This document shows positions 1-64,000 of a stretch of 64,000 nt of DNA, one piece after another (position 1 is the stretch's first letter; every line of letters begins with the position of its first letter). The translations under genes and the position numbers were made by a program. Origin of the DNA: Oscillospiraceae bacterium (lineage in GTDB: Bacteria > Bacillota > Clostridia > Oscillospirales > Oscillospiraceae); NCBI GenBank assembly GCA_902790375.1, contig CADARY010000006.1:1-64000 (forward strand), written 5' to 3'. Under the pieces are notes generated by a model. The model did not search any database. It saw only the letters and a list, made by a program, of their open reading frames with translations, and was not told the DNA's origin.

Positions 1-27
1 AATCCGAAAAACCGACTTTATACTGCC

Positions 28-47
28 GGGCCGTTCGTGAACGGCCC
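28..47. repeat. Palindromic fragment of dispersed repeat family C
   Basis: A GGGCCGTTC / GAACGGCCC inverted repeat with a 2-nt loop. The same palindrome occurs at 61727-61744 and, slightly altered, at 61844-61860, inside the larger copy of this repeat near the other end of the window. No gene is seen in 1-150; this stretch is probably the end of a repeat copy that extends upstream of the window. Confidence 0.55.
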
Positions 48-150
48 CTACGATGTACGCGGTGATTGTTAGCTGACGTAAGCTGATACCCATATTTTTT
101 ATTTAACTATAAAAAGAATGTGAACATTTGTCAATGGGGATCGAAAGGCA

Positions 151-179
151 TTTCTTTTTTTTTGGCTTTGTGCTACAAT
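151..179 (+). promoter_or_regulatory. Putative extended -10 promoter for galM
   Basis: An extended -10 element, TGC-TACAAT (171-179), lies about 34 nt before the galM start. The -35 region (151-156) is a poor T-rich match. The assignment rests on the TGn extension and position only. Confidence 0.4.
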
Positions 180-212
180 CTTTCCAAATTCATGAAAGAG
201 GAGGCCCCCACT

Positions 213-1259
213 ATGTCAGTTTCTGTTCGTCCCTTCGGTTCACTCTCCTCCGGCGAGGCGGTCAAAGCCTATACCATCACCAATGAGCACGGCGCAAGCT
301 GCACCCTGATCGACTATGGCGCGACGGTACAGGCGCTCTGCGTCCCCAATAAGGACGGCAGCCTGACCGATGTGGTGCTGGGCTATGACAGCGCCGCAGC
401 GTATGAGACCGGCCACGGCCATCTCGGCGGCATGATCGGCCGCTTTGCCAACCGCATCGGCGGGGCGCGCTTTTCCCTGAACGGGAAGGAATATCCCCTG
501 GACAAGAATAACGGCGAGGCCTGTCTGCACGGCGGCTTCCACGGCTATGACCACATGATGTGGAACGCCGAGATCCTGGACGAAAATGCCGTGCGCTTTT
601 CCCGCCTCTCCCCCGATGGGGAGCAGGGCTTCCCCGGCAATCTGCAGGTCAGCGTGACCTACAGGCTGACGAACGGGAACACGGCGCTGGCCATCGAATA
701 TGACGCCGTGTGCGACCGGGACACGCTCTTCAACCCCACAAACCACAGCTATTTCGACCTGTCCGGCTGCGGCAGGGCCATGGAGCAGGTGCTCTGGCTC
801 AACGCCCCGCGCTATCTGGAGCTCGGGGAGGGCACGGTTCCCAACGGCACCATTGCCGAGGTCACCGGCACCCCCTTTGACTTTCGCAAGGCAAAGCCCG
901 TGGGGCAGGACATCGGCGCGGATGACGCGCAGCTTCGCGCCGGCGGCGGCTATGACCACAACTTCTGCATTATCGATCCCCACTGCGCGGCCCTTGAGAG
1001 CGCTGTGACCGGCATCCGCATGGATGTCTATACCGATATGCCAGGCGTGCAGCTCTACAGCGGCAACGGCCTGAAGGAGCAGGTGGGCAAGGGCGGCGTT
1101 AAAATGGGCGACCGCGGCGCGGTATGCCTGGAGACCCAGCTCTGGCCCGACGGGATGAAGCATTGGGGCTTCCCGTCCGCCGTTCTCCATGCCGGGGAGC
1201 GGGCCCTCAGCGTCACGGTCTATTCCTTCTCCGTGATGGATGCTTCGGCAACAAAATAA
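213..1259 (+). CDS. galM: Aldose 1-epimerase (mutarotase)
   Basis: Predicted 348-residue cytosolic enzyme interconverting alpha and beta anomers of aldoses such as glucose and galactose. It has the GalM signature set: GRFANRIGG near residue 80, the NHSYFDL block with the catalytic histidine near 177, and the CLETQ block holding the catalytic glutamate near 305. The length is typical for the family. An upstream in-frame ATG at 120 is rejected because GAGGAGG at 199-205 is well placed for ATG 213. The neighbouring genes are not sugar-catabolic, so the substrate cannot be narrowed from context. Confidence 0.93.
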   Translation: MSVSVRPFGSLSSGEAVKAYTITNEHGASCTLIDYGATVQALCVPNKDGSLTDVVLGYDSAAAYETGHGHLGGMIGRFANRIGGARFSLNGKEYPLDKNNGEACLHGGFHGYDHMMWNAEILDENAVRFSRLSPDGEQGFPGNLQVSVTYRLTNGNTALAIEYDAVCDRDTLFNPTNHSYFDLSGCGRAMEQVLWLNAPRYLELGEGTVPNGTIAEVTGTPFDFRKAKPVGQDIGADDAQLRAGGGYDHNFCIIDPHCAALESAVTGIRMDVYTDMPGVQLYSGNGLKEQVGKGGVKMGDRGAVCLETQLWPDGMKHWGFPSAVLHAGERALSVTVYSFSVMDASATK

Positions 1260-1390
1260 TCTGAATCCTTGAGACTGCTATCATAAAATGCCGTTTTTCT
1301 CGCCGCTTGCGCGGCAGCCGAAAAGAATGGCAGTTATTCAGACGGCAGGAATAAAGGCAGTCATAAGTAAAGACAAAAAGAGGCGATAGT

Positions 1391-4075
1391 ATGGATAACA
1401 ACAGACCCCACAGCAGAGGTAAACGGGTGGGCGAGGGCTCTGTCACCGCCCGCAAGGGTCAGCAGATCAACTCCGGCGGCCCCGTCGGCGGCAGCAGCCA
1501 GAACGGCAGGCCCCGTCCGATGTCGGGCGGCTCTCAGCGCTACGGCAGTCAGACTCCGTTCGGCGGCGTTCCGCGCCGCGCACGCGCGCGCCGGGCCACC
1601 GGCGGCATCAGCCTCAGCACCATTCTGCTGCTCGCCCTGTTCCTGTTTTTCCGCGGCTGCGGCTCCAACGATGTGCAGAGCATGCCTGTCGCGACCCCGC
1701 GGCCCACGGCCTATGTCACCCATACCCAGGCCCCGGCCTACACCGAGCAGGACGAGGGCGTGCAGACGATTGACGATACGGGACTCTTTTCCTCGCAGCC
1801 GGGCAGCCAGACGACTCCTCCCGGCTCCCTCTACGGCTACGGTGAAAGCTACTCCGGCGCGAACCCGACAGGCACCTCCGACACCGCCGGCAGCGGTCTG
1901 CTGCAGGATCTGCCCGGCGCCGTCTCCGCGCCGAAGCCGACAAGCACACCGAAGCCCACGGCCACGCCCGGACCCACGGCCGCGCCTGCCGCGGCGGACG
2001 CCCGCGCAAGATTCTTCACCCCCCTCGGCGGCGGCCTGGACGATGTCACCGTCATGATCTACATGTGCGGCACGGACCTCGAATCCAAGTACGGCATGGC
2101 GACCTCCGATCTCAGCGAGATGACGAAGGCCAGGCTCTCGGACAAGGTCAATGTCATTGTGGAGACCGGCGGCGCCAGAACCTGGAAAAACAACGTGGTC
2201 TCCAGCTCCGTCAACCAGGTCTACCGGGTGCAGAACGGGGGAGTGGAGCGGCTGGAGAAAAACTTCGGCAGCGCCGCCATGACCGATCCCGCCAATCTCA
2301 CCAAATTCATCCAGTACTGCGCGAAAAACTACCCCGCAAACCGCAACATCCTCATTCTCTGGGACCACGGCGGCGGCTCCATCAGCGGCTACGGCTATGA
2401 TGAGAAGACCGGCGGGCGCAGCTCCATGACCCTGCCGCAGATCAGCCAGGCCCTCGAGAACGCCGGGGTAAGCTTCGACTGGATCGGTTACGACGCCTGC
2501 CTCATGTCCACACTGGAGACGGCGCTGGTCTCCGCGGGCTATGCCGACTACCTGATCGCCTCGGAGGAAGTGGAGCCCGGCACCGGCTGGTACTATACCG
2601 ACTGGCTCAATGCCCTGTCGCGCAACACCTCCATCGCCACGGAGTCTCTCGGCAAGACCATCATCGACAGCTATGTCAGCGCCTGCCGCCAGAAGTCCGG
2701 CAGCGCCCAGGTCACCCTCGCCATGACCGACCTCGTGGAGCTGGAAAGCAGGCTCCCCGCAGTCTTCCGGGACTTCTCCGTCTCCACCAACGAGATGATC
2801 GAGGGCAGCGAATACCGCCAGGTCTCCAACGCCCGCGCCGGAGCGCGGCAGTTTGCCCAGTCCACCCGCATCAACCAGGTGGATCTGGCCGATCTGGCCC
2901 TGCGCATCGGCTCTGAGGAGGGCAAGGCCCTGGCCAGGACGATCCAGGACTGCGTCAAATATAACGGCACCACCATCACCAAATGCTACGGCCTGAGCAT
3001 CTACTTCCCCTATGAGAGCATGAGCTCCGTGTCCTCCGCGGTCAACACCTATGACGTGCTGGGCCTGGACGAGGAGTACGCCAAGGTCATCAAGAGCTTT
3101 GCGAGCGTGGAATACGGCGGCCAGCTCGGCGGCAGCGCCTCCCAGAGCTATGACGGCTGGGAAAGCCTCTTCGGCGCCGGCGGCTACGGCGATCTGCTGG
3201 AGAGCCTCTTCGGTTCCTCCGCCCATGCCGGCGGCAGCGCTTACGGCGGCTCTCCCTACGGCGGCACTTCCCCCCTGGGCTCCCTCTCCGGCGGCTACAC
3301 CAACAGCTACGGCCAGAGCTCTGCGGGCTACAGCATGGATCTCGGCGATCTGGTCGGCCTGTTCTCCGCCTTCTCCGGACGCAGCATGCCGGCCGAGCTG
3401 AGCTGGGTGGATACAAAGCTCATCGCCTCCTCCGCAAAGCAGATGGCGGACGACTTCCTCGACCCCGGCCGCATTGCCGTGAGCTATAAGAACGGCCGGC
3501 CCGTGCTCGAGCTCACGGACGAGGAATGGGCAAAGGTGCAGACGGTGGAGCTCAACATCTTCGCCGATGACGGCGAGGGCTATATCGACCTCGGCCTTGA
3601 CAACGTCTTTGAATTTGACGGGGACGCTCTGGTCCTGGAGCATGACGGGACCGTCCTCACCCTCAACGGGCAGCTCATCGCCTACTATCTGGTGTCCGAC
3701 ACCCTCAATTCCGACGGGACCTGGACCACCATCGGCCGCATCCCGGCAATGCTGAACGGGGAGCTTGTGAACCTCCAGGTCGTTTTCGATGACGAACACC
3801 CCTACGGCACCGTCACAGGGGCCTATCCCTTCTATGAAAAGGGCGAGACCGAAACCGCCCCGAAGGGCCTGATCCCGATCCAGTACGGCGACAAGCTGAT
3901 TTTCGTGTGCGACTATTACGGCTATGACGGCAGCTATCAGAGCAGCCACCTGCTCGACTCGGGCTTCACCGTCACAAGTCCGCTGATCCTGTCAAACACC
4001 TACCTCACCAACAAATGCATTCCCAGCTACCGCATCACCGATCTCTTCGGCAACCACTACTGGCTGAGCTTTTAA
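1391..4075 (+). CDS. Membrane-anchored clostripain-family (C11) cysteine protease
   Basis: An 894-residue protein. A basic Gly/Ser-rich cytoplasmic N-terminus is followed by one hydrophobic helix (about residues 74-90) and a Pro/Thr/Ala-rich linker with TPKPTATPGPT-like repeats. A peptidase C11 domain then starts near 215. The catalytic histidine is in ILWDHGGG (about 324) and the catalytic cysteine in YDACLM (about 367). A Gly/Ser/Tyr-rich low-complexity stretch (about 575-650) precedes a C-terminal beta-rich region of unknown role. C11 enzymes cleave after Arg/Lys and are often secreted. Here the helix suggests a surface-tethered form with the catalytic domain outside. The two YtxH-like genes follow 35 nt downstream and may be co-transcribed. 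The specific substrate is unknown. Confidence 0.85.
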   Translation: MDNNRPHSRGKRVGEGSVTARKGQQINSGGPVGGSSQNGRPRPMSGGSQRYGSQTPFGGVPRRARARRATGGISLSTILLLALFLFFRGCGSNDVQSMPVATPRPTAYVTHTQAPAYTEQDEGVQTIDDTGLFSSQPGSQTTPPGSLYGYGESYSGANPTGTSDTAGSGLLQDLPGAVSAPKPTSTPKPTATPGPTAAPAAADARARFFTPLGGGLDDVTVMIYMCGTDLESKYGMATSDLSEMTKARLSDKVNVIVETGGARTWKNNVVSSSVNQVYRVQNGGVERLEKNFGSAAMTDPANLTKFIQYCAKNYPANRNILILWDHGGGSISGYGYDEKTGGRSSMTLPQISQALENAGVSFDWIGYDACLMSTLETALVSAGYADYLIASEEVEPGTGWYYTDWLNALSRNTSIATESLGKTIIDSYVSACRQKSGSAQVTLAMTDLVELESRLPAVFRDFSVSTNEMIEGSEYRQVSNARAGARQFAQSTRINQVDLADLALRIGSEEGKALARTIQDCVKYNGTTITKCYGLSIYFPYESMSSVSSAVNTYDVLGLDEEYAKVIKSFASVEYGGQLGGSASQSYDGWESLFGAGGYGDLLESLFGSSAHAGGSAYGGSPYGGTSPLGSLSGGYTNSYGQSSAGYSMDLGDLVGLFSAFSGRSMPAELSWVDTKLIASSAKQMADDFLDPGRIAVSYKNGRPVLELTDEEWAKVQTVELNIFADDGEGYIDLGLDNVFEFDGDALVLEHDGTVLTLNGQLIAYYLVSDTLNSDGTWTTIGRIPAMLNGELVNLQVVFDDEHPYGTVTGAYPFYEKGETETAPKGLIPIQYGDKLIFVCDYYGYDGSYQSSHLLDSGFTVTSPLILSNTYLTNKCIPSYRITDLFGNHYWLSF

Positions 4076-4110
4076 TCTGTGTACAAAAAACCATACAGGA
4101 GGAAATGATA

Positions 4111-4650
4111 ATGGGTATACTTTCCAAGCTTCTCAAGACCGGCCTCGTGCTCGGCGGCGTATACACCGCCTGGCAGGCTTCCGAAACGACCAGGAAACAG
4201 ACCGGCAGCTATGATCAGGAGACCTTCGTGCGCAACTTCAAGGATCAGGCCATTGAAAATTCCATGCGGGTCTTCGACGCCGTCAAATCCTGGATCACCG
4301 GCAAGAGCAGCAAAACAAGCAAAACCAAAAAGACCAGAAAGAACAAAAAGACGTTCAATGCCTCCGTGGTCAGCAATGCCTCCGGTTTCAGCTACCGCGT
4401 CTCCGACGAGGGCGAGAACGGCTACGCCTACAAGGATGCCGCGCCTGCCGGCGACAAGGTGGACGAGGTCTTTGAGGCGATCAGGGAGAAGGCCCCGGAG
4501 GTCATCGACAAGGTGCACGATTTTGTGGACGACGTGCGGGAGAACGCCCCCGAGTACAAGGCCAAGGCCCAGGAATTTGTGGAGGATGTCAGGGAGGCCG
4601 CCAGGAAGGCCATGGACACCGAAACCAAGACGGATGATAAAAAAGAATAA
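4111..4650 (+). CDS. YtxH-like small membrane/helical protein, copy 1
   Basis: A 179-residue protein. One N-terminal hydrophobic or amphipathic segment (LVLGGVYTAWQAS) is followed by a Lys/Thr-rich linker and long charged amphipathic helices ending in repeats of the type FVDDVRENAPEYKAKAQEF. The pattern recalls YtxH/apolipoprotein-like general stress proteins, but this is resemblance rather than a firm family match. The start is ATG 4111 behind a near-perfect GGAGG. The gene downstream is a clear paralog, so the pair arose by tandem duplication. It probably lies at the membrane; function unknown. Confidence 0.7.
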   Translation: MGILSKLLKTGLVLGGVYTAWQASETTRKQTGSYDQETFVRNFKDQAIENSMRVFDAVKSWITGKSSKTSKTKKTRKNKKTFNASVVSNASGFSYRVSDEGENGYAYKDAAPAGDKVDEVFEAIREKAPEVIDKVHDFVDDVRENAPEYKAKAQEFVEDVREAARKAMDTETKTDDKKE

Positions 4651-4669
4651 CAATACAGGAGGAAAAAAC

Positions 4670-5344
4670 ATGAGTAAGCTTACCAGTCTTCCCAAGCGCG
4701 CGCTCAAAACCGCAGTTGTGCTCGGCGGAATCTACACCGCCTGGCAGGCGTCACAGACCACCAAAAAGCAGGGCGGCCAGTTCACCTGGGACAAATTCAT
4801 CCCGAACTTTAAAGCGCAGGCTGCCGAGAACATCCGTCTGGTCGGCGGCGCCGGCAAGGTTCTGGCCGGCAAATACTTCGGCCTGTTCGCCGATTCCAAA
4901 TCCGGCAAAAAAGCCGCTGTCCCCGAGAACGAGACGGCAAAGAACGTCTATGAGACCGTAAAGGCCGTCGCGCCCGATACCGTCAAGAAGGTTGAGGACT
5001 ATGTGGAGGATGTGAAGAAGAACGCACCCGAATACAGGGCTGAGACCGAGAAAGCCATTGACGATGCGGCGGAGAGCGCCATCAAGTACCTGGGGCTGGA
5101 GGACGAGAAAAAGCCCGCCGTCGAGGAGAAGGCTGCCGCGGAGGAGAAGCCCGCCGTCGAGGAGAAGGCTGTCACGGAGGAGAAGGCCGCTGTCGAGAAG
5201 AAGCCCGCCGCCAAAGAAAAGAAGCTCGTCGATGAAAGCAAGGCGGATAAGCCCAGAAGACCCAGAAAGGTCGAAAAGGACGACAAAGAGGACAAACCCA
5301 AAAAAGCAAAAAAAGAAGACACGGAAGACAAGCAGGACAAGTAA
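4670..5344 (+). CDS. YtxH-like small membrane/helical protein, copy 2, with Lys/Glu repeat tail
   Basis: A 224-residue paralog of the preceding gene. It shares the VLGGIYTAWQAS N-terminal segment and the VEDVKKNAPEYRAETEK helix. Its C-terminal third differs: an imperfect Glu-Glu-Lys-x-Ala repeat (about 145-180) runs into a Lys/Asp/Glu-rich highly charged tail. The start follows AGGAGG by 7 nt. The tail resembles disordered polyampholyte sequences that bind nucleic acid or polyanions, but nothing shows a function. A strong terminator follows 12 nt after the stop, so this is the last gene of the unit starting at 1391 or 4111. Confidence 0.7.
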   Translation: MSKLTSLPKRALKTAVVLGGIYTAWQASQTTKKQGGQFTWDKFIPNFKAQAAENIRLVGGAGKVLAGKYFGLFADSKSGKKAAVPENETAKNVYETVKAVAPDTVKKVEDYVEDVKKNAPEYRAETEKAIDDAAESAIKYLGLEDEKKPAVEEKAAAEEKPAVEEKAVTEEKAAVEKKPAAKEKKLVDESKADKPRRPRKVEKDDKEDKPKKAKKEDTEDKQDK

Positions 5345-5356
5345 AAAGCTTCAGGG

Positions 5357-5386
5357 GCAGGCGCTGCGGCGCCTGCTCTTTTTTTT
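5357..5386 (+). terminator. Rho-independent terminator
   Basis: A perfect 8-bp GC stem (GCAGGCGC/GCGCCTGC) with a TGCG loop is followed by an almost uninterrupted T run. It ends the protease/YtxH-like unit. Confidence 0.9.
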
Positions 5387-5456
5387 GCGTGCTGTCAATA
5401 GTCAAATACTACAAGAATTTGATGTGCAATTTGTACAAGATGCGGATGAAATATTC

Positions 5457-5485
5457 TTGTTTCATTGTGTAAAATATGCTATAAT
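5457..5485 (+). promoter_or_regulatory. Sigma-A promoter of the FbpABC-like operon
   Basis: TTGTTT (5457-5462), a 17-nt spacer and a consensus TATAAT (5480-5485) lie about 90 nt before the binding-protein start. The long leader contains the stem-loop at 5535-5552. Confidence 0.75.
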
Positions 5486-5534
5486 GTACCTATCTTTCGA
5501 GGGAATGTTTCGAAAGAGCCTGGAATTGTTCTCC

Positions 5535-5552
5535 ACAGTCCGCAAGGACTGT
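5535..5552 (+). other. Leader stem-loop with GNRA-type loop
   Basis: A perfect 7-bp stem (ACAGTCC/GGACTGT) is capped by GCAA in the 5' untranslated region, 30 nt before the start codon of the ABC binding protein. It could stabilise a highly expressed mRNA or serve as a protein site. There is no T run, so it is not a terminator. Confidence 0.5.
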
Positions 5553-5582
5553 ACGGGATAATATGTTAAAAGGAGGATTATC

Positions 5583-6680
5583 ATGAAAAAAACCATCGCA
5601 TTGATTCTCACGCTGGTCATGGTCTTCGCGCTGTTCACGGTCTCCGCCCATGCAGACGGCATGGACGATCTGATCGCAGCCGCCAAGGCCGATGGTGAGC
5701 TCGTTGTTTACGGCTCCTGCGAGGAGGAATATCTTGCCGCCGCCTGTGAGAACTTCGAGAAGCTCTACGGCATCAAGACCACCTATCAGCGTCTGTCCAC
5801 CGGCGAGGTTCCTGCCAAGATCGAGGAAGAGAACGGCAAGCCCTCCGCTGACGTCTGGTTCGGCGGCACCAACAACCCCTATGACGGCCTGGCTGCCAAG
5901 GGCTTCCTGGATAACTCCTATGTGCCCCAGAACGCCTCTCACCTGACCAAGGACATTTACAAGGACCCCAACGGCTACTGGTACGGTATTTACACCGGCC
6001 TGCTGGGCTTCATGGTCAACAAGGACGAGCTCGACCGCATGGGCCTTGAGGCTCCCAAGAGCTGGGATGATCTGCTCAAGCCCGAGTACAAGGGCCTGAT
6101 CTGGCTGTCGAACTACAAGACCGCCGGCACCCCGAAGCTGGTCGCCAACCTCATGATCCAGCTCAAGGGTCATGACGAGGGCATCCAGTACCTCTGCGAT
6201 CTGGACAAGAACGTCCAGGTCTACACCAAGTCCGGCTCCGGCCCGTCCAAGAACGTCGGCACCGGTGAGTGCATCATCGGCATCGGCTTCCTGCATGACG
6301 GCATCACCCAGATCATTGACAACGGCTACGACAACGTGGGCCTGGTCGTCCCCTCGGACGGCACCGCCTGCGAGATCGGCCCTGTGGCTATCTTCAAGGG
6401 TGCCGCGCACCCCAATGCCGCGCACCTGTTCATGGAGTACGCCCTGAGCCCCGACTGCGTTGAGCTGGCCGCACAGCACGGCTCCTACCAGTTCCTGGTC
6501 ATTGATAACGCCAAGCAGCCTGAGGCTGCCGCAGAGTTCGGCCTGGATCCCAGCCTCGTCTGGGACGGCTATGACTTTGCCAAGGCTGTCACCGATACCG
6601 AGCAGAACGTCAACGACGTGATGGCGGCGATCGAGAACGCCGGCGGCGACACCGGCGAGGGCCGCTTCAAGACCTCGTGA
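5583..6680 (+). CDS. ABC transporter extracellular solute-binding protein (FbpA/AfuA-type)
   Basis: A 365-residue binding protein with an MKKTIALIL signal peptide and a signal-peptidase I site near AHA-D (residues 22-25). There is no lipobox cysteine, which is unusual for a binding protein in a Gram-positive cell. The fold is of the ferric-ion/thiamine/phosphonate binding cluster: VVYGSCEEEY start, SADVWFGGT, and YTGLLGFMVNKDEL. The adjacent Tyr pair that binds iron in FbpA is not evident, so the ligand is uncertain (Fe(III), a polyol phosphate or 2-aminoethylphosphonate are possible). Codon use is strongly biased to preferred codons, implying high expression. A terminator-like stem follows before the permease gene. 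Confidence 0.85.
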   Translation: MKKTIALILTLVMVFALFTVSAHADGMDDLIAAAKADGELVVYGSCEEEYLAAACENFEKLYGIKTTYQRLSTGEVPAKIEEENGKPSADVWFGGTNNPYDGLAAKGFLDNSYVPQNASHLTKDIYKDPNGYWYGIYTGLLGFMVNKDELDRMGLEAPKSWDDLLKPEYKGLIWLSNYKTAGTPKLVANLMIQLKGHDEGIQYLCDLDKNVQVYTKSGSGPSKNVGTGECIIGIGFLHDGITQIIDNGYDNVGLVVPSDGTACEIGPVAIFKGAAHPNAAHLFMEYALSPDCVELAAQHGSYQFLVIDNAKQPEAAAEFGLDPSLVWDGYDFAKAVTDTEQNVNDVMAAIENAGGDTGEGRFKTS

Positions 6681-6716
6681 TCCTTGCGAAGCCGACAGAA
6701 CCATAGAATCCCGCAG

Positions 6717-6748
6717 GGGATGGCGGTGTAAACCGCCATCCCTTTTTT
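6717..6748 (+). terminator. Attenuating terminator between binding protein and permease
   Basis: A perfect 11-bp stem (GGGATGGCGGT and its complement) with a GTAA loop is followed by six Ts, 30 nt upstream of the permease start. Partial termination here would give excess binding protein over membrane subunits, a common arrangement in ABC importer operons. Confidence 0.88.
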
Positions 6749-6777
6749 AATAGTCCAATATGAAAGGAGAGAATCGT

Positions 6778-8487
6778 ATGGCAAGAGGCCAGGGCGCGGC
6801 GCTGGACCGGAAAAAGCTGATGGCAGACCCCATCATGGTTACCACCATTGTCGTGCTGATTGCGTTTTTGACCCTGTTCATCCTCTATCCGCTGGCGATA
6901 TTGCTGGTGGACAGCTTCGTGGGGGACGGGAGCTTCGGCTTTTCCATCTTCAAGCGCGTCTTCGCCATGAAGAGCTTTACCCGCGCCATTACGAACACGC
7001 TGAAGGTGGGCTTCGTCGTGGGCATCCTCTCGGCGCTGATCGGACTTCTGTTTGCGTATGTGGAGGTCTATGTGCGCATGAACAAGTTTGTGGGCGGCCT
7101 GTTCAAGGTCGTGTCCATGCTGCCGGTCGTGTCGCCCCCCTTCGTCCTGTCCCTGTCCATGATCATGCTCTTCGGCAGGGCGGGCATCATTACGCGCTAT
7201 CTGCTGCATATCTATGACAACAACGTCTACGGCTACTGGGGCATCGTCATCGTGCAGACGCTGACCTTCTTCCCTGTCTGCTACATGATGCTGAAAGGGC
7301 TGCTGAAAAACATCGACCCCTCCCTGGAGGAGGCTGCGCGCGACATGGGCGCGGGCCGCTGGAAGGTCTTCATGGACGTGACGCTGCCGCTGATGCTGCC
7401 CGGCCTCGGCAACGCCTTCCTCGTGACCTTCATCGAGTCCATCGCCGACTTTGCAAACCCCATGCTGATCGGCGGCTCCTATGATACGCTCGCGACCACG
7501 ATCTACCTGCAGATCACCGGCGCGTACGACAAGGCCGGCGCCGCCGCAATGGCCGTGGTGCTGCTGTGCATCACGCTGCTGATGTTCGCCGTGCAGAAGT
7601 ACTATCTGGAGGCCAAGACCGCCGCGACCCTCACCGGCAAGGCCAGCCGCGGCCGCATGCTCATCGAGGACAAGAGCGTGAAGATCCCGCTGACCATCTT
7701 CTGCGCCCTCGCCGCCGCGTTCGTCATCCTCATGTACATCTGCGTGCCCATCGGCGCGCTCTTCCCCACCTGGGGCCGTCACTTCTTCCCGCTGACGACC
7801 AAGTGGTTCAGCCAGGTCTTCACCCGCTACAAGGGCCTCAAGGCGTTTAAGGACTCCTTTGTGCTGAGCTTTATCTCCGCCCCCATCACGGCTTTGCTCA
7901 GCATGATCATCTCCTACCTCGTCGTCAAGCGCAAGTTCAGGGGCAAGGGCTTTATCGAGGCCGTGTCCATGCTGGCGATGGCTGTGCCCGGCACGGTGCT
8001 CGGCGTCGGCTATATCCGAGGCTTCTCCCAGGGCGTGTTCCACACCGGCTTCCTGCAGGGGCTCTACGGTACGGGCGCGATCCTTGTGATCGTGTTCGTT
8101 ATCCGCTCTCTGCCCACCGGCACGAGAAGCGGCATTTCCGCCCTGCGGCAGATCGACAAGTCGATTGAGGAATCGGCCTACGACATGGGCGCGGACAGCT
8201 TCAAGGTCTTCATGACCGTGACGCTGCCGCTCATCAAGGACTCCTTCCTCTCTGGCCTCGTCACCGCCTTCGTCCGCAGCATCACCGCCATCTCCGCGGT
8301 TATCCTGCTCGTCACGCCGAGCTACCTGCTCATCACCGTGCAGATCAACGAGTTTGCGGAGAAGGGCTCCTACAGCCTGGCCTGCGCGTTTGCCACCATT
8401 CTGATCATCATCACCTACAGCGCGGTGCTGCTGATGAACCTGTTTATCAAGCATTTCGGCACCAGCAAGAACATGAAGGAGGATTGA
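6778..8487 (+). CDS. ABC importer permease, fused two-domain (FbpB/AfuB-type)
   Basis: A 569-residue integral membrane protein with about twelve hydrophobic segments. Two BPD_transp_1-type halves are visible, each with an EAA loop (LEEAARDMGAGRWKVF near 185 and IEESAYDMGADSFKVF near 462) that docks on the ATPase. A fused double permease is characteristic of the FbpB/iron and phosphonate importer class. ATG 6778 is preferred over the in-frame ATG 6760 because AAAGGAGA sits just upstream of 6778. It forms one transporter with the binding protein before it and the ATPase 4 nt after it. Confidence 0.9.
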   Translation: MARGQGAALDRKKLMADPIMVTTIVVLIAFLTLFILYPLAILLVDSFVGDGSFGFSIFKRVFAMKSFTRAITNTLKVGFVVGILSALIGLLFAYVEVYVRMNKFVGGLFKVVSMLPVVSPPFVLSLSMIMLFGRAGIITRYLLHIYDNNVYGYWGIVIVQTLTFFPVCYMMLKGLLKNIDPSLEEAARDMGAGRWKVFMDVTLPLMLPGLGNAFLVTFIESIADFANPMLIGGSYDTLATTIYLQITGAYDKAGAAAMAVVLLCITLLMFAVQKYYLEAKTAATLTGKASRGRMLIEDKSVKIPLTIFCALAAAFVILMYICVPIGALFPTWGRHFFPLTTKWFSQVFTRYKGLKAFKDSFVLSFISAPITALLSMIISYLVVKRKFRGKGFIEAVSMLAMAVPGTVLGVGYIRGFSQGVFHTGFLQGLYGTGAILVIVFVIRSLPTGTRSGISALRQIDKSIEESAYDMGADSFKVFMTVTLPLIKDSFLSGLVTAFVRSITAISAVILLVTPSYLLITVQINEFAEKGSYSLACAFATILIIITYSAVLLMNLFIKHFGTSKNMKED

Positions 8488-8491
8488 GACC

Positions 8492-9568
8492 ATGGCGAAA
8501 GTCAAAAAAGGCGTACGCCTCGAGCATATTTCCAAAATCTATCAGGACCCCAAAACCGGCAAGGAGTTCTACGCCGTCAAGGATACCTCCCTGGTCATTG
8601 AGCCGGGCTCCTTTGTGACGCTGCTGGGCCCCTCCGGCTGCGGCAAGACCACGACCCTGCGCATGATCGCGGGCTTTGAAAGCCCCGACGAGGGCGAGAT
8701 CTACCTCGGCGACGAGCCCATCAATGAGCTCACGCCCAACAAGCGCGACACTGCCATGGTGTTCCAGAGTTACGCCCTGCTCCCGCACTACAATGTGTTT
8801 GACAACGTGGCCTACGGTCTCAAGCTCCGGAAGGTGCCGAAGGAGGAGATCAAGGAGCGCGTCATGAAGATCCTCGACCTCGTGGAGCTCACCGGTATGG
8901 AGGGGCGCATGACCAACCAGCTCTCCGGCGGCCAGCAGCAGCGCGTCGCCCTGGCCCGCGCCCTGGTCATCGAGCCGTCCGTGCTCCTGTTTGACGAGCC
9001 GCTGAGTAACCTCGACGCGAAGCTGCGCGTCACCATGCGCACCGAGATCCGCCGCATCCAGCAGGAGGTCGGCATCACCGCCATCTACGTCACCCATGAC
9101 CAGTCTGAGGCCATGGCCCTGTCCGACAACATCATCATCATGTCCAAGGGCGTCGTTGCCCAGATGGGCACCCCGCAGGAGATCTACTACCACCCGGTCA
9201 ACGAGTTCGTGGCGGACTTCATCGGCGAGGCAAACTTCCTCAAAGGCCCCATGACCGGGCGCGACGACAAGTTCGTCATCCTGAACATCGAGGGCAATCC
9301 CCTGCGCGTGGAAGGGCGCGACGATATGGAGAAGGGGAAGGAGTACACCGTTGTCCTCCGTCCCGAGGCCGCGACCCTGGCCGACGCGGGCGGCCTGCCG
9401 TGCAGGGTGGTGCTGAGCTGCTTCATGGGCTCGTACCAGAACTACCACGTCATGGTCGGCAACACCCTCGTCAAGCTCGAGGAGCATAACCCCAAGAACA
9501 AGCACATCTATCAGGTGGGCGACAGCTGCCACCTGGTCTTCGACCCGGCCTCTGTCCACGTCCTGTAA
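8492..9568 (+). CDS. ABC importer ATP-binding protein (FbpC/PotA-type)
   Basis: A 358-residue ATPase with Walker A GPSGCGKTT (about 49-57), Q-loop FQSYALLPH, signature LSGGQQQR (about 147) and Walker B VLLFDEPLSNLD. The H-loop is in YVTHDQSEA. A C-terminal TOBE-like domain (about 245-355) is present, as in the CUT1/Fbp/Pot group. It energises the permease encoded 4 nt upstream. A strong terminator follows, closing the three-gene operon. Confidence 0.93.
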   Translation: MAKVKKGVRLEHISKIYQDPKTGKEFYAVKDTSLVIEPGSFVTLLGPSGCGKTTTLRMIAGFESPDEGEIYLGDEPINELTPNKRDTAMVFQSYALLPHYNVFDNVAYGLKLRKVPKEEIKERVMKILDLVELTGMEGRMTNQLSGGQQQRVALARALVIEPSVLLFDEPLSNLDAKLRVTMRTEIRRIQQEVGITAIYVTHDQSEAMALSDNIIIMSKGVVAQMGTPQEIYYHPVNEFVADFIGEANFLKGPMTGRDDKFVILNIEGNPLRVEGRDDMEKGKEYTVVLRPEAATLADAGGLPCRVVLSCFMGSYQNYHVMVGNTLVKLEEHNPKNKHIYQVGDSCHLVFDPASVHVL

Positions 9569-9596
9569 GGCGCGGCAGGGCAATCACAGCGTGCAG

Positions 9597-9629
9597 AAAG
9601 GCCACCGGTTATTTGACCGGTGGCCTTTT
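9597..9629 (+). terminator. Rho-independent terminator
   Basis: A 13-bp perfect stem (AAAGGCCACCGGT and its complement) with a 6-nt loop ends in a T run. It terminates the ABC importer operon. Confidence 0.92.
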
Positions 9630-9654
9630 GCCAATTCATCATGTGCCATTATCG

Positions 9655-9930
9655 GCCCGACGGGGCTGTGGCAGGTCAAGGGATTCGCCCCGGCGCAATC
9701 GCTGAGCGGCAGCTTCCCCTTGTGCGGGTCGATCAGGGGATCGACCCCTACGACGGGGGAACCTGCGCCTTGCTTCGCAGGGGCTGATACCCTCATCGGC
9801 CTGAGCGGTACAGCCCCGAACAGAGCAGACAGCTCCCGGCGAAAAACGTACAGGGTTACGGATTCGCCGGGGTACACGCATATTTTTAATCTTTTCTCTG
9901 CCGGGCCGCTGCGGGCATTGCCACGGCTTT
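9655..9930. repeat. Dispersed foldback repeat, family C, copy 1
   Basis: This non-coding stretch holds two inverted repeats: GGGTCGATC/GATCGACCC at about 9727-9748, and CCCGGCGAA/TTCGCCGGG at about 9835-9870. A stretch resembling TATTTTTAATCTTTTCT and CCGGGCCG follows. The same two palindromes and intervening sequence recur at 61727-61945 in a different order. No gene is supported between 9569 and 10047; short open frames there only translate the repeat. Confidence 0.6.
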
Positions 9931-9953
9931 GCGCTTGAGGCAGGCTCTGTTCG

Positions 9954-9990
9954 GGGAAAAACACACAGACCCTGCTTTCGCAGGGCCTGT
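9954..9990 (-). terminator. Terminator of the secreted-protein gene 10048-11004
   Basis: Read on the minus strand, an 11-bp stem (ACAGGCCCTGC pairing with GCAGGGTCTGT, one G-T pair) with a GAAA loop is followed by GTGTGTTTTT. It is identical in sequence to the terminator after the paralog at 20475-21209. Confidence 0.85.
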
Positions 9991-10015
9991 GCGCGTATTC
10001 CGATTGTCAGGATCG
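9965..10015 (-). repeat. 51-bp 3' block shared with 21231-21281
   Basis: The reverse complement of these 51 bases is identical to 21231-21281. Each copy lies just after the stop codon of one of two paralogous secreted-protein genes and contains the terminator plus a short preceding dyad. The two copies are in opposite orientation. Confidence 0.9.
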
Positions 10016-10047
10016 GGGAAAGGAGATTTGATTCTTTTGCGTGAGGA

Positions 10048-11004
10048 TCAGTTGTTATTCCAGCCCACGATGAGGTAGTCTTCGGGCATACCATCGCCGT
10101 CGGTATCGAACCAGATGGGAGTCTCAGCATTCTCAGAGCCAGCTTTGGGCAGACCGGTGATGTCATCGGAGCCTGTGGTATCAACAAGACCCTGAAGGAT
10201 ATCCATAGCCTTACCGTCAATGCCGGTATCCCAGACCTTATCGCCATTGAGGTCAACACCGAGCATACCGTCGGAAGTCAGGTACTCCTGGAAGATGGCG
10301 TTTACACCGTGCATGGTGCCGTCGATGTTGCTGGGGAAGAAAAGAGTGTCGATGTCAGTGCCGGGCATATGCATCCAAGCGTGCTCCAGATCGTCGAAGC
10401 CGTACTGGCCCCAGTGACCCCAACCAGCCATATCGTTGCGGAGGAGGGCGAGATCCTCAGCGGCCTTTTCATAGGTGCTGCGCTGGAGAATGTAGTACAT
10501 GTAAGCCTGGATGCCCGCAACAGCCTTCTTGCTGGAGAGAGCCTCGGAAGCGGCCTTGGCAAAAACGCCAACATACTTGGCAGGATCAAAAACGGGCAGA
10601 CCGGTGCGCGCGTCGGTGGTGTAGTACTGGAAGGTGTGCTTGGTCAGGTAGTCGCTGATCTGACCGCCGATGGTGCTTCTCAGACCGGCAATGATGGCAT
10701 CACTGATTACGCTGCCGGGCTGACTGGTGCCAAAGCCGCTGGGCGCGTAGCCCTTGATCATCTCATCGACAACATCATTCATCATCTTGTCGATGGACTT
10801 GACTGTCTGGTAGACAGCCTGGTCGGCAGCAAGGGAGCCCTGCATAACGTAAACATTGGTCTTGAGAGCTTCGATGATGTCCTTGATCTGACCTTCACCG
10901 CGCCAAAGGCGCTGGTCTTCGTGATCATAGGCTGCGAATGCGCTCGTCGGAATAATGGAGACGAACATCATCACGCAAAGAATCAGTGCAAGCAGTTTCT
11001 TCAT
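10048..11004 (-). CDS. Secreted protein of unknown function with C-terminal calcium-binding-like motifs; paralog of 20475-21209
   Basis: A 318-residue protein with a signal peptide (MKKLLALILCVMMFVS, cleavage near AFA) and no lipobox, so probably secreted. A helical domain (about 30-190) aligns with the paralog 10 kb away (DQAVYQTVKSIDK versus DQVVYNSAKGMDD; DPAKYVGVFAKAASEAL versus DPIKYAQVFANSVSKAL). Only this copy has an extra C-terminal part with acidic loops, DLNGDKVWD and DTDGDGMPED, like EF-hand/dockerin calcium sites. There is no clear Shine-Dalgarno sequence before the ATG, unlike the paralog. The signal-peptide DNA and 3' terminator block match the paralog almost perfectly. Function unknown. 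Confidence 0.8.
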   Translation of the reverse strand: MKKLLALILCVMMFVSIIPTSAFAAYDHEDQRLWRGEGQIKDIIEALKTNVYVMQGSLAADQAVYQTVKSIDKMMNDVVDEMIKGYAPSGFGTSQPGSVISDAIIAGLRSTIGGQISDYLTKHTFQYYTTDARTGLPVFDPAKYVGVFAKAASEALSSKKAVAGIQAYMYYILQRSTYEKAAEDLALLRNDMAGWGHWGQYGFDDLEHAWMHMPGTDIDTLFFPSNIDGTMHGVNAIFQEYLTSDGMLGVDLNGDKVWDTGIDGKAMDILQGLVDTTGSDDITGLPKAGSENAETPIWFDTDGDGMPEDYLIVGWNNN

Positions 11005-11259
11005 TTATAACTGTTTTTTTATCTTTTTATTCCTATTAAAAGTTTTATTCAAAACCTGTACCCCTGTTTTTACCCCAACAGCATCGTTTATAATTTTTGC
11101 GGCATACGCCTTCTCTTTGCGGGCACTGGACTTGCGCGTTTATCCATGTACGCCGGAAATACCACGATCAGGGTGATTAACGGTTTTCAAACGGTACTTA
11201 TCATAGTATTATTACATGGAGAACACGCTGCGCTCTGAACAGCATCAGGAGGAAGTGTT

Positions 11260-12390
11260 ATGCCAAGAATCCCGGCGGGGATGCGAAAGACCGTCCGCGG
11301 CACCTATGAAAGCCGTTTTACAATTCATGGAAAGCGTTACAGCGTATACGGAAAGACCGTGAAGGAATGCAAGGAAAAGGAGCTGGCACGGAGACAGGAG
11401 ATCGAGGAGGGGCTGCGGTATTCCGGCAGGGAGCTCACGCTTGATCAGTATTTTCTCAAATGGGAGCAGGGACGCCTCGGAAGCGTGCGGGCCAGCACCA
11501 TCCGCACAGAACGCTATATCTACCGCCTCGCCGCGGATATCACGCTCAGTCCGGAGGGCTGCCGCCTCGGGGCCATGTGCCTGGACAAGCTGGAGACCCG
11601 GCACATCCGGGACGTGCAGACGGCGCTCTGGCGGCGCTGCAAGCCCGCCACCGTAAATCGCAGCCTGTCCGTCATCCGGGCCATCCTGGAGTCGGCGCTG
11701 GTTGAGCGACTGATCGCCTGGAACCCCACACGCGGCATGCGTAGCCTGAAGCCTCAGGAAAAACCGGCCCGGGAGACGATCCACCGGGCCCTCACGCTGG
11801 AGGAGACCGAGGCCTTTTTCCGCACTGCCGAGAGGCGCGGCTCCTGGTATATCCCGCTCTATACCTTTCTGCTGAATACCGGCTGCCGCTTCGGCGAGGC
11901 CGGCGCCCTCATGACGGGGGACTTCTGCGACGGCCTGATCCATATCGAGCGGACGCTGACGAGGACGGTCGACGGGCACCAGATCGTCGGCGACAGCACG
12001 AAGACGGGCCACTCCATGCGGGTGATCCCGGCACGACGCGCAGCGCTGGAGGCTGTCAGGATCCAGCAGCGGCAAAACCGGCTGCGCTTCGGCGAGGAGG
12101 CAAATGAGGGAGCCGGGCCGATCTTCCGTGCGCCGCGAGGCGGTCTGCTCGGCGCCCGCGGCATCATGAAGGACATTGATCTTATCTGCCGGGACGCCGG
12201 GATCGAGCGCTTCAGCGCCCACGCCTTCCGCGACACCTTTGCCACGCGCGCTGTCGAATCGGGCATGCAGGCCAAAACGCTGCAGGAGATCCTCGGCCAC
12301 GCGGATATCAGCATTACCATGAATCTCTACGCCCACGTGATGGAGGAGACCAAGCGCCGCCAGATGGACGCGGTGGCGGTCATGCCCTGA
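11260..12390 (+). CDS. Tyrosine recombinase (phage/ICE-type integrase)
   Basis: A 376-residue site-specific recombinase. The N-terminal region (1-60) resembles an arm-type/AP2-like DNA-binding segment (GTYESRFTIHGKRYSVYGKT), followed by a SAM-like core-binding domain (about 60-160) and a catalytic domain. The catalytic set is complete: Arg in NTGCRFGEAG (about 211), Lys in TKTGHSMRVIP, His-x-x-Arg in HAFRDTF, His in LGHADIS and nucleophile Tyr in MNLYAH. AGGAGG precedes ATG 11260. No excisionase, relaxase, phage structural gene or recognisable attachment site is seen nearby, so this is an orphan, either a domestic recombinase or the last gene of a decayed element. Confidence 0.9.
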   Translation: MPRIPAGMRKTVRGTYESRFTIHGKRYSVYGKTVKECKEKELARRQEIEEGLRYSGRELTLDQYFLKWEQGRLGSVRASTIRTERYIYRLAADITLSPEGCRLGAMCLDKLETRHIRDVQTALWRRCKPATVNRSLSVIRAILESALVERLIAWNPTRGMRSLKPQEKPARETIHRALTLEETEAFFRTAERRGSWYIPLYTFLLNTGCRFGEAGALMTGDFCDGLIHIERTLTRTVDGHQIVGDSTKTGHSMRVIPARRAALEAVRIQQRQNRLRFGEEANEGAGPIFRAPRGGLLGARGIMKDIDLICRDAGIERFSAHAFRDTFATRAVESGMQAKTLQEILGHADISITMNLYAHVMEETKRRQMDAVAVMP

Positions 12391-12463
12391 AAAACCGTGT
12401 TTTTTCCGACCCGTGCTTTCAAAAAGCTTAACATAATTTAATTGTTCTTTTACAGTACGACAC

Positions 12464-12492
12464 TTGACGCGGCCTTGGGCTTGTGATAAAGT
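12464..12492 (+). promoter_or_regulatory. Putative promoter of lipoprotein gene
   Basis: TTGACG (12464-12469) is followed after 15-17 nt by GATAAAGT, giving a weak -10. The start codon is 41 nt further on. Confidence 0.45.
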
Positions 12493-12532
12493 GAAGCCAT
12501 ACTATGGTCAAACAAACAGGAGAATTATAAAA

Positions 12533-13228
12533 ATGAAGAAAACCGTCAGCATCCTTTTGGTTCTCTGCTTCTGCCTCGGCTTTGCCGCCTGCGGCGCCTC
12601 GGCCAAGGCGTCTTCTAATACGCCTGCAACCGATTCGCCGGCCGCATCCGCCGCTCCGAGTGCATCTGCAGCACCCGCCGCATCTGCCGCGCCCGCTTCG
12701 CCGACGCCCAGTGCGGCCCCCAGCCTGCAGTCTCTGGTGGATTCGCTCAACGAGGAAGAGCTCGCGCAGCGCACGGAGGAGGATCCCTCAGTCGGCGTTT
12801 TTGAGCTTGGCGAGGATGAGAACACGATCATATACAAGCTCGCCATGGACTATTTCCAGTATGTCATCATGATGGCGCAGAACGGCAATGCGGAGTCTCT
12901 CAGCGCCTATAACCGCATCCTCGATATTCTCCCCAACATGTGGGGCTCCCTGGAAAAAACGCTCAGTGAAGCGCATCCCGGCCTGAGGGTTCTGGTCTAT
13001 CTGATGGAGGACGCCTATTCCTCCGACGTTGCCGCCGTTGTGGAAAACGGCGAGATCGTCTATGACGTTGTCAACGGCGTCGGCACCGCCCCCAAGAACG
13101 TCAAGCCCATCATCGCCCCTGAGGAGCTCCCGCCCGAGGTGCAGGCAGAACTGGATCAGCTCAAGGACTCGCTCAACGGCGAAGCACCTGCCGGAGAAAC
13201 GCCTGCCCCGGCGGCAAGCAACGGCTGA
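12533..13228 (+). CDS. Predicted lipoprotein, unknown function
   Basis: A 231-residue lipoprotein. The signal sequence ends in the lipobox GFAAC (Cys about residue 20), then comes an Ala/Pro/Ser-rich spacer (about 22-65) and a mostly helical acidic domain of about 130 residues. A Pro/Ala-rich C-terminus closes it. No family is recognised. ATG 12533 has AGGAG upstream; an earlier in-frame start would add an implausible non-signal prefix. It is flanked by its own promoter and terminator, so it is likely monocistronic. It would sit on the outer face of the membrane. Confidence 0.75.
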   Translation: MKKTVSILLVLCFCLGFAACGASAKASSNTPATDSPAASAAPSASAAPAASAAPASPTPSAAPSLQSLVDSLNEEELAQRTEEDPSVGVFELGEDENTIIYKLAMDYFQYVIMMAQNGNAESLSAYNRILDILPNMWGSLEKTLSEAHPGLRVLVYLMEDAYSSDVAAVVENGEIVYDVVNGVGTAPKNVKPIIAPEELPPEVQAELDQLKDSLNGEAPAGETPAPAASNG

Positions 13229-13242
13229 TACACGCAGCATGA

Positions 13243-13274
13243 ACGGGCCTTCCGTAAGGAGGGTCCGTTTTTTC
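13243..13274 (+). terminator. Rho-independent terminator
   Basis: An 11-bp stem with G-T pairs (ACGGGCCTTCC / GGAGGGTCCGT) and a GTAA loop is followed by six Ts, ending the lipoprotein gene. Confidence 0.85.
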
Positions 13275-13292
13275 ATCGGGCGCCGGTTTGGG

Positions 13293-13322
13293 TTGACAAA
13301 CCCTTGTCCCGCGGGTTACAAT
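13293..13322 (+). promoter_or_regulatory. Promoter of mgtE leader
   Basis: A consensus TTGACA (13293-13298) and TACAAT (13317-13322) are separated by 18 nt. Transcription would start about 200 nt before mgtE, leaving a long structured leader. Confidence 0.75.
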
Positions 13323-13530
13323 TTCAACAGGGCACACGCCCAATCCTGATATTTAAAGGAGGAGACGTCATGGACGCTGGAGGCAGTACCGGCACAACGG
13401 CAGGCCGAAGTCGGCTGCGGAATACCTGTGGCGTTTCCGCAGCATCATAAAGTCAACAACATGCCGTACTTTGGTCTGCGTGTCGGCTTCCTACCCTGGA
13501 CGGACGGTAACCTGAAAGGAGGAATCCCCG
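13323..13530 (+). promoter_or_regulatory. Structured 5' leader of mgtE, candidate Mg2+-responsive region
   Basis: About 200 nt between promoter and start codon hold several potential stems: GGGC-ACAC-GCCC at 13330-13341, a GCAGGCCG/CGGCTGC stem near 13401-13420, and GCGGAA/TTCCGC around 13418-13442. A well-initiated small ORF (13370-13450) is also present. I could not match the conserved M-box (ykoK) core, which often precedes mgtE in Firmicutes. Regulation by Mg2+ is inferred from position only. Confidence 0.45.
13370..13450 (+). CDS. Small leader ORF upstream of mgtE
   Basis: Twenty-six codons (MDAGGSTGTTAG start, Ser/Ala end) preceded by AAAGGAGGAGACGTC, an excellent ribosome site at ideal spacing. 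It ends 80 nt before mgtE. The good ribosome site argues that it is translated. The peptide itself has no recognisable motif, so a cis-acting leader-peptide role coupled to mgtE expression is more likely than a stand-alone product. A second, poorly initiated reading frame starts at 13461 and overlaps mgtE; I do not annotate it. Confidence 0.45.
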   Translation: MDAGGSTGTTAGRSRLRNTCGVSAAS

Positions 13531-14904
13531 ATGGCAGAACACACTGTATCGCTGGTGAAGTCCCTGAAAAAGCTGCTGGATGACAAAAAGTACCAGACGC
13601 TCAAGGACATTCTCACTACCATGAACGGGGCGGATATCGCCGCCGTTTTCGAGGAAATGGATGAGGAGCGAACCCCGCTGCTCTTCCGCCTGCTGCCGAA
13701 GGAGCTGGCAGCGGAGACCTTTGCCGAGCTCAGCCCCGAGCTGCAGGAGCACCTGATCCGCGGCTTTTCCGATAAGGAGCTGCGCGAGGTCGTGAGCGAG
13801 CTGTATGTTGACGACGCGGCAGACCTCGTTGAGGAGATGCCCGCGAGCGTTGTCAAGCGCATCCTGGCCCAGGCCGACCCCGACATGCGCCGGGAGATCA
13901 ACGAGATCCTGCGCTATCCCGAAAACTCCGCCGGGTCCATCATGACCACGGAGTATGTCTCCCTGCGCCCGAACATGACCATTGCCGAGGCCCTGCAGCG
14001 CATCCGCCGCACGGGCGTGGACAAGGAGACGATCTACACCTGCTATGTCACCAAGGAGCGGCGGCTGATCGGCACCGTGTCCGTCAAGGACATGCTCCTT
14101 GCGCCGGATGAGAACACCGTCGTCTCTGAGATCATGGACGAGAACGTGATCTCCGTGAGCACCCTTACCGACCAGGAAGAGGTCGCGCAGATGCTCTCCA
14201 AATACAACTTCCTGGCCCTGCCCGTGGTGGACACGGACGGGCGCATGGTCGGTATCGTCACCTTTGACGACGCCATCGACGTCCTTGTGGAAGAGACCAC
14301 GGAGGATATCGAGAAGATGGCCGGTATGCTCCCCTCGGAGAAGACCTATCTGCGCTCGACGCCCTGGGACCTGTTCCGGCACCGTATCCCGTGGCTCCTG
14401 CTGCTGATGGTCTCGGCGACCTTCACCGGCATGATCATCACCCGCTTTGAAAGCGCTCTGGCCGCCCAGGTGGTGCTGACAGCCTTCATCCCCATGCTGA
14501 TGGACACCGGCGGCAACTCCGGCTCCCAGGCGTCGGTTACCGTGATCCGCGCCCTGTCCCTGGGCGAGCTGGAGCTGCGCGATCTGCCGAAGGTCGTCTG
14601 GAAGGAGGTTCAGACCGCGGTCCTGTGCGGCGTCGCCCTTGCGACGCTGTGCTTTGTCAAGATCATGGTCTTTGACCGCATCATCCTCGGCAATACCGAC
14701 ATCACCGTGATGACGGCCTTTGTCGTCTGCCTGACCATGGCCGTGACCGTGCTGGTGGCGAAGGTCGTGGGCTGCACGCTGCCGCTGTTTGCCAAGAGGC
14801 TGGGCTTCGACCCCGCCGTCATGGCCAGCCCCTTCATCACCACCATCGTCGACGCCCTGTCCCTGCTGGTCTACTTCGGCATCGCCAACGCCCTGCTGTT
14901 CTAG
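13531..14904 (+). CDS. mgtE: Magnesium transporter MgtE
   Basis: A 457-residue Mg2+ channel/transporter of the cytoplasmic membrane. It has an MgtE N-terminal superhelical domain (about 1-130), two CBS domains (about 135-260) with acidic Mg2+-sensing residues, a plug helix, and five transmembrane helices (about 285-455). The family motif is near PMLMDTGGNSGSQ (about 325-337). Length and order are canonical. GAAAGGAGG precedes the ATG. The long structured leader with a small ORF suggests post-transcriptional control. Confidence 0.95.
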   Translation: MAEHTVSLVKSLKKLLDDKKYQTLKDILTTMNGADIAAVFEEMDEERTPLLFRLLPKELAAETFAELSPELQEHLIRGFSDKELREVVSELYVDDAADLVEEMPASVVKRILAQADPDMRREINEILRYPENSAGSIMTTEYVSLRPNMTIAEALQRIRRTGVDKETIYTCYVTKERRLIGTVSVKDMLLAPDENTVVSEIMDENVISVSTLTDQEEVAQMLSKYNFLALPVVDTDGRMVGIVTFDDAIDVLVEETTEDIEKMAGMLPSEKTYLRSTPWDLFRHRIPWLLLLMVSATFTGMIITRFESALAAQVVLTAFIPMLMDTGGNSGSQASVTVIRALSLGELELRDLPKVVWKEVQTAVLCGVALATLCFVKIMVFDRIILGNTDITVMTAFVVCLTMAVTVLVAKVVGCTLPLFAKRLGFDPAVMASPFITTIVDALSLLVYFGIANALLF

Positions 14905-14944
14905 GCAAAGTACAAACGCATTATATATTTAGGAGGTTTTATTC

Positions 14945-15484
14945 ATGGCAAACAAATACGCCGGTACGCAGACTGAGAAAAATCTGGAGGCCGCCTTTGC
15001 CGGTGAGTCTCAGGCAAGAAACAAGTACACCTATTTTGCCTCCAAGGCCAAGAAGGAGGGCTTTGAGCAGATCGCGGCCCTCTTCCTCAAAACCGCCGAC
15101 AACGAGAAGGAGCACGCCAAGCTCTGGTTCAAGGAGCTCAACGGTATTGGCAGCACGGCCGAGAACCTCGCCGCCGCGGCCGACGGGGAGTACTACGAGT
15201 GGGTTGACATGTATGAGGGGTTTGCGGATACCGCCGAAAAGGAGGGCTTCCACGAGCTTGCCGCCAAGTTCCGGGGCGTGGCCGCCATCGAGAAGCACCA
15301 TGAGGAGCGCTACCGCGCGCTGCTGAAAAATGTGGAGCTCCAGGAGGTCTTCGAAAAGAGCAGCGTGAAGGTCTGGGAATGCCGCAACTGCGGGCACATC
15401 GTCGTCGGCGAGGCCGCGCCCGAGGTCTGCCCCGTCTGCAACCATCCGCAGGCCTATTTTGAGATCAACGCCGAGAACTACTGA
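14945..15484 (+). CDS. rbr: Rubrerythrin
   Basis: A 179-residue non-heme iron peroxidase that detoxifies hydrogen peroxide in anaerobes. It has an N-terminal ferritin-like four-helix domain with di-iron ligands in [11 protein letters not shown] and DNEKEHAKL, and a second Glu/His set in [13 protein letters not shown]-terminal rubredoxin-like zinc/iron ribbon carries CRNC (about 148) and CPVC (about 163). AGGAGG lies 8 nt before the ATG. The thioredoxin-like gene follows after 12 nt, suggesting a small redox operon. Confidence 0.95.
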
Positions 15485-15496
15485 GGCCGGGATCAC

Positions 15497-15778
15497 ATGA
15501 AGGAAATCGAACTGTTCTATCTCGCATCCTGCCCCTACTGCCGCAACGCCAGGAGGGCCATCGAAGAGCTGACTGCGGAAAACCCCGCCTATGGCGATAT
15601 CAGGATCAACTGGATCGAGGAGAGCGAGCAGCCGGAGATCGCCGAACAGCGCGATTACTACAGCGTGCCGACGATTTTCTGGAACGGGGAAAAGCTCTAC
15701 GAGGCACATTTTACCCACAGCTACGCCGACATCAAGGGCCGCATCCAATCCGCCTTTGACCGCGTGCTGGCAGGATAA
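15497..15778 (+). CDS. Small thioredoxin/glutaredoxin-fold protein
   Basis: A 93-residue protein with a redox-active CPYC motif (Cys12, Cys15) after the first beta strand. The cis-proline motif VPTIFW (about 57-62) is present, typical of glutaredoxin-like proteins. It follows rubrerythrin by 12 nt and precedes a strong terminator, so the two are likely co-transcribed, with this protein possibly recycling thiols during oxidative stress. The electron donor is not evident. Confidence 0.8.
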   Translation: MKEIELFYLASCPYCRNARRAIEELTAENPAYGDIRINWIEESEQPEIAEQRDYYSVPTIFWNGEKLYEAHFTHSYADIKGRIQSAFDRVLAG

Positions 15779-15782
15779 CGAC

Positions 15783-15817
15783 AGCCCATGTCAAGAAAAT
15801 CTTGACATGGGCTTTTT
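15783..15817 (+). terminator. Rho-independent terminator
   Basis: A perfect 14-bp stem (AGCCCATGTCAAGA and its complement) with an AAA loop and a T run ends the rubrerythrin operon. Confidence 0.93.
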
Positions 15818-15861
15818 CGGTAGCTAAAATAACACATCATGAGGAAAAGGAGGCCTGACTG

Positions 15862-16662
15862 ATGACGCGCCAAAATCTGCACTGCCACACCACCTTCGAC
15901 GACGGGAAGGACAGCCCGGAAGCAATGGTTCTTGCCGCGCTGCGTGCCGGCTTCGGCTCCATCGGCGTGAGTCTGCACTGCCCGATCGCCGGAGAGGATG
16001 CCTGGACCTGCCCGGTGGGGGAGGAGCAGCGCTTTATCGACGAAATGCGCCGCCTTCAGACAGCCTATGCCGGACGCATCGCGGTCTGGTGCGGCCTGGA
16101 GTATGACATGGACGCCGTACGGCGCAGCGTGCCGCCCTATGATTACATCATCGGCTCCTGCCATATGCTGGGCGGCTTCCCGATCGACGCAGATCCCGAA
16201 GAGGCGGCCCTGCTGATCGCTGTCCACGGCGGGGAGCGGCGCGCCGCTGAGCTCTATTATGAGCGCCTCAGCGCCATGGCGGACTACCCCGAGATCAGCA
16301 TTGTGGGGCACTTCGATCTGCCGACCAAATACAATGAGCGGGTGCAGCTCTATGATACCGCCGCCCCCGCCTATCGGGACGCTGCCTTTGCCGCCATGGA
16401 AAAGCTCAGCGCCGCCGGCAAGATCTTTGAAATCAACTCCGGCGCCATCAGCCGCGGCTGGCGCACAAGCCCTTATCCGGAGCCGGCGCTGCTGCGGCAT
16501 CTGCGGGACATCGGCGGGCGCGTCTGCATCTGCTCCGATGCCCATGCCGCCGACGCCATTGACTGCGCCTTCGACCGCTGCGAGGCGCTGGCCCGCGCGT
16601 GCGGCTTTGAGGAGCTCTGGCAGTTTGACGGCCGGGACTTTGTACCCGTCCCGCTCATATAA
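15862..16662 (+). CDS. PHP-domain histidinol-phosphatase-like phosphoesterase
   Basis: A 266-residue PHP metal-dependent phosphoesterase. The metal ligands are visible as LHCHTTFDDG (residues 6-15), a Glu in GLEYD, GSCH, GHFD and CSDAHAAD near the C-terminus. Size and motif order match the HisJ/HisK class of histidinol phosphatases, which dephosphorylate L-histidinol phosphate. No histidine biosynthesis gene is nearby, so another phosphate ester substrate is possible. AAAGGAGG precedes the ATG. Confidence 0.82.
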   Translation: MTRQNLHCHTTFDDGKDSPEAMVLAALRAGFGSIGVSLHCPIAGEDAWTCPVGEEQRFIDEMRRLQTAYAGRIAVWCGLEYDMDAVRRSVPPYDYIIGSCHMLGGFPIDADPEEAALLIAVHGGERRAAELYYERLSAMADYPEISIVGHFDLPTKYNERVQLYDTAAPAYRDAAFAAMEKLSAAGKIFEINSGAISRGWRTSPYPEPALLRHLRDIGGRVCICSDAHAADAIDCAFDRCEALARACGFEELWQFDGRDFVPVPLI

Positions 16663-16701
16663 ATGGTTGTCAACAATTCTATTGGGAATGAGGAATAAAG
16701 A

Positions 16702-17982
16702 ATGAACAAGTATCTGACCATGTCCAAGGACGAAATGCGCGCCGAGCTCGATGGGCTCATGGCGCAGTATGAGGCTGTGAAGGCCCGCGGGCTCAAGCTC
16801 GACATGTCCCGCGGCAAGCCCGACCCCACCCAGCTCAACCTCAGCATGGATATGCTGAGCCAGAATCCTTACGAGCTGATCTACAGCCGCAAGGGCACCG
16901 ACGTGCGCAACTACGGTGAGCTTGCCGGTGTTGACGAGGCCAAGGAGCTCTTCGGGGACGTTCTGGGCCTGCCGATGGAAAACATCATCATGGGCGGCCA
17001 GTCGAGCCTTGCCCTTATGTACGACTGCGTGATCAAGGCCATCGTCCTCGGCGTATACGGCGGCAGCCAGCCCTGGGGCCGGCAGGGTCAGATCCGCTTC
17101 CTGTGCCCGGCGCCCGGCTATGACCGCCACTTCCGCATCTGCGAGGAGTTCGGCATCGAGATGATCACCATTCCCATGACCCCGGAGGGCCCGGATATGG
17201 AGCTTGTGCGCCAGTACGTGGAGTCCGATCCCGGCGTCAAGGGCATCTGGTGCGTGCCCAAGTACTCCAACCCCCAGGGCTACACCTACTCCGCCGAGAC
17301 CGTCCGCGCCTTCGCCGCCCTCAAGCCCGCGGCGGACGATTTCCGCATCTTCTGGGACAATGCCTACCTGGTTCACGGCTTCCGCGAGCAGGACGACGAG
17401 CTGCTGAATATCTTTGACGCCTGCAGGGAATACGGCAGCGAGGACATGGTCTATGAGTACATGTCCACCAGCAAGATCACCTTCTCCGGCGCCGGCGTCG
17501 CCGTCCTTGCCGCGAGCGCCAACAACGTCAAGCACCTGCTGCGGCAGATGGGCGTGCAGACCATCGGCTACGACAAGATCAACCAGATCCGCCATGTCCA
17601 CTATCTCAAGAGCGTGGACGGCATCAAGGCCCACATGAAAAAGCAGGCCGACTACCTGCGCCCGAAGTTCGACTATGTGCTCACCGCGCTGGACAAGGGG
17701 CTCAGCCAGTACGGCATCGGCTCCTGGACAAAGCCCAACGGCGGCTACTTCATCAGCTTCGACGGTCTGCCCGGCACGGCAAAGCGCTGCGTCGCCCTGT
17801 GCGCCGACGCGGGCGTGAAGTTTACCGGCGCGGGCGCCACCTTCCCCTACGGCAAGGACCCGCAGGATAACAACATCCGCATCGCCCCGTCCTTCCCCTC
17901 CATCAGCGATCTGCACGGCAGCATGGAGGTCTTCTGCCTCTGCCAGCGCATCGCCGCACTCGAAACCCTGCTGGCACAGTAA
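16702..17982 (+). CDS. PLP-dependent aspartate aminotransferase family protein
   Basis: A 426-residue class I/II-fold aminotransferase of the subgroup with an N-terminal LDMSRGKPD motif (about 32-40), similar to the Corynebacterium-type aspartate aminotransferases. The PLP-binding lysine lies in STSKITFSGAG (about 256). The Asn-Pro substrate loop is in YSNPQGYTYS and the PLP Asp in FWDNAYLVH. The start has a weak GAGGAAT ribosome site. The YfcE-like gene follows after 4 nt, implying co-transcription. Amino-donor specificity cannot be read from the sequence. Confidence 0.88.
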   Translation: MNKYLTMSKDEMRAELDGLMAQYEAVKARGLKLDMSRGKPDPTQLNLSMDMLSQNPYELIYSRKGTDVRNYGELAGVDEAKELFGDVLGLPMENIIMGGQSSLALMYDCVIKAIVLGVYGGSQPWGRQGQIRFLCPAPGYDRHFRICEEFGIEMITIPMTPEGPDMELVRQYVESDPGVKGIWCVPKYSNPQGYTYSAETVRAFAALKPAADDFRIFWDNAYLVHGFREQDDELLNIFDACREYGSEDMVYEYMSTSKITFSGAGVAVLAASANNVKHLLRQMGVQTIGYDKINQIRHVHYLKSVDGIKAHMKKQADYLRPKFDYVLTALDKGLSQYGIGSWTKPNGGYFISFDGLPGTAKRCVALCADAGVKFTGAGATFPYGKDPQDNNIRIAPSFPSISDLHGSMEVFCLCQRIAALETLLAQ

Positions 17983-17986
17983 GCGC

Positions 17987-18538
17987 ATGAAAACGATCAT
18001 TGCCTCTGACATCCACGGCTCGGCGTACTACTGCGGCCTGCTCCTGGATACGCTGCGCAAGGAAGGAGCCGACACCCTGCTCCTGCTGGGCGACACGCTC
18101 TATCACGGCCCGCGCAACGACCTGCCCCGGGACTATGCGCCCAAGGAGGTCACGGCCATGCTGACGGGGCTTACGCTCCCGATCTTCGGCGTGCGCGGCA
18201 ACTGTGACGCGGAGATCGACCAGACCGTGCTGGGCTTTCCCATCATGGCCGACTACAGCCTTTTCCTCGCCGGACGGCGCAGGATCTTTGTCACCCACGG
18301 ACACCTCTATACGCCGGAGGAGCATCCCAGGCTCTGCCCCGGGGACGCCTTCCTCTTCGGCCATATCCACGTCCCCGTCTGCGAGGAGCGGGACGGGCTG
18401 CTGGTCCTCAACCCCGGCTCCGCCGCCATCCCGAAGGAGAACAGCCCCCACAGCTGCATGAGCTATGAGGACGGTCTGTTCCGCTGGATCGACCTGGAGA
18501 GCGGGGAGGTCTACCAGGAACACCGCTGGGAAGCATGA
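17987..18538 (+). CDS. yfcE: YfcE-type metallophosphoesterase
   Basis: A 183-residue calcineurin-like phosphodiesterase of the YfcE/MJ0936 group. Metal ligands appear in order: SDIHG (8-12), LLGD, RGNCD (about 78), THGH (about 104) and GHIH (about 125). The enzyme family hydrolyses model phosphodiesters; its physiological substrate is unknown. It starts 4 nt after the aminotransferase stop, probably as the second gene of that unit. Confidence 0.9.
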   Translation: MKTIIASDIHGSAYYCGLLLDTLRKEGADTLLLLGDTLYHGPRNDLPRDYAPKEVTAMLTGLTLPIFGVRGNCDAEIDQTVLGFPIMADYSLFLAGRRRIFVTHGHLYTPEEHPRLCPGDAFLFGHIHVPVCEERDGLLVLNPGSAAIPKENSPHSCMSYEDGLFRWIDLESGEVYQEHRWEA

Positions 18539-18581
18539 GGTCACGATAGAGACACGCCGACGCCCGAAATACGGTCAAACA

Positions 18582-18609
18582 CAAAACGCCGCCCCGTTTG
18601 GGGCGGCGT
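18582..18609 (-). terminator. Terminator of the sortase-like lipoprotein gene
   Basis: A perfect 10-bp GC stem (ACGCCGCCCC/GGGGCGGCGT) with a 4-nt loop. On the minus strand it is followed by TTTTGTGTTT, so it mainly serves the leftward gene at 18625 and may also stop rightward transcription from yfcE. Confidence 0.85.
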
Positions 18610-18624
18610 CAATTGCTGTTCGGC

Positions 18625-19704
18625 TCAGGACAGATACCCGTCGCCGCTGTTGTTGACGGTGGTGTTGCCGTTGTTGGGGACATAGGCGTTGTCCGCGTAT
18701 ATATCAACGGAGGGCGGGATAAAATCGTCGGGCGCGATGTTGGTATTGTTCTGTACAATCTGCGGCTCGGCGGTCTGCCGGGCGTCCGCGGGCTTTGCGG
18801 AGGAAGACGGCGCGGCCGTCGGCGTGGGACTCGGACTGGGTGTAATGTTTGCATTGGCAATCGAGGCGGCCTGCACCTCCGCCGCCGAAGCGGGCATGGA
18901 GACCGTGGTGACGACCGCACCCGGCGCCGGTGTGACGGCGCTGCTGCCGGAGCTTGCGGCGCTGCTGCCGGAGCCTGCGGCGGAAGCCCCGCCCATGTCG
19001 ATCCAGTTCATGTCGAAGAAGTCCTCATCCGTCATGGTGAAGCCCACAAGCAGGACGTGGGTCCAGTCCTCCATGCAGGTGTAGCAGGTATAATCCTCGT
19101 CATGGTGCCAGCCGCCGTCCTTATCCGTGATGCCGTAGCCGGTGTTGGCGCCGTCGGTCACAAGATCGCAGCGCAGGGAGAGGATGCGCTCGCCCGAGAG
19201 GATATAGGCGGCGTCGCCCTCCTTTACATTGGAAAGGGCGGAGAAGTCCTGCGTGGAGTGGTCGGCGATGATGTTGCCGACCGGATTGTCATAATACAGC
19301 AGCGCGCTGTCGGGATTGTCCACAACGGCCTGGCGCACGACTTCGACATCCTTGTCAGGATCGGACTGACCGCCGGGCCCGACGCCCCAGCTGAAGAGCG
19401 CCACGTCAATGCCGACGGACGGGATCACAAGGCGGCCTTCCATCCACTGCCGGTCATACATCTCTTTCCAGACCTTCCGGTTTTCCTCCGTCAGCGCCTG
19501 GACCTCAGGAGACAGCGCCTTGCCGGCGGGGGTGGGCTCGGCAGAGGGTGCAGATGTGGGCGCAGGTGTGGCCGGCGCCGCGCTCACGGCGGCAGTCGGG
19601 ATGGGGGCGATCGTTGTGACCGCGGGGGCGCTGTCCTTCTTTGCGCAGCCGCACAGCAGCAGCACAGGCACAAGGAGCGTCGTCAGAAGAGATCTTTTAT
19701 TCAT
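18625..19704 (-). CDS. Lipoprotein with degenerate sortase-like domain
   Basis: A 359-residue lipoprotein (lipobox LLCGC, Cys about 20) followed by a Thr/Ala/Pro spacer. The region at about 85-215 follows the sortase plan: strand GRLVIPSVGIDVALF, then NIIADHSTQDFSALSNVKEGDAAYI with the candidate catalytic His, then CYTCMEDWTHVLLVGF with the candidate catalytic Cys. The Arg normally found a few residues after the Cys is absent; a His occupies that zone. A long Ser/Ala/Pro-rich low-complexity tail follows. Being lipid-anchored at the N-terminus with a missing Arg, it may be a non-transpeptidase relative. Sortase homology is my reading of motifs and needs a profile search. Confidence 0.6.
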   Translation of the reverse strand: MNKRSLLTTLLVPVLLLCGCAKKDSAPAVTTIAPIPTAAVSAAPATPAPTSAPSAEPTPAGKALSPEVQALTEENRKVWKEMYDRQWMEGRLVIPSVGIDVALFSWGVGPGGQSDPDKDVEVVRQAVVDNPDSALLYYDNPVGNIIADHSTQDFSALSNVKEGDAAYILSGERILSLRCDLVTDGANTGYGITDKDGGWHHDEDYTCYTCMEDWTHVLLVGFTMTDEDFFDMNWIDMGGASAAGSGSSAASSGSSAVTPAPGAVVTTVSMPASAAEVQAASIANANITPSPSPTPTAAPSSSAKPADARQTAEPQIVQNNTNIAPDDFIPPSVDIYADNAYVPNNGNTTVNNSGDGYLS

Positions 19705-19739
19705 GAGGCACTCAGCTCTCTCTTTCTTAAATTTTACCT

Positions 19740-19745
19740 ATCATA
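19740..19745 (-). promoter_or_regulatory. Extended -10 for the sortase-like lipoprotein
   Basis: On the minus strand TGGTATGAT forms an extended -10 (TGn-TATGAT) 36 nt before the start codon at 19704. No convincing -35 is seen. Confidence 0.4.
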
Positions 19746-19951
19746 CCATAAAATATCAGAATGCGCCACTAAAAAATTGATTTTACAATTAAGAAACAAA
19801 ATTGCGCTTATCCTTGTAACATCTTTACGCTATAGTATACTTGCAAGCAGAAAATAACTTCATTTCTTTCCATAATCCTTCTTAACTTTGCAGAGTGGTC
19901 AGGCACTCTGCTTTGTTATTTTAAATAAAGCAACACACAAAGTATTCCTGC

Positions 19952-19980
19952 GGTTTTTCGTCTTCATCTGACGAAAAACC
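19952..19980. other. 11-bp stem-loop
   Basis: A perfect inverted repeat GGTTTTTCGTC / GACGAAAAACC with a TTCATCT loop lies in the gene-poor interval. It has no clear T tail on either strand. Confidence 0.5.
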
Positions 19981-19995
19981 TGCTCGCCAATCCGC

Positions 19996-20049
19996 ACACT
20001 TCGATTTGCTCAGTATTTCCTTACACTTCGATCTGTTCGGCGTTTCCTT
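19996..20049. repeat. Two tandem 27-bp direct repeats
   Basis: Units 19996-20022 and 20023-20049 both begin ACACTTCGAT and end TTTCCTT; they agree at 22 of 27 positions and all five differences are transitions. They are immediately adjacent, with no spacer. Confidence 0.75.
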
Positions 20050-20304
20050 ACGATTAAACGATTCCAGACCGCTCCTCGCCGCGCGGGATGCGATGATCCG
20101 CCGGGACGGGAGAAATCCATTTAACAATTACGAAACATTTGCTTCATAAAGTCGGCCGTTTGTTAAGAAACGCAGAAGCGTCCCTGCCGTACATCGCTTT
20201 TGCGGCCCTGCTTTTCACGTGCGCAGCGGGGCGGAGCTTCCATGCCAATGAAACAAAAAAGCGTTTGTTTTCAAGGCTTTCCGCGCCTCTTCGCCTGCAC
20301 TGAA

Positions 20305-20326
20305 ACCTGCTGACGCAGGTCTTTTT
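20305..20326 (+). terminator. Small terminator-like hairpin
   Basis: ACCTGC-TGAC-GCAGGT followed by CTTTTT lies 67 nt before the next promoter. No gene directly precedes it, so it may end an unannotated transcript or a decayed gene. Confidence 0.5.
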
Positions 20327-20392
20327 ACATTATGTCACCCTTTTGTAAATATTAATAAACTTTAAACGATTTAAAAAGTTTGAAACAATTGC

Positions 20393-20421
20393 TTGACAAA
20401 TACGTAATGCCGCGTTATACT
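20393..20421 (+). promoter_or_regulatory. Strong sigma-A promoter
   Basis: A perfect TTGACA (20393-20398), a 17-nt spacer and TATACT (20416-20421), 54 nt before the start codon of the secreted protein. It fits the highly biased codon use of that gene. Confidence 0.88.
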
Positions 20422-20474
20422 GTGCCTGCACTCAGGGAAAACCTGGTGACATAAATTTAGGAGGATATATCCAA

Positions 20475-21209
20475 ATGAAGAAACTGCTTGCACTGATTCT
20501 TTGCGTGATGATGTTCGTCTCCGTCATTCCGACGAGCGCGTTCGCAGATTGGCCCATCGTTGACGATCCCCTCGAGTCCGCCAACACCTATGCTACCGAG
20601 ATCAAGAACATGATCAAGCACACCCGCGAGAACATTGAGACCGCTTACGGCGTTCTCGTCATGGACCAGGTTGTTTACAACTCCGCCAAGGGCATGGACG
20701 ACGCAATCGTCAACCTCGTTGACGGCATTGCCAAGCCCCTGATCTCCAAGGGCAAGATGACCAAGGCTGACTCCGACATCGTCAAGGACGCTATCCGTGG
20801 CCTGATCGACGGCATGGTCGCTGAGAAGATGATGAAGGATGCTTACAAGTACTTCGACGGCGATAAGATCGACCCCATCAAGTACGCTCAGGTCTTCGCC
20901 AACTCCGTTTCCAAGGCTCTGACCGACAAGGACTTCCAGAAGGGCTACGAGGCTGTTGCTACCTACTTCGCTCTGCGTCAGGTTGTCTCCGACATCAACG
21001 ACCAGCTCGAGAAGGACTACGAGAAGTTCCAGAACGGCATTGACGCCAAGTTCGACGCCAAGTTCGCTGACAGATACCCCGAGCTCGCTGAGAACTTCAT
21101 CGACACCTACGGCGAGATGGCAGAAGCTATCCTCGAGGGCGAGATCTTCTTCCCCACCGATCCTTGGGCTGTTGAGGACTATGCCTTTGTTGGCTCTCCC
21201 CTTTCCTGA
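20475..21209 (+). CDS. Secreted helical protein of unknown function; paralog of 10048-11004
   Basis: A 244-residue protein with signal peptide MKKLLALILCVMMFVS (cleavage near AFA-D), then an all-helical acidic domain. It is homologous to the 318-residue protein encoded 10 kb away on the other strand but lacks its calcium-site-like C-terminus. An excellent AGGAGG and near-consensus promoter precede it. Codons are strikingly restricted (GCT, GTT, AAG, TAC, TTC), unlike neighbours, indicating very high expression. No lipobox or cell-wall anchor is seen, so it is probably released or loosely surface-bound. Family not recognised. Confidence 0.82.
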   Translation: MKKLLALILCVMMFVSVIPTSAFADWPIVDDPLESANTYATEIKNMIKHTRENIETAYGVLVMDQVVYNSAKGMDDAIVNLVDGIAKPLISKGKMTKADSDIVKDAIRGLIDGMVAEKMMKDAYKYFDGDKIDPIKYAQVFANSVSKALTDKDFQKGYEAVATYFALRQVVSDINDQLEKDYEKFQNGIDAKFDAKFADRYPELAENFIDTYGEMAEAILEGEIFFPTDPWAVEDYAFVGSPLS

Positions 21210-21230
21210 TACGCAAAGAAATTAACAATC

Positions 21231-21281
21231 CGATCCTGACAATCGGAATACGCGCACAGGCCCTGCGAAAGCAGGGTCTGT
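21231..21281 (+). repeat. 51-bp 3' block identical to the one at 9965-10015
   Basis: Identical over 51 bases to the reverse complement of 9965-10015. It starts 21 nt after the stop codon and includes a CCGAT/ATCGG dyad and the terminator stem. Confidence 0.9.
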
Positions 21282-21289
21282 ATGCTTTT
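21256..21289 (+). terminator. Rho-independent terminator of the secreted protein gene
   Basis: ACAGGCCCTGC-GAAA-GCAGGGTCTGT (one G-T pair) is followed by ATGCTTTT. The same sequence serves the inverted paralog. Confidence 0.82.
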
Positions 21290-21304
21290 AAACGCACAAA
21301 AGCT

Positions 21305-21388
21305 GCCTGCCGAAGCAGGCGTTTTATACTTTAAACAAAACGATTAGAAATCGTTTTGTTGCCTGTGAGCACACTGGCTCACAGGCAA
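21305..21388. other. Three further consecutive stem-loops
   Basis: Directly after the terminator come GCCTGC-CGAA-GCAGGC with GTTTTAT (21305-21327), a perfect 11-bp ACAAAACGATT stem with a 3-nt loop (21335-21359), and a perfect 12-bp TTGCCTGTGAGC stem with a 6-nt loop (21359-21388). With the terminator this makes four hairpins in about 135 nt without a gene. Confidence 0.7.
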
Positions 21389-21464
21389 CGGAGCATTGCG
21401 CCGTTGAAGAAGCCGTGCAATACGGATTTACGGCTCGGAGCAGGACAAACGGGCGTCTGCCTGC

Positions 21465-21728
21465 TCAGCGAATGGTGTTCGGATACAGGATGATCCGCTG
21501 TCCTGCGGCAAGGGGAGCGGCCTCGGCAAGACTGTTCCAGGAACGGAGCTGACCGACCGTGACGCCATAGCGCCCGGCGACGGCGGCGAGGGTATCGCCC
21601 TCTGCGGCAGTATAAACAATGTGGTCACCGGCCATGACGAAGCTGCCCCGGGCATTTTGCGCCCATGCTGTGCCGCCTGAAACAGACGCAAGCGCTTCGT
21701 CAGTCAGGGAAGGTCTGTACGCTGACAT
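21465..21728 (-). CDS. Double-glycine-leader peptide fused to a LysM domain
   Basis: An 87-residue protein. Residues 8-19 read LTDEALASVSGG, matching the leader of peptides exported and cleaved after Gly-Gly by C39-peptidase ABC transporters (bacteriocin type). After the presumed cleavage, residues about 42-83 form a LysM domain (GDTLAAVAGRYGVTVGQL, WNSL, LAAGQRIIL), which binds peptidoglycan or chitin-like GlcNAc chains. ATG 21728 follows AGGAGG at good spacing. No C39 transporter is in the window. It could be a secreted wall-binding peptide; alternatively the GG motif is coincidental and the protein is cytosolic. Confidence 0.7.
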   Translation of the reverse strand: MSAYRPSLTDEALASVSGGTAWAQNARGSFVMAGDHIVYTAAEGDTLAAVAGRYGVTVGQLRSWNSLAEAAPLAAGQRIILYPNTIR

Positions 21729-21828
21729 GCTGCACGCCTCCTGTTTTTTTATAGATACAAATGCAGTGTAACATAATTTGTTTTAAAACGGAACCATATT
21801 ATTTCTTAAAAAATGGTAAGAAACAGGG

Positions 21829-22007
21829 GGCTGTGAAAAAAGTCCGGCAAAACCGTAGGGGCGGCTGTCAGCCGCCCGTGCAGTGGGAAAATAAAAAATA
21901 TTGTAAAAATGTTGGGCGGATTCGTAAAAATGCTGCGAATCCGCCCAACATTGACTATAATTTGTTCGCTTTTCTTGCCGGCCAGATACTATCCGCCCCT
22001 GCGATGG
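21829..22007. repeat. Foldback repeat, family B, copy 1 (composite with family A end)
   Basis: It begins GGCTGTGAAAAAAGTCCGG (21829-21847), which recurs inverted at the right end of 42404-42586. A perfect 15-bp stem (TGTTGGGCGGATTCG, 21910-21950) forms the centre. Its right part, AGGGGCGG-rich on the minus strand, matches the left arm of the other copy. It runs directly into a family A end. Between 21729 and 22062 I see no gene, only these repeats. Confidence 0.7.
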
Positions 22008-22062
22008 AAATCAGAGCGCGAATTTTCCGGGAGATGCCGCAGGCGGATTGCGCGGTGTTGGC
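22008..22062. repeat. Family A repeat, right end only
   Basis: About 55 nt matching the right end of 50095-50270 (AAATCAG, AATTTTCC, GAGATGCCG, GGCGGATTG, GCGGTGTTG). Its last base directly abuts the stop codon of the leftward gene at 22063. Confidence 0.75.
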
Positions 22063-22869
22063 TTAATGACAGTTGAAGTAATCCACGGCGGTGCTGTCGG
22101 TGATCACGACGTCGCATTTGCCGGCGTAGAGATATTCAAAGCACTCCGTCGTGCCGCCGGCCAGCCTTGTGATCTGGCCCAGGCGCTTGATCAGGCGCGG
22201 GTCGGTGTCCAGGGCGGCGCGGGCTTCCGGCGTGGAGGGCATGCACATCTTGCGTCCGCTCAGGCGCATCTTGTTCCACACGGGCGACCCGTTGCGCGTG
22301 GCAATTACGATGTCGTTGTGGATATACGGACCATACTGGGTGTAATTGCCGGCGGCGGCCTCCTTCGGGTCCAGGGCGATGCCGCCCCACGCCACGTCGA
22401 TATTACCGGAGGAGAGCTCCACGTACACATTTTCCTTCTCGATGGGCTGCATCTTCAGGGTCCAGCCCAGCTTCTCACACACTGCCAGAGCAAGCTCCAC
22501 ATCCAGGCCCCAGTATTCCCCGTTGGAGAGATAGGAGAAGGGGAAGGCGTTCACATCCAGGCCGATGATCAGATCCTGAGGCTCCGGCGGGACGAGCTTT
22601 TCCAGCGCGTCCGCCTGCTTGGCGTAGTTGAGGGCGGGACTGCCCAGCCACTTGGTTGCAAGCTGGTCCACCCGCCCCTCGGCGGCCAGGACGCTCAGCG
22701 CGGCAGTGACATAGAAATAGAGAGGATCGTTATTGCGAAAGGCAAGGGAATAGTCCTGCTGCACCAGGATCTGCACTGTGTTGATGCCGTAGCGGAAGCG
22801 GCTGCCGCCGCAGGCGCACAGGGAGAAAACCAGGCACAGGGTCAGGAGAAGACAGATCAGGCGTTTCAT
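22063..22869 (-). CDS. Solute-binding lipoprotein with apparently permuted SBP_bac_3 fold
   Basis: A 268-residue lipoprotein (lipobox SLCAC, Cys about 20). Residues about 28-75 (QDYSLAFRNNDPLYFYV, VDQLATKWLG) look like the C-terminal end of amino-acid binding proteins of family 3, which normally closes the protein. Residues about 98-268 then look like the usual N-terminal and middle parts (IGLDVNAFPFSYLSNGEYWGLD, LSSGNIDVAWGG, GGTTECFEYLYAGKCDVVITDS). The protein stops where the chain would normally return to lobe 1. No transporter genes adjoin, so a sensing role is as likely as uptake. Its start overlaps the stop of the upstream beta-lactamase-fold gene by 4 nt. Confidence 0.75.
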   Translation of the reverse strand: MKRLICLLLTLCLVFSLCACGGSRFRYGINTVQILVQQDYSLAFRNNDPLYFYVTAALSVLAAEGRVDQLATKWLGSPALNYAKQADALEKLVPPEPQDLIIGLDVNAFPFSYLSNGEYWGLDVELALAVCEKLGWTLKMQPIEKENVYVELSSGNIDVAWGGIALDPKEAAAGNYTQYGPYIHNDIVIATRNGSPVWNKMRLSGRKMCMPSTPEARAALDTDPRLIKRLGQITRLAGGTTECFEYLYAGKCDVVITDSTAVDYFNCH

Positions 22870-24383
22870 TCGTCTTCCTCATCCTTGTCCCAGAGTTTTC
22901 TGTCAAAGCTCGGCGTCTGCCGCTGCGGCTGCGGAGCGCTTGACCGAGGCGCGCCCGACAGCGGCTTCCCCTGCGGGACGCTCGGCCGCGGCTGCTGGAT
23001 ATTCGTCTGCGGGGTACCAGGCCGGACAGGCTGCTCCGGGCGGCGCACGGTTTGCGCGCCGGGTGTCCCGGGCTGCGGGGTACGCGCCTCGGCAGGCTGC
23101 TGACTCTGGGCGCGCGCGGCGCGCTCCTTTGCCAGCGCCTCCTGCCGCATCTCCTCTTCAAAGCGGCGGCGATAGGACGCATAACGCCTGCGCTCACGCT
23201 CCTTGACGATGATGACCGCGCCGATCCCGCCGATGATGGCCGCCGCCAGAAGGAAGGAGAGCACGATAATGCCCGCCCGCTGCCCGCGCGCTGCGCGGTC
23301 GGCTGTCGGCGTCTGGAGCTGGGTCTCAGGCTGGCCGGGGCGGGTGACGGCCTGCGCAGGCCGCGCGGTGGCGCCGGGCTGCTGGGGCTGCGCCGCCTGC
23401 TCGGCCTGCTGTGCCGCCTGCTCGGCTTCAAGCCGCTCGGCCTCCTTTGCCTCCTGCTCCTGCCGCCAGGCGTCGTAGGTTTTATCCAGACCCAGGGTAT
23501 AGTCCTTGAACAGAACCGCAAGCTCCCCGATGACGGATTCATAGCCGCCCACATTCTTGGTCATGACCGTCAGAATAAAGGGGTGCTCGGTATAGATGAT
23601 CCCGGCGGTGTGGTTCCAGTTGCTGCCCTCCTGATCCAGATAGCTGCCGTATTTCTGGGCGATATCCATGGCGTTCATCTCGGAAGACAGGCGGAAGTAG
23701 TGCGCGGGCTCCGCCTTGAGCAGCTTTTCGGTCACACCCGGGAAGCGGTCCGGATCCTGGCAGAGCGTCTCCAGCACCTGGGTCATATAGCGCGGGGAGA
23801 AGTAGCAGTAGAGCAGATACCGCTCGTCATAGCTGTCAAGGCGCGCATACTGCTTGGCCTGCTCGCGCCAGATCTCGTCCCCGCCCTGCCCGTCGATGAG
23901 GAACTTGCGCACCATGTGGGCATAGTCGTTGTTGGAGTTGACAAGGATATATTCAAAGACCGTGTCCAGATTCAGACCGCCGATCTGCGTGTCCTTGCCG
24001 ACCTTGCCCTCCCGGATGCGCTCGGACAGGAGCATCATCAGCGGCACCTTGTACATGCTGCCGGGATAGAACCACGTGTCGGGGTTATGGAACCATTCCT
24101 CGCCGGTGGCGGTATAGCAGTAGCCGATGCCCACGCGGTCGGCAGGGATATTCTTCTTTTGAAGGAAATCCTGCACCAGCTCCGTGATGGCGGCGTTGTC
24201 CAGAAGACTGTCGCGCGGCCCCGCTTCCGCCTCCGGCGTCTCCGGAGCGGCCGGCAGCTCGGCCTCCTCTCCGGATACGGCCCGGATCGGGATCTGCTCG
24301 GCGGCGAAGGCCGGAGAAGCCGGGGCGAGCATCAGCGCCAGGCACAGCAGCCAGGCGAGAACATGAAGCGTGTTTCGATTCAT
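22866..24383 (-). CDS. Membrane-anchored class A beta-lactamase-fold serine hydrolase
   Basis: A 505-residue protein: signal peptide (about 1-30), acidic linker, then a beta-lactamase-type domain (about 60-290). SxxK is in PGSMYKVPLMM (about 130) and an SxN-like motif in VNSNNDYAH. The KTG triad is replaced by His-Thr-Ala. An Ala/Gln/Glu coiled region and Pro/Gln linker precede a transmembrane helix (IIVLSFLLAAAIIGGIGAVIIV, about 375-396). A basic, Pro/Gln-rich intracellular tail of about 105 residues follows. An extracellular catalytic-like head joined to a cytoplasmic tail suggests sensing or wall-associated action rather than a free beta-lactamase. ATG 24383 is chosen over 24413 for its GGGAGG and immediate signal peptide. 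Translationally coupled to the permuted binding lipoprotein. Confidence 0.78.
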   Translation of the reverse strand: MNRNTLHVLAWLLCLALMLAPASPAFAAEQIPIRAVSGEEAELPAAPETPEAEAGPRDSLLDNAAITELVQDFLQKKNIPADRVGIGYCYTATGEEWFHNPDTWFYPGSMYKVPLMMLLSERIREGKVGKDTQIGGLNLDTVFEYILVNSNNDYAHMVRKFLIDGQGGDEIWREQAKQYARLDSYDERYLLYCYFSPRYMTQVLETLCQDPDRFPGVTEKLLKAEPAHYFRLSSEMNAMDIAQKYGSYLDQEGSNWNHTAGIIYTEHPFILTVMTKNVGGYESVIGELAVLFKDYTLGLDKTYDAWRQEQEAKEAERLEAEQAAQQAEQAAQPQQPGATARPAQAVTRPGQPETQLQTPTADRAARGQRAGIIVLSFLLAAAIIGGIGAVIIVKERERRRYASYRRRFEEEMRQEALAKERAARAQSQQPAEARTPQPGTPGAQTVRRPEQPVRPGTPQTNIQQPRPSVPQGKPLSGAPRSSAPQPQRQTPSFDRKLWDKDEEDE

Positions 24384-24784
24384 TCCGACAGGTTCCCTCC
24401 CAATGCGCACCATGTGCGCAAAATACTACAAATTAAAGTATAGCACAGCTCCCCTCGTTTTGGTACTGGGAAATTGTGAATTTCAAAAAAAGAAAAAGCG
24501 GAAGGCCGTGCTGCGGCGTCGGAAAAAGAAAACTTGCAGCGAAGATTTCATACGAACTTTCAATAGAAACAAGACAATCTTTGCGGCCGGAATCGCGCCA
24601 TGCTTCGTGAAAGCCCTTGACCCTGTATCTCCGTTATGCCCTTCGGGCTTTGCCTCGCCTGACACAATGCTGCCTCACAAAGCTTTTATCGAAACTAAGT
24701 ATCACTTTCCTCTTTCCTTTTTATAGGGAAATGGTATAATCAAATCAGATAATACGCTCTTGACCAGGGAAGGATGAAAACAAA
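24384..24784. other. Gene-free interval with candidate promoter
   Basis: No gene is supported in these 400 nt. They hold an A-rich stretch (24483-24500), a 40-nt segment (about 24610-24650) resembling 44130-44170 and able to pair AAGCCC with GGGCTT, and a TATAAT (24735-24740) 45 nt before the carbonic anhydrase start with only a weak -35 (CTTTCC, 24712-24717). Confidence 0.5.
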
Positions 24785-25336
24785 ATGGAACACAGGCATC
24801 TGATCGACAAGCTGCGCGCGGGCAACCGCCGTTATCTCTACGGTGCCGCTGTGGGCGATGTTTCCCCCACGGTCCGCATGGAGACGGCCGAGCATGGTCA
24901 GCACCCCCAGGCCATCGTCGTGGCCTGTTCGGACTCCCGCGTGATTCCGGAGGCGATCTTTTCCGCCGGCATCGGGGAGCTTTTCGTGATCCGTGTGGCG
25001 GGCAACGTCCTGGACCGGCACCAGCTCGGCAGCATCGAATATGCCGCGGCGCATCTGCACTGCCCGCTGATCCTGGTGCTGGGGCATACCGGCTGCGGCG
25101 CTGTGGCTGCGGCGCTCTCCGGCGGGGGAGAGGGCTACATCCAGTACATCACGGATGAGATCCGGCTTGCCGTGGGGGAGGAGCGCGATCCCGACCGGGC
25201 CTGCCGGCTGAACGTGCAGCACGCGGTCAGAATGATCCGTGCGGCCTTTGCCGATCACCCGGAGATCCCAACCGCAGGGCTGGATATCCGCGGCGCGCTC
25301 TACAATATCCGCAGCGGCCTTGTCGAATGGCTGTGA
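24785..25336 (+). CDS. Beta-class carbonic anhydrase
   Basis: A 183-residue enzyme for reversible hydration of CO2. The zinc ligands are visible: Cys in ACSDSR (about 48) with the Asp-Arg dyad, then His and Cys in LGHTGCGAV (about 101-108). The length fits the compact beta-CA type. The start follows GGGAAGGATG. The next gene begins 36 nt downstream on the same strand and may be co-transcribed. Confidence 0.93.
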   Translation: MEHRHLIDKLRAGNRRYLYGAAVGDVSPTVRMETAEHGQHPQAIVVACSDSRVIPEAIFSAGIGELFVIRVAGNVLDRHQLGSIEYAAAHLHCPLILVLGHTGCGAVAAALSGGGEGYIQYITDEIRLAVGEERDPDRACRLNVQHAVRMIRAAFADHPEIPTAGLDIRGALYNIRSGLVEWL

Positions 25337-25372
25337 TTGTGAAAAAATGAGATTGATGGAGGTGTCACACAC

Positions 25373-26977
25373 ATGAAAATCACCTTTCTCGGCGCTGCGC
25401 ATGAGGTGACCGGGAGCTGCACCTATCTCGAGGTGGGCGACAAACGCGGCCTTGTGGACTGCGGCATGGAGCAGGGGAAAAACATCTATGAGAACGAGCC
25501 TGTCCCCGTCCCGGCGGAGCAGCTGGATTTTGTCCTGCTGACCCATGCCCACATCGACCACGCGGGGCTGCTGCCGCTGCTGTGGAAGCAGGGCTTTCGC
25601 GGCTCCATCTATACCAGCGCCGCCACTGTGCAGCTTTGCGGCATCATGCTGCGAGACTCGGCCAACATTCAGATGCAGGAGGCCGAGTGGAGATCCCGCA
25701 AGGCCAAACGTGCCGGCGAGGAGAGCGTCACGCCTCTTTACGATCTGGAGGACGTGGAGGGCGTCATGACCCGCATGATCCCCTGCGCCTATGACACCGA
25801 GATCCAGGTCAACGACTGCGTCTCCATCCGGCTGACGGATGTAGGCCATCTGCTGGGCTCCGCCGCCATCGAGGTGTGGCTGCGGGAAAACGGGGAGCAG
25901 CGCAAGATCTGCTTCTCCGGCGACGTGGGCAACAGCGGCCAGCCCATCCTGCGCGATCCGGAATTTGTCCGGGACGCCCAGTACCTGGTCCTCGAGTCCA
26001 CCTACGGCGACAGGCTCCACCCCCATGAGGACATGGACTATGTCCAGGCCCTTGCCGCCCGCATCCAGGAGACCTTCGACAAGGGCGGCAACGTGGTCAT
26101 CCCCTGCTTTGCCGTGGGGCGCACCCAGGAGATGCTCTATTTCCTGCGGGAGGTCAAGGAGCGCGGCCTTGTCACCGGGCACGGCAACTTCCCTGTCTAT
26201 CTGGACAGCCCCCTGGCAGTGGAGGCCACCGGCATCTTCCTCCAGTGCGACACCCAGTTTTTGTCCGAGGATATGCGCCGCCTCATCCGCTCCGGCGTCA
26301 ACCCCATCTTCTTCCCGGGGCTGGAGCTGGCCGTCTCCCAGCTTGAATCCCAGGCCATCAATCAAGACCTCACGCCCAAGGTTATCATCTCCGCCAGCGG
26401 CATGTGTGACGCGGGCCGCATTCGCCACCACCTCAAGCACAATCTCTGGCGGCGGGAGTGCCGTGTCCTCTTCGTGGGCTATCAGGCCGTGGGGACCCTG
26501 GGGCGCATCCTGGTGGACGGGGTCAAAAAGATCAAGCTTTTCAATGAAGAGATCAGCGTCAACGCCACCATCGACGTGCTGCCCGGCGTCAGCGGCCATG
26601 CGGACAAGATGGGCCTGATCGCCTGGCTCAAGGGCTTTAAGACAAAGCCTGAGCTCATATTCGTCAATCACGGTGATCCGGACGTCGCCGACAGCTTTAC
26701 CACCTGCCTCAACAAGGAGCTGGGCTACCGCGCTTTTGCCCCCTACAGCGGCACGCGCTTTGATCTTCTGCGCGGTGAATTTGAGTATGTCGCTGAGCCG
26801 CGTCCCATCGAGCCCAGGCGTGAACCCGCCAGCAAAGCCTCCCGCCTCTTTGGCGAGCTGATCGCCGCGGCGGAGCGGCTGCTGCGCATCTGCAGAAGGC
26901 TGGAGGGGCATCCCAACAAGGATCTCATCCGCTTCACAAAGGAGCTGGACAGGCTGTCAGATTCCATGGAAAAATGA
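25373..26977 (+). CDS. Beta-CASP metallo-beta-lactamase-fold RNA hydrolase
   Basis: A 534-residue protein with the MBL zinc motif THAHIDHAG (about 59-67) and the later CFSGDVG and LESTYGD blocks. The beta-CASP region includes CFAVGRTQEML and SASGMCDAGRIRHHL, and a C-terminal VSGHADK histidine motif completes the site. This is the YSH1/CPSF73-like bacterial group (mRNA or tRNA processing nuclease). A helical C-terminal extension of about 70 residues is present. The AGGTG ribosome site is modest. Its exact RNA substrate is unknown. Confidence 0.88.
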   Translation: MKITFLGAAHEVTGSCTYLEVGDKRGLVDCGMEQGKNIYENEPVPVPAEQLDFVLLTHAHIDHAGLLPLLWKQGFRGSIYTSAATVQLCGIMLRDSANIQMQEAEWRSRKAKRAGEESVTPLYDLEDVEGVMTRMIPCAYDTEIQVNDCVSIRLTDVGHLLGSAAIEVWLRENGEQRKICFSGDVGNSGQPILRDPEFVRDAQYLVLESTYGDRLHPHEDMDYVQALAARIQETFDKGGNVVIPCFAVGRTQEMLYFLREVKERGLVTGHGNFPVYLDSPLAVEATGIFLQCDTQFLSEDMRRLIRSGVNPIFFPGLELAVSQLESQAINQDLTPKVIISASGMCDAGRIRHHLKHNLWRRECRVLFVGYQAVGTLGRILVDGVKKIKLFNEEISVNATIDVLPGVSGHADKMGLIAWLKGFKTKPELIFVNHGDPDVADSFTTCLNKELGYRAFAPYSGTRFDLLRGEFEYVAEPRPIEPRREPASKASRLFGELIAAAERLLRICRRLEGHPNKDLIRFTKELDRLSDSMEK

Positions 26978-26996
26978 GGGCTGCCGCGCTTTTTCG

Positions 26997-27025
26997 TTGA
27001 CATAATCTCACCCTTGTGCTACGAT
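26997..27025 (+). promoter_or_regulatory. Promoter of the pseudokinase-lectin gene
   Basis: A perfect TTGACA (26997-27002), 17 nt and TACGAT (27020-27025). The start codon is almost 200 nt downstream, giving a long leader that contains the palindrome at 27098-27123. Confidence 0.75.
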
Positions 27026-27097
27026 ATTGATAATTGAAAGCCCCATTTCATGCATCATTGCGATGCAAGCGCAAGCTTTCACACACTCAAAAAGAAT

Positions 27098-27123
27098 ACT
27101 ATATAGGCGTCAGCCTATATAGT
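27098..27123 (+). other. Perfect palindromic stem-loop in long leader
   Basis: ACTATATAGGC and its exact complement flank GTCA, making an 11-bp AT-rich stem about 75 nt after the promoter. There is no T run, so it is a candidate regulatory stem or DNA operator rather than a terminator. Confidence 0.6.
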
Positions 27124-27221
27124 AACCCGGGGCAAGACGCACAAATCGGCGAGAGCGCAGCCTTTCCGGCAGGCGCCGAAGGCGGAGCGTGCGCCGCTGC
27201 CCGAGCAACAGGAGGAACGGC

Positions 27222-28925
27222 ATGGCAGGCCCTTCATTTGAGCCGGAAAAGGCTTTGGGAAAAAAGCTGACAGAGATGGATAAGCAGGAGCTGTGCGCCT
27301 TCATCTCGGATCTCTGCCGCACGGTAGTCGCGGAGGTCGGGTCACGGGGGCGCAGGGGCGGCATCTATCCGGAGAACATCTGTCTTGACGATAACGGGAA
27401 AATCGTAATCGGCCCCGCCGGTAAGGGACCCTGGAAGAGCAGCGGGACCGACGGGCAGAAAACCGGCAGTCCCGTCAACGAAATCAGGATCAACGATCAA
27501 GGGGAGATCTCTCTCAATACGAAGGAGACGGAGCAGTGGCAGGACCAGGAGCTGCGCTTCATCGCACCGGAGCAGTACTGGAACGGCCAGCTCTCCGCCG
27601 CGTCCGACGTGTATTCCACGGGCCTTCTCATGTACTATGCCCTGAATGAGGGCAGGCTCCCGCTGGAGGGGGAGTGCAAGGATCCGCTGCTGCGCCGTAT
27701 GGGCGGCGGCAATCCCCGGGCGCCGAAAAACGCCGGCAGACGCCTCGGCGCGATCATCGAAAAGTGCCTGCGCTTCAAACCGGCCGAGCGCTACCAGACC
27801 ATGGAGGAGCTGCGCGTGGTGGCGGACAGCTGCCTGAAGAACCTCTATACCGGCGGCGTGCCCAGCTCGGAGGCTATTTTCAAAAAGAACGATGACGATC
27901 TGGACGATGTGGAGCGCATGATGGTCGGCATCATCGAGAAGAACGAGGACGCGGCCATCGAAAAGGCGGAGGATTTCCCGACCGAGGAGCCGGAGGACGG
28001 CGTCAAGGTCTATAAGCCCGCGCCCAAATCCACCCAGAAGGAGGTCATCTCCTCCACCCAGGCGGACATGCTGGCCAGGAAAATGAAGGACACCTCCAGC
28101 CCCGCCGTGCCCAAGCTCGGGGAGGAGGATGGCGTCCTGCAGCCCGTGACGATTACCCCGAATCCCACCCGCAGCTCGCCTGCGGTGCAGTATAAGCTCA
28201 AGACAGACAGAGAAAGGAAGATTGCGGAAGAGGTGAAAAAACGCAGAAGAAGACCGCTGGCTGTGATCCTTGTGCTCTGCGCGGTGCTGGTAATGGTGGC
28301 GATCATCATGAACGCCATGATACGCGATTATGAGAGAGAGCGCAGTACGCCGGATCCGATGCTTCAGACCACGGCGAATGTGGAGCCCGATCCCTATGCG
28401 GTGACGCCCACGCCGGAGCAGATCCATCTGGAGGATTTCAACACCACGACGCCCGGCCCCAGCGTGACCATGGATATCGGCATCCTGCCGGAGCCGGAGA
28501 TCGTCACACCCGAGCACGGCTATCAGGTGGTCAAGGACAATGTGAGCTGGACCAAGGCTGCGGCAGCCTGCACCAGACTCGGCGGGCACCTCGCCATCAT
28601 CAACGATGAGGCGGAGTTTGAAGAGGTAACGCGCCTTGCCGATGAACAGGGTCTCATCTACGTCTGGATCGGCGCGCACCGCGTGGGCGGCGTTGAAAAG
28701 TGGGAGGACGGACGCGACCTCACCGATGGCTTTGTCCGCTGGGCCCGCGGCGAGCCGACCTATATCGACCGCAACGACCAGGTGGCCGAGGATTATATCA
28801 TGCTCTGGAAGAATAACGGCGCCTGGGGCTACAACGATAACCGCGATGATCCCTATGCCGATTACCCCGACATGTTTGAGGGCATCATCGGCTACGTCTG
28901 CGAGTTCAACGACGGCGCAGCGTAA
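27222..28925 (+). CDS. Transmembrane pseudokinase with extracellular C-type lectin domain
   Basis: A 567-residue protein. The cytoplasmic part (about 20-200) resembles a Ser/Thr kinase: a catalytic-loop-like segment GIYPENICLDDNGKIVI lacking HRD, no recognisable glycine loop, VAIK or DFG, yet a clear APEQYW and SDVYSTGLLMYYAL of the C-lobe. It is therefore probably a pseudokinase. An acidic linker leads to a transmembrane helix (about 345-362) and a Pro/Thr spacer. A C-type-lectin-like domain (about 430-565) follows, with SWTKAAAACTRLGGHLA, WIGAHR, GEPT and YVCEF. ATG 27222 lies behind AGGAGG. It likely couples an external ligand or glycan to an intracellular scaffold. No protein kinase or phosphatase partner is nearby. 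Confidence 0.78.
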   Translation: MAGPSFEPEKALGKKLTEMDKQELCAFISDLCRTVVAEVGSRGRRGGIYPENICLDDNGKIVIGPAGKGPWKSSGTDGQKTGSPVNEIRINDQGEISLNTKETEQWQDQELRFIAPEQYWNGQLSAASDVYSTGLLMYYALNEGRLPLEGECKDPLLRRMGGGNPRAPKNAGRRLGAIIEKCLRFKPAERYQTMEELRVVADSCLKNLYTGGVPSSEAIFKKNDDDLDDVERMMVGIIEKNEDAAIEKAEDFPTEEPEDGVKVYKPAPKSTQKEVISSTQADMLARKMKDTSSPAVPKLGEEDGVLQPVTITPNPTRSSPAVQYKLKTDRERKIAEEVKKRRRRPLAVILVLCAVLVMVAIIMNAMIRDYERERSTPDPMLQTTANVEPDPYAVTPTPEQIHLEDFNTTTPGPSVTMDIGILPEPEIVTPEHGYQVVKDNVSWTKAAAACTRLGGHLAIINDEAEFEEVTRLADEQGLIYVWIGAHRVGGVEKWEDGRDLTDGFVRWARGEPTYIDRNDQVAEDYIMLWKNNGAWGYNDNRDDPYADYPDMFEGIIGYVCEFNDGAA

Positions 28926-28930
28926 TAGAA

Positions 28931-28963
28931 AAAGACTCACGGAAAACGCCCGTGAGTCTTTTT
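28931..28963 (+). terminator. Rho-independent terminator
   Basis: A 12-bp stem (AAAGACTCACGG and its complement) with a 7-nt loop and T run. A second copy of its right arm (CCCGTGAGTC plus six Ts) follows at once, as if part of the terminator was duplicated. Confidence 0.9.
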
Positions 28964-29002
28964 CTACCCGTGAGTCTTTTTTCTATGTATAGCAGAAAAC
29001 CG

Positions 29003-29032
29003 AAAAGAGCCCGTCCCGTAAAGGACAGGCTC
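29003..29032 (-). terminator. Terminator of rpmB
   Basis: On the minus strand GAGCCTGTCC / GGACGGGCTC with a 6-nt loop is followed by TTTTC, 20 nt after the rpmB stop. Confidence 0.8.
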
Positions 29033-29053
29033 ATTTCGGGTAATTTTTTTCAA

Positions 29054-29242
29054 TTACACAGCGCGGGTGACCTTGCCGCTGCGCAGGCAGCGGGTGCAGA
29101 CGTAGACGTGCTCGGGAGAGCCGTCGACGATGGCCTTGACGCGCTTCACATTGGGCTTCCAGGTACGGTTGGACCGTCTGTGAGAATGGCTGACCTTGAT
29201 GCCGAAGGTAACGCCCTTATCGCAGAATTCGCACTTCGCCAT
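29054..29242 (-). CDS. rpmB: 50S ribosomal protein L28
   Basis: A 62-residue ribosomal protein with HSHRRSNRTWKPNVKRV, the L28 core. Two CxxC pairs (CEFC near 4-7 and CTRC near 52-55) mark the zinc-binding (C+) paralogous form. The start ATG 29242 follows AAGGAGGTG; a longer frame is excluded by this ribosome site. Monocistronic with its own terminator. Confidence 0.97.
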   Translation of the reverse strand: MAKCEFCDKGVTFGIKVSHSHRRSNRTWKPNVKRVKAIVDGSPEHVYVCTRCLRSGKVTRAV

Positions 29243-29385
29243 GGATGAAGCACCTCCTTGCATGTGTTGGCTGTCGACAAGACAGCTCATTTATAATAGC
29301 AGATGGGAAACACAATTGCAAGGAAAATTTTGTACTACGCCGGAAAAAAGTTTTTTATCCAACGCCCGGATGTGTGTAAAAGACC

Positions 29386-29414
29386 TTGCCAAAAGGACGA
29401 AAAATAGGTAAACT
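29386..29414 (+). promoter_or_regulatory. Putative promoter of hprK operon
   Basis: TTGCCA (29386-29391), 17 nt, TAAACT (29409-29414), 37 nt before the hprK start. Confidence 0.6.
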
Positions 29415-29450
29415 GTATCATATACTGAGAAAGGGTAAGCGTGAACGAGT

Positions 29451-30392
29451 ATGCGCAGCAAGTATTCGGTCAAACTGAAAAAGATCATCGAGAGGCACGG
29501 CGGCATCACGGCGCTGCATCTGGCCTCCGATTATGAGGAGGCTCTGGTGACCACCTCGGATGTGAACCGCCCGGCTCTGCAGCTCACCGGCTTTTACGAT
29601 TACTTCGACCCAAGCCGCATCCAGATCATCGGCCGGGTCGAGAGCACCTATCTCGACTGCCTTTCGCCCGAGGACCGCCGCCGCACCTTCGAGCGCTTCA
29701 TGCAGCACGATATTGCGGCCCTCGTGATCTGCCACGGCGTATCCCCCTTCCCGGAGTGCATCGAAATGGCGCGGGAGTATGACCGCAATGTTTTCATCAC
29801 GGATGAGGATACCTCGGAATTTCAGGCGGATCTGATCCATTCCCTGCAGAAATACCTGGCAGCGCGCGTGACGGTGCACGGCGTGCTGGTGGAGATCTAC
29901 GGCGAGGGTGTGCTGCTCATGGGCGACAGCGGCATCGGCAAGAGCGAGACGGCGCTGGAGCTTATCAAGCGCGGTCATCGCCTCATCGCCGACGACGCGG
30001 TGGAGATCCGCCGGGTCAGCCGCCATTCCCTGATCGGCAGCGCGCCGGAGCTGATCCGCTATTATATGGAGCTCAGGGGCATCGGCGTTGTGAATGTGCG
30101 CCACCTGTTCGGTATGAGCGCGGTGAAGCCCGAGAGCAATGTGGATCTGGCCATCCAGATGGAGCCCTGGGACAACAGCAAGGCCTATGACCGCCTGGGT
30201 CTGACGAGCGAGACGGCCAGCTTCGTGGGCGTGGAGATCCCGCAGGTGACCATTCCGGTGCGCCCGGGGCGCAACCTCGCCGTCATCATGGAGCTTGCCG
30301 CCATGAACAACCGTCAGAAGAAGATGGGCTACAACGCCGCCGCGGCTCTGGCCATGGAGCATGACGCGGCCATCGACGCGGGGGCGTTCTGA
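29451..30392 (+). CDS. hprK: HPr kinase/phosphorylase
   Basis: A 313-residue bifunctional enzyme that phosphorylates and dephosphorylates Ser46 of HPr in carbon catabolite control. The N-terminal domain (1-130) is followed by Walker A GDSGIGKSE (about 157-165) with the capping His/Asp region HRLIADDAVEI. The C-terminal signature runs from VEIPQVTIPVRPGRN to MNNRQKKMGYNAA. Length is canonical. It is first of a four-gene cluster with murB, rapZ and whiA. Confidence 0.96.
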   Translation: MRSKYSVKLKKIIERHGGITALHLASDYEEALVTTSDVNRPALQLTGFYDYFDPSRIQIIGRVESTYLDCLSPEDRRRTFERFMQHDIAALVICHGVSPFPECIEMAREYDRNVFITDEDTSEFQADLIHSLQKYLAARVTVHGVLVEIYGEGVLLMGDSGIGKSETALELIKRGHRLIADDAVEIRRVSRHSLIGSAPELIRYYMELRGIGVVNVRHLFGMSAVKPESNVDLAIQMEPWDNSKAYDRLGLTSETASFVGVEIPQVTIPVRPGRNLAVIMELAAMNNRQKKMGYNAAAALAMEHDAAIDAGAF

Positions 30393-30448
30393 AGACGCGG
30401 AAGCATATTTCGCATTTTCATGATTCTCGGATGTTTGGGGAGAACAAC

Positions 30449-31432
30449 ATGGAAAATCTCGAACTTACCATACAGGAGATCAAACAGGAGCTGCCGGGCC
30501 TCAAGCTCTATGAGAATGAACCCATGTCGGCCCACAGCTCCTTCCGCATCGGCGGACCTGCGCGGGCCCTGGCTGTGCCGCAGGATGTGACAGGACTCAC
30601 GAAGATCTGTTATCTTTTGAAAAAACACGAGCTGGCCCCGTACATTCTCGGCAACGGCACCAACATCCTCTTCCCGGACGAGGGCTTGAAGGATCTCTTC
30701 CTCATCTCGACCGGGAAGCTCACGAAGCTGTTCCTCCTGCCGGACGGCGCGATCTACGCCGAGGCGGGAGTGCCGCTGGCGAGGCTTGCGGGCTTTGCCC
30801 AGCAGAACGGCCTGCAAGGCCTCGAGTTTGCCGCCGGCATCCCCGGCAGCGTGGGCGGGGGCCTGATGATGAACGCGGGCGCGTATGGCGGCGAGCTCAA
30901 GGACGCGGTGGAGAGCGTGGTCATCCACTTCCTGCCCGAGCAGGCGCTCTATGAGCTGACGAAGGAACAGTGCGCCTTCGGCTACCGCAGCAGCTTTTTC
31001 CAGAAAACACCGGGCTGCGTGATCGTGAGCGCGGTGTTCCGTCTGGAAAAGGGCGACCCGCAGGCCATCGCCGAGAAAATGCGGGAGCTCAACGAGAAGC
31101 GCCGCGAAAAGCAGCCGCTGGAGCTGCCCTCGGCGGGCAGCGCCTTCAAGCGCCCGGAGGGGTATTTTGCCGCCGCGCTGATCGACGAGGCGGGCCTCAA
31201 GGGCTTTACCGTCGGCGGCGCGCAGGTGAGTGAGAAGCACGCGGGCTTTGTGGTGAACATCGGCGGGGCCACATCCCACGACGTGCATGAGCTGATGAAG
31301 CATATCCGCCGCGAGGTCTATGAGCACAGCAAGGTCGTGCTTGAGCCGGAGATGATCCTTCTCCCGCCCGACTACAGGCTGGAGGACCACGGCCCCCAGG
31401 TCCCGCTGCACCGAGTGTGGGACGGAGAGTGA
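30449..31432 (+). CDS. murB: UDP-N-acetylenolpyruvoylglucosamine reductase
   Basis: A 327-residue FAD enzyme reducing UDP-GlcNAc-enolpyruvate to UDP-MurNAc in peptidoglycan synthesis. FAD-binding motifs include GNGTNILF (about 69-76) and AGIPGSVGGGLMMNAGAYGGE (about 130). The catalytic Ser is in PSAGSAFKRPEG (about 229) and the Glu is near the C-terminus (VVLEPEMI). ATG 30449 is preferred over 30431 because GGGGAG precedes it at good spacing. Confidence 0.95.
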   Translation: MENLELTIQEIKQELPGLKLYENEPMSAHSSFRIGGPARALAVPQDVTGLTKICYLLKKHELAPYILGNGTNILFPDEGLKDLFLISTGKLTKLFLLPDGAIYAEAGVPLARLAGFAQQNGLQGLEFAAGIPGSVGGGLMMNAGAYGGELKDAVESVVIHFLPEQALYELTKEQCAFGYRSSFFQKTPGCVIVSAVFRLEKGDPQAIAEKMRELNEKRREKQPLELPSAGSAFKRPEGYFAAALIDEAGLKGFTVGGAQVSEKHAGFVVNIGGATSHDVHELMKHIRREVYEHSKVVLEPEMILLPPDYRLEDHGPQVPLHRVWDGE

Positions 31433-31504
31433 CCCCTCGCCGGTCCGCTGTGAAACAGACCGCCAACGGCAAGGCGGGCAAAGCTGAAGAGATAGAGGAA
31501 AGCT

Positions 31505-32362
31505 ATGGATTTTTTGATTATTACGGGCCTCTCCGGCGCGGGGAAGAGCCGCGCGGCGGACGTGCTGGAGGATCTGGATTATTACTGCGTGGACAATCTG
31601 CCGGTGGCGCTGATGCCGAAGTTTGCAGAGCTCTGTATTGCCACGGGCGGCCGCTATGAAAAGGTCGCCCTGGTGACGGACGTGCGCGCCAAAAACGGCT
31701 TTGATGAGCTGCTGAAAACCATCGACCAGCTCCAGGAGATGAACTGCAACTGCCGCATCCTATACATGGACGCGGATGTGCCCACCATCGTGCGCCGCTA
31801 TAAGGAGACGCGCAGGCCGCACCCGCTTGCCAAGCGCGGCGGCAGCATCGAGGAGGCGGTCTACCGGGAGATGGACCTGCTGGCCCCCATCCGCGAGCGG
31901 GCGGATTTCATCGTCAACAGCTCCAGTCTCACCCTCGGCCAGCTTCAAAGCAAGCTCTTCGACCTTATCTCTCCCGCCGGCGCCAAGCGCACGCTGGAGG
32001 TCACGGTGGAGGCCTTCGGCTTCAAGCACGGGCTGCCGCTGGACGCGGATTTGGTCTTTGACGTGCGCTTTCTGCCGAATCCCTACTATCTGGAGGAGCT
32101 GCGTCCGCTCTCCGGCCTTGACCGGCCTGTGGCCCAGTATGTTTTCGACAGCATCGAGGCCCGCACCTTCATGGAAAAGGTGGAGGACCTGCTGCGCTTT
32201 CTTGTGCCGCTTTACGTTGAGGAGGGCAAGCTCAGCCTCACCATCGGCGTAGGCTGCACCGGCGGGCGGCATCGCAGCGTCGCCATCGCCGCAGCCCTTA
32301 CGGAGTACCTCAAGGCCAACGGCGTGAGCGCCATGAACTTCAATCGCGACATCGACAAATAA
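31505..32362 (+). CDS. rapZ: RNase adapter RapZ / YvcJ nucleotide-binding protein
   Basis: A 285-residue P-loop protein. Walker A is GLSGAGKSR (about 8-16), with DNLPVALMP, a Walker B-like LYMDAD and the C-terminal block GCTGGRHRSVAIA. In Bacillus the homolog YvcJ has nucleotidase activity and influences competence; in Enterobacteria RapZ senses glucosamine-6-P. Its place between murB and whiA is normal for Firmicutes except that yvcK, usually next, is missing. whiA starts 13 nt downstream. Confidence 0.95.
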   Translation: MDFLIITGLSGAGKSRAADVLEDLDYYCVDNLPVALMPKFAELCIATGGRYEKVALVTDVRAKNGFDELLKTIDQLQEMNCNCRILYMDADVPTIVRRYKETRRPHPLAKRGGSIEEAVYREMDLLAPIRERADFIVNSSSLTLGQLQSKLFDLISPAGAKRTLEVTVEAFGFKHGLPLDADLVFDVRFLPNPYYLEELRPLSGLDRPVAQYVFDSIEARTFMEKVEDLLRFLVPLYVEEGKLSLTIGVGCTGGRHRSVAIAAALTEYLKANGVSAMNFNRDIDK

Positions 32363-32375
32363 GGGGGGCGGGCAC

Positions 32376-33278
32376 ATGTCATTTTCCTCCGACGCCAAGC
32401 GCGAGCTCTGCCGCGACCGGATCGAGCGCCGGGACGATGCCGTCGCGGAATGCTACGGGGTGCTGCTCTACTGCAACAGCTTCTCCGCGCGGGAGATCCG
32501 TATCATCACCGCGAGTCCCGACTTTGCCGCCCGCCTGCCGCGGCTTTTCAAACACGCCTTCTCCCTGAGCTTTGACACGCTTCCGCCGGAAAACGCGGCC
32601 GGCAAACGGAGCTTTACCATTACCGACAGCCGCAAGCTCAAACAGATCTTTTCCGCCTTCGGGGCGGAGCTTGCCGCCACGGTCTCCCACCACGTCAATT
32701 TCGGCGTGCTTGAGGAGGAGCGCTGCCGCGCCGCCTTTATCCGCGGGGCCTTTCTCGCGGGCGGCAGCGTCACGGACCCCGAGAAGCGCTATCATCTGGA
32801 GCTGGCCACCGCCCACCAGAGCGTGAGCCGCGAGGTCTATACGCTGCTGCTGGACATGGGCTTTTCTCCCCGGGAGACGCAGCGCGCGGGCAATGCCCTG
32901 ATCTATTTCAAGCAGGCGGACGCCATTGCGGACTTCTTTACCGCCATCGGCGCGCCCACCACGGCCATGAGCGTTATGACTGCCAAGGTCGAAAAGGAGA
33001 TGCGCAACACCGTCACCCGCCAGATCAACTGTGACAGCGCCAATACCGACAAGACCGTCGCCGCCGCGCAGGAGCAGCTTGCCGCCATCCGCCGGATCGT
33101 GAAGGAGTACGGCAGTCTCGACGTGCTGCCGGAGCCGCTGAAGGATGCGGCGCTGCTGCGCGTTACGAACCCGGAGGCGAGTCTTGCCGATCTCGCGCAG
33201 CTCAGCTTTCCGCCGGTCAGCAAAAGCTGCCTCAGCCACAGGCTCAAAAAGCTGCTGACCTATACCCCGGAGCCTTAG
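32376..33278 (+). CDS. whiA: DNA-binding protein WhiA
   Basis: A 300-residue sporulation/cell-division regulator. The N-terminal part is a degenerate LAGLIDADG homing-endonuclease fold (AFIRGAFLAGGSVTDPEKRYHLE near 120-142). The C-terminal helix-turn-helix reads SLADLAQLSFPPVSKSCLSHRLKKL (in two halves, about 268-293). Length is slightly short but within the family. GGGGGGCGGG precedes the ATG. Co-transcribed with rapZ. Confidence 0.94.
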   Translation: MSFSSDAKRELCRDRIERRDDAVAECYGVLLYCNSFSAREIRIITASPDFAARLPRLFKHAFSLSFDTLPPENAAGKRSFTITDSRKLKQIFSAFGAELAATVSHHVNFGVLEEERCRAAFIRGAFLAGGSVTDPEKRYHLELATAHQSVSREVYTLLLDMGFSPRETQRAGNALIYFKQADAIADFFTAIGAPTTAMSVMTAKVEKEMRNTVTRQINCDSANTDKTVAAAQEQLAAIRRIVKEYGSLDVLPEPLKDAALLRVTNPEASLADLAQLSFPPVSKSCLSHRLKKLLTYTPEP

Positions 33279-33326
33279 GGAAGGAAGGACGGACACTGCG
33301 GCGATACAGAGAGAGGTGAGGAAGCC

Positions 33327-34742
33327 GTGATCCGGGAAAACCAGACATTTTTAAACCGACTGAATGTTCTCAGCGACGCGGCGCTGATCTATCTCATGAT
33401 CCCGGTTGCTTACTGGCTGCGCTTTCGCGTGCTGCACGGCGTTGAGACCGTGACGCTTGCAAGCTATCTGCGCATCGGCGTCATTATCATGCTGATAGAG
33501 CTTTTCGCCTACGCGGTGCGGGGCGTCTATCAGACGACCCGCGTGGTGCGCATCCGCACGGAGGTGACGAGGCTGCTGGAGGCGAGCGCTGTCGTGGCGC
33601 TGCTCCTGATGGCGTATCTCTTCCTTGACCATGAGGAGCACTATTCCCGCCTGCTGCTGGCGATCTTCTTTGTCTTGAGCACGGGCGTTGTCGTCTGCAA
33701 GCATGCCGTGGTGCGCAAGTCCCTGCGCGCGCTCAGAAGGAGGGGCAGGAATCTCAAGCACGTCCTTCTCATCGGCGAGGGAAAAAGCGCCCGGCGCTAT
33801 CTGGACACGATCCGGAAAGATCAGGAGCTTGGTTACCATGTGCTCGGCTACATTGCCAGAAGACAGGGTGACGGGCTCTCCATCCCTTATTTCGGGGGAT
33901 ATGAGGCCCTGAAAAACGTGCTTGAGCGGAAACGGCCGGATGAGGTCATATCCGCCATCGAGCGGGATGATTTTGACCAGACGCCGCACATCATCGCCTG
34001 CTGTGAAAAGGTCGGCGTGAAGCTCTCCATCATCCCGTTCTATATCGACTATATGCCGGCACACCCGCAGTTTGACGATCTCAACGGCATCCCGCTTCTG
34101 AATATCCGCCGCATCCCGCTGGATAACTACGGAAGCGCCATTATCAAGCGCACAGTGGACATCGTCGGAGCGCTTGTGATGCTCCTTGTGCTCTCGCCGC
34201 TCATGCTGGTGTGCGCCGTCGGCGTGAAGCTCTCCTCTCCCGGGCCGGTGCTGTTTCGGCAGGAGCGGATCGGGAAGGACAAGAAACCCTTTACCATGTA
34301 CAAGTTCCGCTCGCTGGTCGTGAATACCGCGTCCGAGACGGCGTGGTCGCAGAAGGCGGATGAGCGCCGGACGGACTTCGGCGCGTGGATGCGGCGCTGC
34401 TCCGTCGACGAGCTTCCCCAGCTTTTCAATGTTCTGTGCGGCGAAATGAGTCTTGTCGGCCCACGGCCGGAGATCCCCTATTTTGTCAACCGCTTCAAGG
34501 AGAATATCCCGCTTTATATGGTGCGCCATCAGGTACGCCCCGGCATCACCGGCTGGGCGCAGATCCACGGCTACCGCGGTGACACCCCCATCAAGGAGCG
34601 CGTAGAGCATGACATTTGGTACATAGAAAACTGGAGCCTCTGGCTCGATATCCGTATCCTGCTGGACACGATATTCCGAAGGCGCTTTCTCAACGACGAG
34701 GAGCCTGTGTCCAAAGCATCCGGAGACGCGCACACGGCATAA
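33327..34742 (+). CDS. Undecaprenyl-phosphate sugar phosphotransferase (glycan initiating enzyme)
   Basis: A 471-residue polyisoprenyl-phosphate hexose-1-P transferase (WbaP/EpsL/CpsE type). It has four N-terminal transmembrane helices, a CoA_binding_3-like nucleotide-sugar domain (HVLLIGEGKSARRYL, about 147-161), a further membrane helix, and a C-terminal catalytic domain. That domain contains SSPGPVLFRQERIGKDKKP, FTMYKFRSL, CSVDELPQLFNVL and VRPGITGWAQIHGYRG. The enzyme loads the first sugar phosphate onto undecaprenyl phosphate. The start codon is GTG 33327 after GAGAGGTGAGG. The O-antigen ligase-like gene follows after 23 nt. Confidence 0.9.
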   Translation: MIRENQTFLNRLNVLSDAALIYLMIPVAYWLRFRVLHGVETVTLASYLRIGVIIMLIELFAYAVRGVYQTTRVVRIRTEVTRLLEASAVVALLLMAYLFLDHEEHYSRLLLAIFFVLSTGVVVCKHAVVRKSLRALRRRGRNLKHVLLIGEGKSARRYLDTIRKDQELGYHVLGYIARRQGDGLSIPYFGGYEALKNVLERKRPDEVISAIERDDFDQTPHIIACCEKVGVKLSIIPFYIDYMPAHPQFDDLNGIPLLNIRRIPLDNYGSAIIKRTVDIVGALVMLLVLSPLMLVCAVGVKLSSPGPVLFRQERIGKDKKPFTMYKFRSLVVNTASETAWSQKADERRTDFGAWMRRCSVDELPQLFNVLCGEMSLVGPRPEIPYFVNRFKENIPLYMVRHQVRPGITGWAQIHGYRGDTPIKERVEHDIWYIENWSLWLDIRILLDTIFRRRFLNDEEPVSKASGDAHTA

Positions 34743-34765
34743 AACATCTGATGGGAGACGAACTG

Positions 34766-36334
34766 ATGAAGACTGTGAAAAAGACAAGAGGTATACGGGC
34801 CCTGTTCGTCCTTAACAGTACGGGCGCGCCCCTGCAGCGGCGGCAGGACTGCCCCCTGTGGGAACGAATCAGCCAGTGCTTCGCCCTGGTCATTCTGACG
34901 CTGTTCCCGCTTTTGATGGGCAGCAACAACTACTACAACATAACCGTCTCAAAGTTTCGGATTTTTGCCGTTTTTACCTGCGTGTATGCCGCTGCGTGCC
35001 TCGCGGTCGGCCTGATCTGGCAGCCCGGCAAAAAGGTCGGAGGCATGCTGCGAAAACGCACGAAGCCGCAGCTGACCGTCCCGCAGATTCTTCTGCTGGC
35101 CTATGTGCTGTGGGCGGCGCTGTGCACCCTGCTGTCTCCGTACCGGGATCTTTGGATCGGGCAGAGCCGGTATGAAGGGATGCTGTCCATCCTGCTGTAC
35201 AGCACGTCGTTTCTGCTGCTCTCCTTCTGGGGGGAGTATACCGATGCGTATACCTACGGCCTCGGCGTCATGGGGATCATAAGCGGCTTTATCGCGCTGC
35301 TGCAGACCTTCGGCGTTTCACTGATTTTTGACAGCAGCCATAACTACTGGAACACCAGTTTTCTCACTACCATCGGGCACGAGGACTGTGTCGCCTGCCT
35401 CATCTGCATCCTGATCCCGACGCTGCTGTGCGGCTTTGTCATATTAAAAAGCGGCTGGCGGTGGCTGAGCATCCCGGCCCTGTTCCTGATGACCTATCTC
35501 GCCATCTATACCGATGTGGACACGGCAAAGCTCGGCTTTCTGGCCGCGGTGCTGCTGCTGCCCTGCCTGACCGAGAGCCGTGAGCGCCTGCGGGAGCTGC
35601 TCGTCGGTCTGATCCCGATCCTGCTGGGCGCCGCTCTGGGCGTCAGCTGCCGCTGGAACCGCAGCTTTGACCCGCTCACCCGGTCACTGGTGCTGCTCGC
35701 TGCGGCGCTGGGCTTTGCGGCGTGGCTCATGAGCAGAAGAAAGCGGACCTGGACCGCTTCCCCGGTCGTTATCCGCCGCGCGGCTTATGTCATGCTCCTG
35801 GTGCTGCTGATCGTGGCGCTGATCGTCCTGTACGGTTATGACGGACAAAACCGTCTGCTGCGGGAGGGTTCGGAGCTGCTGCACGGAAACCTGTCAGACG
35901 AGGCCGGAACGCTGCGCGGCTATATCTGGAAGTGCACCTGGCAGATCATCCGGGATCATCCTATATTCGGCGGCGGCCCGGGCTCCTTCTACAGCCTCTT
36001 CATGCCGTACAATCCCGGCTATCATGAGTTCGTGCATGGTGCGGTCGATATTGACTTTCCCCACAACGATTTCCTCTCCGTCGCGGCCTGTACGGGATTC
36101 GTCGGCCTGGCGCTGTACCTGGCGTTCCTGATCTCGCTGGCCCTGCGCTGCATCCGCGCTGCATCCCGCGGCCCCGTGCTGCTGATCTTTCTCGGCGGCC
36201 TGGCGGGCTATCTGATCTATTCCTTCTTCGTATTCTCGATTGCGATCGTAACGCCGCTCTTCTGGGTTCTGGCGGGCCTTGCGGACAAGTGCGTCCGGCA
36301 GCTTGCCGTCCCCGAACCCCCTGAACAGGAATAA
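34766..36334 (+). CDS. O-antigen ligase/polymerase-like membrane protein
   Basis: A 522-residue protein with about 12 hydrophobic helices and a large external loop between about 380 and 430. That loop contains GGGPGSFYSLFMPYNPG and the FPHNDFLSVAACTGFVGLALY motif, typical of the WaaL/Wzy family (O-antigen ligase domain). It probably polymerises or attaches the surface glycan begun by the preceding gene. ATG 34766 is preferred to earlier in-frame starts because GGGAG lies 8 nt upstream and the earlier part overlaps the previous gene. Confidence 0.82.
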   Translation: MKTVKKTRGIRALFVLNSTGAPLQRRQDCPLWERISQCFALVILTLFPLLMGSNNYYNITVSKFRIFAVFTCVYAAACLAVGLIWQPGKKVGGMLRKRTKPQLTVPQILLLAYVLWAALCTLLSPYRDLWIGQSRYEGMLSILLYSTSFLLLSFWGEYTDAYTYGLGVMGIISGFIALLQTFGVSLIFDSSHNYWNTSFLTTIGHEDCVACLICILIPTLLCGFVILKSGWRWLSIPALFLMTYLAIYTDVDTAKLGFLAAVLLLPCLTESRERLRELLVGLIPILLGAALGVSCRWNRSFDPLTRSLVLLAAALGFAAWLMSRRKRTWTASPVVIRRAAYVMLLVLLIVALIVLYGYDGQNRLLREGSELLHGNLSDEAGTLRGYIWKCTWQIIRDHPIFGGGPGSFYSLFMPYNPGYHEFVHGAVDIDFPHNDFLSVAACTGFVGLALYLAFLISLALRCIRAASRGPVLLIFLGGLAGYLIYSFFVFSIAIVTPLFWVLAGLADKCVRQLAVPEPPEQE

Positions 36335-36419
36335 AAACGCTGGGCGCGCTGCAAAACGAAAAGCGCAGCTTTGCAGGGGGCGATCCCCAGAACGCCCCGA
36401 TTGAGAATCCTGCCCAAAA

Positions 36420-36470
36420 TAAAAAATTCCCGGATAGATATGTGCCGCTTCACATATCTATCCGGGAATT
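36420..36470 (-). terminator. Terminator of glf with 20-bp stem
   Basis: A perfect 20-bp inverted repeat (36425-36444 and 36451-36470, core CCCGGATAGATATGTG) with a 6-nt loop. On the minus strand it ends in TTTTTT. It lies 39 nt after the glf stop; the stem is unusually long. Confidence 0.92.
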
Positions 36471-36508
36471 GCGCTGAATTGCGGGTTATGCTGACGGGCG
36501 AATTTTTA

Positions 36509-37630
36509 TCATCTGATGCGTTCCGCAGAACACCTGAGCGCTGCGGCGATGACCTGATCCATGTCATAGTACCGGTATTCGGCAAGCCGCCCGCAGAAGA
36601 TCACACGCTTCTCCCGCTCGGCCAGAGCCTTGTAGCGGGCAAGGAGCGCCGTGTTTTTTTCGTCGTTGACCGGGTAATACGGCTCGTCCCCCGGCTTCCA
36701 CGCGGAGGAATACTCGCGGGAGATGACGGTTTTGGGCAGGTCGCGGCCCTCGTCGTCCCTGCCGAAGCGGAACCACTTGTGTTCAATGATGCGCGTCCAG
36801 GGCGTCTCGCGGTCGGTGTAGTTCACCACGGCGTTGCCCTGAAAGCTCGGCAGGTCCAGAAGCTCCGTCTCAAAGCGCACGGACCGGTATTCCAGCGGGC
36901 CAAAGCGGGTATCGTAAAAGGCGTCGATCGCGCCGGTGTAGACCGTCGTCGAAGCCAGGGCGTCCAGCGCCTCGCGGTCTTTGAGGTAGTCGATGCCCAG
37001 GCGGACCTCGATGCCGTCCAGCATGTTCTCGACCATCCTGGTATACCCGCCGATCGGGATGCCCTGGTAGAGCGCGTTAAAGTAGTTGTTGTCGAAGGTC
37101 AGGCGCACAGGCAGACGCTTGATGATGAAGGCGGGCAGCTCGGTGCACGGGCGGCCCCACTGCTTTTCCGTATAGCCCCTGACAAGCTTTTCGTAGATGT
37201 CACGGCCCACAAGGCTGATCGCCTGCTCCTCGAGATTCCGCGGTTCGATGATCCCGGCTTCGCAGCGCTGGCGCTCGAGCTCGGCGGCGGCCTCCTGCGG
37301 GGTGGTTACGCCCCACATCCTGTTAAATGTACACATGTTGAAGGGCAGACTGTACAGCTCGCCCTTGTAGTTTGCCACCGGGGAATTGGTGAAGCGGTTG
37401 AATTCGGCAAAGCGGTTTACGTACGCCCACACTGCGCGGTCGTTGGTGTGGAAAATGTGCGCGCCGTAGCGGTGAACGTGGATGCCCTCGACCGTCTCGG
37501 TGTACGCATTGCCCGCGATATGGTCCCTTTTGTCGATCACCAGCACCCGCTTTCCGGCGTCGGTCAGCTCCCGCGCGAACACCGCGCCGCAGAGCCCCGC
37601 GCCGACAATCAGATAATCGTATTGCTCCAT
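36509..37630 (-). CDS. glf: UDP-galactopyranose mutase
   Basis: A 373-residue FAD enzyme converting UDP-galactopyranose to UDP-galactofuranose for surface polysaccharide. The Rossmann motif is VGAGLCGAVFA (about 8-18) with VIDKRDHIAGNAYTE. Substrate loop residues include GYTEKQWG (about 152) and the C-terminal FCGRLAEYRYYDMDQVI FAD block. Size matches the family. ATG 37630 follows AGGAGA. It points away from the initiating transferase/ligase pair but adjoins it, supporting a galactofuranose-containing glycan. Confidence 0.95.
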   Translation of the reverse strand: MEQYDYLIVGAGLCGAVFARELTDAGKRVLVIDKRDHIAGNAYTETVEGIHVHRYGAHIFHTNDRAVWAYVNRFAEFNRFTNSPVANYKGELYSLPFNMCTFNRMWGVTTPQEAAAELERQRCEAGIIEPRNLEEQAISLVGRDIYEKLVRGYTEKQWGRPCTELPAFIIKRLPVRLTFDNNYFNALYQGIPIGGYTRMVENMLDGIEVRLGIDYLKDREALDALASTTVYTGAIDAFYDTRFGPLEYRSVRFETELLDLPSFQGNAVVNYTDRETPWTRIIEHKWFRFGRDDEGRDLPKTVISREYSSAWKPGDEPYYPVNDEKNTALLARYKALAEREKRVIFCGRLAEYRYYDMDQVIAAALRCSAERIR

Positions 37631-37809
37631 GTGTATTCTCCTCATATGAAGATACTGCAGCTTGCGCGCTCACGCCGGCCTCAGGCGGACCACCGCCGGA
37701 TAAACGACGGAGGAGAGGCTGCGATAAGCCGATACGCACTATGTATTATATCCCGGCGGCAGGATTTGCACAATAGAAAAAGACGCCCGGAAAGCCGGCT
37801 TCCCGGCGC

Positions 37810-37838
37810 TTGATTCTCCCCGGGGCTTATAGTATAAT
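37810..37838 (+). promoter_or_regulatory. Promoter of dnaE
   Basis: TTGATT (37810-37815), 17 nt, perfect TATAAT (37833-37838), 40 nt before the start codon. Confidence 0.8.
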
Positions 37839-37878
37839 ATTATTTCAAAATGCATTTTCTCAGTGAAGGAGCAACGCC

Positions 37879-40800
37879 ATGGCCTTCGTGCACTTACATG
37901 TTCACAGCGAGTACAGTCTGCTCGACGGCGCCTGCCGCACGGACAGGCTCCCCGCGCGCGCAAAGGAGCTGGGACAGACGGCCGTCGCCCTCACGGACCA
38001 CGGCGTCATGTATGGGGCCGTCGCCTTTTATAAGGCCTGTGAGGCCGCAGGAATCCGGCCCATCATCGGCTGCGAGGTCTATGTGGCCCCCCACAGCCGC
38101 ACTGACCGGGTCCACGGCGTGGATAACGAGTATTCCCATCTGATCCTTCTGTGCCGCAACGAGACGGGCTACCGCAACCTCTGCTATATGGTTTCGGCCG
38201 CCTTTACCGAGGGCTTCTATGTCAAGCCCCGCATCGACTGGGCGCTGCTGCATGAGCATGCCGAGGGGCTTGTCTGCCTCTCCGGCTGCCTCGCGGGGGC
38301 CATCCCCCAGATGCTGATCCGTGACGATTACGAGGGCGCGAAGGCAAAAGCGCTGGAGCTGCGGGAGCTTTTCGGGCCGGAGTGCTTTTTCCTCGAAATT
38401 CAGAACCACGGCATCGCCGAGGAGGAGCGCGCCGCCCGGGGCCTCATCCGCCTGTCGAAGGAGACCGGCATCCCCCTCGCCCTGACCAATGACGCCCACT
38501 ATATCGATAAGGCCGACGCCTATTACCAGGACGTGCTCATGTGCATCCAGACCGGCAAGACCGTGGATGAGCCGAACCGCATGCGCTTTGAGACCCAGGA
38601 GTTCTATCTCAAGGACGAGCGGGAGATGCGCGCCCTCTTCCCGGACCTGCCCGAGGCTGCCGACAACACCGCGAAAATTGCGCAGATGTGCGACTTTCAC
38701 TTTGAGTTCGGCAACTACAAGCTGCCGCGCTTCAAGCTCCCGGCAGGGGAGAGCGACAGCTGGGAATACCTGCAGAAGCTCTGCGAAAAGGGCTTTGCCG
38801 AGCGCTTTGCCGACCGGCCGGAAATCCACAAGCAGCTTGACTATGAGCTGGACATGATCCACCGCATGGGCTTTGTGGACTACTTTCTCATCGTTTCGGA
38901 CTTCATCGGCTACGCCAGGCGAAACGGCATCCCCGTCGGTCCCGGACGCGGCAGCGCGGCGGGCAGCGTCGTGTCCTACTGCCTGCACATTACGGACGTG
39001 GACCCCATCAAATACAGCCTCTTCTTTGAACGCTTCCTCAATCCCGAGCGCGTGTCCATGCCGGATATCGACGTGGACTTCTGCGTCAACCGCCGGGGCG
39101 AGGTCATTGAGTACGTCAACCGCCTCTACGGCCACGACCATGTGGCCCAGATCGTCACCTTCGGCACCATGGCCGCCCGCGCCGCTATCCGCGACGTGGG
39201 GAGGGTGCTGAACATGAGCTATGCCGAGACCGACGCCGTGGCAAAGCAGGTGCCCATGGCGCTCAACATGACGCTCGACGAGGCCCTGCGCCTCTCCAAG
39301 CCCCTGCGGGACATGTACGAGGGGGATGAGCGGGTCAAACGCCTCATCGACGTGGCGAAGGCGCTCGAGGGCATGCCGCGCCACGCCTCCACCCACGCCG
39401 CCGGCGTCGTCATCACGGACCGCCCGGTCTATGAATACGTACCGCTTGCGATGAACGACGAGTCGGTGGTCTGCCAGTACCCCATGACGACGCTCGAGGA
39501 GCTGGGCCTTCTGAAGATGGACTTTCTGGGCCTGCGAAACCTCACGGTCCTTGACGATGCCGAGCGCCTTGTGCGGGAGAAGGAGCCGGACTTTCGCGTG
39601 GCGGAGGCCCCGGTGGACGACAAGGAGACCTTCGACATGCTGGCGGCGGGCCGCACCTCGGGCGTGTTCCAGCTTGAAAGCGTGGGTATGACCGCGGTCT
39701 GCACAGGCATCAAAGCCAAGAGCATCGAGGATATCACCGCCATCATCGCTCTCTACCGCCCAGGCCCCATGGACTCGATCCCGAAGTTTATCGAGTGGTC
39801 CCAGCACCCGGAGAAAATCCAATACAAGCACGAGAGCCTGCGGCCCATCCTGGCGGTCACCTACGGGTGCATTGTCTATCAGGAGCAGGTCATCGAAATC
39901 TTCCGCTCCCTCGCGGGCTTCTCTCTTGGACAGGCGGACAACATCCGCCGCGCCATGTCCAAGAAAAAGCACAAGATCATCGACGCCGAGCGCATTGCCT
40001 TCGTCCACGGGGACTTGAGCCGCAGTATCGACGGCGCGGTGAAGCGCGGCATCCCGGAGGCGGTGGCAAACTCCATCTATGACGAGATCCTGGATTTCGC
40101 AAGCTACGCGTTCAACAAGGCCCACGCGGTCAGCTATGCCATCGTGGTCTACCGCACCGCCTACATGAAGCGCCACTACCCCCAGCAGTACATGGCAGCC
40201 CTGCTGACCTCCATCCTCGGCAACAGCGGCAAGGTGGCCGAATATATTGCCGAGTGCCGGGAGATGGGCATTCAGCTCCTGCCCCCGGACGTGAATGCCT
40301 CGGGCGCAAACTTCACCGTCGCGGGGCAAAATATCCGCTACGGCCTTGTCGCCATCAAGGGCATCGGCTGGGGCGCCATCGAGTCTCTGGTGGCGGAGCG
40401 CAATGAGAACGGCCCCTTCCGGGACTTTGAGGATTTCTGCCGCCGCATGAACGGCAAGGAGCTCAACCGCCGCGCCATTGAGAATCTCATCAAGGCCGGC
40501 GCCTTCGACTCCCTGGGCTATAAGCGCAAGGCCCTGATGGCGGTGGCCGGCGCGGTCATCGACTCGATTGCCCAGTCCACGCGGGACAATATCTCCGGCC
40601 AGCTCGACCTCTTCGGCGATTTTGAGGAGGAAGGGGAGAAGCCCCCCGCCGTCATCCCCATCCCGGAGATGGAGGAGTTTACCCCCATGGAGAAGATGGC
40701 CATGGAGAAGGAGACCACCGGTCTCTATCTGAGCGGCCACCCCATGGACGCCTACCGCGATACGGTGCGGCGCATCGGGGCGGTGTCCATCGGCGCCGTG

Positions 40801-41343
40801 ATGGGGGACTTTGCAGCCGAGGACGGGCCCCGGCGCTTTCAGGATAACCAGCTCATTACGGTCGCGGGCGTGGTGGAATCGGCCCGCACCCGCACGACCA
40901 AAAACAACACCCTCATGAGCTACATCCAGCTTGAGGACGATACCGGCAGCATGGAGCTCATGGCCTTCCAGCGGGCTCTGGACAGCGGCGGGGTCTATGT
41001 CAGGGAGAATGCCGCCCTGCTGGTGAAGGGGCGCATCTCCGTGCGCGATGAGAAGGAGCCGCAGCTCATGGTGGACAGCATCCGCCCCCTCTCCGACGTG
41101 AATGCCCCCGGCGAGAAGCTGCCGCCGCCGAAGGAGGCCAAGCTCTGGGTGAAGCTCAAGAGCGCCGAAGACCCGGAGCTTGAGAGGATCAGACTGATCC
41201 TCACCATGTTCCCCGGCAGCCAGCAGATGATTATTTACTGTGAAAAAGAAAAAAAGCGCATCGGCGCGGCCTGCCTCATCCATGAGGGCCTGATCGCGGA
41301 GCTGGAGGAGCGGCTCGGGAAGGAAAATGTGGTGGTGAAGTGA
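37879..41343 (+). CDS. dnaE: DNA polymerase III alpha subunit (DnaE1-type)
   Basis: A 1154-residue replicative polymerase. An N-terminal PHP domain (HLHVHSEYSLLDGA, 5-18) is followed by the polymerase core with GPGRGSAAGS (about 355) and PDIDVDF (about 394, catalytic Asp pair). A third Asp region and tandem HhH (about 830-870) lead to a C-terminal OB fold (LITVAGVVESARTRTTK, about 992). Domain order and length fit DnaE rather than PolC. Its stop TGA overlaps the next gene's ATG by one base. Confidence 0.96.
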   Translation: MAFVHLHVHSEYSLLDGACRTDRLPARAKELGQTAVALTDHGVMYGAVAFYKACEAAGIRPIIGCEVYVAPHSRTDRVHGVDNEYSHLILLCRNETGYRNLCYMVSAAFTEGFYVKPRIDWALLHEHAEGLVCLSGCLAGAIPQMLIRDDYEGAKAKALELRELFGPECFFLEIQNHGIAEEERAARGLIRLSKETGIPLALTNDAHYIDKADAYYQDVLMCIQTGKTVDEPNRMRFETQEFYLKDEREMRALFPDLPEAADNTAKIAQMCDFHFEFGNYKLPRFKLPAGESDSWEYLQKLCEKGFAERFADRPEIHKQLDYELDMIHRMGFVDYFLIVSDFIGYARRNGIPVGPGRGSAAGSVVSYCLHITDVDPIKYSLFFERFLNPERVSMPDIDVDFCVNRRGEVIEYVNRLYGHDHVAQIVTFGTMAARAAIRDVGRVLNMSYAETDAVAKQVPMALNMTLDEALRLSKPLRDMYEGDERVKRLIDVAKALEGMPRHASTHAAGVVITDRPVYEYVPLAMNDESVVCQYPMTTLEELGLLKMDFLGLRNLTVLDDAERLVREKEPDFRVAEAPVDDKETFDMLAAGRTSGVFQLESVGMTAVCTGIKAKSIEDITAIIALYRPGPMDSIPKFIEWSQHPEKIQYKHESLRPILAVTYGCIVYQEQVIEIFRSLAGFSLGQADNIRRAMSKKKHKIIDAERIAFVHGDLSRSIDGAVKRGIPEAVANSIYDEILDFASYAFNKAHAVSYAIVVYRTAYMKRHYPQQYMAALLTSILGNSGKVAEYIAECREMGIQLLPPDVNASGANFTVAGQNIRYGLVAIKGIGWGAIESLVAERNENGPFRDFEDFCRRMNGKELNRRAIENLIKAGAFDSLGYKRKALMAVAGAVIDSIAQSTRDNISGQLDLFGDFEEEGEKPPAVIPIPEMEEFTPMEKMAMEKETTGLYLSGHPMDAYRDTVRRIGAVSIGAVMGDFAAEDGPRRFQDNQLITVAGVVESARTRTTKNNTLMSYIQLEDDTGSMELMAFQRALDSGGVYVRENAALLVKGRISVRDEKEPQLMVDSIRPLSDVNAPGEKLPPPKEAKLWVKLKSAEDPELERIRLILTMFPGSQQMIIYCEKEKKRIGAACLIHEGLIAELEERLGKENVVVK

Positions 41344-42398
41344 TGGCGAAAAAGCATGATATCAATCTGGACTTTGTCCGCACGGCGGCGGCCCTGTTCA
41401 TCGTGTTCTCTCACTTTTTTGACAACACCGGGCTCTACGAGTTCGATACCGCCTTTCCCATCAAGCTTTTATCCATCGGCCTCAGGATGATCGTGGGCAC
41501 CTGCGTTGCCATGTTCATCATGCTCACGGGGTATCTCTGCTCGGAGAAAAAGCTCTCGCCGCGCTATTATCTCGGCTTTCTGCGCATCTATATCACCTAT
41601 CTCGTGTGCAGCGCCTTCGCCTTTCTCGCGCGGCGCTTCCTTCTGCACGAGCCTCTGGGTCTGCGCGAAATGATCAGCGGGATCATCAATTTCGAGAGCA
41701 TCGAATATGCCTGGTACCTGCTCATGTACCTGGGGCTTTTCCTGATGATCCCGTTTCTGAACCTGGCCTTCAACGGCCTGGAGTCCGACCGGCAGCGGCT
41801 TGTGCTGATCGGGACCTTTCTCTATCTCTCGATCCTGCCGACTCTGCTGCACCGCCCGGTGCACCTCATGACGGTGTGGTGGAAGAATCTATCGCCCATT
41901 GCCTATTACTTCACCGGCGCGTATCTCAAGCGCACACGCCCGAAGGTCTCTGCCGGAAAGACGGCAGGCCTGCTTCTCGTGCTGGTGGCGGCCTTTGTGG
42001 GCGTGGACGTGCTGCTGCTGGGCCCCGGCGGAGAGTGGACCATCGACGTTACGCGCCATGATCACTATCAGGGCTATGTCTGTGCGCTGCTCTGCTTCCT
42101 GATCCTGCAAAACGCCGGGGCGGATCGCTTCCCCCGGGCGGTGCAGAGCTGGATCACGCGCCTTGCGAGCCTGTCGCTCTCGATCTATCTGCTCTCGTGG
42201 ATCACGGATGCGCTGCTCTATCCGCGCTTCAAGGCGGCGGTGCCCGATCTGAACCGGCAGTTCTGGTACATGCTGCCCGTGAGCCTTGCGAGCTTTCTGG
42301 GCGCGGCGGCGCTGGCCTGGCTTGCCGAGCGGCTCATCCGGCCGCTGGACAAATGGATACGTGATCAGCTGATCAGGCACATCCCGGCGCTGAAATAA
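41343..42398 (+). CDS. Membrane acyltransferase (acyltransferase 3 family)
   Basis: A 351-residue protein with about ten transmembrane helices. The family start HDINLDFVRTAAALFIVFSHF carries the conserved Arg and catalytic-type His (about 25). Such proteins O-acylate surface glycans or peptidoglycan. It is coupled to dnaE through a TGATG overlap, probably only a transcriptional convenience. The acceptor is unknown. A foldback repeat lies directly downstream. Confidence 0.85.
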   Translation: MAKKHDINLDFVRTAAALFIVFSHFFDNTGLYEFDTAFPIKLLSIGLRMIVGTCVAMFIMLTGYLCSEKKLSPRYYLGFLRIYITYLVCSAFAFLARRFLLHEPLGLREMISGIINFESIEYAWYLLMYLGLFLMIPFLNLAFNGLESDRQRLVLIGTFLYLSILPTLLHRPVHLMTVWWKNLSPIAYYFTGAYLKRTRPKVSAGKTAGLLLVLVAAFVGVDVLLLGPGGEWTIDVTRHDHYQGYVCALLCFLILQNAGADRFPRAVQSWITRLASLSLSIYLLSWITDALLYPRFKAAVPDLNRQFWYMLPVSLASFLGAAALAWLAERLIRPLDKWIRDQLIRHIPALK

Positions 42399-42403
42399 AA
42401 GGC

Positions 42404-42586
42404 GGCCGTGAAAAACGTCGCTGCATACGGTTTCCGTTGTAGGGGCGGACAGTATCCGCCCGACAAGAAAAACGGAATGAACTACAGATAATATTGGGCG
42501 GATTCGCAGCATTTTTTGCGAATCCGCCCAATACTTATTCATTCACTGCACGGGCCCTAAAGTTTTACCGGACTTTTTTCACAGCC
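42404..42586. mobile_element. MITE-like foldback element, family B, copy 2
   Basis: A non-coding 183-bp element with inverted ends (GGCCGTGAAAAACGTCGC at the left, the complement of GGCTGTGAAAAAAGTCCGG at the right). An AGGGGCGG/CCGCCC dyad near 42443 and a perfect central 15-bp stem (42493-42532) are present. It exactly fills the gap between two convergent genes (42398 and 42592). It is related to 21829-22007 and to a lone end at 61658-61676. No transposase is encoded. Mobility is inferred from dispersal. Confidence 0.65.
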
Positions 42587-42591
42587 CCGAT

Positions 42592-43242
42592 TTATACCCC
42601 CAGCTCGCGCAGAACCTCGAACACGTCCCGGTGGCGAATGTCGCGCGGTTCAAAGTGCAGGGCGTTATATACAAGCTGCATCACCGCGCCGGCGCCGAAG
42701 GTGCTCAGCAGGGTGCCGATGCCCACAGGCCCGCCGAGGGCCCAGCCCGCCAGCAGCACCACCACCCACAGCAGGATCTCCACTACGCCGATGGGCACGC
42801 GCGGCAGGCGCTTGCCGAGGCCGATGAGCAGGGAATCCCGCGGCCCGCAGCCCTGGGCCGCGCGCATGTAGATCCACATGCCGAGGGCGTTGAACACATA
42901 GCCCGCCAGCATGAGCACGACGCCGATCCAGACGCTCCGGTTGAGCGGCAGGGGATTGAGATCGTTGAACATCTGCACGAAATTGCCTGTGAGCAGCGCG
43001 TCGATGATCGTGCCGAAGCCGATGCGCTCGTGCAGCAGCAGGTCGATCACCAGCACCGCCACGGCGATGCAGGTCATGGACAGCCCGTAGTTGAGCGGCG
43101 TATGGTACGATACGCCCATGCCCAGGCAGTCCCAGGGGGCAAGGCCGATGTTGGCAAAGATCGTCAGATGCACACCAAAGGAAAAGACCAGCAGCCCGCC
43201 CACGATCTGCAGCCACTCGCGGAATACTTTTTTTCTGTCCAT
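42592..43242 (-). CDS. YczE/YitT-like integral membrane protein
   Basis: A 216-residue protein with about five transmembrane helices. It has the family pattern near the N-terminus (GLLVFSFGVHLTIFANIGLAPWDCLGMG) and a glycine-rich GGPVGIGTLLSTFGAGAVMQ block. These match YczE-like proteins, which sit near transport and lipopeptide genes in Bacillus but have no assigned reaction. ATG 43242 is chosen for GGGAG spacing; ATG 43251 is an alternative. It lies 40 nt downstream of the methyltransferase gene on the same strand. Confidence 0.78.
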   Translation of the reverse strand: MDRKKVFREWLQIVGGLLVFSFGVHLTIFANIGLAPWDCLGMGVSYHTPLNYGLSMTCIAVAVLVIDLLLHERIGFGTIIDALLTGNFVQMFNDLNPLPLNRSVWIGVVLMLAGYVFNALGMWIYMRAAQGCGPRDSLLIGLGKRLPRVPIGVVEILLWVVVLLAGWALGGPVGIGTLLSTFGAGAVMQLVYNALHFEPRDIRHRDVFEVLRELGV

Positions 43243-43282
43243 TGCAATCATTTCTCCCGGATCTGTTCTGGCCTGGGCGGCT

Positions 43283-44107
43283 TTATGTCGTCCCGCCCGG
43301 CGAAAGACACAGGGCATAGAAGGCCACGGCGCTGGCCGCCGCCACGTTCAGAGAGTCCACCCCATGGCTCATGGGGATGCGCACGGTGTAATCGCAGGCG
43401 GCGATGGTGGAGGCGGCAAGCCCGTCCCCCTCGGTGCCCAGCACGACGGCGAGTTTTTCGATCCCCGGCAGGCGCGGATCGGCGACGCTGAGGGAATCCT
43501 CCCGCAGGGCCATGGCCGCGGTCTGAAAGCCATAGCGGTGCAGCAGGGCCTGCCAGTCGCCCGCGGGCAGATAGCTCCACGGGACCTGGAAGACCGTGCC
43601 CATGCTCACCCGCACGGCCCGGCGATAGAGAGGGTCGCTGCCCTCGTTCGTGAGCAGTACCGCGTCCACGCCCAGAGCCGCGGCCGAACGAAAGATGGCC
43701 CCGAGATTCGTGGGGTTCATCACGTTCTCAAGCACCGCCACCCGGCGCGCCCTGCGGCAGAGCTCCCCTGCGTCCGGCAGCGCCGGCCTGCGCATGGCGC
43801 AGAGCATACCGCGCGTCAGATGAAAGCCGGTGATCTGGATCAGGACCGGCAGCTCTGCCGCGTACACGGGCACGTCCCCACAGCGCGCAAGCAGCTCCTT
43901 CGCCCGGCCCTCGATGAGCTTTTTCTCCATCAGCACCGACACCGGCACACAGCCTGCGTCCAGCGCCCGCTCAATGACAAGGGGGCTTTCGGCGATGAAG
44001 ACGGCGTTGGCGGGATCGGCGCGGTTTAAGAGCTGGTTTTCCGTCAGGCGGGCGTAAAGATCCAGCGCGGGATCGGCAAAATCGGTGATGTCAAGGATGT
44101 TCGGCAT
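43283..44107 (-). CDS. TrmH/SpoU-family RNA 2'-O-methyltransferase
   Basis: A 274-residue SPOUT methyltransferase. It has an N-terminal substrate-binding domain (about 1-110) and motif 1 ENVMNPTNLGAIFRSAAALG (about 140-159) with the catalytic Arg. Motif 2 is VVLGTEGDGL and motif 3 IPMSHGVDSLNVAAASAVAFY. It uses S-adenosylmethionine and a trefoil knot to methylate ribose in rRNA or tRNA; the target is not predictable. ATG 44107 follows AGGAG. Confidence 0.92.
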   Translation of the reverse strand: MPNILDITDFADPALDLYARLTENQLLNRADPANAVFIAESPLVIERALDAGCVPVSVLMEKKLIEGRAKELLARCGDVPVYAAELPVLIQITGFHLTRGMLCAMRRPALPDAGELCRRARRVAVLENVMNPTNLGAIFRSAAALGVDAVLLTNEGSDPLYRRAVRVSMGTVFQVPWSYLPAGDWQALLHRYGFQTAAMALREDSLSVADPRLPGIEKLAVVLGTEGDGLAASTIAACDYTVRIPMSHGVDSLNVAAASAVAFYALCLSPGGTT

Positions 44108-44298
44108 GTTCGGCTCCTGCAGTGTATGGAAGCCCTTGACCATATGTCTCCATGATGCTCAGCGGGCTTCGCGCTGTCTGAAACAAATTTCGCTCGGGAA
44201 TCCAATAAAGCGTCTTATTAAATATACGCCCGGCATTGAAATCTTGCAAGCGCAGCGGCAAAAAAACAGAGGCCGCATCGCTGCAGCCCCTTCAAGCG

Positions 44299-44673
44299 TT
44301 ATGTTTTCGCTTTCTTCGTCTCTTTGAGGATCGCGCTGAACCTGTCCAGCAGCTCCGGCGTGATGCCGGGGCTTGCGAGCATGGCGTGAAACAGCATTTC
44401 CAGCCGCTCCGGCCCGCCGTAAAACACATTCTCCGCGTAATAATTCTCCCCGGTCAGCTTTGCCTCATACAGTCTGCCATAGGATTTCCCGCTGCGGGCA
44501 AAGCCGCTCTCCGCGAGCGCACCCTTCGCCAGCAGACGGTTGAGCAGGATATGGATGGAATTGTCTTTCCAGTTCTTGTCGACCGACAGATCCAGAATTT
44601 CACCGCGTGTCAGCGGTCTTCCGGCTCCCCAGATAACATTCATGATTTCAAGTTCGCTTTTGGTTAATTCCAT
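44299..44673 (-). CDS. BlaI/MecI/CopY-family transcriptional repressor
   Basis: A 124-residue winged-helix repressor (LTKSELEIMNVIWGAGRPLTRGEI, helix-turn-helix about 3-60; KSYGRLYEAKLTGENYY wing and linker). Homologs bind TACA/TGTA palindromes and are inactivated by a BlaR1-type protease. No BlaR1/MecR1 gene lies next to it, which is unusual. A near-consensus promoter and an inverted repeat sit just upstream. Its target genes are unknown; the TrmH methyltransferase 190 nt downstream is one possibility. Confidence 0.88.
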   Translation of the reverse strand: MELTKSELEIMNVIWGAGRPLTRGEILDLSVDKNWKDNSIHILLNRLLAKGALAESGFARSGKSYGRLYEAKLTGENYYAENVFYGGPERLEMLFHAMLASPGITPELLDRFSAILKETKKAKT

Positions 44674-44748
44674 GGAAACCCCTCTTTCAGCGTGAATGCG
44701 GCATGACCGGCATCCTCAAGGATTCAGCGTTGGAAATGATTCGAACTG

Positions 44749-44777
44749 ATTGTATGACCATTAATCCCAAATGTCAA
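44749..44777 (-). promoter_or_regulatory. Promoter of the BlaI-type repressor
   Basis: On the minus strand a perfect TTGACA (44772-44777), a 17-nt spacer and TACAAT (44749-44754), about 75 nt before the start codon. Confidence 0.82.
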
Positions 44778-44791
44778 GTATGAAAATACTT
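44776..44791 (-). promoter_or_regulatory. Candidate operator at the -35 box
   Basis: A 16-bp inverted repeat AAGTAT-GAAA-ATACTT overlaps the upstream edge of the -35 element. It could serve autoregulation by the BlaI-type protein, though it is not the classic TACA/TGTA half-site. Confidence 0.4.
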
Positions 44792-44814
44792 AAAAAGTGT
44801 AAAATAACCTTGAA

Positions 44815-45252
44815 TCATTTCTGAAAAAGCTCAAAATAATCATGAAAAATATCAACATTACGGCACTTCAAATATTCGGCCGCCATCCCGTCACCTGCCG
44901 TTAAGGTTCCGGAAAAGCTCCCGTCGTAGATCGTGCCGCTCCCGCAGGAGGGGCTGTTGCTCTTGAGCAGGGCCTTGTGCGCCCCGAAGCGTTCGGCCAG
45001 CGCTGCGGCAATTTCAGCGCCACGCTGAAAGGCGGCCGTCACGTCCTTCCCGCTGCGGCTGATGACACGTCCGTCCCGGCGCTCACTGGGCTCCCGCGGG
45101 ATCGGGAGACCGCCGGCCGCCTCCGGGCAGACCGGGATCAGGTGATAGCGCAGGCGCAGCTGCTGGAGCACCTCCGGCGGCAGGGCGTTGTTCCCGCCGT
45201 TATATTTGCAGTTTGAACCGAGAAGACAGGCGCTGATCAGCAAGCTCTCCAT
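44815..45252 (-). CDS. DUF523 family protein
   Basis: A 145-residue protein with SACLLGSNCKYNGGNN (about 5-20), PVCPEAAGGLPIPREPSE and KSNSPSCGSGTIYDGSF, the conserved cysteine-rich pattern of DUF523. Biochemical function is unknown. ATG 45252 follows GGAGGTGACGGG. It starts 4 nt after the rhomboid gene's stop, forming a leftward unit macro-rhomboid-DUF523. Confidence 0.9.
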   Translation of the reverse strand: MESLLISACLLGSNCKYNGGNNALPPEVLQQLRLRYHLIPVCPEAAGGLPIPREPSERRDGRVISRSGKDVTAAFQRGAEIAAALAERFGAHKALLKSNSPSCGSGTIYDGSFSGTLTAGDGMAAEYLKCRNVDIFHDYFELFQK

Positions 45253-45256
45253 CCCG

Positions 45257-45826
45257 TCACCTCCGCATGCCGAGACCCAGAAAGGCCCCGCACAGCCCGC
45301 CGATAATGTGCGTGAGCTGGGACACATTGTCCGACAGCGTCACCCCGTTGACGACCTCGCCGCCGATATAGAGCACCAGCACCAGAATCAGCGTCAGAGG
45401 GATGCAGCCCTCGCGCATGCCGGCGAGGGAGGACATGACGATCATCATGAACACGATGCCGGAAGCGCCCATCAGCGCCGTGCCGGGGAAGAAGAGCCAG
45501 TGCACAAGCCCGGAGACCAGCGCCGTCACAAAGATCGCCCAGAAGAGGGCGCGGCCGCCGTAGCGCTCCTCCAGCGGAGGCCCGACCACGAGGATCATCA
45601 TCATGTTGCCGATGTAGTGGGCATAGCTCCGGTGCCCCAGCACGTGCAGCACAAAACGCGGATAGGTCCCCAGATCCCGGAGAGAGGAGCGGTATACGCT
45701 GAACAGCGCCTGTGTGCTCCGCCCGCCGGTAAAGCGGTCAAGCAGCAGCACGCCCAAGCTCAAAAGCGCGAAGCTCAGCACCACGGGGGAGTTATACTGG
45801 ATCTGAATGCCGCCGCGCCGCTTCAT
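45257..45826 (-). CDS. Rhomboid-family intramembrane serine protease
   Basis: A 189-residue protein with six hydrophobic helices. The rhomboid signatures are HYIGN (HxxxN type, about 70), GASG with the catalytic Ser (about 120) and the catalytic His in THIIGG (about 171). It cleaves membrane-spanning substrates; none is suggested by context. Its start overlaps the macro-domain stop by 4 nt, so translation is coupled. Confidence 0.92.
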
Positions 45827-46347
45827 GCCTCTGCCTCCAGCGCGGCCAGGGCCGCGTCGTATGCCTCCTTCGTATGCCCGTCAAAGCAGACCATGCGCAC
45901 AAGCTCGATCTCCGGGTGCCGCTCCAGGTAGACCGCGATGGTGCCAATGGCGATCGGGGCGGCCTTTTCCAGCGGGAAGTGATAGACGCCGGTGCTGATC
46001 GACGGAAAGGCCACCGACCGGCAGCCGTGCTCCGAGGCAAGACACAGGCAGCTTAAATAGCAGGAGGCCAGCAGCTCCTCCTCGTTGTGTCCGCCGCCGT
46101 GCCAGACGGGGCCCGGCGTATGCAGGACGAATTTTGCCGGCAGGCGGTAGCCTCTGGTGATCTTGGCCTCGCCGGTACGGCAGCCGTGCAGCGTGCGGCA
46201 TTCCTCCAGCAGCTCCGGTCCCGCCGCGCGATGAATGGCGCCGTCGACTCCTCCTCCGCCGAGCAGCGTGGTGTTGGCGGCGTTAGCAATGGCGTCCACC
46301 TGCTGCCGGGTAATATCGCCCTGGACGATCTCGATGCGTGTTTTCAT
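45823..46347 (-). CDS. Macro-domain ADP-ribose hydrolase-like protein
   Basis: A 174-residue macro domain with VQGDIT (8-13), [22 protein letters not shown] (about 22-43) and [15 protein letters not shown]. This fits the YmdB/O-acetyl-ADP-ribose deacetylase group that binds ADP-ribose and hydrolyses its esters. GGGAGG precedes the ATG. First gene of the macro-rhomboid-DUF523 unit. Confidence 0.93.
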
Positions 46348-46383
46348 GCGATTGCCTCCCTTGTGAAAAATAGAGTTTTATAC

Positions 46384-46412
46384 AAAAAACGGCCCCACCC
46401 AACGGTGGAGCC
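46384..46412 (-). terminator. Terminator of tRNA-Met/tRNA-Glu unit
   Basis: On the minus strand GGCTCCACC-GTTG-GGTGGGGCC with a following G and six Ts, 7 nt after the tRNA-Glu CCA end. Confidence 0.9.
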
Positions 46413-46418
46413 GATGTC

Positions 46419-46493
46419 TGGTGACCCGTACGGGACTCGAACCCATGTTACCGCCGTGAAAGGGCGGTGTCTTAACCACTTGACCAACGGGCC
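46419..46493 (-). tRNA. tRNA-Glu (TTC)
   Basis: Cloverleaf on the minus strand: acceptor GGCCCGT/ACGGGTC, anticodon stem CCGCC/GGCGG with loop CTTTCAC, T-arm with GTTCGAG, and encoded CCA. The anticodon is TTC. Confidence 0.97.
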
Positions 46494-46498
46494 GGATA

Positions 46499-46524
46499 AA
46501 AGGCGCAGCAGTTGCTGCGCCTTT
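46499..46524 (-). other. Spacer hairpin between two tRNAs
   Basis: A perfect 12-bp stem (AAAGGCGCAGCA and its complement) with a 2-nt loop lies between the tRNA-Met and tRNA-Glu genes. It probably guides processing of the shared precursor or partially terminates it. Confidence 0.7.
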
Positions 46525-46527
46525 GTT

Positions 46528-46604
46528 TGGTAGCGGCACCTGGATTCGAACCGGGGACACTTCGGGTATGAACCGAATGCTCTGGCCAACTGAGCTATGC
46601 CGCC
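46528..46604 (-). tRNA. tRNA-Met (CAT)
   Basis: Minus-strand cloverleaf: acceptor GGCGGCA/TGCCGCT, D-arm with AGCTCAGTTGG, anticodon stem TTCGG/CCGAA with loop TTCATAC, T-arm GTTCGAAT, encoded CCA. The perfectly paired acceptor start indicates elongator rather than initiator tRNA. Confidence 0.95.
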
Positions 46605-46628
46605 ATTTGCTATGAGAACAGCATAAGG

Positions 46629-46657
46629 AATATATCAGATTTGATGCCGCTTGTCAA
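46629..46657 (-). promoter_or_regulatory. Promoter of the leftward tRNA unit
   Basis: On the minus strand a perfect TTGACA (46652-46657), a 17-nt spacer and TATATT (46629-46634), 25 nt before tRNA-Met. Confidence 0.85.
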
Positions 46658-46706
46658 CACCTGGAGACAATTTTTTCTGAACTTATCAAAAAATAAAAAG
46701 TTTCTC

Positions 46707-46735
46707 TTGAAATCGCGGAAAGCCTGTGGTAATAT
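46707..46735 (+). promoter_or_regulatory. Promoter of tRNA-Val
   Basis: TTGAAA (46707-46712), 17 nt, TAATAT (46730-46735), 11 nt before the tRNA. Confidence 0.8.
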
Positions 46736-46746
46736 ATACGAGCTAT

Positions 46747-46823
46747 GGAGGGTTAGCTCAGCTGGTTAGAGCGTCCGCCTCACACGCGGAAGGTCGACGG
46801 TTCGAGTCCGCCACTCTCCACCA
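46747..46823 (+). tRNA. tRNA-Val (CAC)
   Basis: Cloverleaf: acceptor GGAGGGT/ACTCTCC, D-arm AGCTCAGCTGG, anticodon stem TCCGC/GCGGA with loop CTCACAC, T-arm GTTCGAG, encoded CCA. Anticodon CAC reads GTG. Confidence 0.97.
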
Positions 46824-46824
46824 G

Positions 46825-46857
46825 AAAAACGACGTGTTTCGACACGTCGTTTTTTTT
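46825..46857 (+). terminator. Terminator of tRNA-Val
   Basis: ACGACGTGT-TTCG-ACACGTCGT with flanking A and T runs, directly after the tRNA. Confidence 0.93.
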
Positions 46858-47075
46858 GGTGCAGAGCGGTGGCGTAAACTGAGCCGCACGGACGCCAAAG
46901 CACTGTGCGCATCCTCCCCTGCCTGCCAGTTTTCGCAGAATTTCTGTATTATGTCTCCAAAAACCTATAGACAAGTGAAAGCGAAAATGTTAAAATACTA
47001 CAAATAATTGAAATCATACCGTTTTCTGTCTACCTGGCAATACAGAAAAAACCTGCGGGAAAAGAGGTGTTATCC

Positions 47076-49382
47076 ATGCGCACGACAATCGCAATCGTCG
47101 TCCTCGTTTTGGCGCTTGCGCTGGATATCTGCGCCTGGATTGCCCATCGCTCCAAAAAGGAGATCGCACCCGCGGTCGTGGTCCTGCTGACCGGGCTGAT
47201 CCCACCGGTGCTCGGCAACCTTCTCATCATTATCGCCCATACAAAAGGTCTGGCCACGCTCGGCTCCTATATCTATTTTCTGGGCATGGACTATGTCATG
47301 TTCGGCCTTTTGAGCTTCACGCTCAAATACTGTGAGATCGACTGGCGCAGCAGGCGGGAGAAGCGCCTGGTGCTTGCCGTTTTGATCCTCGATGTGATAC
47401 AGCTCCTGCTCAACCCGATCTTCGGCCATGCCTTCGATACCGAGATGATCATAGCCTACGGCGCGCCCTATTACCGCCTTGTCCCCTATGCCGGGCAGAC
47501 CTTCCACCGCCTGGTGGACTACGGCATCTTCTTCACCGTGCTGGTGATCTTTGTGTTCAAGCTCCTGCGCTCGCCCCGGATCTATACGGAGCGGTATTTC
47601 ATCATCCTGATGTCCATGGTGTTCACCGGCCTGTGGGAGACCTTCTATATCTTTTCGCGCACACCCATTGACTCTTCGATGATCGGCTTCGGCGTCTTCG
47701 GCCTGCTGGTGTTCTACTTTGCCCTGTACTATCGGCCGCTGCGCCTGCTGGACCACATGCTTGCGAGCGTCGTGTCCGACATGCGGGAGGCCGTTTATTT
47801 CTTTGACGCCAGCAACCGCTGCGTCTGGGTCAACAAGCACGGCGCACGCTTCCTGGAGCTGGACGAGAAGGACTATGACGAGTGCGGCAGGCGCCTGCAA
47901 AAGCTGTTCCCGGACGTTGAGCCGACGGGCGGTGAATTGTCCTGCAAGCAGATCCTGACGATCGGCGGGGAGACAAAGTACTTCACGCTCAACCGCCATG
48001 TCCTGATGGATGAGGAGAAGCGCCTGGTCGGCACTTTGATCGCCATCCGGGACGACACCGCCCAGGAAAAGGCCCTGCAGCAGGAGCGCTACAGCGCAAA
48101 CCACGACAGCCTGACCGGCCTTTACACCAAGGAGCACCTGTACGACAGGATCCGCGAGACGCTGGACGCCAATCCGGACAAGAACTATTATATCTCCTAT
48201 CTGGACATCAACGATTTCAAAATGGTCAACGACATCTTCGGCAGCGACTTTGGGGACTATGCCCTCAGGTGCCTGGCCGATGATCTGCGTTCAAAAATGC
48301 CGGAGGGGGCGCTCTACGGACGCCTGGCGGGAGACTGCTTTGGCCTCTGCCTGGAGGAGAAGGACTTCGACATCGACAAGGCAGAGCGCTACATGACCAA
48401 CTTCACCGTGAAGAACGAAAGCGTCCAGCACACGCTGATCATCCATCAGGGCTCCTATAAGGTCACGGAGCGGGACATCAATGTGTCGGTCATGTTTGAC
48501 CGGGCGCACATGGCGCAGTCCACCATCAAGGACGACTATAAAAAGCACGTGGCCCTGTATGATGACACCATGCGCGAGAAGACCCTCTGGGATCAGCGTA
48601 TCTCCACCATGCTGCCGGACGCTCTGGCCAAGGGGCAGATCGTTCCTTATCTGCAGGCCATGGTGGATGCTGAAGGGCATGTGGTCGGGGCTGAGGCGCT
48701 GGTACGCTGGCTCCACCCCACGCTCGGCCTCCTGTCCCCCGGGCGCTTTGTCCCGGTCTTTGAGAAAAACGGCATGATCGCCGATGTGGACCGCTACATG
48801 TGGCGCTGCGCCTGTGCGATCCTCGCCCGCTGGCAGGAGATGGGCAACGAGGAGCTCTTTATTTCCATCAATATCTCGCCCAAGGACTTCTATTTCATGG
48901 ATGTCTATGCCGAGCTCAACAGCATCGTGCAGGAGTTTCAGATCCCGCCGTCAAGGCTGCGGGTGGAGATCACCGAGACGGTCATGATGACCGACAACGC
49001 AAACCGCATCCTCATCCTCTCCCGGCTCAAGCAGGCGGGCTTCCTTGTGGAGATGGACGACTTCGGCAGCGGATATTCCTCACTCAACATGCTCAAGGAC
49101 ATGCCGGTGGACGTGGTGAAGATCGACATGGTCTTTCTGACCAGGACGAAGGACAGCCTGCGCTCGCAGACGATCCTGCGCAATGTGATGAACATGACCC
49201 ACGACCTGGGCATCCTCTCCCTTACCGAGGGCGTGGAGACCGAGGATCAGTACCAGATGCTCAGCGGAATGGGCTGCAAGCTCTTCCAGGGCTATTACTT
49301 CGCAAGGCCCATGCCGGTGGAGCAGTTTGAAAAGCTGTTTCTGAAAAAGCCCGCGGCGCTGCGGCAGGCGCATAGCGGATAA
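47076..49382 (+). CDS. 7TM-PAS-GGDEF-EAL cyclic-di-GMP phosphodiesterase
   Basis: A 768-residue membrane signalling protein. Seven N-terminal helices (about 1-215, histidine-kinase 7TM type) precede a PAS-like domain (about 230-335). A GGDEF domain follows with the active-site motif degenerated to AGDCF (about 418), so it is probably not a cyclase. The EAL domain (about 520-760) keeps its catalytic set: GAEALVRW, SINISP, EITET, DDFGSGYSSL, KID and LTEGVET. It is predicted to hydrolyse c-di-GMP in response to an extracellular or membrane signal. ATG 47076 follows AAAGAGGTG. Monocistronic with a terminator. Confidence 0.88.
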   Translation: MRTTIAIVVLVLALALDICAWIAHRSKKEIAPAVVVLLTGLIPPVLGNLLIIIAHTKGLATLGSYIYFLGMDYVMFGLLSFTLKYCEIDWRSRREKRLVLAVLILDVIQLLLNPIFGHAFDTEMIIAYGAPYYRLVPYAGQTFHRLVDYGIFFTVLVIFVFKLLRSPRIYTERYFIILMSMVFTGLWETFYIFSRTPIDSSMIGFGVFGLLVFYFALYYRPLRLLDHMLASVVSDMREAVYFFDASNRCVWVNKHGARFLELDEKDYDECGRRLQKLFPDVEPTGGELSCKQILTIGGETKYFTLNRHVLMDEEKRLVGTLIAIRDDTAQEKALQQERYSANHDSLTGLYTKEHLYDRIRETLDANPDKNYYISYLDINDFKMVNDIFGSDFGDYALRCLADDLRSKMPEGALYGRLAGDCFGLCLEEKDFDIDKAERYMTNFTVKNESVQHTLIIHQGSYKVTERDINVSVMFDRAHMAQSTIKDDYKKHVALYDDTMREKTLWDQRISTMLPDALAKGQIVPYLQAMVDAEGHVVGAEALVRWLHPTLGLLSPGRFVPVFEKNGMIADVDRYMWRCACAILARWQEMGNEELFISINISPKDFYFMDVYAELNSIVQEFQIPPSRLRVEITETVMMTDNANRILILSRLKQAGFLVEMDDFGSGYSSLNMLKDMPVDVVKIDMVFLTRTKDSLRSQTILRNVMNMTHDLGILSLTEGVETEDQYQMLSGMGCKLFQGYYFARPMPVEQFEKLFLKKPAALRQAHSG

Positions 49383-49385
49383 AAA

Positions 49386-49440
49386 GGAGCTGTCTCAATT
49401 GGCATATGCCTGTGCCTTTTGAGACAGCTCCCTTTCCTTT
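49386..49440 (+). terminator. Terminator after the EAL protein
   Basis: A perfect 13-bp stem (GGAGCTGTCTCAA, 49386-49398, with 49419-49431) has a 20-nt loop and a T-rich tail. A family A repeat begins 5 nt later. Confidence 0.75.
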
Positions 49441-49444
49441 ATTA

Positions 49445-49556
49445 GGGCAACACCGCATAATTCGGCAAGAGCAGATCCTGAGAAAATTTGGGTTCTGATA
49501 AAGGCACTTTTTCGCAGATGTACTTTGTGTACCTCAAGAAAACTTAGAGCACAAAT
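49445..49556. repeat. Family A repeat, truncated left copy
   Basis: About 110 bp nearly identical to the left part of 50095-50270 (GGGCAACACCGCATAATTCG, AAAATTTGGGTTCTGATAAA and on). It then skips the middle and ends within the last codons and stop of the leftward gene at 49544. Confidence 0.85.
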
Positions 49557-50029
49557 ACGGACACGTAATGCCCGGGCAGGACGTGAGTCGTGAAGAACAT
49601 CTCCATTGCCGAGGTGAAATCCTCCAGCCCGTCGTTGACGTTGAAAAAGCGGAAGGCCCCGCCGTCCTCGCGGATAAAGGAGATGAAGTGCGGCACATCC
49701 GCCTCGCTGTAGCGCAGGATGCCCGCGCGGCTTGTGACGGAGGCCTCCCGGGCTTTCTCCCGCCCGGTGTGTTCGGTCATGGCGGGAATGTATTTTTTAA
49801 GATAGGCGCGCATGACCGGCATGGTGGTGGGGCCGGGGATGCGCAGCGAGTGCATGAGATCCATCTCATGCATCACCGTCTCAAAGCCGATGCCGTGGCC
49901 GAGATAGTGCCGGATATTGTAGGCCGCGATCCAGCCGCAGCCGTTGATGCTGGCGCGCATGGTGCGGTATTCGTACTCATCGAAATAATCCTGGTCAATG
50001 ATATAACCCTCGGATGAAAAACCATTCAT
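49544..50029 (-). CDS. C39-like papain-fold cysteine peptidase domain protein (tentative)
   Basis: A 161-residue protein. Residues about 27-43 read SINGCGWIAAYNIRHYLG, like the NGCGP motif with catalytic Cys of peptidase-C39-like proteins. Later VPHFISFIREDG and FFNVNDG could supply His and Asn/Asp. No signal peptide is visible, so it is probably cytosolic. The last codons and the stop fall inside a repeat copy, so the C-terminus may have been altered. Likely the last gene of the leftward operon starting at rarA, separated from capA by a family A element. Family assignment is by motif only. Confidence 0.6.
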   Translation of the reverse strand: MNGFSSEGYIIDQDYFDEYEYRTMRASINGCGWIAAYNIRHYLGHGIGFETVMHEMDLMHSLRIPGPTTMPVMRAYLKKYIPAMTEHTGREKAREASVTSRAGILRYSEADVPHFISFIREDGGAFRFFNVNDGLEDFTSAMEMFFTTHVLPGHYVSVFVL

Positions 50030-50094
50030 TGCTTCTCCTCAATAAGACGCCGCCGGAAATGCTCCGGCGGCGTAACATTTGCTTGGGCAATACC

Positions 50095-50270
50095 GCATAA
50101 TTCGGCAAGAGCAGATCCTGAGAAAATTTGGGTTCTGATAAAGGCACTTTTTCGCAGATGTACTTAAGTAAGCGTCCAAATCTATCGTATTGTGTACCTC
50201 AAGAAAAAGTGACGAAATCAGGGCACAAATTTTCCAGGAGATGCCGAAGGCGGATTGTGCGGTGTTGCCC
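50095..50270. mobile_element. MITE-like element, family A, full-length copy
   Basis: A 176-bp non-coding element with about 44-bp imperfect inverted ends: the left begins GGGCAATACCGCATAATTCG and the right is the complement of GGGCAACACCGCACAATCCG. Related partial copies lie at 49445-49556 and 22008-22062. The right end stops 6 nt before the capA-like stop codon. No transposase is present in the window and target duplications are not clear. Confidence 0.7.
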
Positions 50271-50276
50271 TTGCGC

Positions 50277-51506
50277 TTATTCGGTGGCGCGGCTTGCGTA
50301 GTAGTCGGAGTAATCCGCCCCCTGAGAGGCAGGCTGGTACTCCCCGGTGAGCTTGGACATGACGCGCAGGTACTCCGGGGAATCCTTCTCATAGGGCGTC
50401 GGGCAGTAGTTGTTGTAGTTCTGGGCCTTGGTGTTGGCGCCCTCAATATCGCTGCTGACGCAGCAGGGGATGATGTCCATGCCTGTGGGGACAAGGCTGC
50501 CGTCCTCGGCGCGTTTGAGGTGAAGCTGGAATATTGCGGTGTCCGGGTCCGTCGGCATGGTGCTGCCGCCGAAGCTCCAGTTGCCGCAGGAATAGAGGAT
50601 CACGCCGTTGCTGTAGGTCTCGAAGGGCTGCAGGCAATGGCTGTGGCTGCCATAGATGAAGTCCGCGCCGGCGTCGATGCAGGCGTGGGCCAGGTCGATC
50701 TGGGCGGCGTTGGGCTTGTAGTAGAGCTCCTGCCCCCAGTGGAAGGCACAGATGATGTACTCGGCGCCCTCTGCCTGAAGCTGCTGCACGGCGGCGACAG
50801 CCTTGTTCTTGTTCGGGGCGAGGTCTGTGCCGGAGCAGTAAATACCGATGCGCAGGCCGTGGGGCGTGGTGACGATCTGGGCCTGACCCTCCCTGCCGTA
50901 GGGGACGCCGTGGGCCTCGAGCGCGGCATAGGTGCTGTCCGCGCCCGCCTGATAGCAGTCCATCATGTGGTTGTTGGCGGTGGTGACGAAGTCCACGCCA
51001 CCCTGGTTGAAAACCTCGGCGTAGGCCGTCGGCGCGCGGAAGGGGAAGACCACCTGGGTATAGTCATAGCTCATGTTCGGGTTGTCGGTGAGGGTGCATT
51101 CACAGTTGGCGAGGGTCAGCTCGTCATTGGCGAAAAACTGCACCGTGTTGGAGAAGGGATAGGCGTAGTCGTCGCCCATCACGCCGGCAAAGCCTGCGGG
51201 GTGCCGCTCATAGTTCTGGTTGGACCAGAGGGTGCAGTCCCCCACAAAGGAGATCACATACTCCGGCGGCGGGGTCGGGGTCGGCGCGGGCGTGGGCGCC
51301 GGCGTGTTCACAGCCTCGGGCGCGGGCGTCTGCGTCAGCGCGGGCAGCGCCACGTATTCCGCCTCCTGCGGGGTGTTGGCCTGGGCCGCAGGCGCTGCCT
51401 CCAGGCGGGAGTGCGTCAGCACGGGCGTGTCGATGCGCAGCTTGATGAGCAGCAGCAGCTCCGCCACCAGCAGCACCAGGCAGGTGATCTTCAGGAAGTT
51501 TTTCAT
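50277..51506 (-). CDS. CapA family (PGA_cap) metallophosphatase-like surface protein
   Basis: A 409-residue protein with an N-terminal membrane helix (about 4-22), a Pro/Thr/Ala linker with PTPAPTPTPPP, and a CapA-like domain (about 82-400). The domain opens with ISFVGDCTLW and carries TLANCECTLTD, TANNHMMDC, CAFHWGQE and YGSHSHCLQPFE. In Bacillus CapA acts in poly-gamma-glutamate capsule export. No capB/capC is nearby, so this is one of the many stand-alone CapA relatives of unknown polymer specificity. Fourth in the overlapping leftward operon; a repeat element abuts its 3' end. Confidence 0.87.
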   Translation of the reverse strand: MKNFLKITCLVLLVAELLLLIKLRIDTPVLTHSRLEAAPAAQANTPQEAEYVALPALTQTPAPEAVNTPAPTPAPTPTPPPEYVISFVGDCTLWSNQNYERHPAGFAGVMGDDYAYPFSNTVQFFANDELTLANCECTLTDNPNMSYDYTQVVFPFRAPTAYAEVFNQGGVDFVTTANNHMMDCYQAGADSTYAALEAHGVPYGREGQAQIVTTPHGLRIGIYCSGTDLAPNKNKAVAAVQQLQAEGAEYIICAFHWGQELYYKPNAAQIDLAHACIDAGADFIYGSHSHCLQPFETYSNGVILYSCGNWSFGGSTMPTDPDTAIFQLHLKRAEDGSLVPTGMDIIPCCVSSDIEGANTKAQNYNNYCPTPYEKDSPEYLRVMSKLTGEYQPASQGADYSDYYASRATE

Positions 51507-51543
51507 TCTCTCTGTCCTCTGTCTATCTCAATCTATTTATATG

Positions 51544-52557
51544 TTAAAAAATCCGTCTCAGCCCGGGGATGCGCCGTGCAATCAGGGTCAGGGCAAAGCA
51601 CAGCACGGTCAGGATCAGAAACACACCGAGCAGGGAAGCGACCGGCGCGGCCGGAGTGACGCGGATGCCGAAGCGCTCCAGCACGTTCAGCATCATCGGG
51701 TGGATCAGATACACGCCGAGGGTGGCGTCGGACAGGGCTGCGAGCCGCCGGGCGCCGCGGAGCTGTGTCCCGCCGAGACTGAGAAAAAAGCAGAAGGCGG
51801 CGCTTGCCTGCAGGAAGCTCGGCACGGAGAAATAGTGGAAAAGCCAGCCGTCGGCCTCTCCCTTATACCCGGAGTACCAGCGGTTTCCGAGGGCGGCAAG
51901 CAGCGTCACCGCAAGATAGGCAAGCGGCGCAAGCCAGCGTGTCTTTTCCGGCAGCTTCCGCCCGGCGAGCCACCATCCCCAGACAGCATAACCCAGATAG
52001 GGCAGGTAGTCAAGGCTGAAATTCTGCGTAAATCGGAAGAGAAGGGGCGCGGGATCGGGCGTGAGGTTCAGGTTGACCATCAAAAGCCCCAGCCCGAAAA
52101 AGAGGCCCAGCAGGTAGCGCCCGTCCAGCCCGCCGCTGTGCAGGGCCGCGTGTACCGGGGGGAAGAAAAGATAGCACAGCACCATCGCCGGGAGAAACCA
52201 CAGGTGATAGTGACCGGCCACCACCGCGTAAAAAAAATCCGGGCCCGGATCAAGACTCCCGCCTGCAAGACGCAGCAGGGCATAGAGAAGGGACCACAGG
52301 TAATACAGGCCCGTGAGCCGCAGCGCGTGGCGAAGCAGCAGGCGGCGGATGTTCAGCGTCGGGCGGGAGAGAAACAGGGCCCCGCTCAGCATGAAAAACA
52401 GCGGCACTCCGCCGCGCACGGCGGTGCTGATGAAGTTGAGCGCCGCAAAGGAGGCGCTCTGCAGCGGCGTCTCGTGATAGATGTCGGCCCCCGCATGGAT
52501 CATCAGGACTGCCAGGCACCCGAAGATCCGGCAGAGGTCAAGCTCAGTCCTTCTCAT
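51544..52557 (-). CDS. Membrane acyltransferase (acyltransferase 3 family)
   Basis: A 337-residue multi-helix protein starting MRRTELDLCRIFGCLAVLMIHAG with the conserved Arg and His. HYHLWFLPAMVLCY and GVYLIHPMM blocks follow. It is a clear paralog of the equally long protein at 59173-60186 (shared LFFMxSGALFL, HLWFLPAM, GVYLxHP). It probably O-acylates a surface polymer. Start ATG 52557 follows AAGGAGAA; it overlaps the GIY-YIG gene by 14 nt. Confidence 0.87.
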   Translation of the reverse strand: MRRTELDLCRIFGCLAVLMIHAGADIYHETPLQSASFAALNFISTAVRGGVPLFFMLSGALFLSRPTLNIRRLLLRHALRLTGLYYLWSLLYALLRLAGGSLDPGPDFFYAVVAGHYHLWFLPAMVLCYLFFPPVHAALHSGGLDGRYLLGLFFGLGLLMVNLNLTPDPAPLLFRFTQNFSLDYLPYLGYAVWGWWLAGRKLPEKTRWLAPLAYLAVTLLAALGNRWYSGYKGEADGWLFHYFSVPSFLQASAAFCFFLSLGGTQLRGARRLAALSDATLGVYLIHPMMLNVLERFGIRVTPAAPVASLLGVFLILTVLCFALTLIARRIPGLRRIF

Positions 52558-52813
52558 GTTCCGTGTTCTCCTTCGAGTTGATGAGTCGGAGCTTTTCGGC
52601 CCGCGTGAGCTGCTTGATGCGCCACTCCCGGCTGCGGGCCTCGCGCTCGCTCCCGCAGGCCTCATGATAGACAAGCGCCACCGGCAGGCGCGCGCGGGTG
52701 TATTTCCCGCCCCTGCCTGCGGCGTGGGCCTTGAGGCGCTTTTCCAGGTCGTTTGTCCACCCGGTGTACAGCGTCCCGTCTCCGCAGCGGAGGATGTACA
52801 CCACGTCAGCCAC
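52544..52813 (-). CDS. GIY-YIG endonuclease domain protein (UPF0213/YhbQ-like)
   Basis: An 89-residue single-domain protein: VVYILRCGDGTLYTGWTNDLEKRL (residues about 4-27, the GIY-YIG core as VYI and YTG), then KYTRARLPVALVYHE and EWRIKQLTRAEK. It resembles YhbQ-like nucleases of unclear role in DNA repair. The likely start is GTG 52813 after AGGTG, overlapping the DUF951 gene by 8 nt. Part of the rarA operon. Confidence 0.85.
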   Translation of the reverse strand: MADVVYILRCGDGTLYTGWTNDLEKRLKAHAAGRGGKYTRARLPVALVYHEACGSEREARSREWRIKQLTRAEKLRLINSKENTEHEKD

Positions 52814-52985
52814 GCTGCACCTGCCGGATGTTCTTTTCAAATTTGCTGCGCGGCCCCATGACCTCATGCCCGCAGCCGAGGCAGCGCAGCCGGAAGTCCG
52901 CCCCCGTGCGCAGCACCTGCCACTGCTTTGCGCCGCAGGGATGCTCTTTCTTCATGGTGAGGATATCACCGACCTGAATATCCAT
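52806..52985 (-). CDS. DUF951 small zinc-ribbon-like protein
   Basis: A 59-residue protein beginning MDIQVGDILTMKKEHPCGAK with RLRCLGCGHEVMGPRSKFEK. This matches DUF951 (YyzM-like) proteins, which have conserved Cys (HPCG and CLGCGH) and a basic C-terminus, suggesting nucleic-acid binding. The start overlaps the rarA stop codon (TAATG) and the end overlaps the GIY-YIG start, so expression is coupled to both. Confidence 0.88.
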   Translation of the reverse strand: MDIQVGDILTMKKEHPCGAKQWQVLRTGADFRLRCLGCGHEVMGPRSKFEKNIRQVQRG

Positions 52986-54232
52986 TACTTCTTAATTTCC
53001 TCCCAATAGCGCTTAGCCGCCTGCTCGGTCTTGTTGTCGCCGAACTCATAATACCGCGTGTCCTTCAGGGCATCGGGCAGATACTGCTGCCGAACCCAAT
53101 GGTTCGGAAAATCGTGGGGATAGAGATAGCCCTGCTCGCGCTCAAAGCCCGTGCCGTCGGCGTGGACGTTCTGCAGCTCGCGCGGGATGCTGCCGGTGCG
53201 TCCGGCGCGCACATCGGCCCAGGCCTTTTCGATGGCCGTGACGCCGGTGTTGGACTTCGGCGCGGTGGCGAGCAGGATGCAGGCCTCCGCCAGGGGAAGC
53301 TTTGCCTCCGGCAGGCCGAGCTGCAGGGCAGAGTCCACGCAGGCCTTCACAATGGGCGCCGCCATCGGCCAGGCAAGGCCCACGTCCTCGCTTGCCGAGC
53401 AGAGGATGCGGCGGCAGGCGCCGATCAGATCCCCCGCCTCCAGAAGCCGCGCCAGATAGTGCAGGGCCGCGTCCGGATCCGAGCCGCGCAGGGATTTCAT
53501 CAGCGCCGAGAGAATATCGAAATGCTCGTCTCCCTCGCGGTCATAGCGCATGGCGCTGCGCTGCGTGATGGCTTTGGCGTCGGAAAGGGTGATGACCCCG
53601 CCCTCCGCCGCGGAGAAGAGAAGCTCCACAGAATTGATGGCCTTGCGCACATCGCCTCCGCAGGCTGCGGCAATATGCTCAGGCACGCCGTCTTCAAGCG
53701 CAAGGGGCTCGTCCCGCCGGGCGTTCACAATGTCCACGGCGCGCTTTACCGCCTGCTGCACCTCCTCGGGCGTGACGGCCTTGAACTCAAAGACCGTGGA
53801 GCGGCTCAGGATGGCGTTGAAAACGGTAAAATAGGGGTTTTCCGTCGTGGAGGCGATGAGCGTGATGCGACCGTCCTCGATAAATTCCAGCAGGGACTGC
53901 TGCTGCTTCTTATTGAAATACTGGATCTCATCCAGATACAGCAGCACGCCGCCGGGGGTGAGGAAGGTGTCAAGCTCCTCGATGATCTTCTTGATATCCG
54001 CAATGCCCGCGGTGGTGGCGTTGAGCTTTCTCAGCGAGCGATTGGTGCGCTGGGCGATGATGCGGGCCACGGTGGTCTTCCCGGTGCCGGAGGGACCGTA
54101 GAAGATCATATTGGGGATCTGGCCGCTCTCCACAATGCGGCGGAGCATGCCGCCCTTCCCGAGGATATGCCGCTGGCCCACCACATCGTCCAGAGAGTCG
54201 GGACGGATCTCGTCTGCAAGAGGCTGATACAC
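52985..54232 (-). CDS. rarA: Replication-associated recombination protein A (RarA/MgsA)
   Basis: A 415-residue AAA+ ATPase acting at stalled replication forks. It has Walker A GPSGTGKTT (about 46-54), Walker B LLYLDEIQYF, sensor STTENPYF and the C-terminal MgsA tetramerisation domain (ALHYLARLLEAGDLIGACRRIL through WVRQQYLPD). GTG 54232 is the likely start, with AAGGAG 8 nt upstream and the family start VYQPLADEIRP. First gene of a leftward operon of five or six genes. Confidence 0.94.
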   Translation of the reverse strand: MYQPLADEIRPDSLDDVVGQRHILGKGGMLRRIVESGQIPNMIFYGPSGTGKTTVARIIAQRTNRSLRKLNATTAGIADIKKIIEELDTFLTPGGVLLYLDEIQYFNKKQQQSLLEFIEDGRITLIASTTENPYFTVFNAILSRSTVFEFKAVTPEEVQQAVKRAVDIVNARRDEPLALEDGVPEHIAAACGGDVRKAINSVELLFSAAEGGVITLSDAKAITQRSAMRYDREGDEHFDILSALMKSLRGSDPDAALHYLARLLEAGDLIGACRRILCSASEDVGLAWPMAAPIVKACVDSALQLGLPEAKLPLAEACILLATAPKSNTGVTAIEKAWADVRAGRTGSIPRELQNVHADGTGFEREQGYLYPHDFPNHWVRQQYLPDALKDTRYYEFGDNKTEQAAKRYWEEIKK

Positions 54233-54267
54233 GGCGCACGCTCCTTTCCGTTGGCTTATTAAAAAGC

Positions 54268-54296
54268 AGTATATCACCCCGGGGCGCGTTTGTAAA
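54268..54296 (-). promoter_or_regulatory. Promoter of rarA operon
   Basis: On the minus strand TTTACA (54291-54296), 17 nt, TATACT (54268-54273), 36 nt before the start. Confidence 0.72.
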
Positions 54297-54389
54297 AGGA
54301 TTCTTTGCCGCAGGATGCGAACTTTTTGGCCCGGCTTTCGTCTGAATGGCGGAAGCTTCCGGTATTGGAAATCGTTCACAAGCTGTCTG

Positions 54390-54418
54390 TGGACATTTGC
54401 CCGCCGCTGCGGTATAAT
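54390..54418 (+). promoter_or_regulatory. Promoter of the 54554 gene
   Basis: TGGACA (54390-54395), 17 nt, perfect TATAAT (54413-54418). The leader is about 130 nt long. Between 54233 and 54553 I see only these two divergent promoters and no gene. Confidence 0.7.
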
Positions 54419-54553
54419 GACTGATATCTGCGCAGGGGTATCTTCTGCGCATCTGCTTCGGCCGCCCCGCCCGGGGCGCGACGGATGGCAAAATTGCTCC
54501 CCGTTCGTGCAGAGCCATCAAGGAGAGCGAGAAGTACATAAGGAGTAAACCAT

Positions 54554-55237
54554 ATGCAAAAAGGAAAAATCAAAGCGCTGCTGTTTATCATTGCTTTTCT
54601 GGCAGTGATGGCTACTGCCATCACCCTGCTTCTGAATATGGAGAGGGAGCGCAAGGCGGTGGAGAGCCTCGGCTATGACCCCTATACCGTGACGGCGGCG
54701 CCCACGCTTGCGCCCACCGTGACACCGATGCCCGTGTCCACAATCATGCCGACGCCGGTTCCCCCGACTCCGGCACCTACGCTGCCGCCGACTCCGGCAC
54801 CCACGCCCACCCCTGTGCCGACGCCGACGCCCGTCCCGGTGGGACAGGCCATCGGCTCCGGCAGCTTTAAGTCCGAGACCGGCACGCCCCTGAACGTGCG
54901 GGCCGACTGGACGGCGGAGCTTCTGGATGCAAACCGCGTCAAGGTCAAGGTGGCCGTGTATCTGGAATCCTATTCGCTGAACATCATCGCCTCCCAGAAC
55001 GCTCTGCATGTCAGCGTGGGGGATGACTATGTCACGGCGAACACCCCTGCGGTGGATCTCGACGACAACACCGCGATCCATTCGAGCCTCCTGAACACGA
55101 CCGAGCATACCCTCCAGCTCGCGGGCGGCGAGGGCGGGAGCTTCCCGGTACAGGTGCAGTATCTCTTCCGGGGCACCTACTTCAACCAGCCCATCGACAC
55201 CATCGAGTGCGGCGGCATGATCCAGCTTGCGAGGTAA
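54554..55237 (+). CDS. Membrane-anchored protein with Pro/Thr repeat stalk
   Basis: A 227-residue protein: N-terminal signal anchor (LLFIIAFLAVMATAITLLL, about 9-27), then a stalk of about 50 residues made of PTPAPT-like repeats (about 48-98), then a beta-rich domain (about 100-227) of unknown family. It probably displays this domain outside the cell. Four nucleotides separate it from nth, suggesting co-transcription, though no functional link is evident. Confidence 0.72.
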   Translation: MQKGKIKALLFIIAFLAVMATAITLLLNMERERKAVESLGYDPYTVTAAPTLAPTVTPMPVSTIMPTPVPPTPAPTLPPTPAPTPTPVPTPTPVPVGQAIGSGSFKSETGTPLNVRADWTAELLDANRVKVKVAVYLESYSLNIIASQNALHVSVGDDYVTANTPAVDLDDNTAIHSSLLNTTEHTLQLAGGEGGSFPVQVQYLFRGTYFNQPIDTIECGGMIQLAR

Positions 55238-55240
55238 GCC

Positions 55241-55876
55241 ATGAGAACGCCCGAACAGGTACAGGAGATCGTGCGTCTGCTGCTGGAGGAGTATCCGGAG
55301 GCAAGCTGCACCCTCGACTACGGCAAGGACTATGAGCTCTTGTTTTCCGTGCGCCTGGCGGCTCAGTGCACGGACGAGCGGGTCAACCAGATCACCCCGG
55401 CCCTCTTTGAACGCTTCCCCACGCTGGAGGCCTTTGCCGAGGCGGACGTTCAAGAGGTGGAGCGCTACGTCCACTCCTGCGGCTTCTTCCGCGCCAAGGC
55501 GCGGGACATTGTTTCCTGCGCGCAGGTGCTGCTGGAAAAGCACAACGGAAAGCTCCCCCGTACCATGGAGGAGCTGACGAAGCTGCCCGGCGTGGGGCGC
55601 AAAACCGCAAACCTCATCCTCGGCGATGTGTTCCGCGTGCCCGGCTCCACGGTGGTGGACACCCACTGCATCCGCCTGTCCAACCGCATGGGCCTTGTGG
55701 ACGATCTCAAGGACCCGGTGAAGATCGAGATGGCCCTGCGCCGGATTCTCCCGCCGGAGCGGTCCTCGGATTTCTGCCACTGCCTGGTTCTGCACGGCAG
55801 AGCCGTCTGCGACGCGCGAAAGCCCGCTTGCGAGAGATGCAGCGTCAGGCATCTGTGCCAACACTTTGCGGGCTGA
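55241..55876 (+). CDS. nth: Endonuclease III
   Basis: A 211-residue DNA glycosylase/AP lyase for oxidised pyrimidines. The helix-hairpin-helix with the catalytic Lys is in LPGVGRKTANLIL (about 112-124) and the catalytic Asp in VVDTHCIRLSNR (about 135). The [4Fe-4S] loop is C-x6-C-x2-C-x5-C near the C-terminus (CDARKPACERCSVRHLC). Full length. Confidence 0.96.
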   Translation: MRTPEQVQEIVRLLLEEYPEASCTLDYGKDYELLFSVRLAAQCTDERVNQITPALFERFPTLEAFAEADVQEVERYVHSCGFFRAKARDIVSCAQVLLEKHNGKLPRTMEELTKLPGVGRKTANLILGDVFRVPGSTVVDTHCIRLSNRMGLVDDLKDPVKIEMALRRILPPERSSDFCHCLVLHGRAVCDARKPACERCSVRHLCQHFAG

Positions 55877-56045
55877 CGCTTGAACGAGTTTTGCAGCTCT
55901 CTGCGCGCGCTCGCTTGCGGGGGACGCTCGCACACTTGAGAGCTGAGAAGCGTTTTTCACGAGGTACACGCCCACGCGAAAAACAGATTGGATTGATTAT
56001 TCGCATACGCGAAAATCTTTGCGAGGCATTTTAAGGAGTTGTTTT

Positions 56046-56315
56046 ATGAAAGCCATTGTCAGCGTATTTGCCAAAGACAGCAAGGGCATTATTGCCTATA
56101 TCACCGCCCTGCTTGCGGAAAAGGAAATCAACGTCCTCGATATCAGCCAGACCCTGCTGCAGGAGTATTTTGCTATGATCATGCTGGTCGACCTCACGGA
56201 CTGCGGCCTGTCCTTCACGGAGCTGAGCAGCTTTCTCGGGCAGAAGGGGCGCGAGCGCGGGCTGGACGTGCATATCCAGCGGCAGGACATCTTCGATGCC
56301 ATGCACAAGGTCTGA
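56046..56315 (+). CDS. ACT-domain protein (UPF0237)
   Basis: An 89-residue ACT domain: AIVSVFAKDSKGIIAYITALLAEKEINVLDISQ (in parts, about 3-35) with the small-ligand turn. It belongs to the UPF0237 group that is almost always encoded beside UPF0210, as here, 9 nt upstream of it. It probably senses an amino acid and regulates its partner. ATG 56046 follows AAGGAG. The 168 nt before it hold a CAGCTCTC/GAGAGCTG dyad and a TTCGC-ATAC-GCGAA stem but no gene. Confidence 0.93.
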   Translation: MKAIVSVFAKDSKGIIAYITALLAEKEINVLDISQTLLQEYFAMIMLVDLTDCGLSFTELSSFLGQKGRERGLDVHIQRQDIFDAMHKV

Positions 56316-56324
56316 GGTGGCGGC

Positions 56325-57680
56325 ATGAGCTATCTTCTCAACAGCAGCGAGATCCTGCAGACCATTCAGATGATCAACCAGCAGCACCTGGACGTGCGCA
56401 CCATCACCATGGGCATCAGCCTTCTGGACTGCACCGACACGGACATGGACGCCTGCTGCCGCAAAATCTATGACAAGATCTGCCGCTGCGCCGGAAACCT
56501 GGTGAAAACCGGCTGCGACATTGAAAACGAGTTCGGCATCCCCATTGTGAACAAGCGCATCTCCGTCACGCCCATCGCTCTTGTGGCGGCTTCCTGCGCC
56601 GCGGCGGACTACAGTCCCATCGCCCGCGCGCTTGACCGGGCGGCGAAGGAGACCGGCGTAAACTTCATCGGCGGCTTCTCGGCCCTGGCTCAAAAGGGCT
56701 TTACCGACAGCGATCTGCGCCTCATACGCTCCCTGCCCGAGGCCCTGAGCAGTACCGACCTTGTCTGCGCCAGCGTCAACGTCGGCTCCACCCGGGCGGG
56801 CATCAACATGGATGCCGTGGCTCTCATGGGCAAAATCATCAAGGAGACCTCGGAGCGCGGCTATATGGGCTGCGCCAAGCTCGTCGTCTTTGCCAACGCC
56901 GTGGAGGACAACCCCTTCATGGCGGGCGCCTTCCACGGAGTCGGCGAGCCGGAGACGGTCATCAACGTGGGGGTCTCGGGCCCCGGCGTCGTGGCCCATG
57001 CGCTCAGGGAATGCAGAGGGCAGAGCTTTGACGTGGTGGCCGAAACCATCAAGCGCACCGCCTTCAAGATCACCCGCATGGGTGAGCTTGTGGCGCAGGA
57101 GGCCTCCCGCCGCCTGGGCGTGCCCTTCGGCGTGGTGGACCTGTCGCTGGCTCCCACCCCCGCCGTCGGGGACAGCGTGGCCGAGATCCTGGAGATCATG
57201 GGGCTTGAGCGCTGCGGCGGGCACGGCACCACGGCAGCCCTCGCGCTTTTGAACGACGCGGTCAAGAAGGGCGGCGTCATGGCGTCGTCCCATGTGGGCG
57301 GGCTCTCCGGCGCCTTCATCCCGGTGTCCGAGGATGCCGGCATGATCGCCTCGGCGCGGGAGGGAACCCTCTGCATCGACAAGCTCGAGGCCATGACCTG
57401 CGTCTGCTCGGTCGGCCTTGATATGATCGCCGTGCCGGGGGACACGGACGCCGACACCATCTCCGCCGTCATCGCCGACGAAGCCGCCATCGGCATGGTC
57501 AACAGCAAGACCACCGCCGTGCGCATCATCCCCGTCAAGGGCAAGAGCGTGGGCGAGAGCGTGGATTTCGGCGGTCTTCTCGGCAGCGCGCCCATCATGC
57601 CCCTGCACCGGGGCAGCGCGGCGGAGTTTATCGCCCGCGGCGGGCGCATCCCCGCGCCGCTGCACAGCCTGCGCAACTGA
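56325..57680 (+). CDS. UPF0210 (DUF711) family protein
   Basis: A 451-residue protein with the UPF0210 features [13 protein letters not shown] near the start and the glycine/serine-rich [25 protein letters not shown] and GCAK blocks. The family is structurally related to glycyl-radical-like (PFL-type) folds but lacks a known reaction. It forms an operon with the ACT gene 9 nt upstream. Confidence 0.93.
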
Positions 57681-57708
57681 TACGCTGAAGGAGGGCGGAC
57701 AGAGGAAT

Positions 57709-59160
57709 ATGGAACGATTCAAGCGGGACCGCCTGCCCTTTTTCTCGGCGCTGGGCTTCGGACTTGCGGCCTACGGCTTTTGCATGACGAACAAGATCCC
57801 CGTGGGAGACGATCTGGTGGGCCTGTTCAGCAAGGGGGCGACCACCGTCTCCGGCCGCTACGGGCTGGAGCTGATGCGCCTTGTGATGCCGGACGCCTCC
57901 ATGCCCTGGATCTACGGGCTCATGAGCATCCCGCTGCTCGCGGCGGCGGTCTGCGTCATCCTGCGCATTTTCCCGATTCAAAGCCGCATCCTGCAGGTGC
58001 TGCTTGCGGGCGTCATCGTCTGCTTTCCGGCCGAGGCCGGCACCATGCTCTACATGTTCACCGCAGCGCCCTATGCCGTTTCTCTCCTGCTCGCGGTGTC
58101 GGGCCTTTGGGTTTTCACAGCCGGGAAAAAGGGCCGCTGGTTCCTCGCCCCGCTGCTCATCGCTTTTTCCTGCAGCATCTATCAGGGCTATTTCTCCGTC
58201 GCGGCGAGTCTCTGCGTCGTGCGCATGATCGTCCTGCTCTGCCGCACGGAAAAGCGCGCGCGGGAGGTTTTCCGCGAGGGGGTCGGCATGCTCGCCATGC
58301 TGCTCGCGTCGCTTGCGCTCTACGGCCTTGCCCTGCTCACAGCCTCGAAGCTTCTGGGCTTTCCGCTTCTGCACGAGGTCATCAATGACACGCAGAGCTT
58401 TCCGCGCCGTCTGCTCTCGGTCTACAGCTCCTGGGTCAAGACGCTTTTGATCGGGCGCTTCGGCTACGTCCATAGCCGCGTCTCGATGCTGATGCACCTT
58501 TTGCTGCTGTGCGCTTCAGGGATCGCCATGGTATCGCAGCTTCGCAGAAAGGGCGAGGCGGCAAGCCTCCTGCTCACGGGCCTGTGCCTCCTGCTGTATC
58601 CCCTGAGCTGCTACTGCCTGTTCCTGCTTGCGGACAACAGCTATATCCACTCCCTGTCGCTTTACAGCTTCGCCTCGCTGTATGTCCTCTGCGCGGCGCT
58701 GCTGGACGGGTGGACCCCGCCGCCGGGCCCCGCGCTGCGTCGCCTCGGAGCGCTTTCCCTCGCGCTCATTCTCTGCGGGAACATTTACTATGCCAATGCC
58801 CTCTATCTGCGCTACTATCTCCGCTTTGAGGAGCTCAAGAGCTTTTATACCGTCCTGCTCACCCGCGTGTTCGAGACCCCGGGCTTCTCGGAGGGGGATC
58901 GCCTTGCCATTGTGGGCAGGGCCCCGGCGCTGCAATATGACATTGACCGGCATTTTGACGCAGCGCCCCTGAGCCTGCCGAGTCTGGAGCTCGGCTCGAC
59001 AGACTATGCCGAGCTGATCGTGAGCCGTTATCTCGGCTGCGATATCCCCTTCGCATCTGCGGAGGAGAGCGCGCGGCTTGATACCGCTTCGATGCCGGTC
59101 TACCCCTACGCCGGGTCCGTGCAGAGGCTCGGCGACGTGATCGTCGTGAAGTTTTCGTAA
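57709..59160 (+). CDS. GtrII-like polytopic membrane glycosyltransferase (tentative)
   Basis: A 483-residue protein with about eleven transmembrane helices and a soluble C-terminal part of about 100 residues. The start (GLAAYGFCMTNKIPVGDDLVG, with a conserved acidic pair in the first external loop, then RYGLELMR) resembles GtrII/GT-C type polyprenol-phosphate-dependent glucosyltransferases. It precedes an acyltransferase gene by 12 nt; together they could decorate a surface glycan with glucosyl and acyl groups. The family assignment is moderate. Confidence 0.68.
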   Translation: MERFKRDRLPFFSALGFGLAAYGFCMTNKIPVGDDLVGLFSKGATTVSGRYGLELMRLVMPDASMPWIYGLMSIPLLAAAVCVILRIFPIQSRILQVLLAGVIVCFPAEAGTMLYMFTAAPYAVSLLLAVSGLWVFTAGKKGRWFLAPLLIAFSCSIYQGYFSVAASLCVVRMIVLLCRTEKRAREVFREGVGMLAMLLASLALYGLALLTASKLLGFPLLHEVINDTQSFPRRLLSVYSSWVKTLLIGRFGYVHSRVSMLMHLLLLCASGIAMVSQLRRKGEAASLLLTGLCLLLYPLSCYCLFLLADNSYIHSLSLYSFASLYVLCAALLDGWTPPPGPALRRLGALSLALILCGNIYYANALYLRYYLRFEELKSFYTVLLTRVFETPGFSEGDRLAIVGRAPALQYDIDRHFDAAPLSLPSLELGSTDYAELIVSRYLGCDIPFASAEESARLDTASMPVYPYAGSVQRLGDVIVVKFS

Positions 59161-59172
59161 GGAGTTCTGCCC

Positions 59173-60186
59173 ATGAGAAAAGCAAGTCTTGATGTCTGCC
59201 GCGTCCTCGCGTGTATGGCCGTTGTGCTGGGGCATACGGGGATGCTCTTCTGGGAGTTTGACCCGGCGTCCCCGGCCTGGGCGGCATACAATCTGCTGTT
59301 CATCATCCTGAGAAGCTCGGTGCTCCTGTTCTTCATGGTCAGCGGCGCGCTCTTTCTCGGGCGGGAGAGGCTGAATTTCAAGCGCCACATGCAGCGGGCG
59401 GGGCACATGCTTGTCCTCTTCTATGTCTGGTCGCTTATCTTAAACGGCATCGACGCGCTCTTTCTCCACTATTGGACGCCGGGGGAGAACTTCTGGAAGC
59501 TGGTGCTGGAGGGCTATTTCCACCTCTGGTTCCTGCCCGCCATGGCCATGAGCTACTGCGCGCTGGCGCTGCTGCACGGGCTGCTGTACGGAAACCGGGA
59601 GAACGTCACCCGCAGCGCTCTGGTGCTGACCGCGATCGTGAGCGTGGTGAGCACGCTGAAGGTCCTGCCCGATGAGAGCGGCTGGATCGCCGCGCTCATC
59701 AAGCCCTATGATTTCAGCTATTTCCGTTATTTTGTCATGATGCCCCTGGGCTGGGTTCTGTACCAGCGGGAGCTTACGAACAGGCAGCTCGGGCTTCTGG
59801 GCCTTGCGGCGCTTGCGGCGGCGCTGCTGATGGCCTGGGGCAGCCGCCGCTATTCTCTCGGCATCGGCGCGCCCTCGGCCCGCTTTTATGAGGATCTCTC
59901 GCTCTCGTCAGTGCTCACGGCCTGCTTTGTCTTCTGCGCCTGCAAGCGCATCGAGGCGCTGCCGCCCCGACTCGCGGGCTTTGTGAAGACCTTCTCGGTC
60001 TGCTCCTTCGGCGTGTACCTGCTGCACCCCCTGTTCCTGGACGCCGTGCGCAGTCAGCACTGGGATCTGACGAGGTTCAGCGCTCTCTGGCTCTACCCCC
60101 TGTGCTATCTCTGCTTCCTGCTTCTGCCCATGGCCCTGACCTGGGTGATGCTGAGAACCCCGGGACTGAAGAAGCTGGTATCGTGA
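59173..60186 (+). CDS. Membrane acyltransferase (acyltransferase 3 family), paralog of 51544-52557
   Basis: A 337-residue multi-helix protein beginning MRKASLDVCRVLACMAVVLGHTG with conserved Arg and His. LLFFMVSGALFLGRE, HLWFLPAMAMSY and GVYLLHPLFLD follow. It has the same length and motif order as the leftward paralog, so the two are duplicates now in different operons. It likely acts on the same class of surface polymer as the GtrII-like protein encoded just upstream. Confidence 0.88.
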   Translation: MRKASLDVCRVLACMAVVLGHTGMLFWEFDPASPAWAAYNLLFIILRSSVLLFFMVSGALFLGRERLNFKRHMQRAGHMLVLFYVWSLILNGIDALFLHYWTPGENFWKLVLEGYFHLWFLPAMAMSYCALALLHGLLYGNRENVTRSALVLTAIVSVVSTLKVLPDESGWIAALIKPYDFSYFRYFVMMPLGWVLYQRELTNRQLGLLGLAALAAALLMAWGSRRYSLGIGAPSARFYEDLSLSSVLTACFVFCACKRIEALPPRLAGFVKTFSVCSFGVYLLHPLFLDAVRSQHWDLTRFSALWLYPLCYLCFLLLPMALTWVMLRTPGLKKLVS

Positions 60187-60189
60187 ACC

Positions 60190-60219
60190 TTGACAGCTGT
60201 CCAGGGCGCTTGGTATAAT
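60190..60219 (+). promoter_or_regulatory. Promoter of the TetR gene
   Basis: Perfect TTGACA (60190-60195) and perfect TATAAT (60214-60219) with an 18-nt spacer, starting 4 nt after the acyltransferase stop. Confidence 0.85.
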
Positions 60220-60225
60220 CAAGCG
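60207..60225. promoter_or_regulatory. Palindromic operator over the -10 box
   Basis: CGCTTG-GTATAAT-CAAGCG: a perfect 6-bp inverted repeat whose 7-nt centre contains the -10 hexamer of the TetR-family gene. Position and symmetry suit autorepression by the TetR dimer. Confidence 0.65.
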
Positions 60226-60258
60226 AAAGGCTGACTCAGAGGGAAAGAAGGAGAAAGC

Positions 60259-60807
60259 ATGTATTGCGGCAGCAACAAAACGGCGCTTCAGTCCCAGCGG
60301 CAGATCGCCGGGGCCATGATGGCGCTGATCCGGGAGAAGCCCTATACGCAGATCACGATCAGCGAGCTGTGCAAAACGGCGGGCATCTCACGCCAGACCT
60401 TCTACAGCCTCTTCACCAGCCGGGAGAATGTGATCGCCTTTACCCTGCAGACCAACGCCTGCGACAGCCCGGACATCACGCCGCCGCGGGAGCCCGGCGG
60501 GAGGATGAACGCCCTGCATTGGCTCTGCCGGAGCTACAGCGAATACCTGCTCAGAAACAGGGATCTGATCAAGCTCCTGGTGGAAAACAAGCTCGAATAT
60601 CTGCTGGTCGACAGCTTCTTTGAGGCGATGGATCGCTGCGAGTGCTTTCTGCCGGGCGTCGACCCCTGTCTGCGCGCCTATGCGGGGAGCTTCTATGCCG
60701 GAGGGATCGCCTTCCTGGCCCGCCGCTATGCCCTGCAGGGCTGCACCGGCACGGCGGAGGAGCTGGAAAAGCTGCTGATGACCCTGCTCACCGGAAGCCT
60801 GTTCTGA
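60259..60807 (+). CDS. TetR/AcrR-family transcriptional regulator
   Basis: A 182-residue regulator. The N-terminal helix-turn-helix (TISELCKTAGISRQTFYSLFTSREN, about 34-58) is classic for TetR. The C-terminal ligand domain resembles the TetR_C_8/DhaS-like group. AAAGAAGGAG precedes the start. The promoter overlap with a palindrome suggests self-control. Other targets could include the secreted protein gene 60 nt downstream. Confidence 0.92.
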   Translation: MYCGSNKTALQSQRQIAGAMMALIREKPYTQITISELCKTAGISRQTFYSLFTSRENVIAFTLQTNACDSPDITPPREPGGRMNALHWLCRSYSEYLLRNRDLIKLLVENKLEYLLVDSFFEAMDRCECFLPGVDPCLRAYAGSFYAGGIAFLARRYALQGCTGTAEELEKLLMTLLTGSLF

Positions 60808-60866
60808 GGCGGGAGCGGGAAAACGATTTGCAAATAGTTTTGCTGCATGAAGCAAGGAGGATACAG

Positions 60867-61640
60867 ATGAAAAAAACGATCGCTTTGATACTGATGCTTG
60901 CAATGCTGCTCTCCCTTGGCTGTGCCGCCCTCGCCGCGGGCGGGGACACGGCGGAGAGCACGCCCCGGGAGGATATGCAGACGCCGCCGACGGCGTCCGC
61001 CCCGGCAGCGGAGAACGCTCCGACAGCGGGACTGCCTGTGGAGGAGCCCATTCCCGCTCTTGAGGAGAGCCTTCCGGCGGAGATCCCTGCTCCGGCGGAG
61101 CCCGTCCCCGTGCCTGAGACGCCTGCGCCTGAGAAGGGCCGGCAGATCGACTTTGCGGACATGAGCCTTTCCCTGCGCCTGCCTGAGGCTCTGACAGAGC
61201 TCAAGGGCACGCTCTCCTTCAACGGTGTCGAGCTGAAGGAAGAGGACGGCATTCGCGAGCTTGAGCTTGACTACAACGCGGTGCCGCTGGAGCGTTATGA
61301 CGCCCTGTATAACGCCATCTTCGCATACAAAAACGCACAGCCCGAGGAGATCCGGGAGTTTACCGGCAGCAATGTGCGCATCTTCTCTGTCTTCTGCGTG
61401 GGCGGCGGCAAGGACTTTGCGGAGCTGAACGAGGCCTATGAGAAATACTACGACATGCCTCTGGAGGCCGAGCGCGTGGAGAAGATCGCCATGGACGGCG
61501 AGCGCAGCTTCTTCCTCTGCCGCCACTATGAGACCGACGGCAAGACCCTGCCCGAGGGCGACTATGCCGACGAGCTCAAGCTGGTCATCTCCTTGGTCGA
61601 CGATATCGTGGACAGCCTGACGATTATAAAGAGCGCGTAA
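60867..61640 (+). CDS. Secreted or lipid-anchored protein of unknown function
   Basis: A 257-residue protein with signal peptide MKKTIALILMLAMLLSLGC, close in sequence to that of the ABC binding protein at 5583. The Cys at about 19 lies in a poor lipobox (SLGC), while ALAAGG could be cut by signal peptidase I. A Pro/Ala/Glu linker (about 30-95) precedes an alpha/beta domain (about 98-255) with no recognised family. ATG 60867 follows AAGGAGG. It may share the TetR transcript. Confidence 0.72.
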   Translation: MKKTIALILMLAMLLSLGCAALAAGGDTAESTPREDMQTPPTASAPAAENAPTAGLPVEEPIPALEESLPAEIPAPAEPVPVPETPAPEKGRQIDFADMSLSLRLPEALTELKGTLSFNGVELKEEDGIRELELDYNAVPLERYDALYNAIFAYKNAQPEEIREFTGSNVRIFSVFCVGGGKDFAELNEAYEKYYDMPLEAERVEKIAMDGERSFFLCRHYETDGKTLPEGDYADELKLVISLVDDIVDSLTIIKSA

Positions 61641-61657
61641 ACATGAGAGCACAAGGA

Positions 61658-61945
61658 GGCTGCGAAAAAAGTCGCCTTGACTCAAATGCCGCAGTTATCA
61701 ACGCCGCGCAGTATCAACACCGCAGAGGCCGTTCACGAACGGCCCGCGCTGTATAGGCCCCAATAAAGCAAACAGCCCCGGCGAAAACGTAAAAAAGTTA
61801 CGTATTCGCCGGGGTAAATGTATATTTTGAGCTTTTCTCCGTCGGGCCGTTCGAGAACGGTTCCTGCATGGGCAAGCGGTCTTTTTTAGCCTCTACAGGG
61901 TAAATGGCGCAGGGGTCGATCCGAGAATCGACCCCTGCGATTTGT
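61658..61945. repeat. Family B end plus family C foldback repeat, copy 2
   Basis: The gap 61641-61963 holds no gene. It contains a family B end (GGCTGCGAAAAAAGTCGCC, 61658-61676), a GGCCGTTCACGAACGGCC palindrome (61727-61744), and a 17-bp near-perfect stem starting CCCCGGCGAA (61776-61814). A GGGCCGTTCGAGAACGG dyad (61844-61860) and a GGGGTCGAT/ATCGACCCC stem (about 61912-61935) complete it. The last three units are shared with 9655-9930. Confidence 0.65.
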
Positions 61946-61963
61946 CATCTGTATGCGTTCTGC

Positions 61964-62812
61964 TCACAGCGCCTGCCCCAGCAGCTCGCCGAGCTGGACA
62001 GGGGTTTCAAGACCCTGAGCCGTGTTTTCAAAAAACGCCTCGTCCAGCCTGACGCGATCCTTCTGCAGCAGCAGGACCACGGTGCTCCCGCCGTAGAGGA
62101 AGCGGCCCTTCTCCTCGCCGCGGCGAAAGGAGACGCCCGCGCCCTTGTAGTTTTCGATGCGCCCGACCAGCATGGCGCCCACCTCGACCTGGCAGAGCGG
62201 GCCGAAATGCGCCGTCTCCACCAGGGTGTATTCCCGGCAGTTGCGGGTGAAGACCGGCAGCGCCGCGAGGGCGATGGGCCGCACGGTATGCAGCTCGCCG
62301 GGGATAAAGCGCCTTGAGACGATCCTCCCCTCGTCGATATAGCAATAGCGGTGGTAATGCTGCACACACAGGCGAAAAACCAGGCAGATCCCGTCCCGGA
62401 AGCGCTCCGCCGCCGGATCGCCGTCGAGGAGGCCGGACACGGTATACCGGCTCTGCTTGACCGGCAGCACCAGATCGTCCGTGATCCGGTACGCGCTCAG
62501 ATACCCGTCGCAGGGGGCCGGGAAAAGCCCGCCCTCGTCCGGCATGGGTCGCAGCTCCTTGCGGATGGGGCGGCAGAAAAAAGCGTTGAAGCTGGGGTAG
62601 GGGAGCGGGAGATAGTCCGCCATGCGTATCTTGTTTTTGCGGATAAAGGGAGCGATCAGGGGTCTGGAAAGCGGCGAGTCCATAAAGCGCCCCGCCGCCT
62701 GCGACACAGGCCGGGAGACCAGCAGCTTCAGCAGCGCGCGCCCTGCCGTGTGCCCGTAGAGAAAGCGCAGCGCCGCGCCCTCCTGCGCGGGACGGATCCC
62801 CGGGCGGCCCAT
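61964..62812 (-). CDS. psd: Phosphatidylserine decarboxylase
   Basis: A 282-residue proenzyme that self-cleaves to a pyruvoyl enzyme making phosphatidylethanolamine. The self-cleavage motif appears as YGGSTVVLL (GST, about 240). The catalytic Asp/His elements are PAPCDGYLSAY (about 98) and VQHYHRYCYIDEG (about 150). ATG 62812 overlaps the pssA stop (TGATG), so the two lipid-synthesis steps are translationally coupled. Confidence 0.93.
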   Translation of the reverse strand: MGRPGIRPAQEGAALRFLYGHTAGRALLKLLVSRPVSQAAGRFMDSPLSRPLIAPFIRKNKIRMADYLPLPYPSFNAFFCRPIRKELRPMPDEGGLFPAPCDGYLSAYRITDDLVLPVKQSRYTVSGLLDGDPAAERFRDGICLVFRLCVQHYHRYCYIDEGRIVSRRFIPGELHTVRPIALAALPVFTRNCREYTLVETAHFGPLCQVEVGAMLVGRIENYKGAGVSFRRGEEKGRFLYGGSTVVLLLQKDRVRLDEAFFENTAQGLETPVQLGELLGQAL

Positions 62813-63504
62813 CACAGAATCACCTTGCGCAGCAGGAGCAGCACAAACTCCACCGCGCCGATGCCGACCATGATGAGGATGCCGCGCATCCCGGGCTTCG
62901 GCACCCGAACGGGGCTGATAAAGAGCACCGCCGTGATGAGACTCACCAGCAGGTAGACCAGCGTGATATCCGTCTTCGACATGTACTGCACGAGCAGCAC
63001 GAAGGGGAAGATCAGCGCCGCCGAGGTCACGGGCAGACCGAGATATTCCTTCCTTGCCGTGTCCTCCTTCTCCTGCCGCTCCTCCTCGGTGACATTGTAG
63101 TAGGCCAGGCGGATCATGGCCGCCAGCACATACAGCACAAGGCAGGCGTGCAGGAGGAGCTTGCCCGAGGCGATCTCCCAGCGGACAGGCAGCCCCTCCA
63201 TCAGACCGGTCAGATAGGGGGACACCCGGATCAGCGCTGCGCCGATGCAGGCCGGGAGCACCCCGAAGGCCACGAGATCGGAAAGGGAGTCGATCTGGAT
63301 GCCGAAGTCCTTTTCCATTTTTGTCCGGCCCTTTTTCGTCCGGGCCACCTTGCCGTCAAAGGCGTCGCACAGGCCGCAGAACAGCAGGAACAGGCAGCCG
63401 TAATAGGGATGCCCGCCGCCGGACAGAGCCACCACGATCCCCGACGTGGCGGACAGCAGCGAAAAATAAGTCAGAATAACAGTATAATCATAGAATCCGA
63501 TCAT
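62812..63504 (-). CDS. pssA: CDP-diacylglycerol-serine O-phosphatidyltransferase
   Basis: A 230-residue membrane enzyme of the CDP-alcohol phosphotransferase family. It has the D-G-x2-A-R-x8-G-x3-D-x3-D motif in DGKVARTKKGRTKMEKDFG then IQIDSLSDL (about 50-75). About six transmembrane helices are present. It makes phosphatidylserine, the substrate of the downstream Psd. ATG 63504 follows GGAAGGAA. Confidence 0.92.
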   Translation of the reverse strand: MIGFYDYTVILTYFSLLSATSGIVVALSGGGHPYYGCLFLLFCGLCDAFDGKVARTKKGRTKMEKDFGIQIDSLSDLVAFGVLPACIGAALIRVSPYLTGLMEGLPVRWEIASGKLLLHACLVLYVLAAMIRLAYYNVTEEERQEKEDTARKEYLGLPVTSAALIFPFVLLVQYMSKTDITLVYLLVSLITAVLFISPVRVPKPGMRGILIMVGIGAVEFVLLLLRKVIL

Positions 63505-63520
63505 GCGTACAGTTCCTTCC

Positions 63521-63745
63521 TCAGTCACCGATCCCGCTGCGCATGATCTTGCCGATGTTCCAGAGATGCGCCGCGCTGCGGGCGGCTTCCTCGCGGGCCT
63601 CCGGCGTCTTGAAGGCGATCTGGGCGGTCTGGGCGCCGCAGTCCAGGCACATCGCATACCAGCACCAGCCCTGTTCCTCCTCCAGAAGTCCCGCGCCGCC
63701 GCAGTAGGGGCAGTCGTGCAGGATCAGCTCTTCATGCAAACTCAT
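63521..63745 (-). CDS. Lar-like zinc-ribbon protein
   Basis: A 74-residue protein with two Cys pairs, DCPYCGGAG (about 12-20) and MCLDCGAQT (about 33-41), then a helix ending AAHLWNIG. The pattern matches the Lar/restriction-alleviation-type zinc ribbons found in phages and chromosomes. In this setting, 16 nt before pssA, a nucleic-acid-binding role is only a guess. ATG 63745 follows GGGAGGAAGAG. Confidence 0.75.
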   Translation of the reverse strand: MSLHEELILHDCPYCGGAGLLEEEQGWCWYAMCLDCGAQTAQIAFKTPEAREEAARSAAHLWNIGKIMRSGIGD

Positions 63746-63774
63746 GTCTCTTCCTCCCAATTGTTGTCATCCCG

Positions 63775-63799
63775 AGATCATCAGGCGCCTCAGGATGAT
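63775..63799. promoter_or_regulatory. Inverted repeat upstream of the pssA-psd unit
   Basis: Half-sites GATCATC and GATGATC flank an AGGCGCCT palindrome, 30 nt upstream of the first gene of the leftward unit. It is a candidate operator; no clear promoter hexamers were assigned. Confidence 0.35.
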
Positions 63800-63880
63800 C
63801 ATATCAGCCATATCCTTTATCAAGAACATTTTTCATTCTATTCTACTGAATTGTGCGCCGAAAAGCAAGAGCTTTTCCAA

Positions 63881-63927
63881 AAAAAGAAAAAGTCGCCGTT
63901 CCGAATGGAGCAGCGACTTGCTTTTTT
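63881..63927. terminator. Bidirectional terminator
   Basis: An AAGTCGC/GCGACTT stem (63890-63896, 63913-63919) has A-rich and T-rich flanks on both sides. It ends the leftward gene that enters from the right edge. A second small AAAAGC/GCTTTT stem lies at 63861-63876. Confidence 0.7.
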
Positions 63928-64000
63928 ACTTGATTGCGCCCTGAATATTCTGCGCGACCTCCGGAACCCATTCGTGGATAAAGAGATTCGCGTCAACATC
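63926..64000 (-). CDS. C-terminal fragment of a gene cut by the window edge
   Basis: The last 24 codons of a leftward gene (ending EVAQNIQGAIK, with LFIHEWVPEV before) run into the window and stop at TAA 63928-63926. The terminator directly after supports a real gene end. Too little is visible to name the product. Confidence 0.7.
   Translation of the reverse strand, partial: DVDANLFIHEWVPEVAQNIQGAIK

Follow-up and report, generated by a model that had tools for sequence, protein, structure and literature searches.

A gene on the minus strand of the window, as we call the whole stretch of 64,000 nucleotides analyzed here, raises the question of how a solute-binding protein (SBP) comes to begin with the segment that canonically ends it. 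For the 268-residue product of this gene (22063..22869), an earlier note on the same DNA had offered a true circular permutation or a tandem two-domain protein stripped of its outer halves as alternatives, and had added truncation by a repeat adjoining the stop codon. We conclude with good confidence that the gene encodes a permuted family-3 lipoprotein that is predicted to fold into an ordinary two-lobed SBP, the likely ligand being a small and probably amino-acid-like solute, that its order likely arose by tandem duplication with outer loss, and that it probably serves as the second receptor of an importer.

Segment order of the window protein

The open reading frame, its coordinates, the lipobox and the motifs quoted from its translation were as the earlier note had described them. 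SBP_bac_3 matches assign the product to the family-3 solute-binding lipoproteins, in which it is a member of a group denoted clade B. The chain starts with a predicted signal peptide and lipobox (22810..22869, minus strand; LCAC, L17-C18-A19-C20), of which Cys20, the residue predicted to be lipidated, is invariant across an 88-row alignment. Residues 28-76 (22642..22788, minus strand), consisting of a hinge strand (E29-44) and two helices (50-63 and 66-75), were identified by Pfam, GlnH, 4ohn and pLDDT as the C-terminal segment of lobe 1, canonically the protein end. They are followed by a 22-aa linker from the old C-terminus to the old N-terminus (residues 77-98; 22576..22641, minus strand; 16-29 aa in permuted ORFs) and by the N-terminal segment of lobe 1 through hinge strand E177-192 (residues 99-192; 22294..22575, minus strand), which was placed by profile and structure matches. 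Lobe 2 (residues 193-268; 22066..22293, minus strand) terminates at the old crossover, directly before the stop codon (22063-22065, minus strand); its helix 259-267 is the final element of the predicted structure. The canonical order of lobe-1 N-terminal segment, lobe 2 and lobe-1 C-terminal segment is thus replaced by lobe-1 C-terminal segment, linker, lobe-1 N-terminal segment and lobe 2.

The SBP_bac_3 profile (PF00497) matched the window protein with 77 bits in two stretches (curated cut-off 26.4). Searched alone, residues 20-93 matched the C-terminal end of the profile (82-131 of 132; 17.3 bits, E 0.0041), and residues 94-268 matched positions 1-120 (64.7 bits). When the pieces were re-joined, a check that the earlier note had proposed, the order 94-268, then 23-93 gave a single stretch that covered positions 1-131 of 132 with 80.8 bits. 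NCBIfam GlnH (profile length 248) yielded 14.3 bits at 201-245 for the N-terminal piece, 38.5 bits at 25-186 for the remainder and 56.8 bits at 25-245 for the re-joined protein. Likewise, a profile of the 88-member family aligned with PDB chain 4ohn in two parts, profile 94-262 with chain 14-186 and profile 34-81 with chain 202-250 (i-Evalue 7.4e-5). A model of the N-terminal piece, built from the close family only, matched 30 of 49 distinct canonical SBPs (19 were without a match); all 30 matches lay C-terminal of the main match and none N-terminal of it. Judged by the Pfam and GlnH profiles, all segments of SBP_bac_3 are present once and none is doubled; the order alone deviates. By these sequence comparisons the rotated order is far above chance expectation, and the window protein is to be read as an SBP_bac_3 member by descent and a variant by topology. 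Down to a threshold of E 10, its matches in Pfam and NCBIfam included family-3 amino-acid SBPs and no sugar SBP, and homology to type I sugar-binding proteins (MglB) was not found with either collection.

Predicted fold and the end of the protein

AlphaFold2 with 88 sequences gave a confident monomer in all five runs, with a pLDDT of 94.3 for the window protein and block means of 97-98 over residues 31-80 and 67 for block 21-30. An earlier prediction from a shallower alignment had reached 85.5 in the best of five models and 48.9-69.5 in the remainder; the doubt left by that single good model is gone because the deeper alignment gave a confident prediction. The window protein is predicted to adopt the ordinary two-lobed periplasmic-binding fold, with residues 28-75 packed on the remainder as judged by pLDDT and DSSP strands rather than from coordinates. 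In this predicted fold the chain would start at the second crossover, form the C-terminal part of lobe 1, pass through the short linker into the N-terminal part of lobe 1, cross into lobe 2 and halt where the second crossover would begin. A single continuous hinge strand would remain, and the lipid anchor expected from the lipobox would adjoin the hinge. The fold searches used sequential aligners, which cannot themselves show a permutation; among the matches listed, no PDB chain in permuted order was seen.

A domain-swapped dimer, in which residues 28-75 would complete lobe 1 of the partner chain, could be permitted by the linker, and permuted halves of a type I ribose-binding protein tend to dimerise according to PMC9815098. 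We nevertheless consider such a swap very unlikely for the window protein, given that each of the five runs predicted the monomer confidently and that an intramolecular tandem has a linker of equal length.

The protein stops at the normal lobe crossover, as had been proposed: the GlnH match of the larger piece extends to position 186, and the C-termini in 102 ortholog loci (some genomes occur in two collections) all lie at one place and read NCH, NSH, NAH or KNR. The last of these belongs to L032 (1501-2295), which with YKNR is the sole one of the 102 without an N-[CSA]-H C-terminus. The repeat adjoining the stop codon does exist. Its copies at 21827-22010 and 42431-42588 are about 73% identical, with an inverted repeat at 21908-21952, and it is possibly a small mobile or terminator element. 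In 100 ortholog loci the sequence continued for 30 bases or more beyond the stop and was read for at most 300; among them, the window's own locus alone carries the repeat there; a 29-base match to the repeat edge follows the stop in L085. The repeat does not explain the protein end, since orthologs that lack it stop at an identical position. We also searched the flanks of 184 permuted ORFs (a redundant set; up to 600 bases each side, forward frames, shorter where the locus ended) and detected no copy of the moved segment, with matches of at most 5.5 bits to the lobe-1 C-terminal segment and of at most 3.8 bits to other SBP parts. Truncation by the repeat was rejected on both grounds, and none of the 102 loci runs past the stop into a second C-terminal segment. 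Together with the re-joined profile search and the structure prediction, the repeat-free orthologs bear out a true circular permutation.

A tail of ~50 aa after lobe 2 in L162, L164, L176 and L177 was considered as a second C-terminal segment and dismissed as low-complexity PTPTP sequence. In L058 (6001-6787), the frame apparently changes after the N-terminal segment and the main match covers the later part alone, which seems to reflect a sequencing error or a broken copy.

We regard it as most improbable that the gene is the nonfunctional leftover of a tandem protein that lost its outer halves. A tandem relative exists (L181, see below) and the two pieces that would have been lost are the outermost ones, but each canonical segment is present once, the lipobox is retained, the ending is common to 102 loci and the structure model is confident. 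Moreover, of 24 further genomes in the genus, 21 contain copies matching from residue 1-6 to 265-268 with 54-85% identity (the three genomes without a copy are 72-79% complete), and 70 further sequences from the other-genera profile search are 34-49% identical to the window protein, with 21 invariant columns in the alignment.

Repeated rotation among relatives and its likely genetic route

We found 547 homologs with the window protein and 722 with a profile of its other-genera members. The close loci are labelled Oscillospiraceae, Ruminococcaceae, Clostridiales and Candidatus Limivicinus, many being named with gut or rumen sites, and the window gene likely derives from a gut species. Names given to these proteins by a few sources are those of ordinary substrate-binding proteins and leave the order unflagged. 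A careful tree was built from 118 rows after near copies had been thinned, most window-genus copies having been left out already, and after L001, L005, L037, L039, L121, L122 and L140 had been dropped as far outliers or false cases of the P2 order defined below. In this tree the 35 rows of clade B, drawn from 13 genera, grouped together with support of 100/99, all permuted alike; by this sequence-based grouping, the rotated order is the conserved state of the entire clade.

The window-type order, termed P1, was found at 15 distinct loci outside clade B (L189-L193, L205, L207, L236-L239, L256, L264, L267 and L272). In a second order, P2, lobe 2 comes first and is followed by the lobe-1 C-terminal segment, the linker and the lobe-1 N-terminal segment, the protein ending right after hinge strand 1 (L220, L221, L226-L235, L255 and L273; also L246, L247 and L254). 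A third cut lies further inside lobe 2 (L222-L225). Placement of lobe 2 at the start of P2 is based on residues about 30-170 of a P2 protein, which align at 44-61% identity with the C-terminal portion of canonical SBPs, directly after the lobe-1 N-terminal match; the profile evidence at this position was weak (3-9 bits, some of it misplaced). A permease homolog follows downstream on the same strand at 14 of the 15 P1 loci (all but L236) and at 18 of 18 P2 and third-cut loci, which makes 32 of 33 in total, with the permuted gene immediately ahead of an ABC permease gene. The wider stretches of five P2 and third-cut loci (L246, L247 and L252-L254) contained no further SBP, and for that reason the permuted protein probably acts as the receptor there.

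After removal of identical cores, the distinct permuted sequences numbered 142, counted apart from an order-level search and comprising 126 of P1 and 16 of P2 or third-cut type; 85 of them came from the window genus or close loci. The order-level search itself covered 30 loci, of which 21 lay outside the window's family; six of these had a permuted order (P1 in four, P2 in two) and the other 15 the canonical one. On the careful tree, P1 required eight changes (six or more when judged by well supported branches), and P2 together with the third cut four; reversals to the canonical order also count as changes, and the figure of about ten rotations is a reading rather than a count. A single origin of P1 was seen in 0% of 200 bootstrap trees. 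Forcing all 47 P1 rows into one clade lowered the log-likelihood by 482.9 and was rejected with a p-AU of 2.6e-77, in a test whose group was named after the first tree had been seen and whose tree contains long branches. L121 and L122 had been candidates for P2 and were rejected as 523-530-aa multi-domain proteins.

Five P2 relatives of 377-407 aa (P0121, P0125, P0174, P0179 and P0202) contain one and a half SBP domains and share long near-identical stretches with the shorter forms; they are either intermediates or assembly chimeras.

Repeated SBP genes might be misassembled in metagenomes, and most genomes used here are metagenome bins; some of the 377-407-aa forms of P2 type occur on single contigs each and look chimeric. 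As an explanation of the permuted orders, such artefacts have a negligible chance of being correct: 80 loci with many different project names share the window's order, one P2 cluster holds 1203 member sequences, another P2 protein occurs on 217 contigs with a longest of 163,701 bases, a P2 gene lies in a 2-contig genome that is 100% complete, and the cuts fall at the same structural place across many genera. We think it rather probable that the family-3 SBPs of this bacterial order have undergone recurrent and recent permutation, in about ten rotations with at least three cut points that include all three crossover-defined orders and with tandem-fused intermediates. On this reading the youngest event would separate two congeneric species at one locus, permuted proteins would have become receptors of importer operons, and the window lineage would be the most widespread.

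The congeneric pair consists of a canonical (G211) and a permuted genome (G261), whose importer loci are collinear in both flanks of the SBP gene, at 86% and 79% DNA identity. Within the gene itself, the part encoding the lobe-1 N-terminal segment with lobe 2 (81%) and the part encoding the lobe-1 C-terminal segment (79%) are swapped; the corresponding protein stretches agree at 147/168 and 52/64 residues (81-88%). In G261, two additional stretches, some 330 and 155 bases long, separate the SBP gene from the permease region. They are missing from G145, another genome of this genus with the permuted gene, which shows the same exchange and has a short upstream flank (72%).

A tandem state is represented by L181, in which one ORF (3410-5086, minus strand) before a permease and an ATPase encodes two canonical SBP domains of the same subfamily that are each other's closest relatives in the tree. 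Their linker measures 20 aa, compared with a median of 19 aa (range 16-29) in permuted ORFs (n=186, linkers taken by model coordinates, with repeats and two later dropped rows included). In the likely route, the SBP gene would have been duplicated in tandem and fused in frame, after which the N-terminal part of the first domain and the C-terminal segment of the last domain would have been lost. Such a course, whose direction and steps we infer, explains both the exchange at the same locus and the length of the tandem linker. The two explanations of the earlier note each fit the data, but they are not alternatives, because the permutation was likely reached through loss from a tandem protein.

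Known systems, gene neighbourhood and function

Natural circular permutations are usually ancient and visible only through remote-fold comparison. In the present case, related genomes still contain the canonical, the tandem and the permuted version side by side, and the change of topology is therefore traceable in DNA. GlnH, LAO, ArtJ and 4ohn are type II or cluster F SBPs. With these amino-acid SBPs the window protein shares all lobe segments, profile score, predicted fold, lipobox and, in its relatives, ABC operons; it differs from them in being rotated, with new termini at the second crossover and one hinge strand broken. The GlnPQ-type importers carry tandem substrate-binding domains fused to the permease. 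Their two family-3 domains per chain (6h30) are the kind of intermediate that a duplication route needs, but both are canonical, whereas the window protein is one rotated domain in a free lipoprotein.

Permutation in the world of periplasmic binding proteins is also represented by the permuted halves of T. maritima ribose-binding protein, which PMC9815098 describes as laboratory constructs of single lobes. A natural counterpart is TpMglB-2 (Tp0684), a circularly permuted, tethered glucose-binding lipoprotein for which PMC4990184 proposes a 'Type Ic / Cluster Bc' and reports that it still binds glucose and changes conformation. In that protein, as described there, three N-lobe strands of a type I sugar fold were moved, a fourth crossover was added and the moved part retains 13% identity; the proteins analyzed here have the family-3 fold and lost a crossover, remain highly identical to canonical relatives in some lineages and go back to several separate events. 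A natural permutation of a family-3 SBP was not found in the open-access literature searched, and the recurrence and the same-locus pair are the surprising part beyond the published type I case. The system allows one to ask if two unbroken hinge strands are necessary for an SBP and if a hinge-located lipid anchor alters the coupling of receptor and transporter, and natural permutants are possible biosensor scaffolds.

The window protein likely captures a small, probably amino-acid-like solute outside the membrane. An Asp in lobe 2, which presumably binds the ligand's amino group as in SBP structures, is present in 83 of 83 non-B SBP rows and in 23 of 35 B rows, including the window protein (D258). 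An Arg that 23 of 53 canonical rows contain is absent from the five commonest letters at its position in clade B, which cover 30 of the 35 rows. On this comparison the ligand machinery of the clade appears to be retained in part and drifted in part, and because of the drift at these two positions the ligand may differ or be absent.

No permease homolog was found within the window, and its only ATPase homolog (8513-9226, 34% identity) lies 13 kb from the permuted gene; a canonical SBP, permease and ATPase set of the same type is located on another contig of the same genome (L219). In other genera, 19 wide loci with a clade B gene were inspected, 13 of them chosen after two SBP matches on the contig were known: 17 carry SBP, permease and ATPase, and in 15 the clade B gene follows the ATPase on the same strand. 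The remaining six (L182-L187) have the SBP-permease-ATPase set in four cases. Two operons were scanned, with BPD_transp_1 and a polar-amino-acid permease domain above cut-off in the permease and ABC_tran in the ATPase. Because the clade B gene in other genera often stands directly after such a set, clade B is probably the second receptor of the neighbouring amino-acid-type ABC importer.

The main rival concerns the gene upstream, which encodes a PF13354 beta-lactamase-fold serine hydrolase-like protein of 515 aa (22866..24413, minus strand; Pfam 45.3 bits) and overlaps the permuted gene by 4 nt. In the window genus, the permuted protein might no longer transport and might instead act as a receptor or regulatory partner of this hydrolase, for example in sensing cell-wall peptides. 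Such a partnership would fit the same-strand PF13354 homologs that precede the gene at 72 of 102 ortholog loci, with a gap of -4 to +47 nt in 68 of the 72, the lack of a permease gene in the window, the drift at the ligand positions and the low-scoring MltF match (28.9 bits) obtained with the re-joined protein. However, no homolog of the window's PF13354 protein was detected at E 1e-4 in 32 wide loci (30 from non-window genomes), which argues that the pairing is not general to the clade, and adjacency alone does not show joint action. We regard the cell-wall partnership as possible though doubtful; a second receptor for the importer appears to be the simplest reading.

The PF13354 protein has a proline- and glutamine-rich C-terminal tail. 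Downstream of the permuted gene, an 87-aa LysM protein (21465-21728, minus strand; PF01476, 41.7 bits) lies between it and a 244-aa ORF (20475-21209) with a signal-peptide-like start. On contig C14 of the window's own genome (G000, L128), SBP domains occur in four ORFs, each 982-1158 aa long, that lie within 15 kb and likely encode multi-domain receptors.
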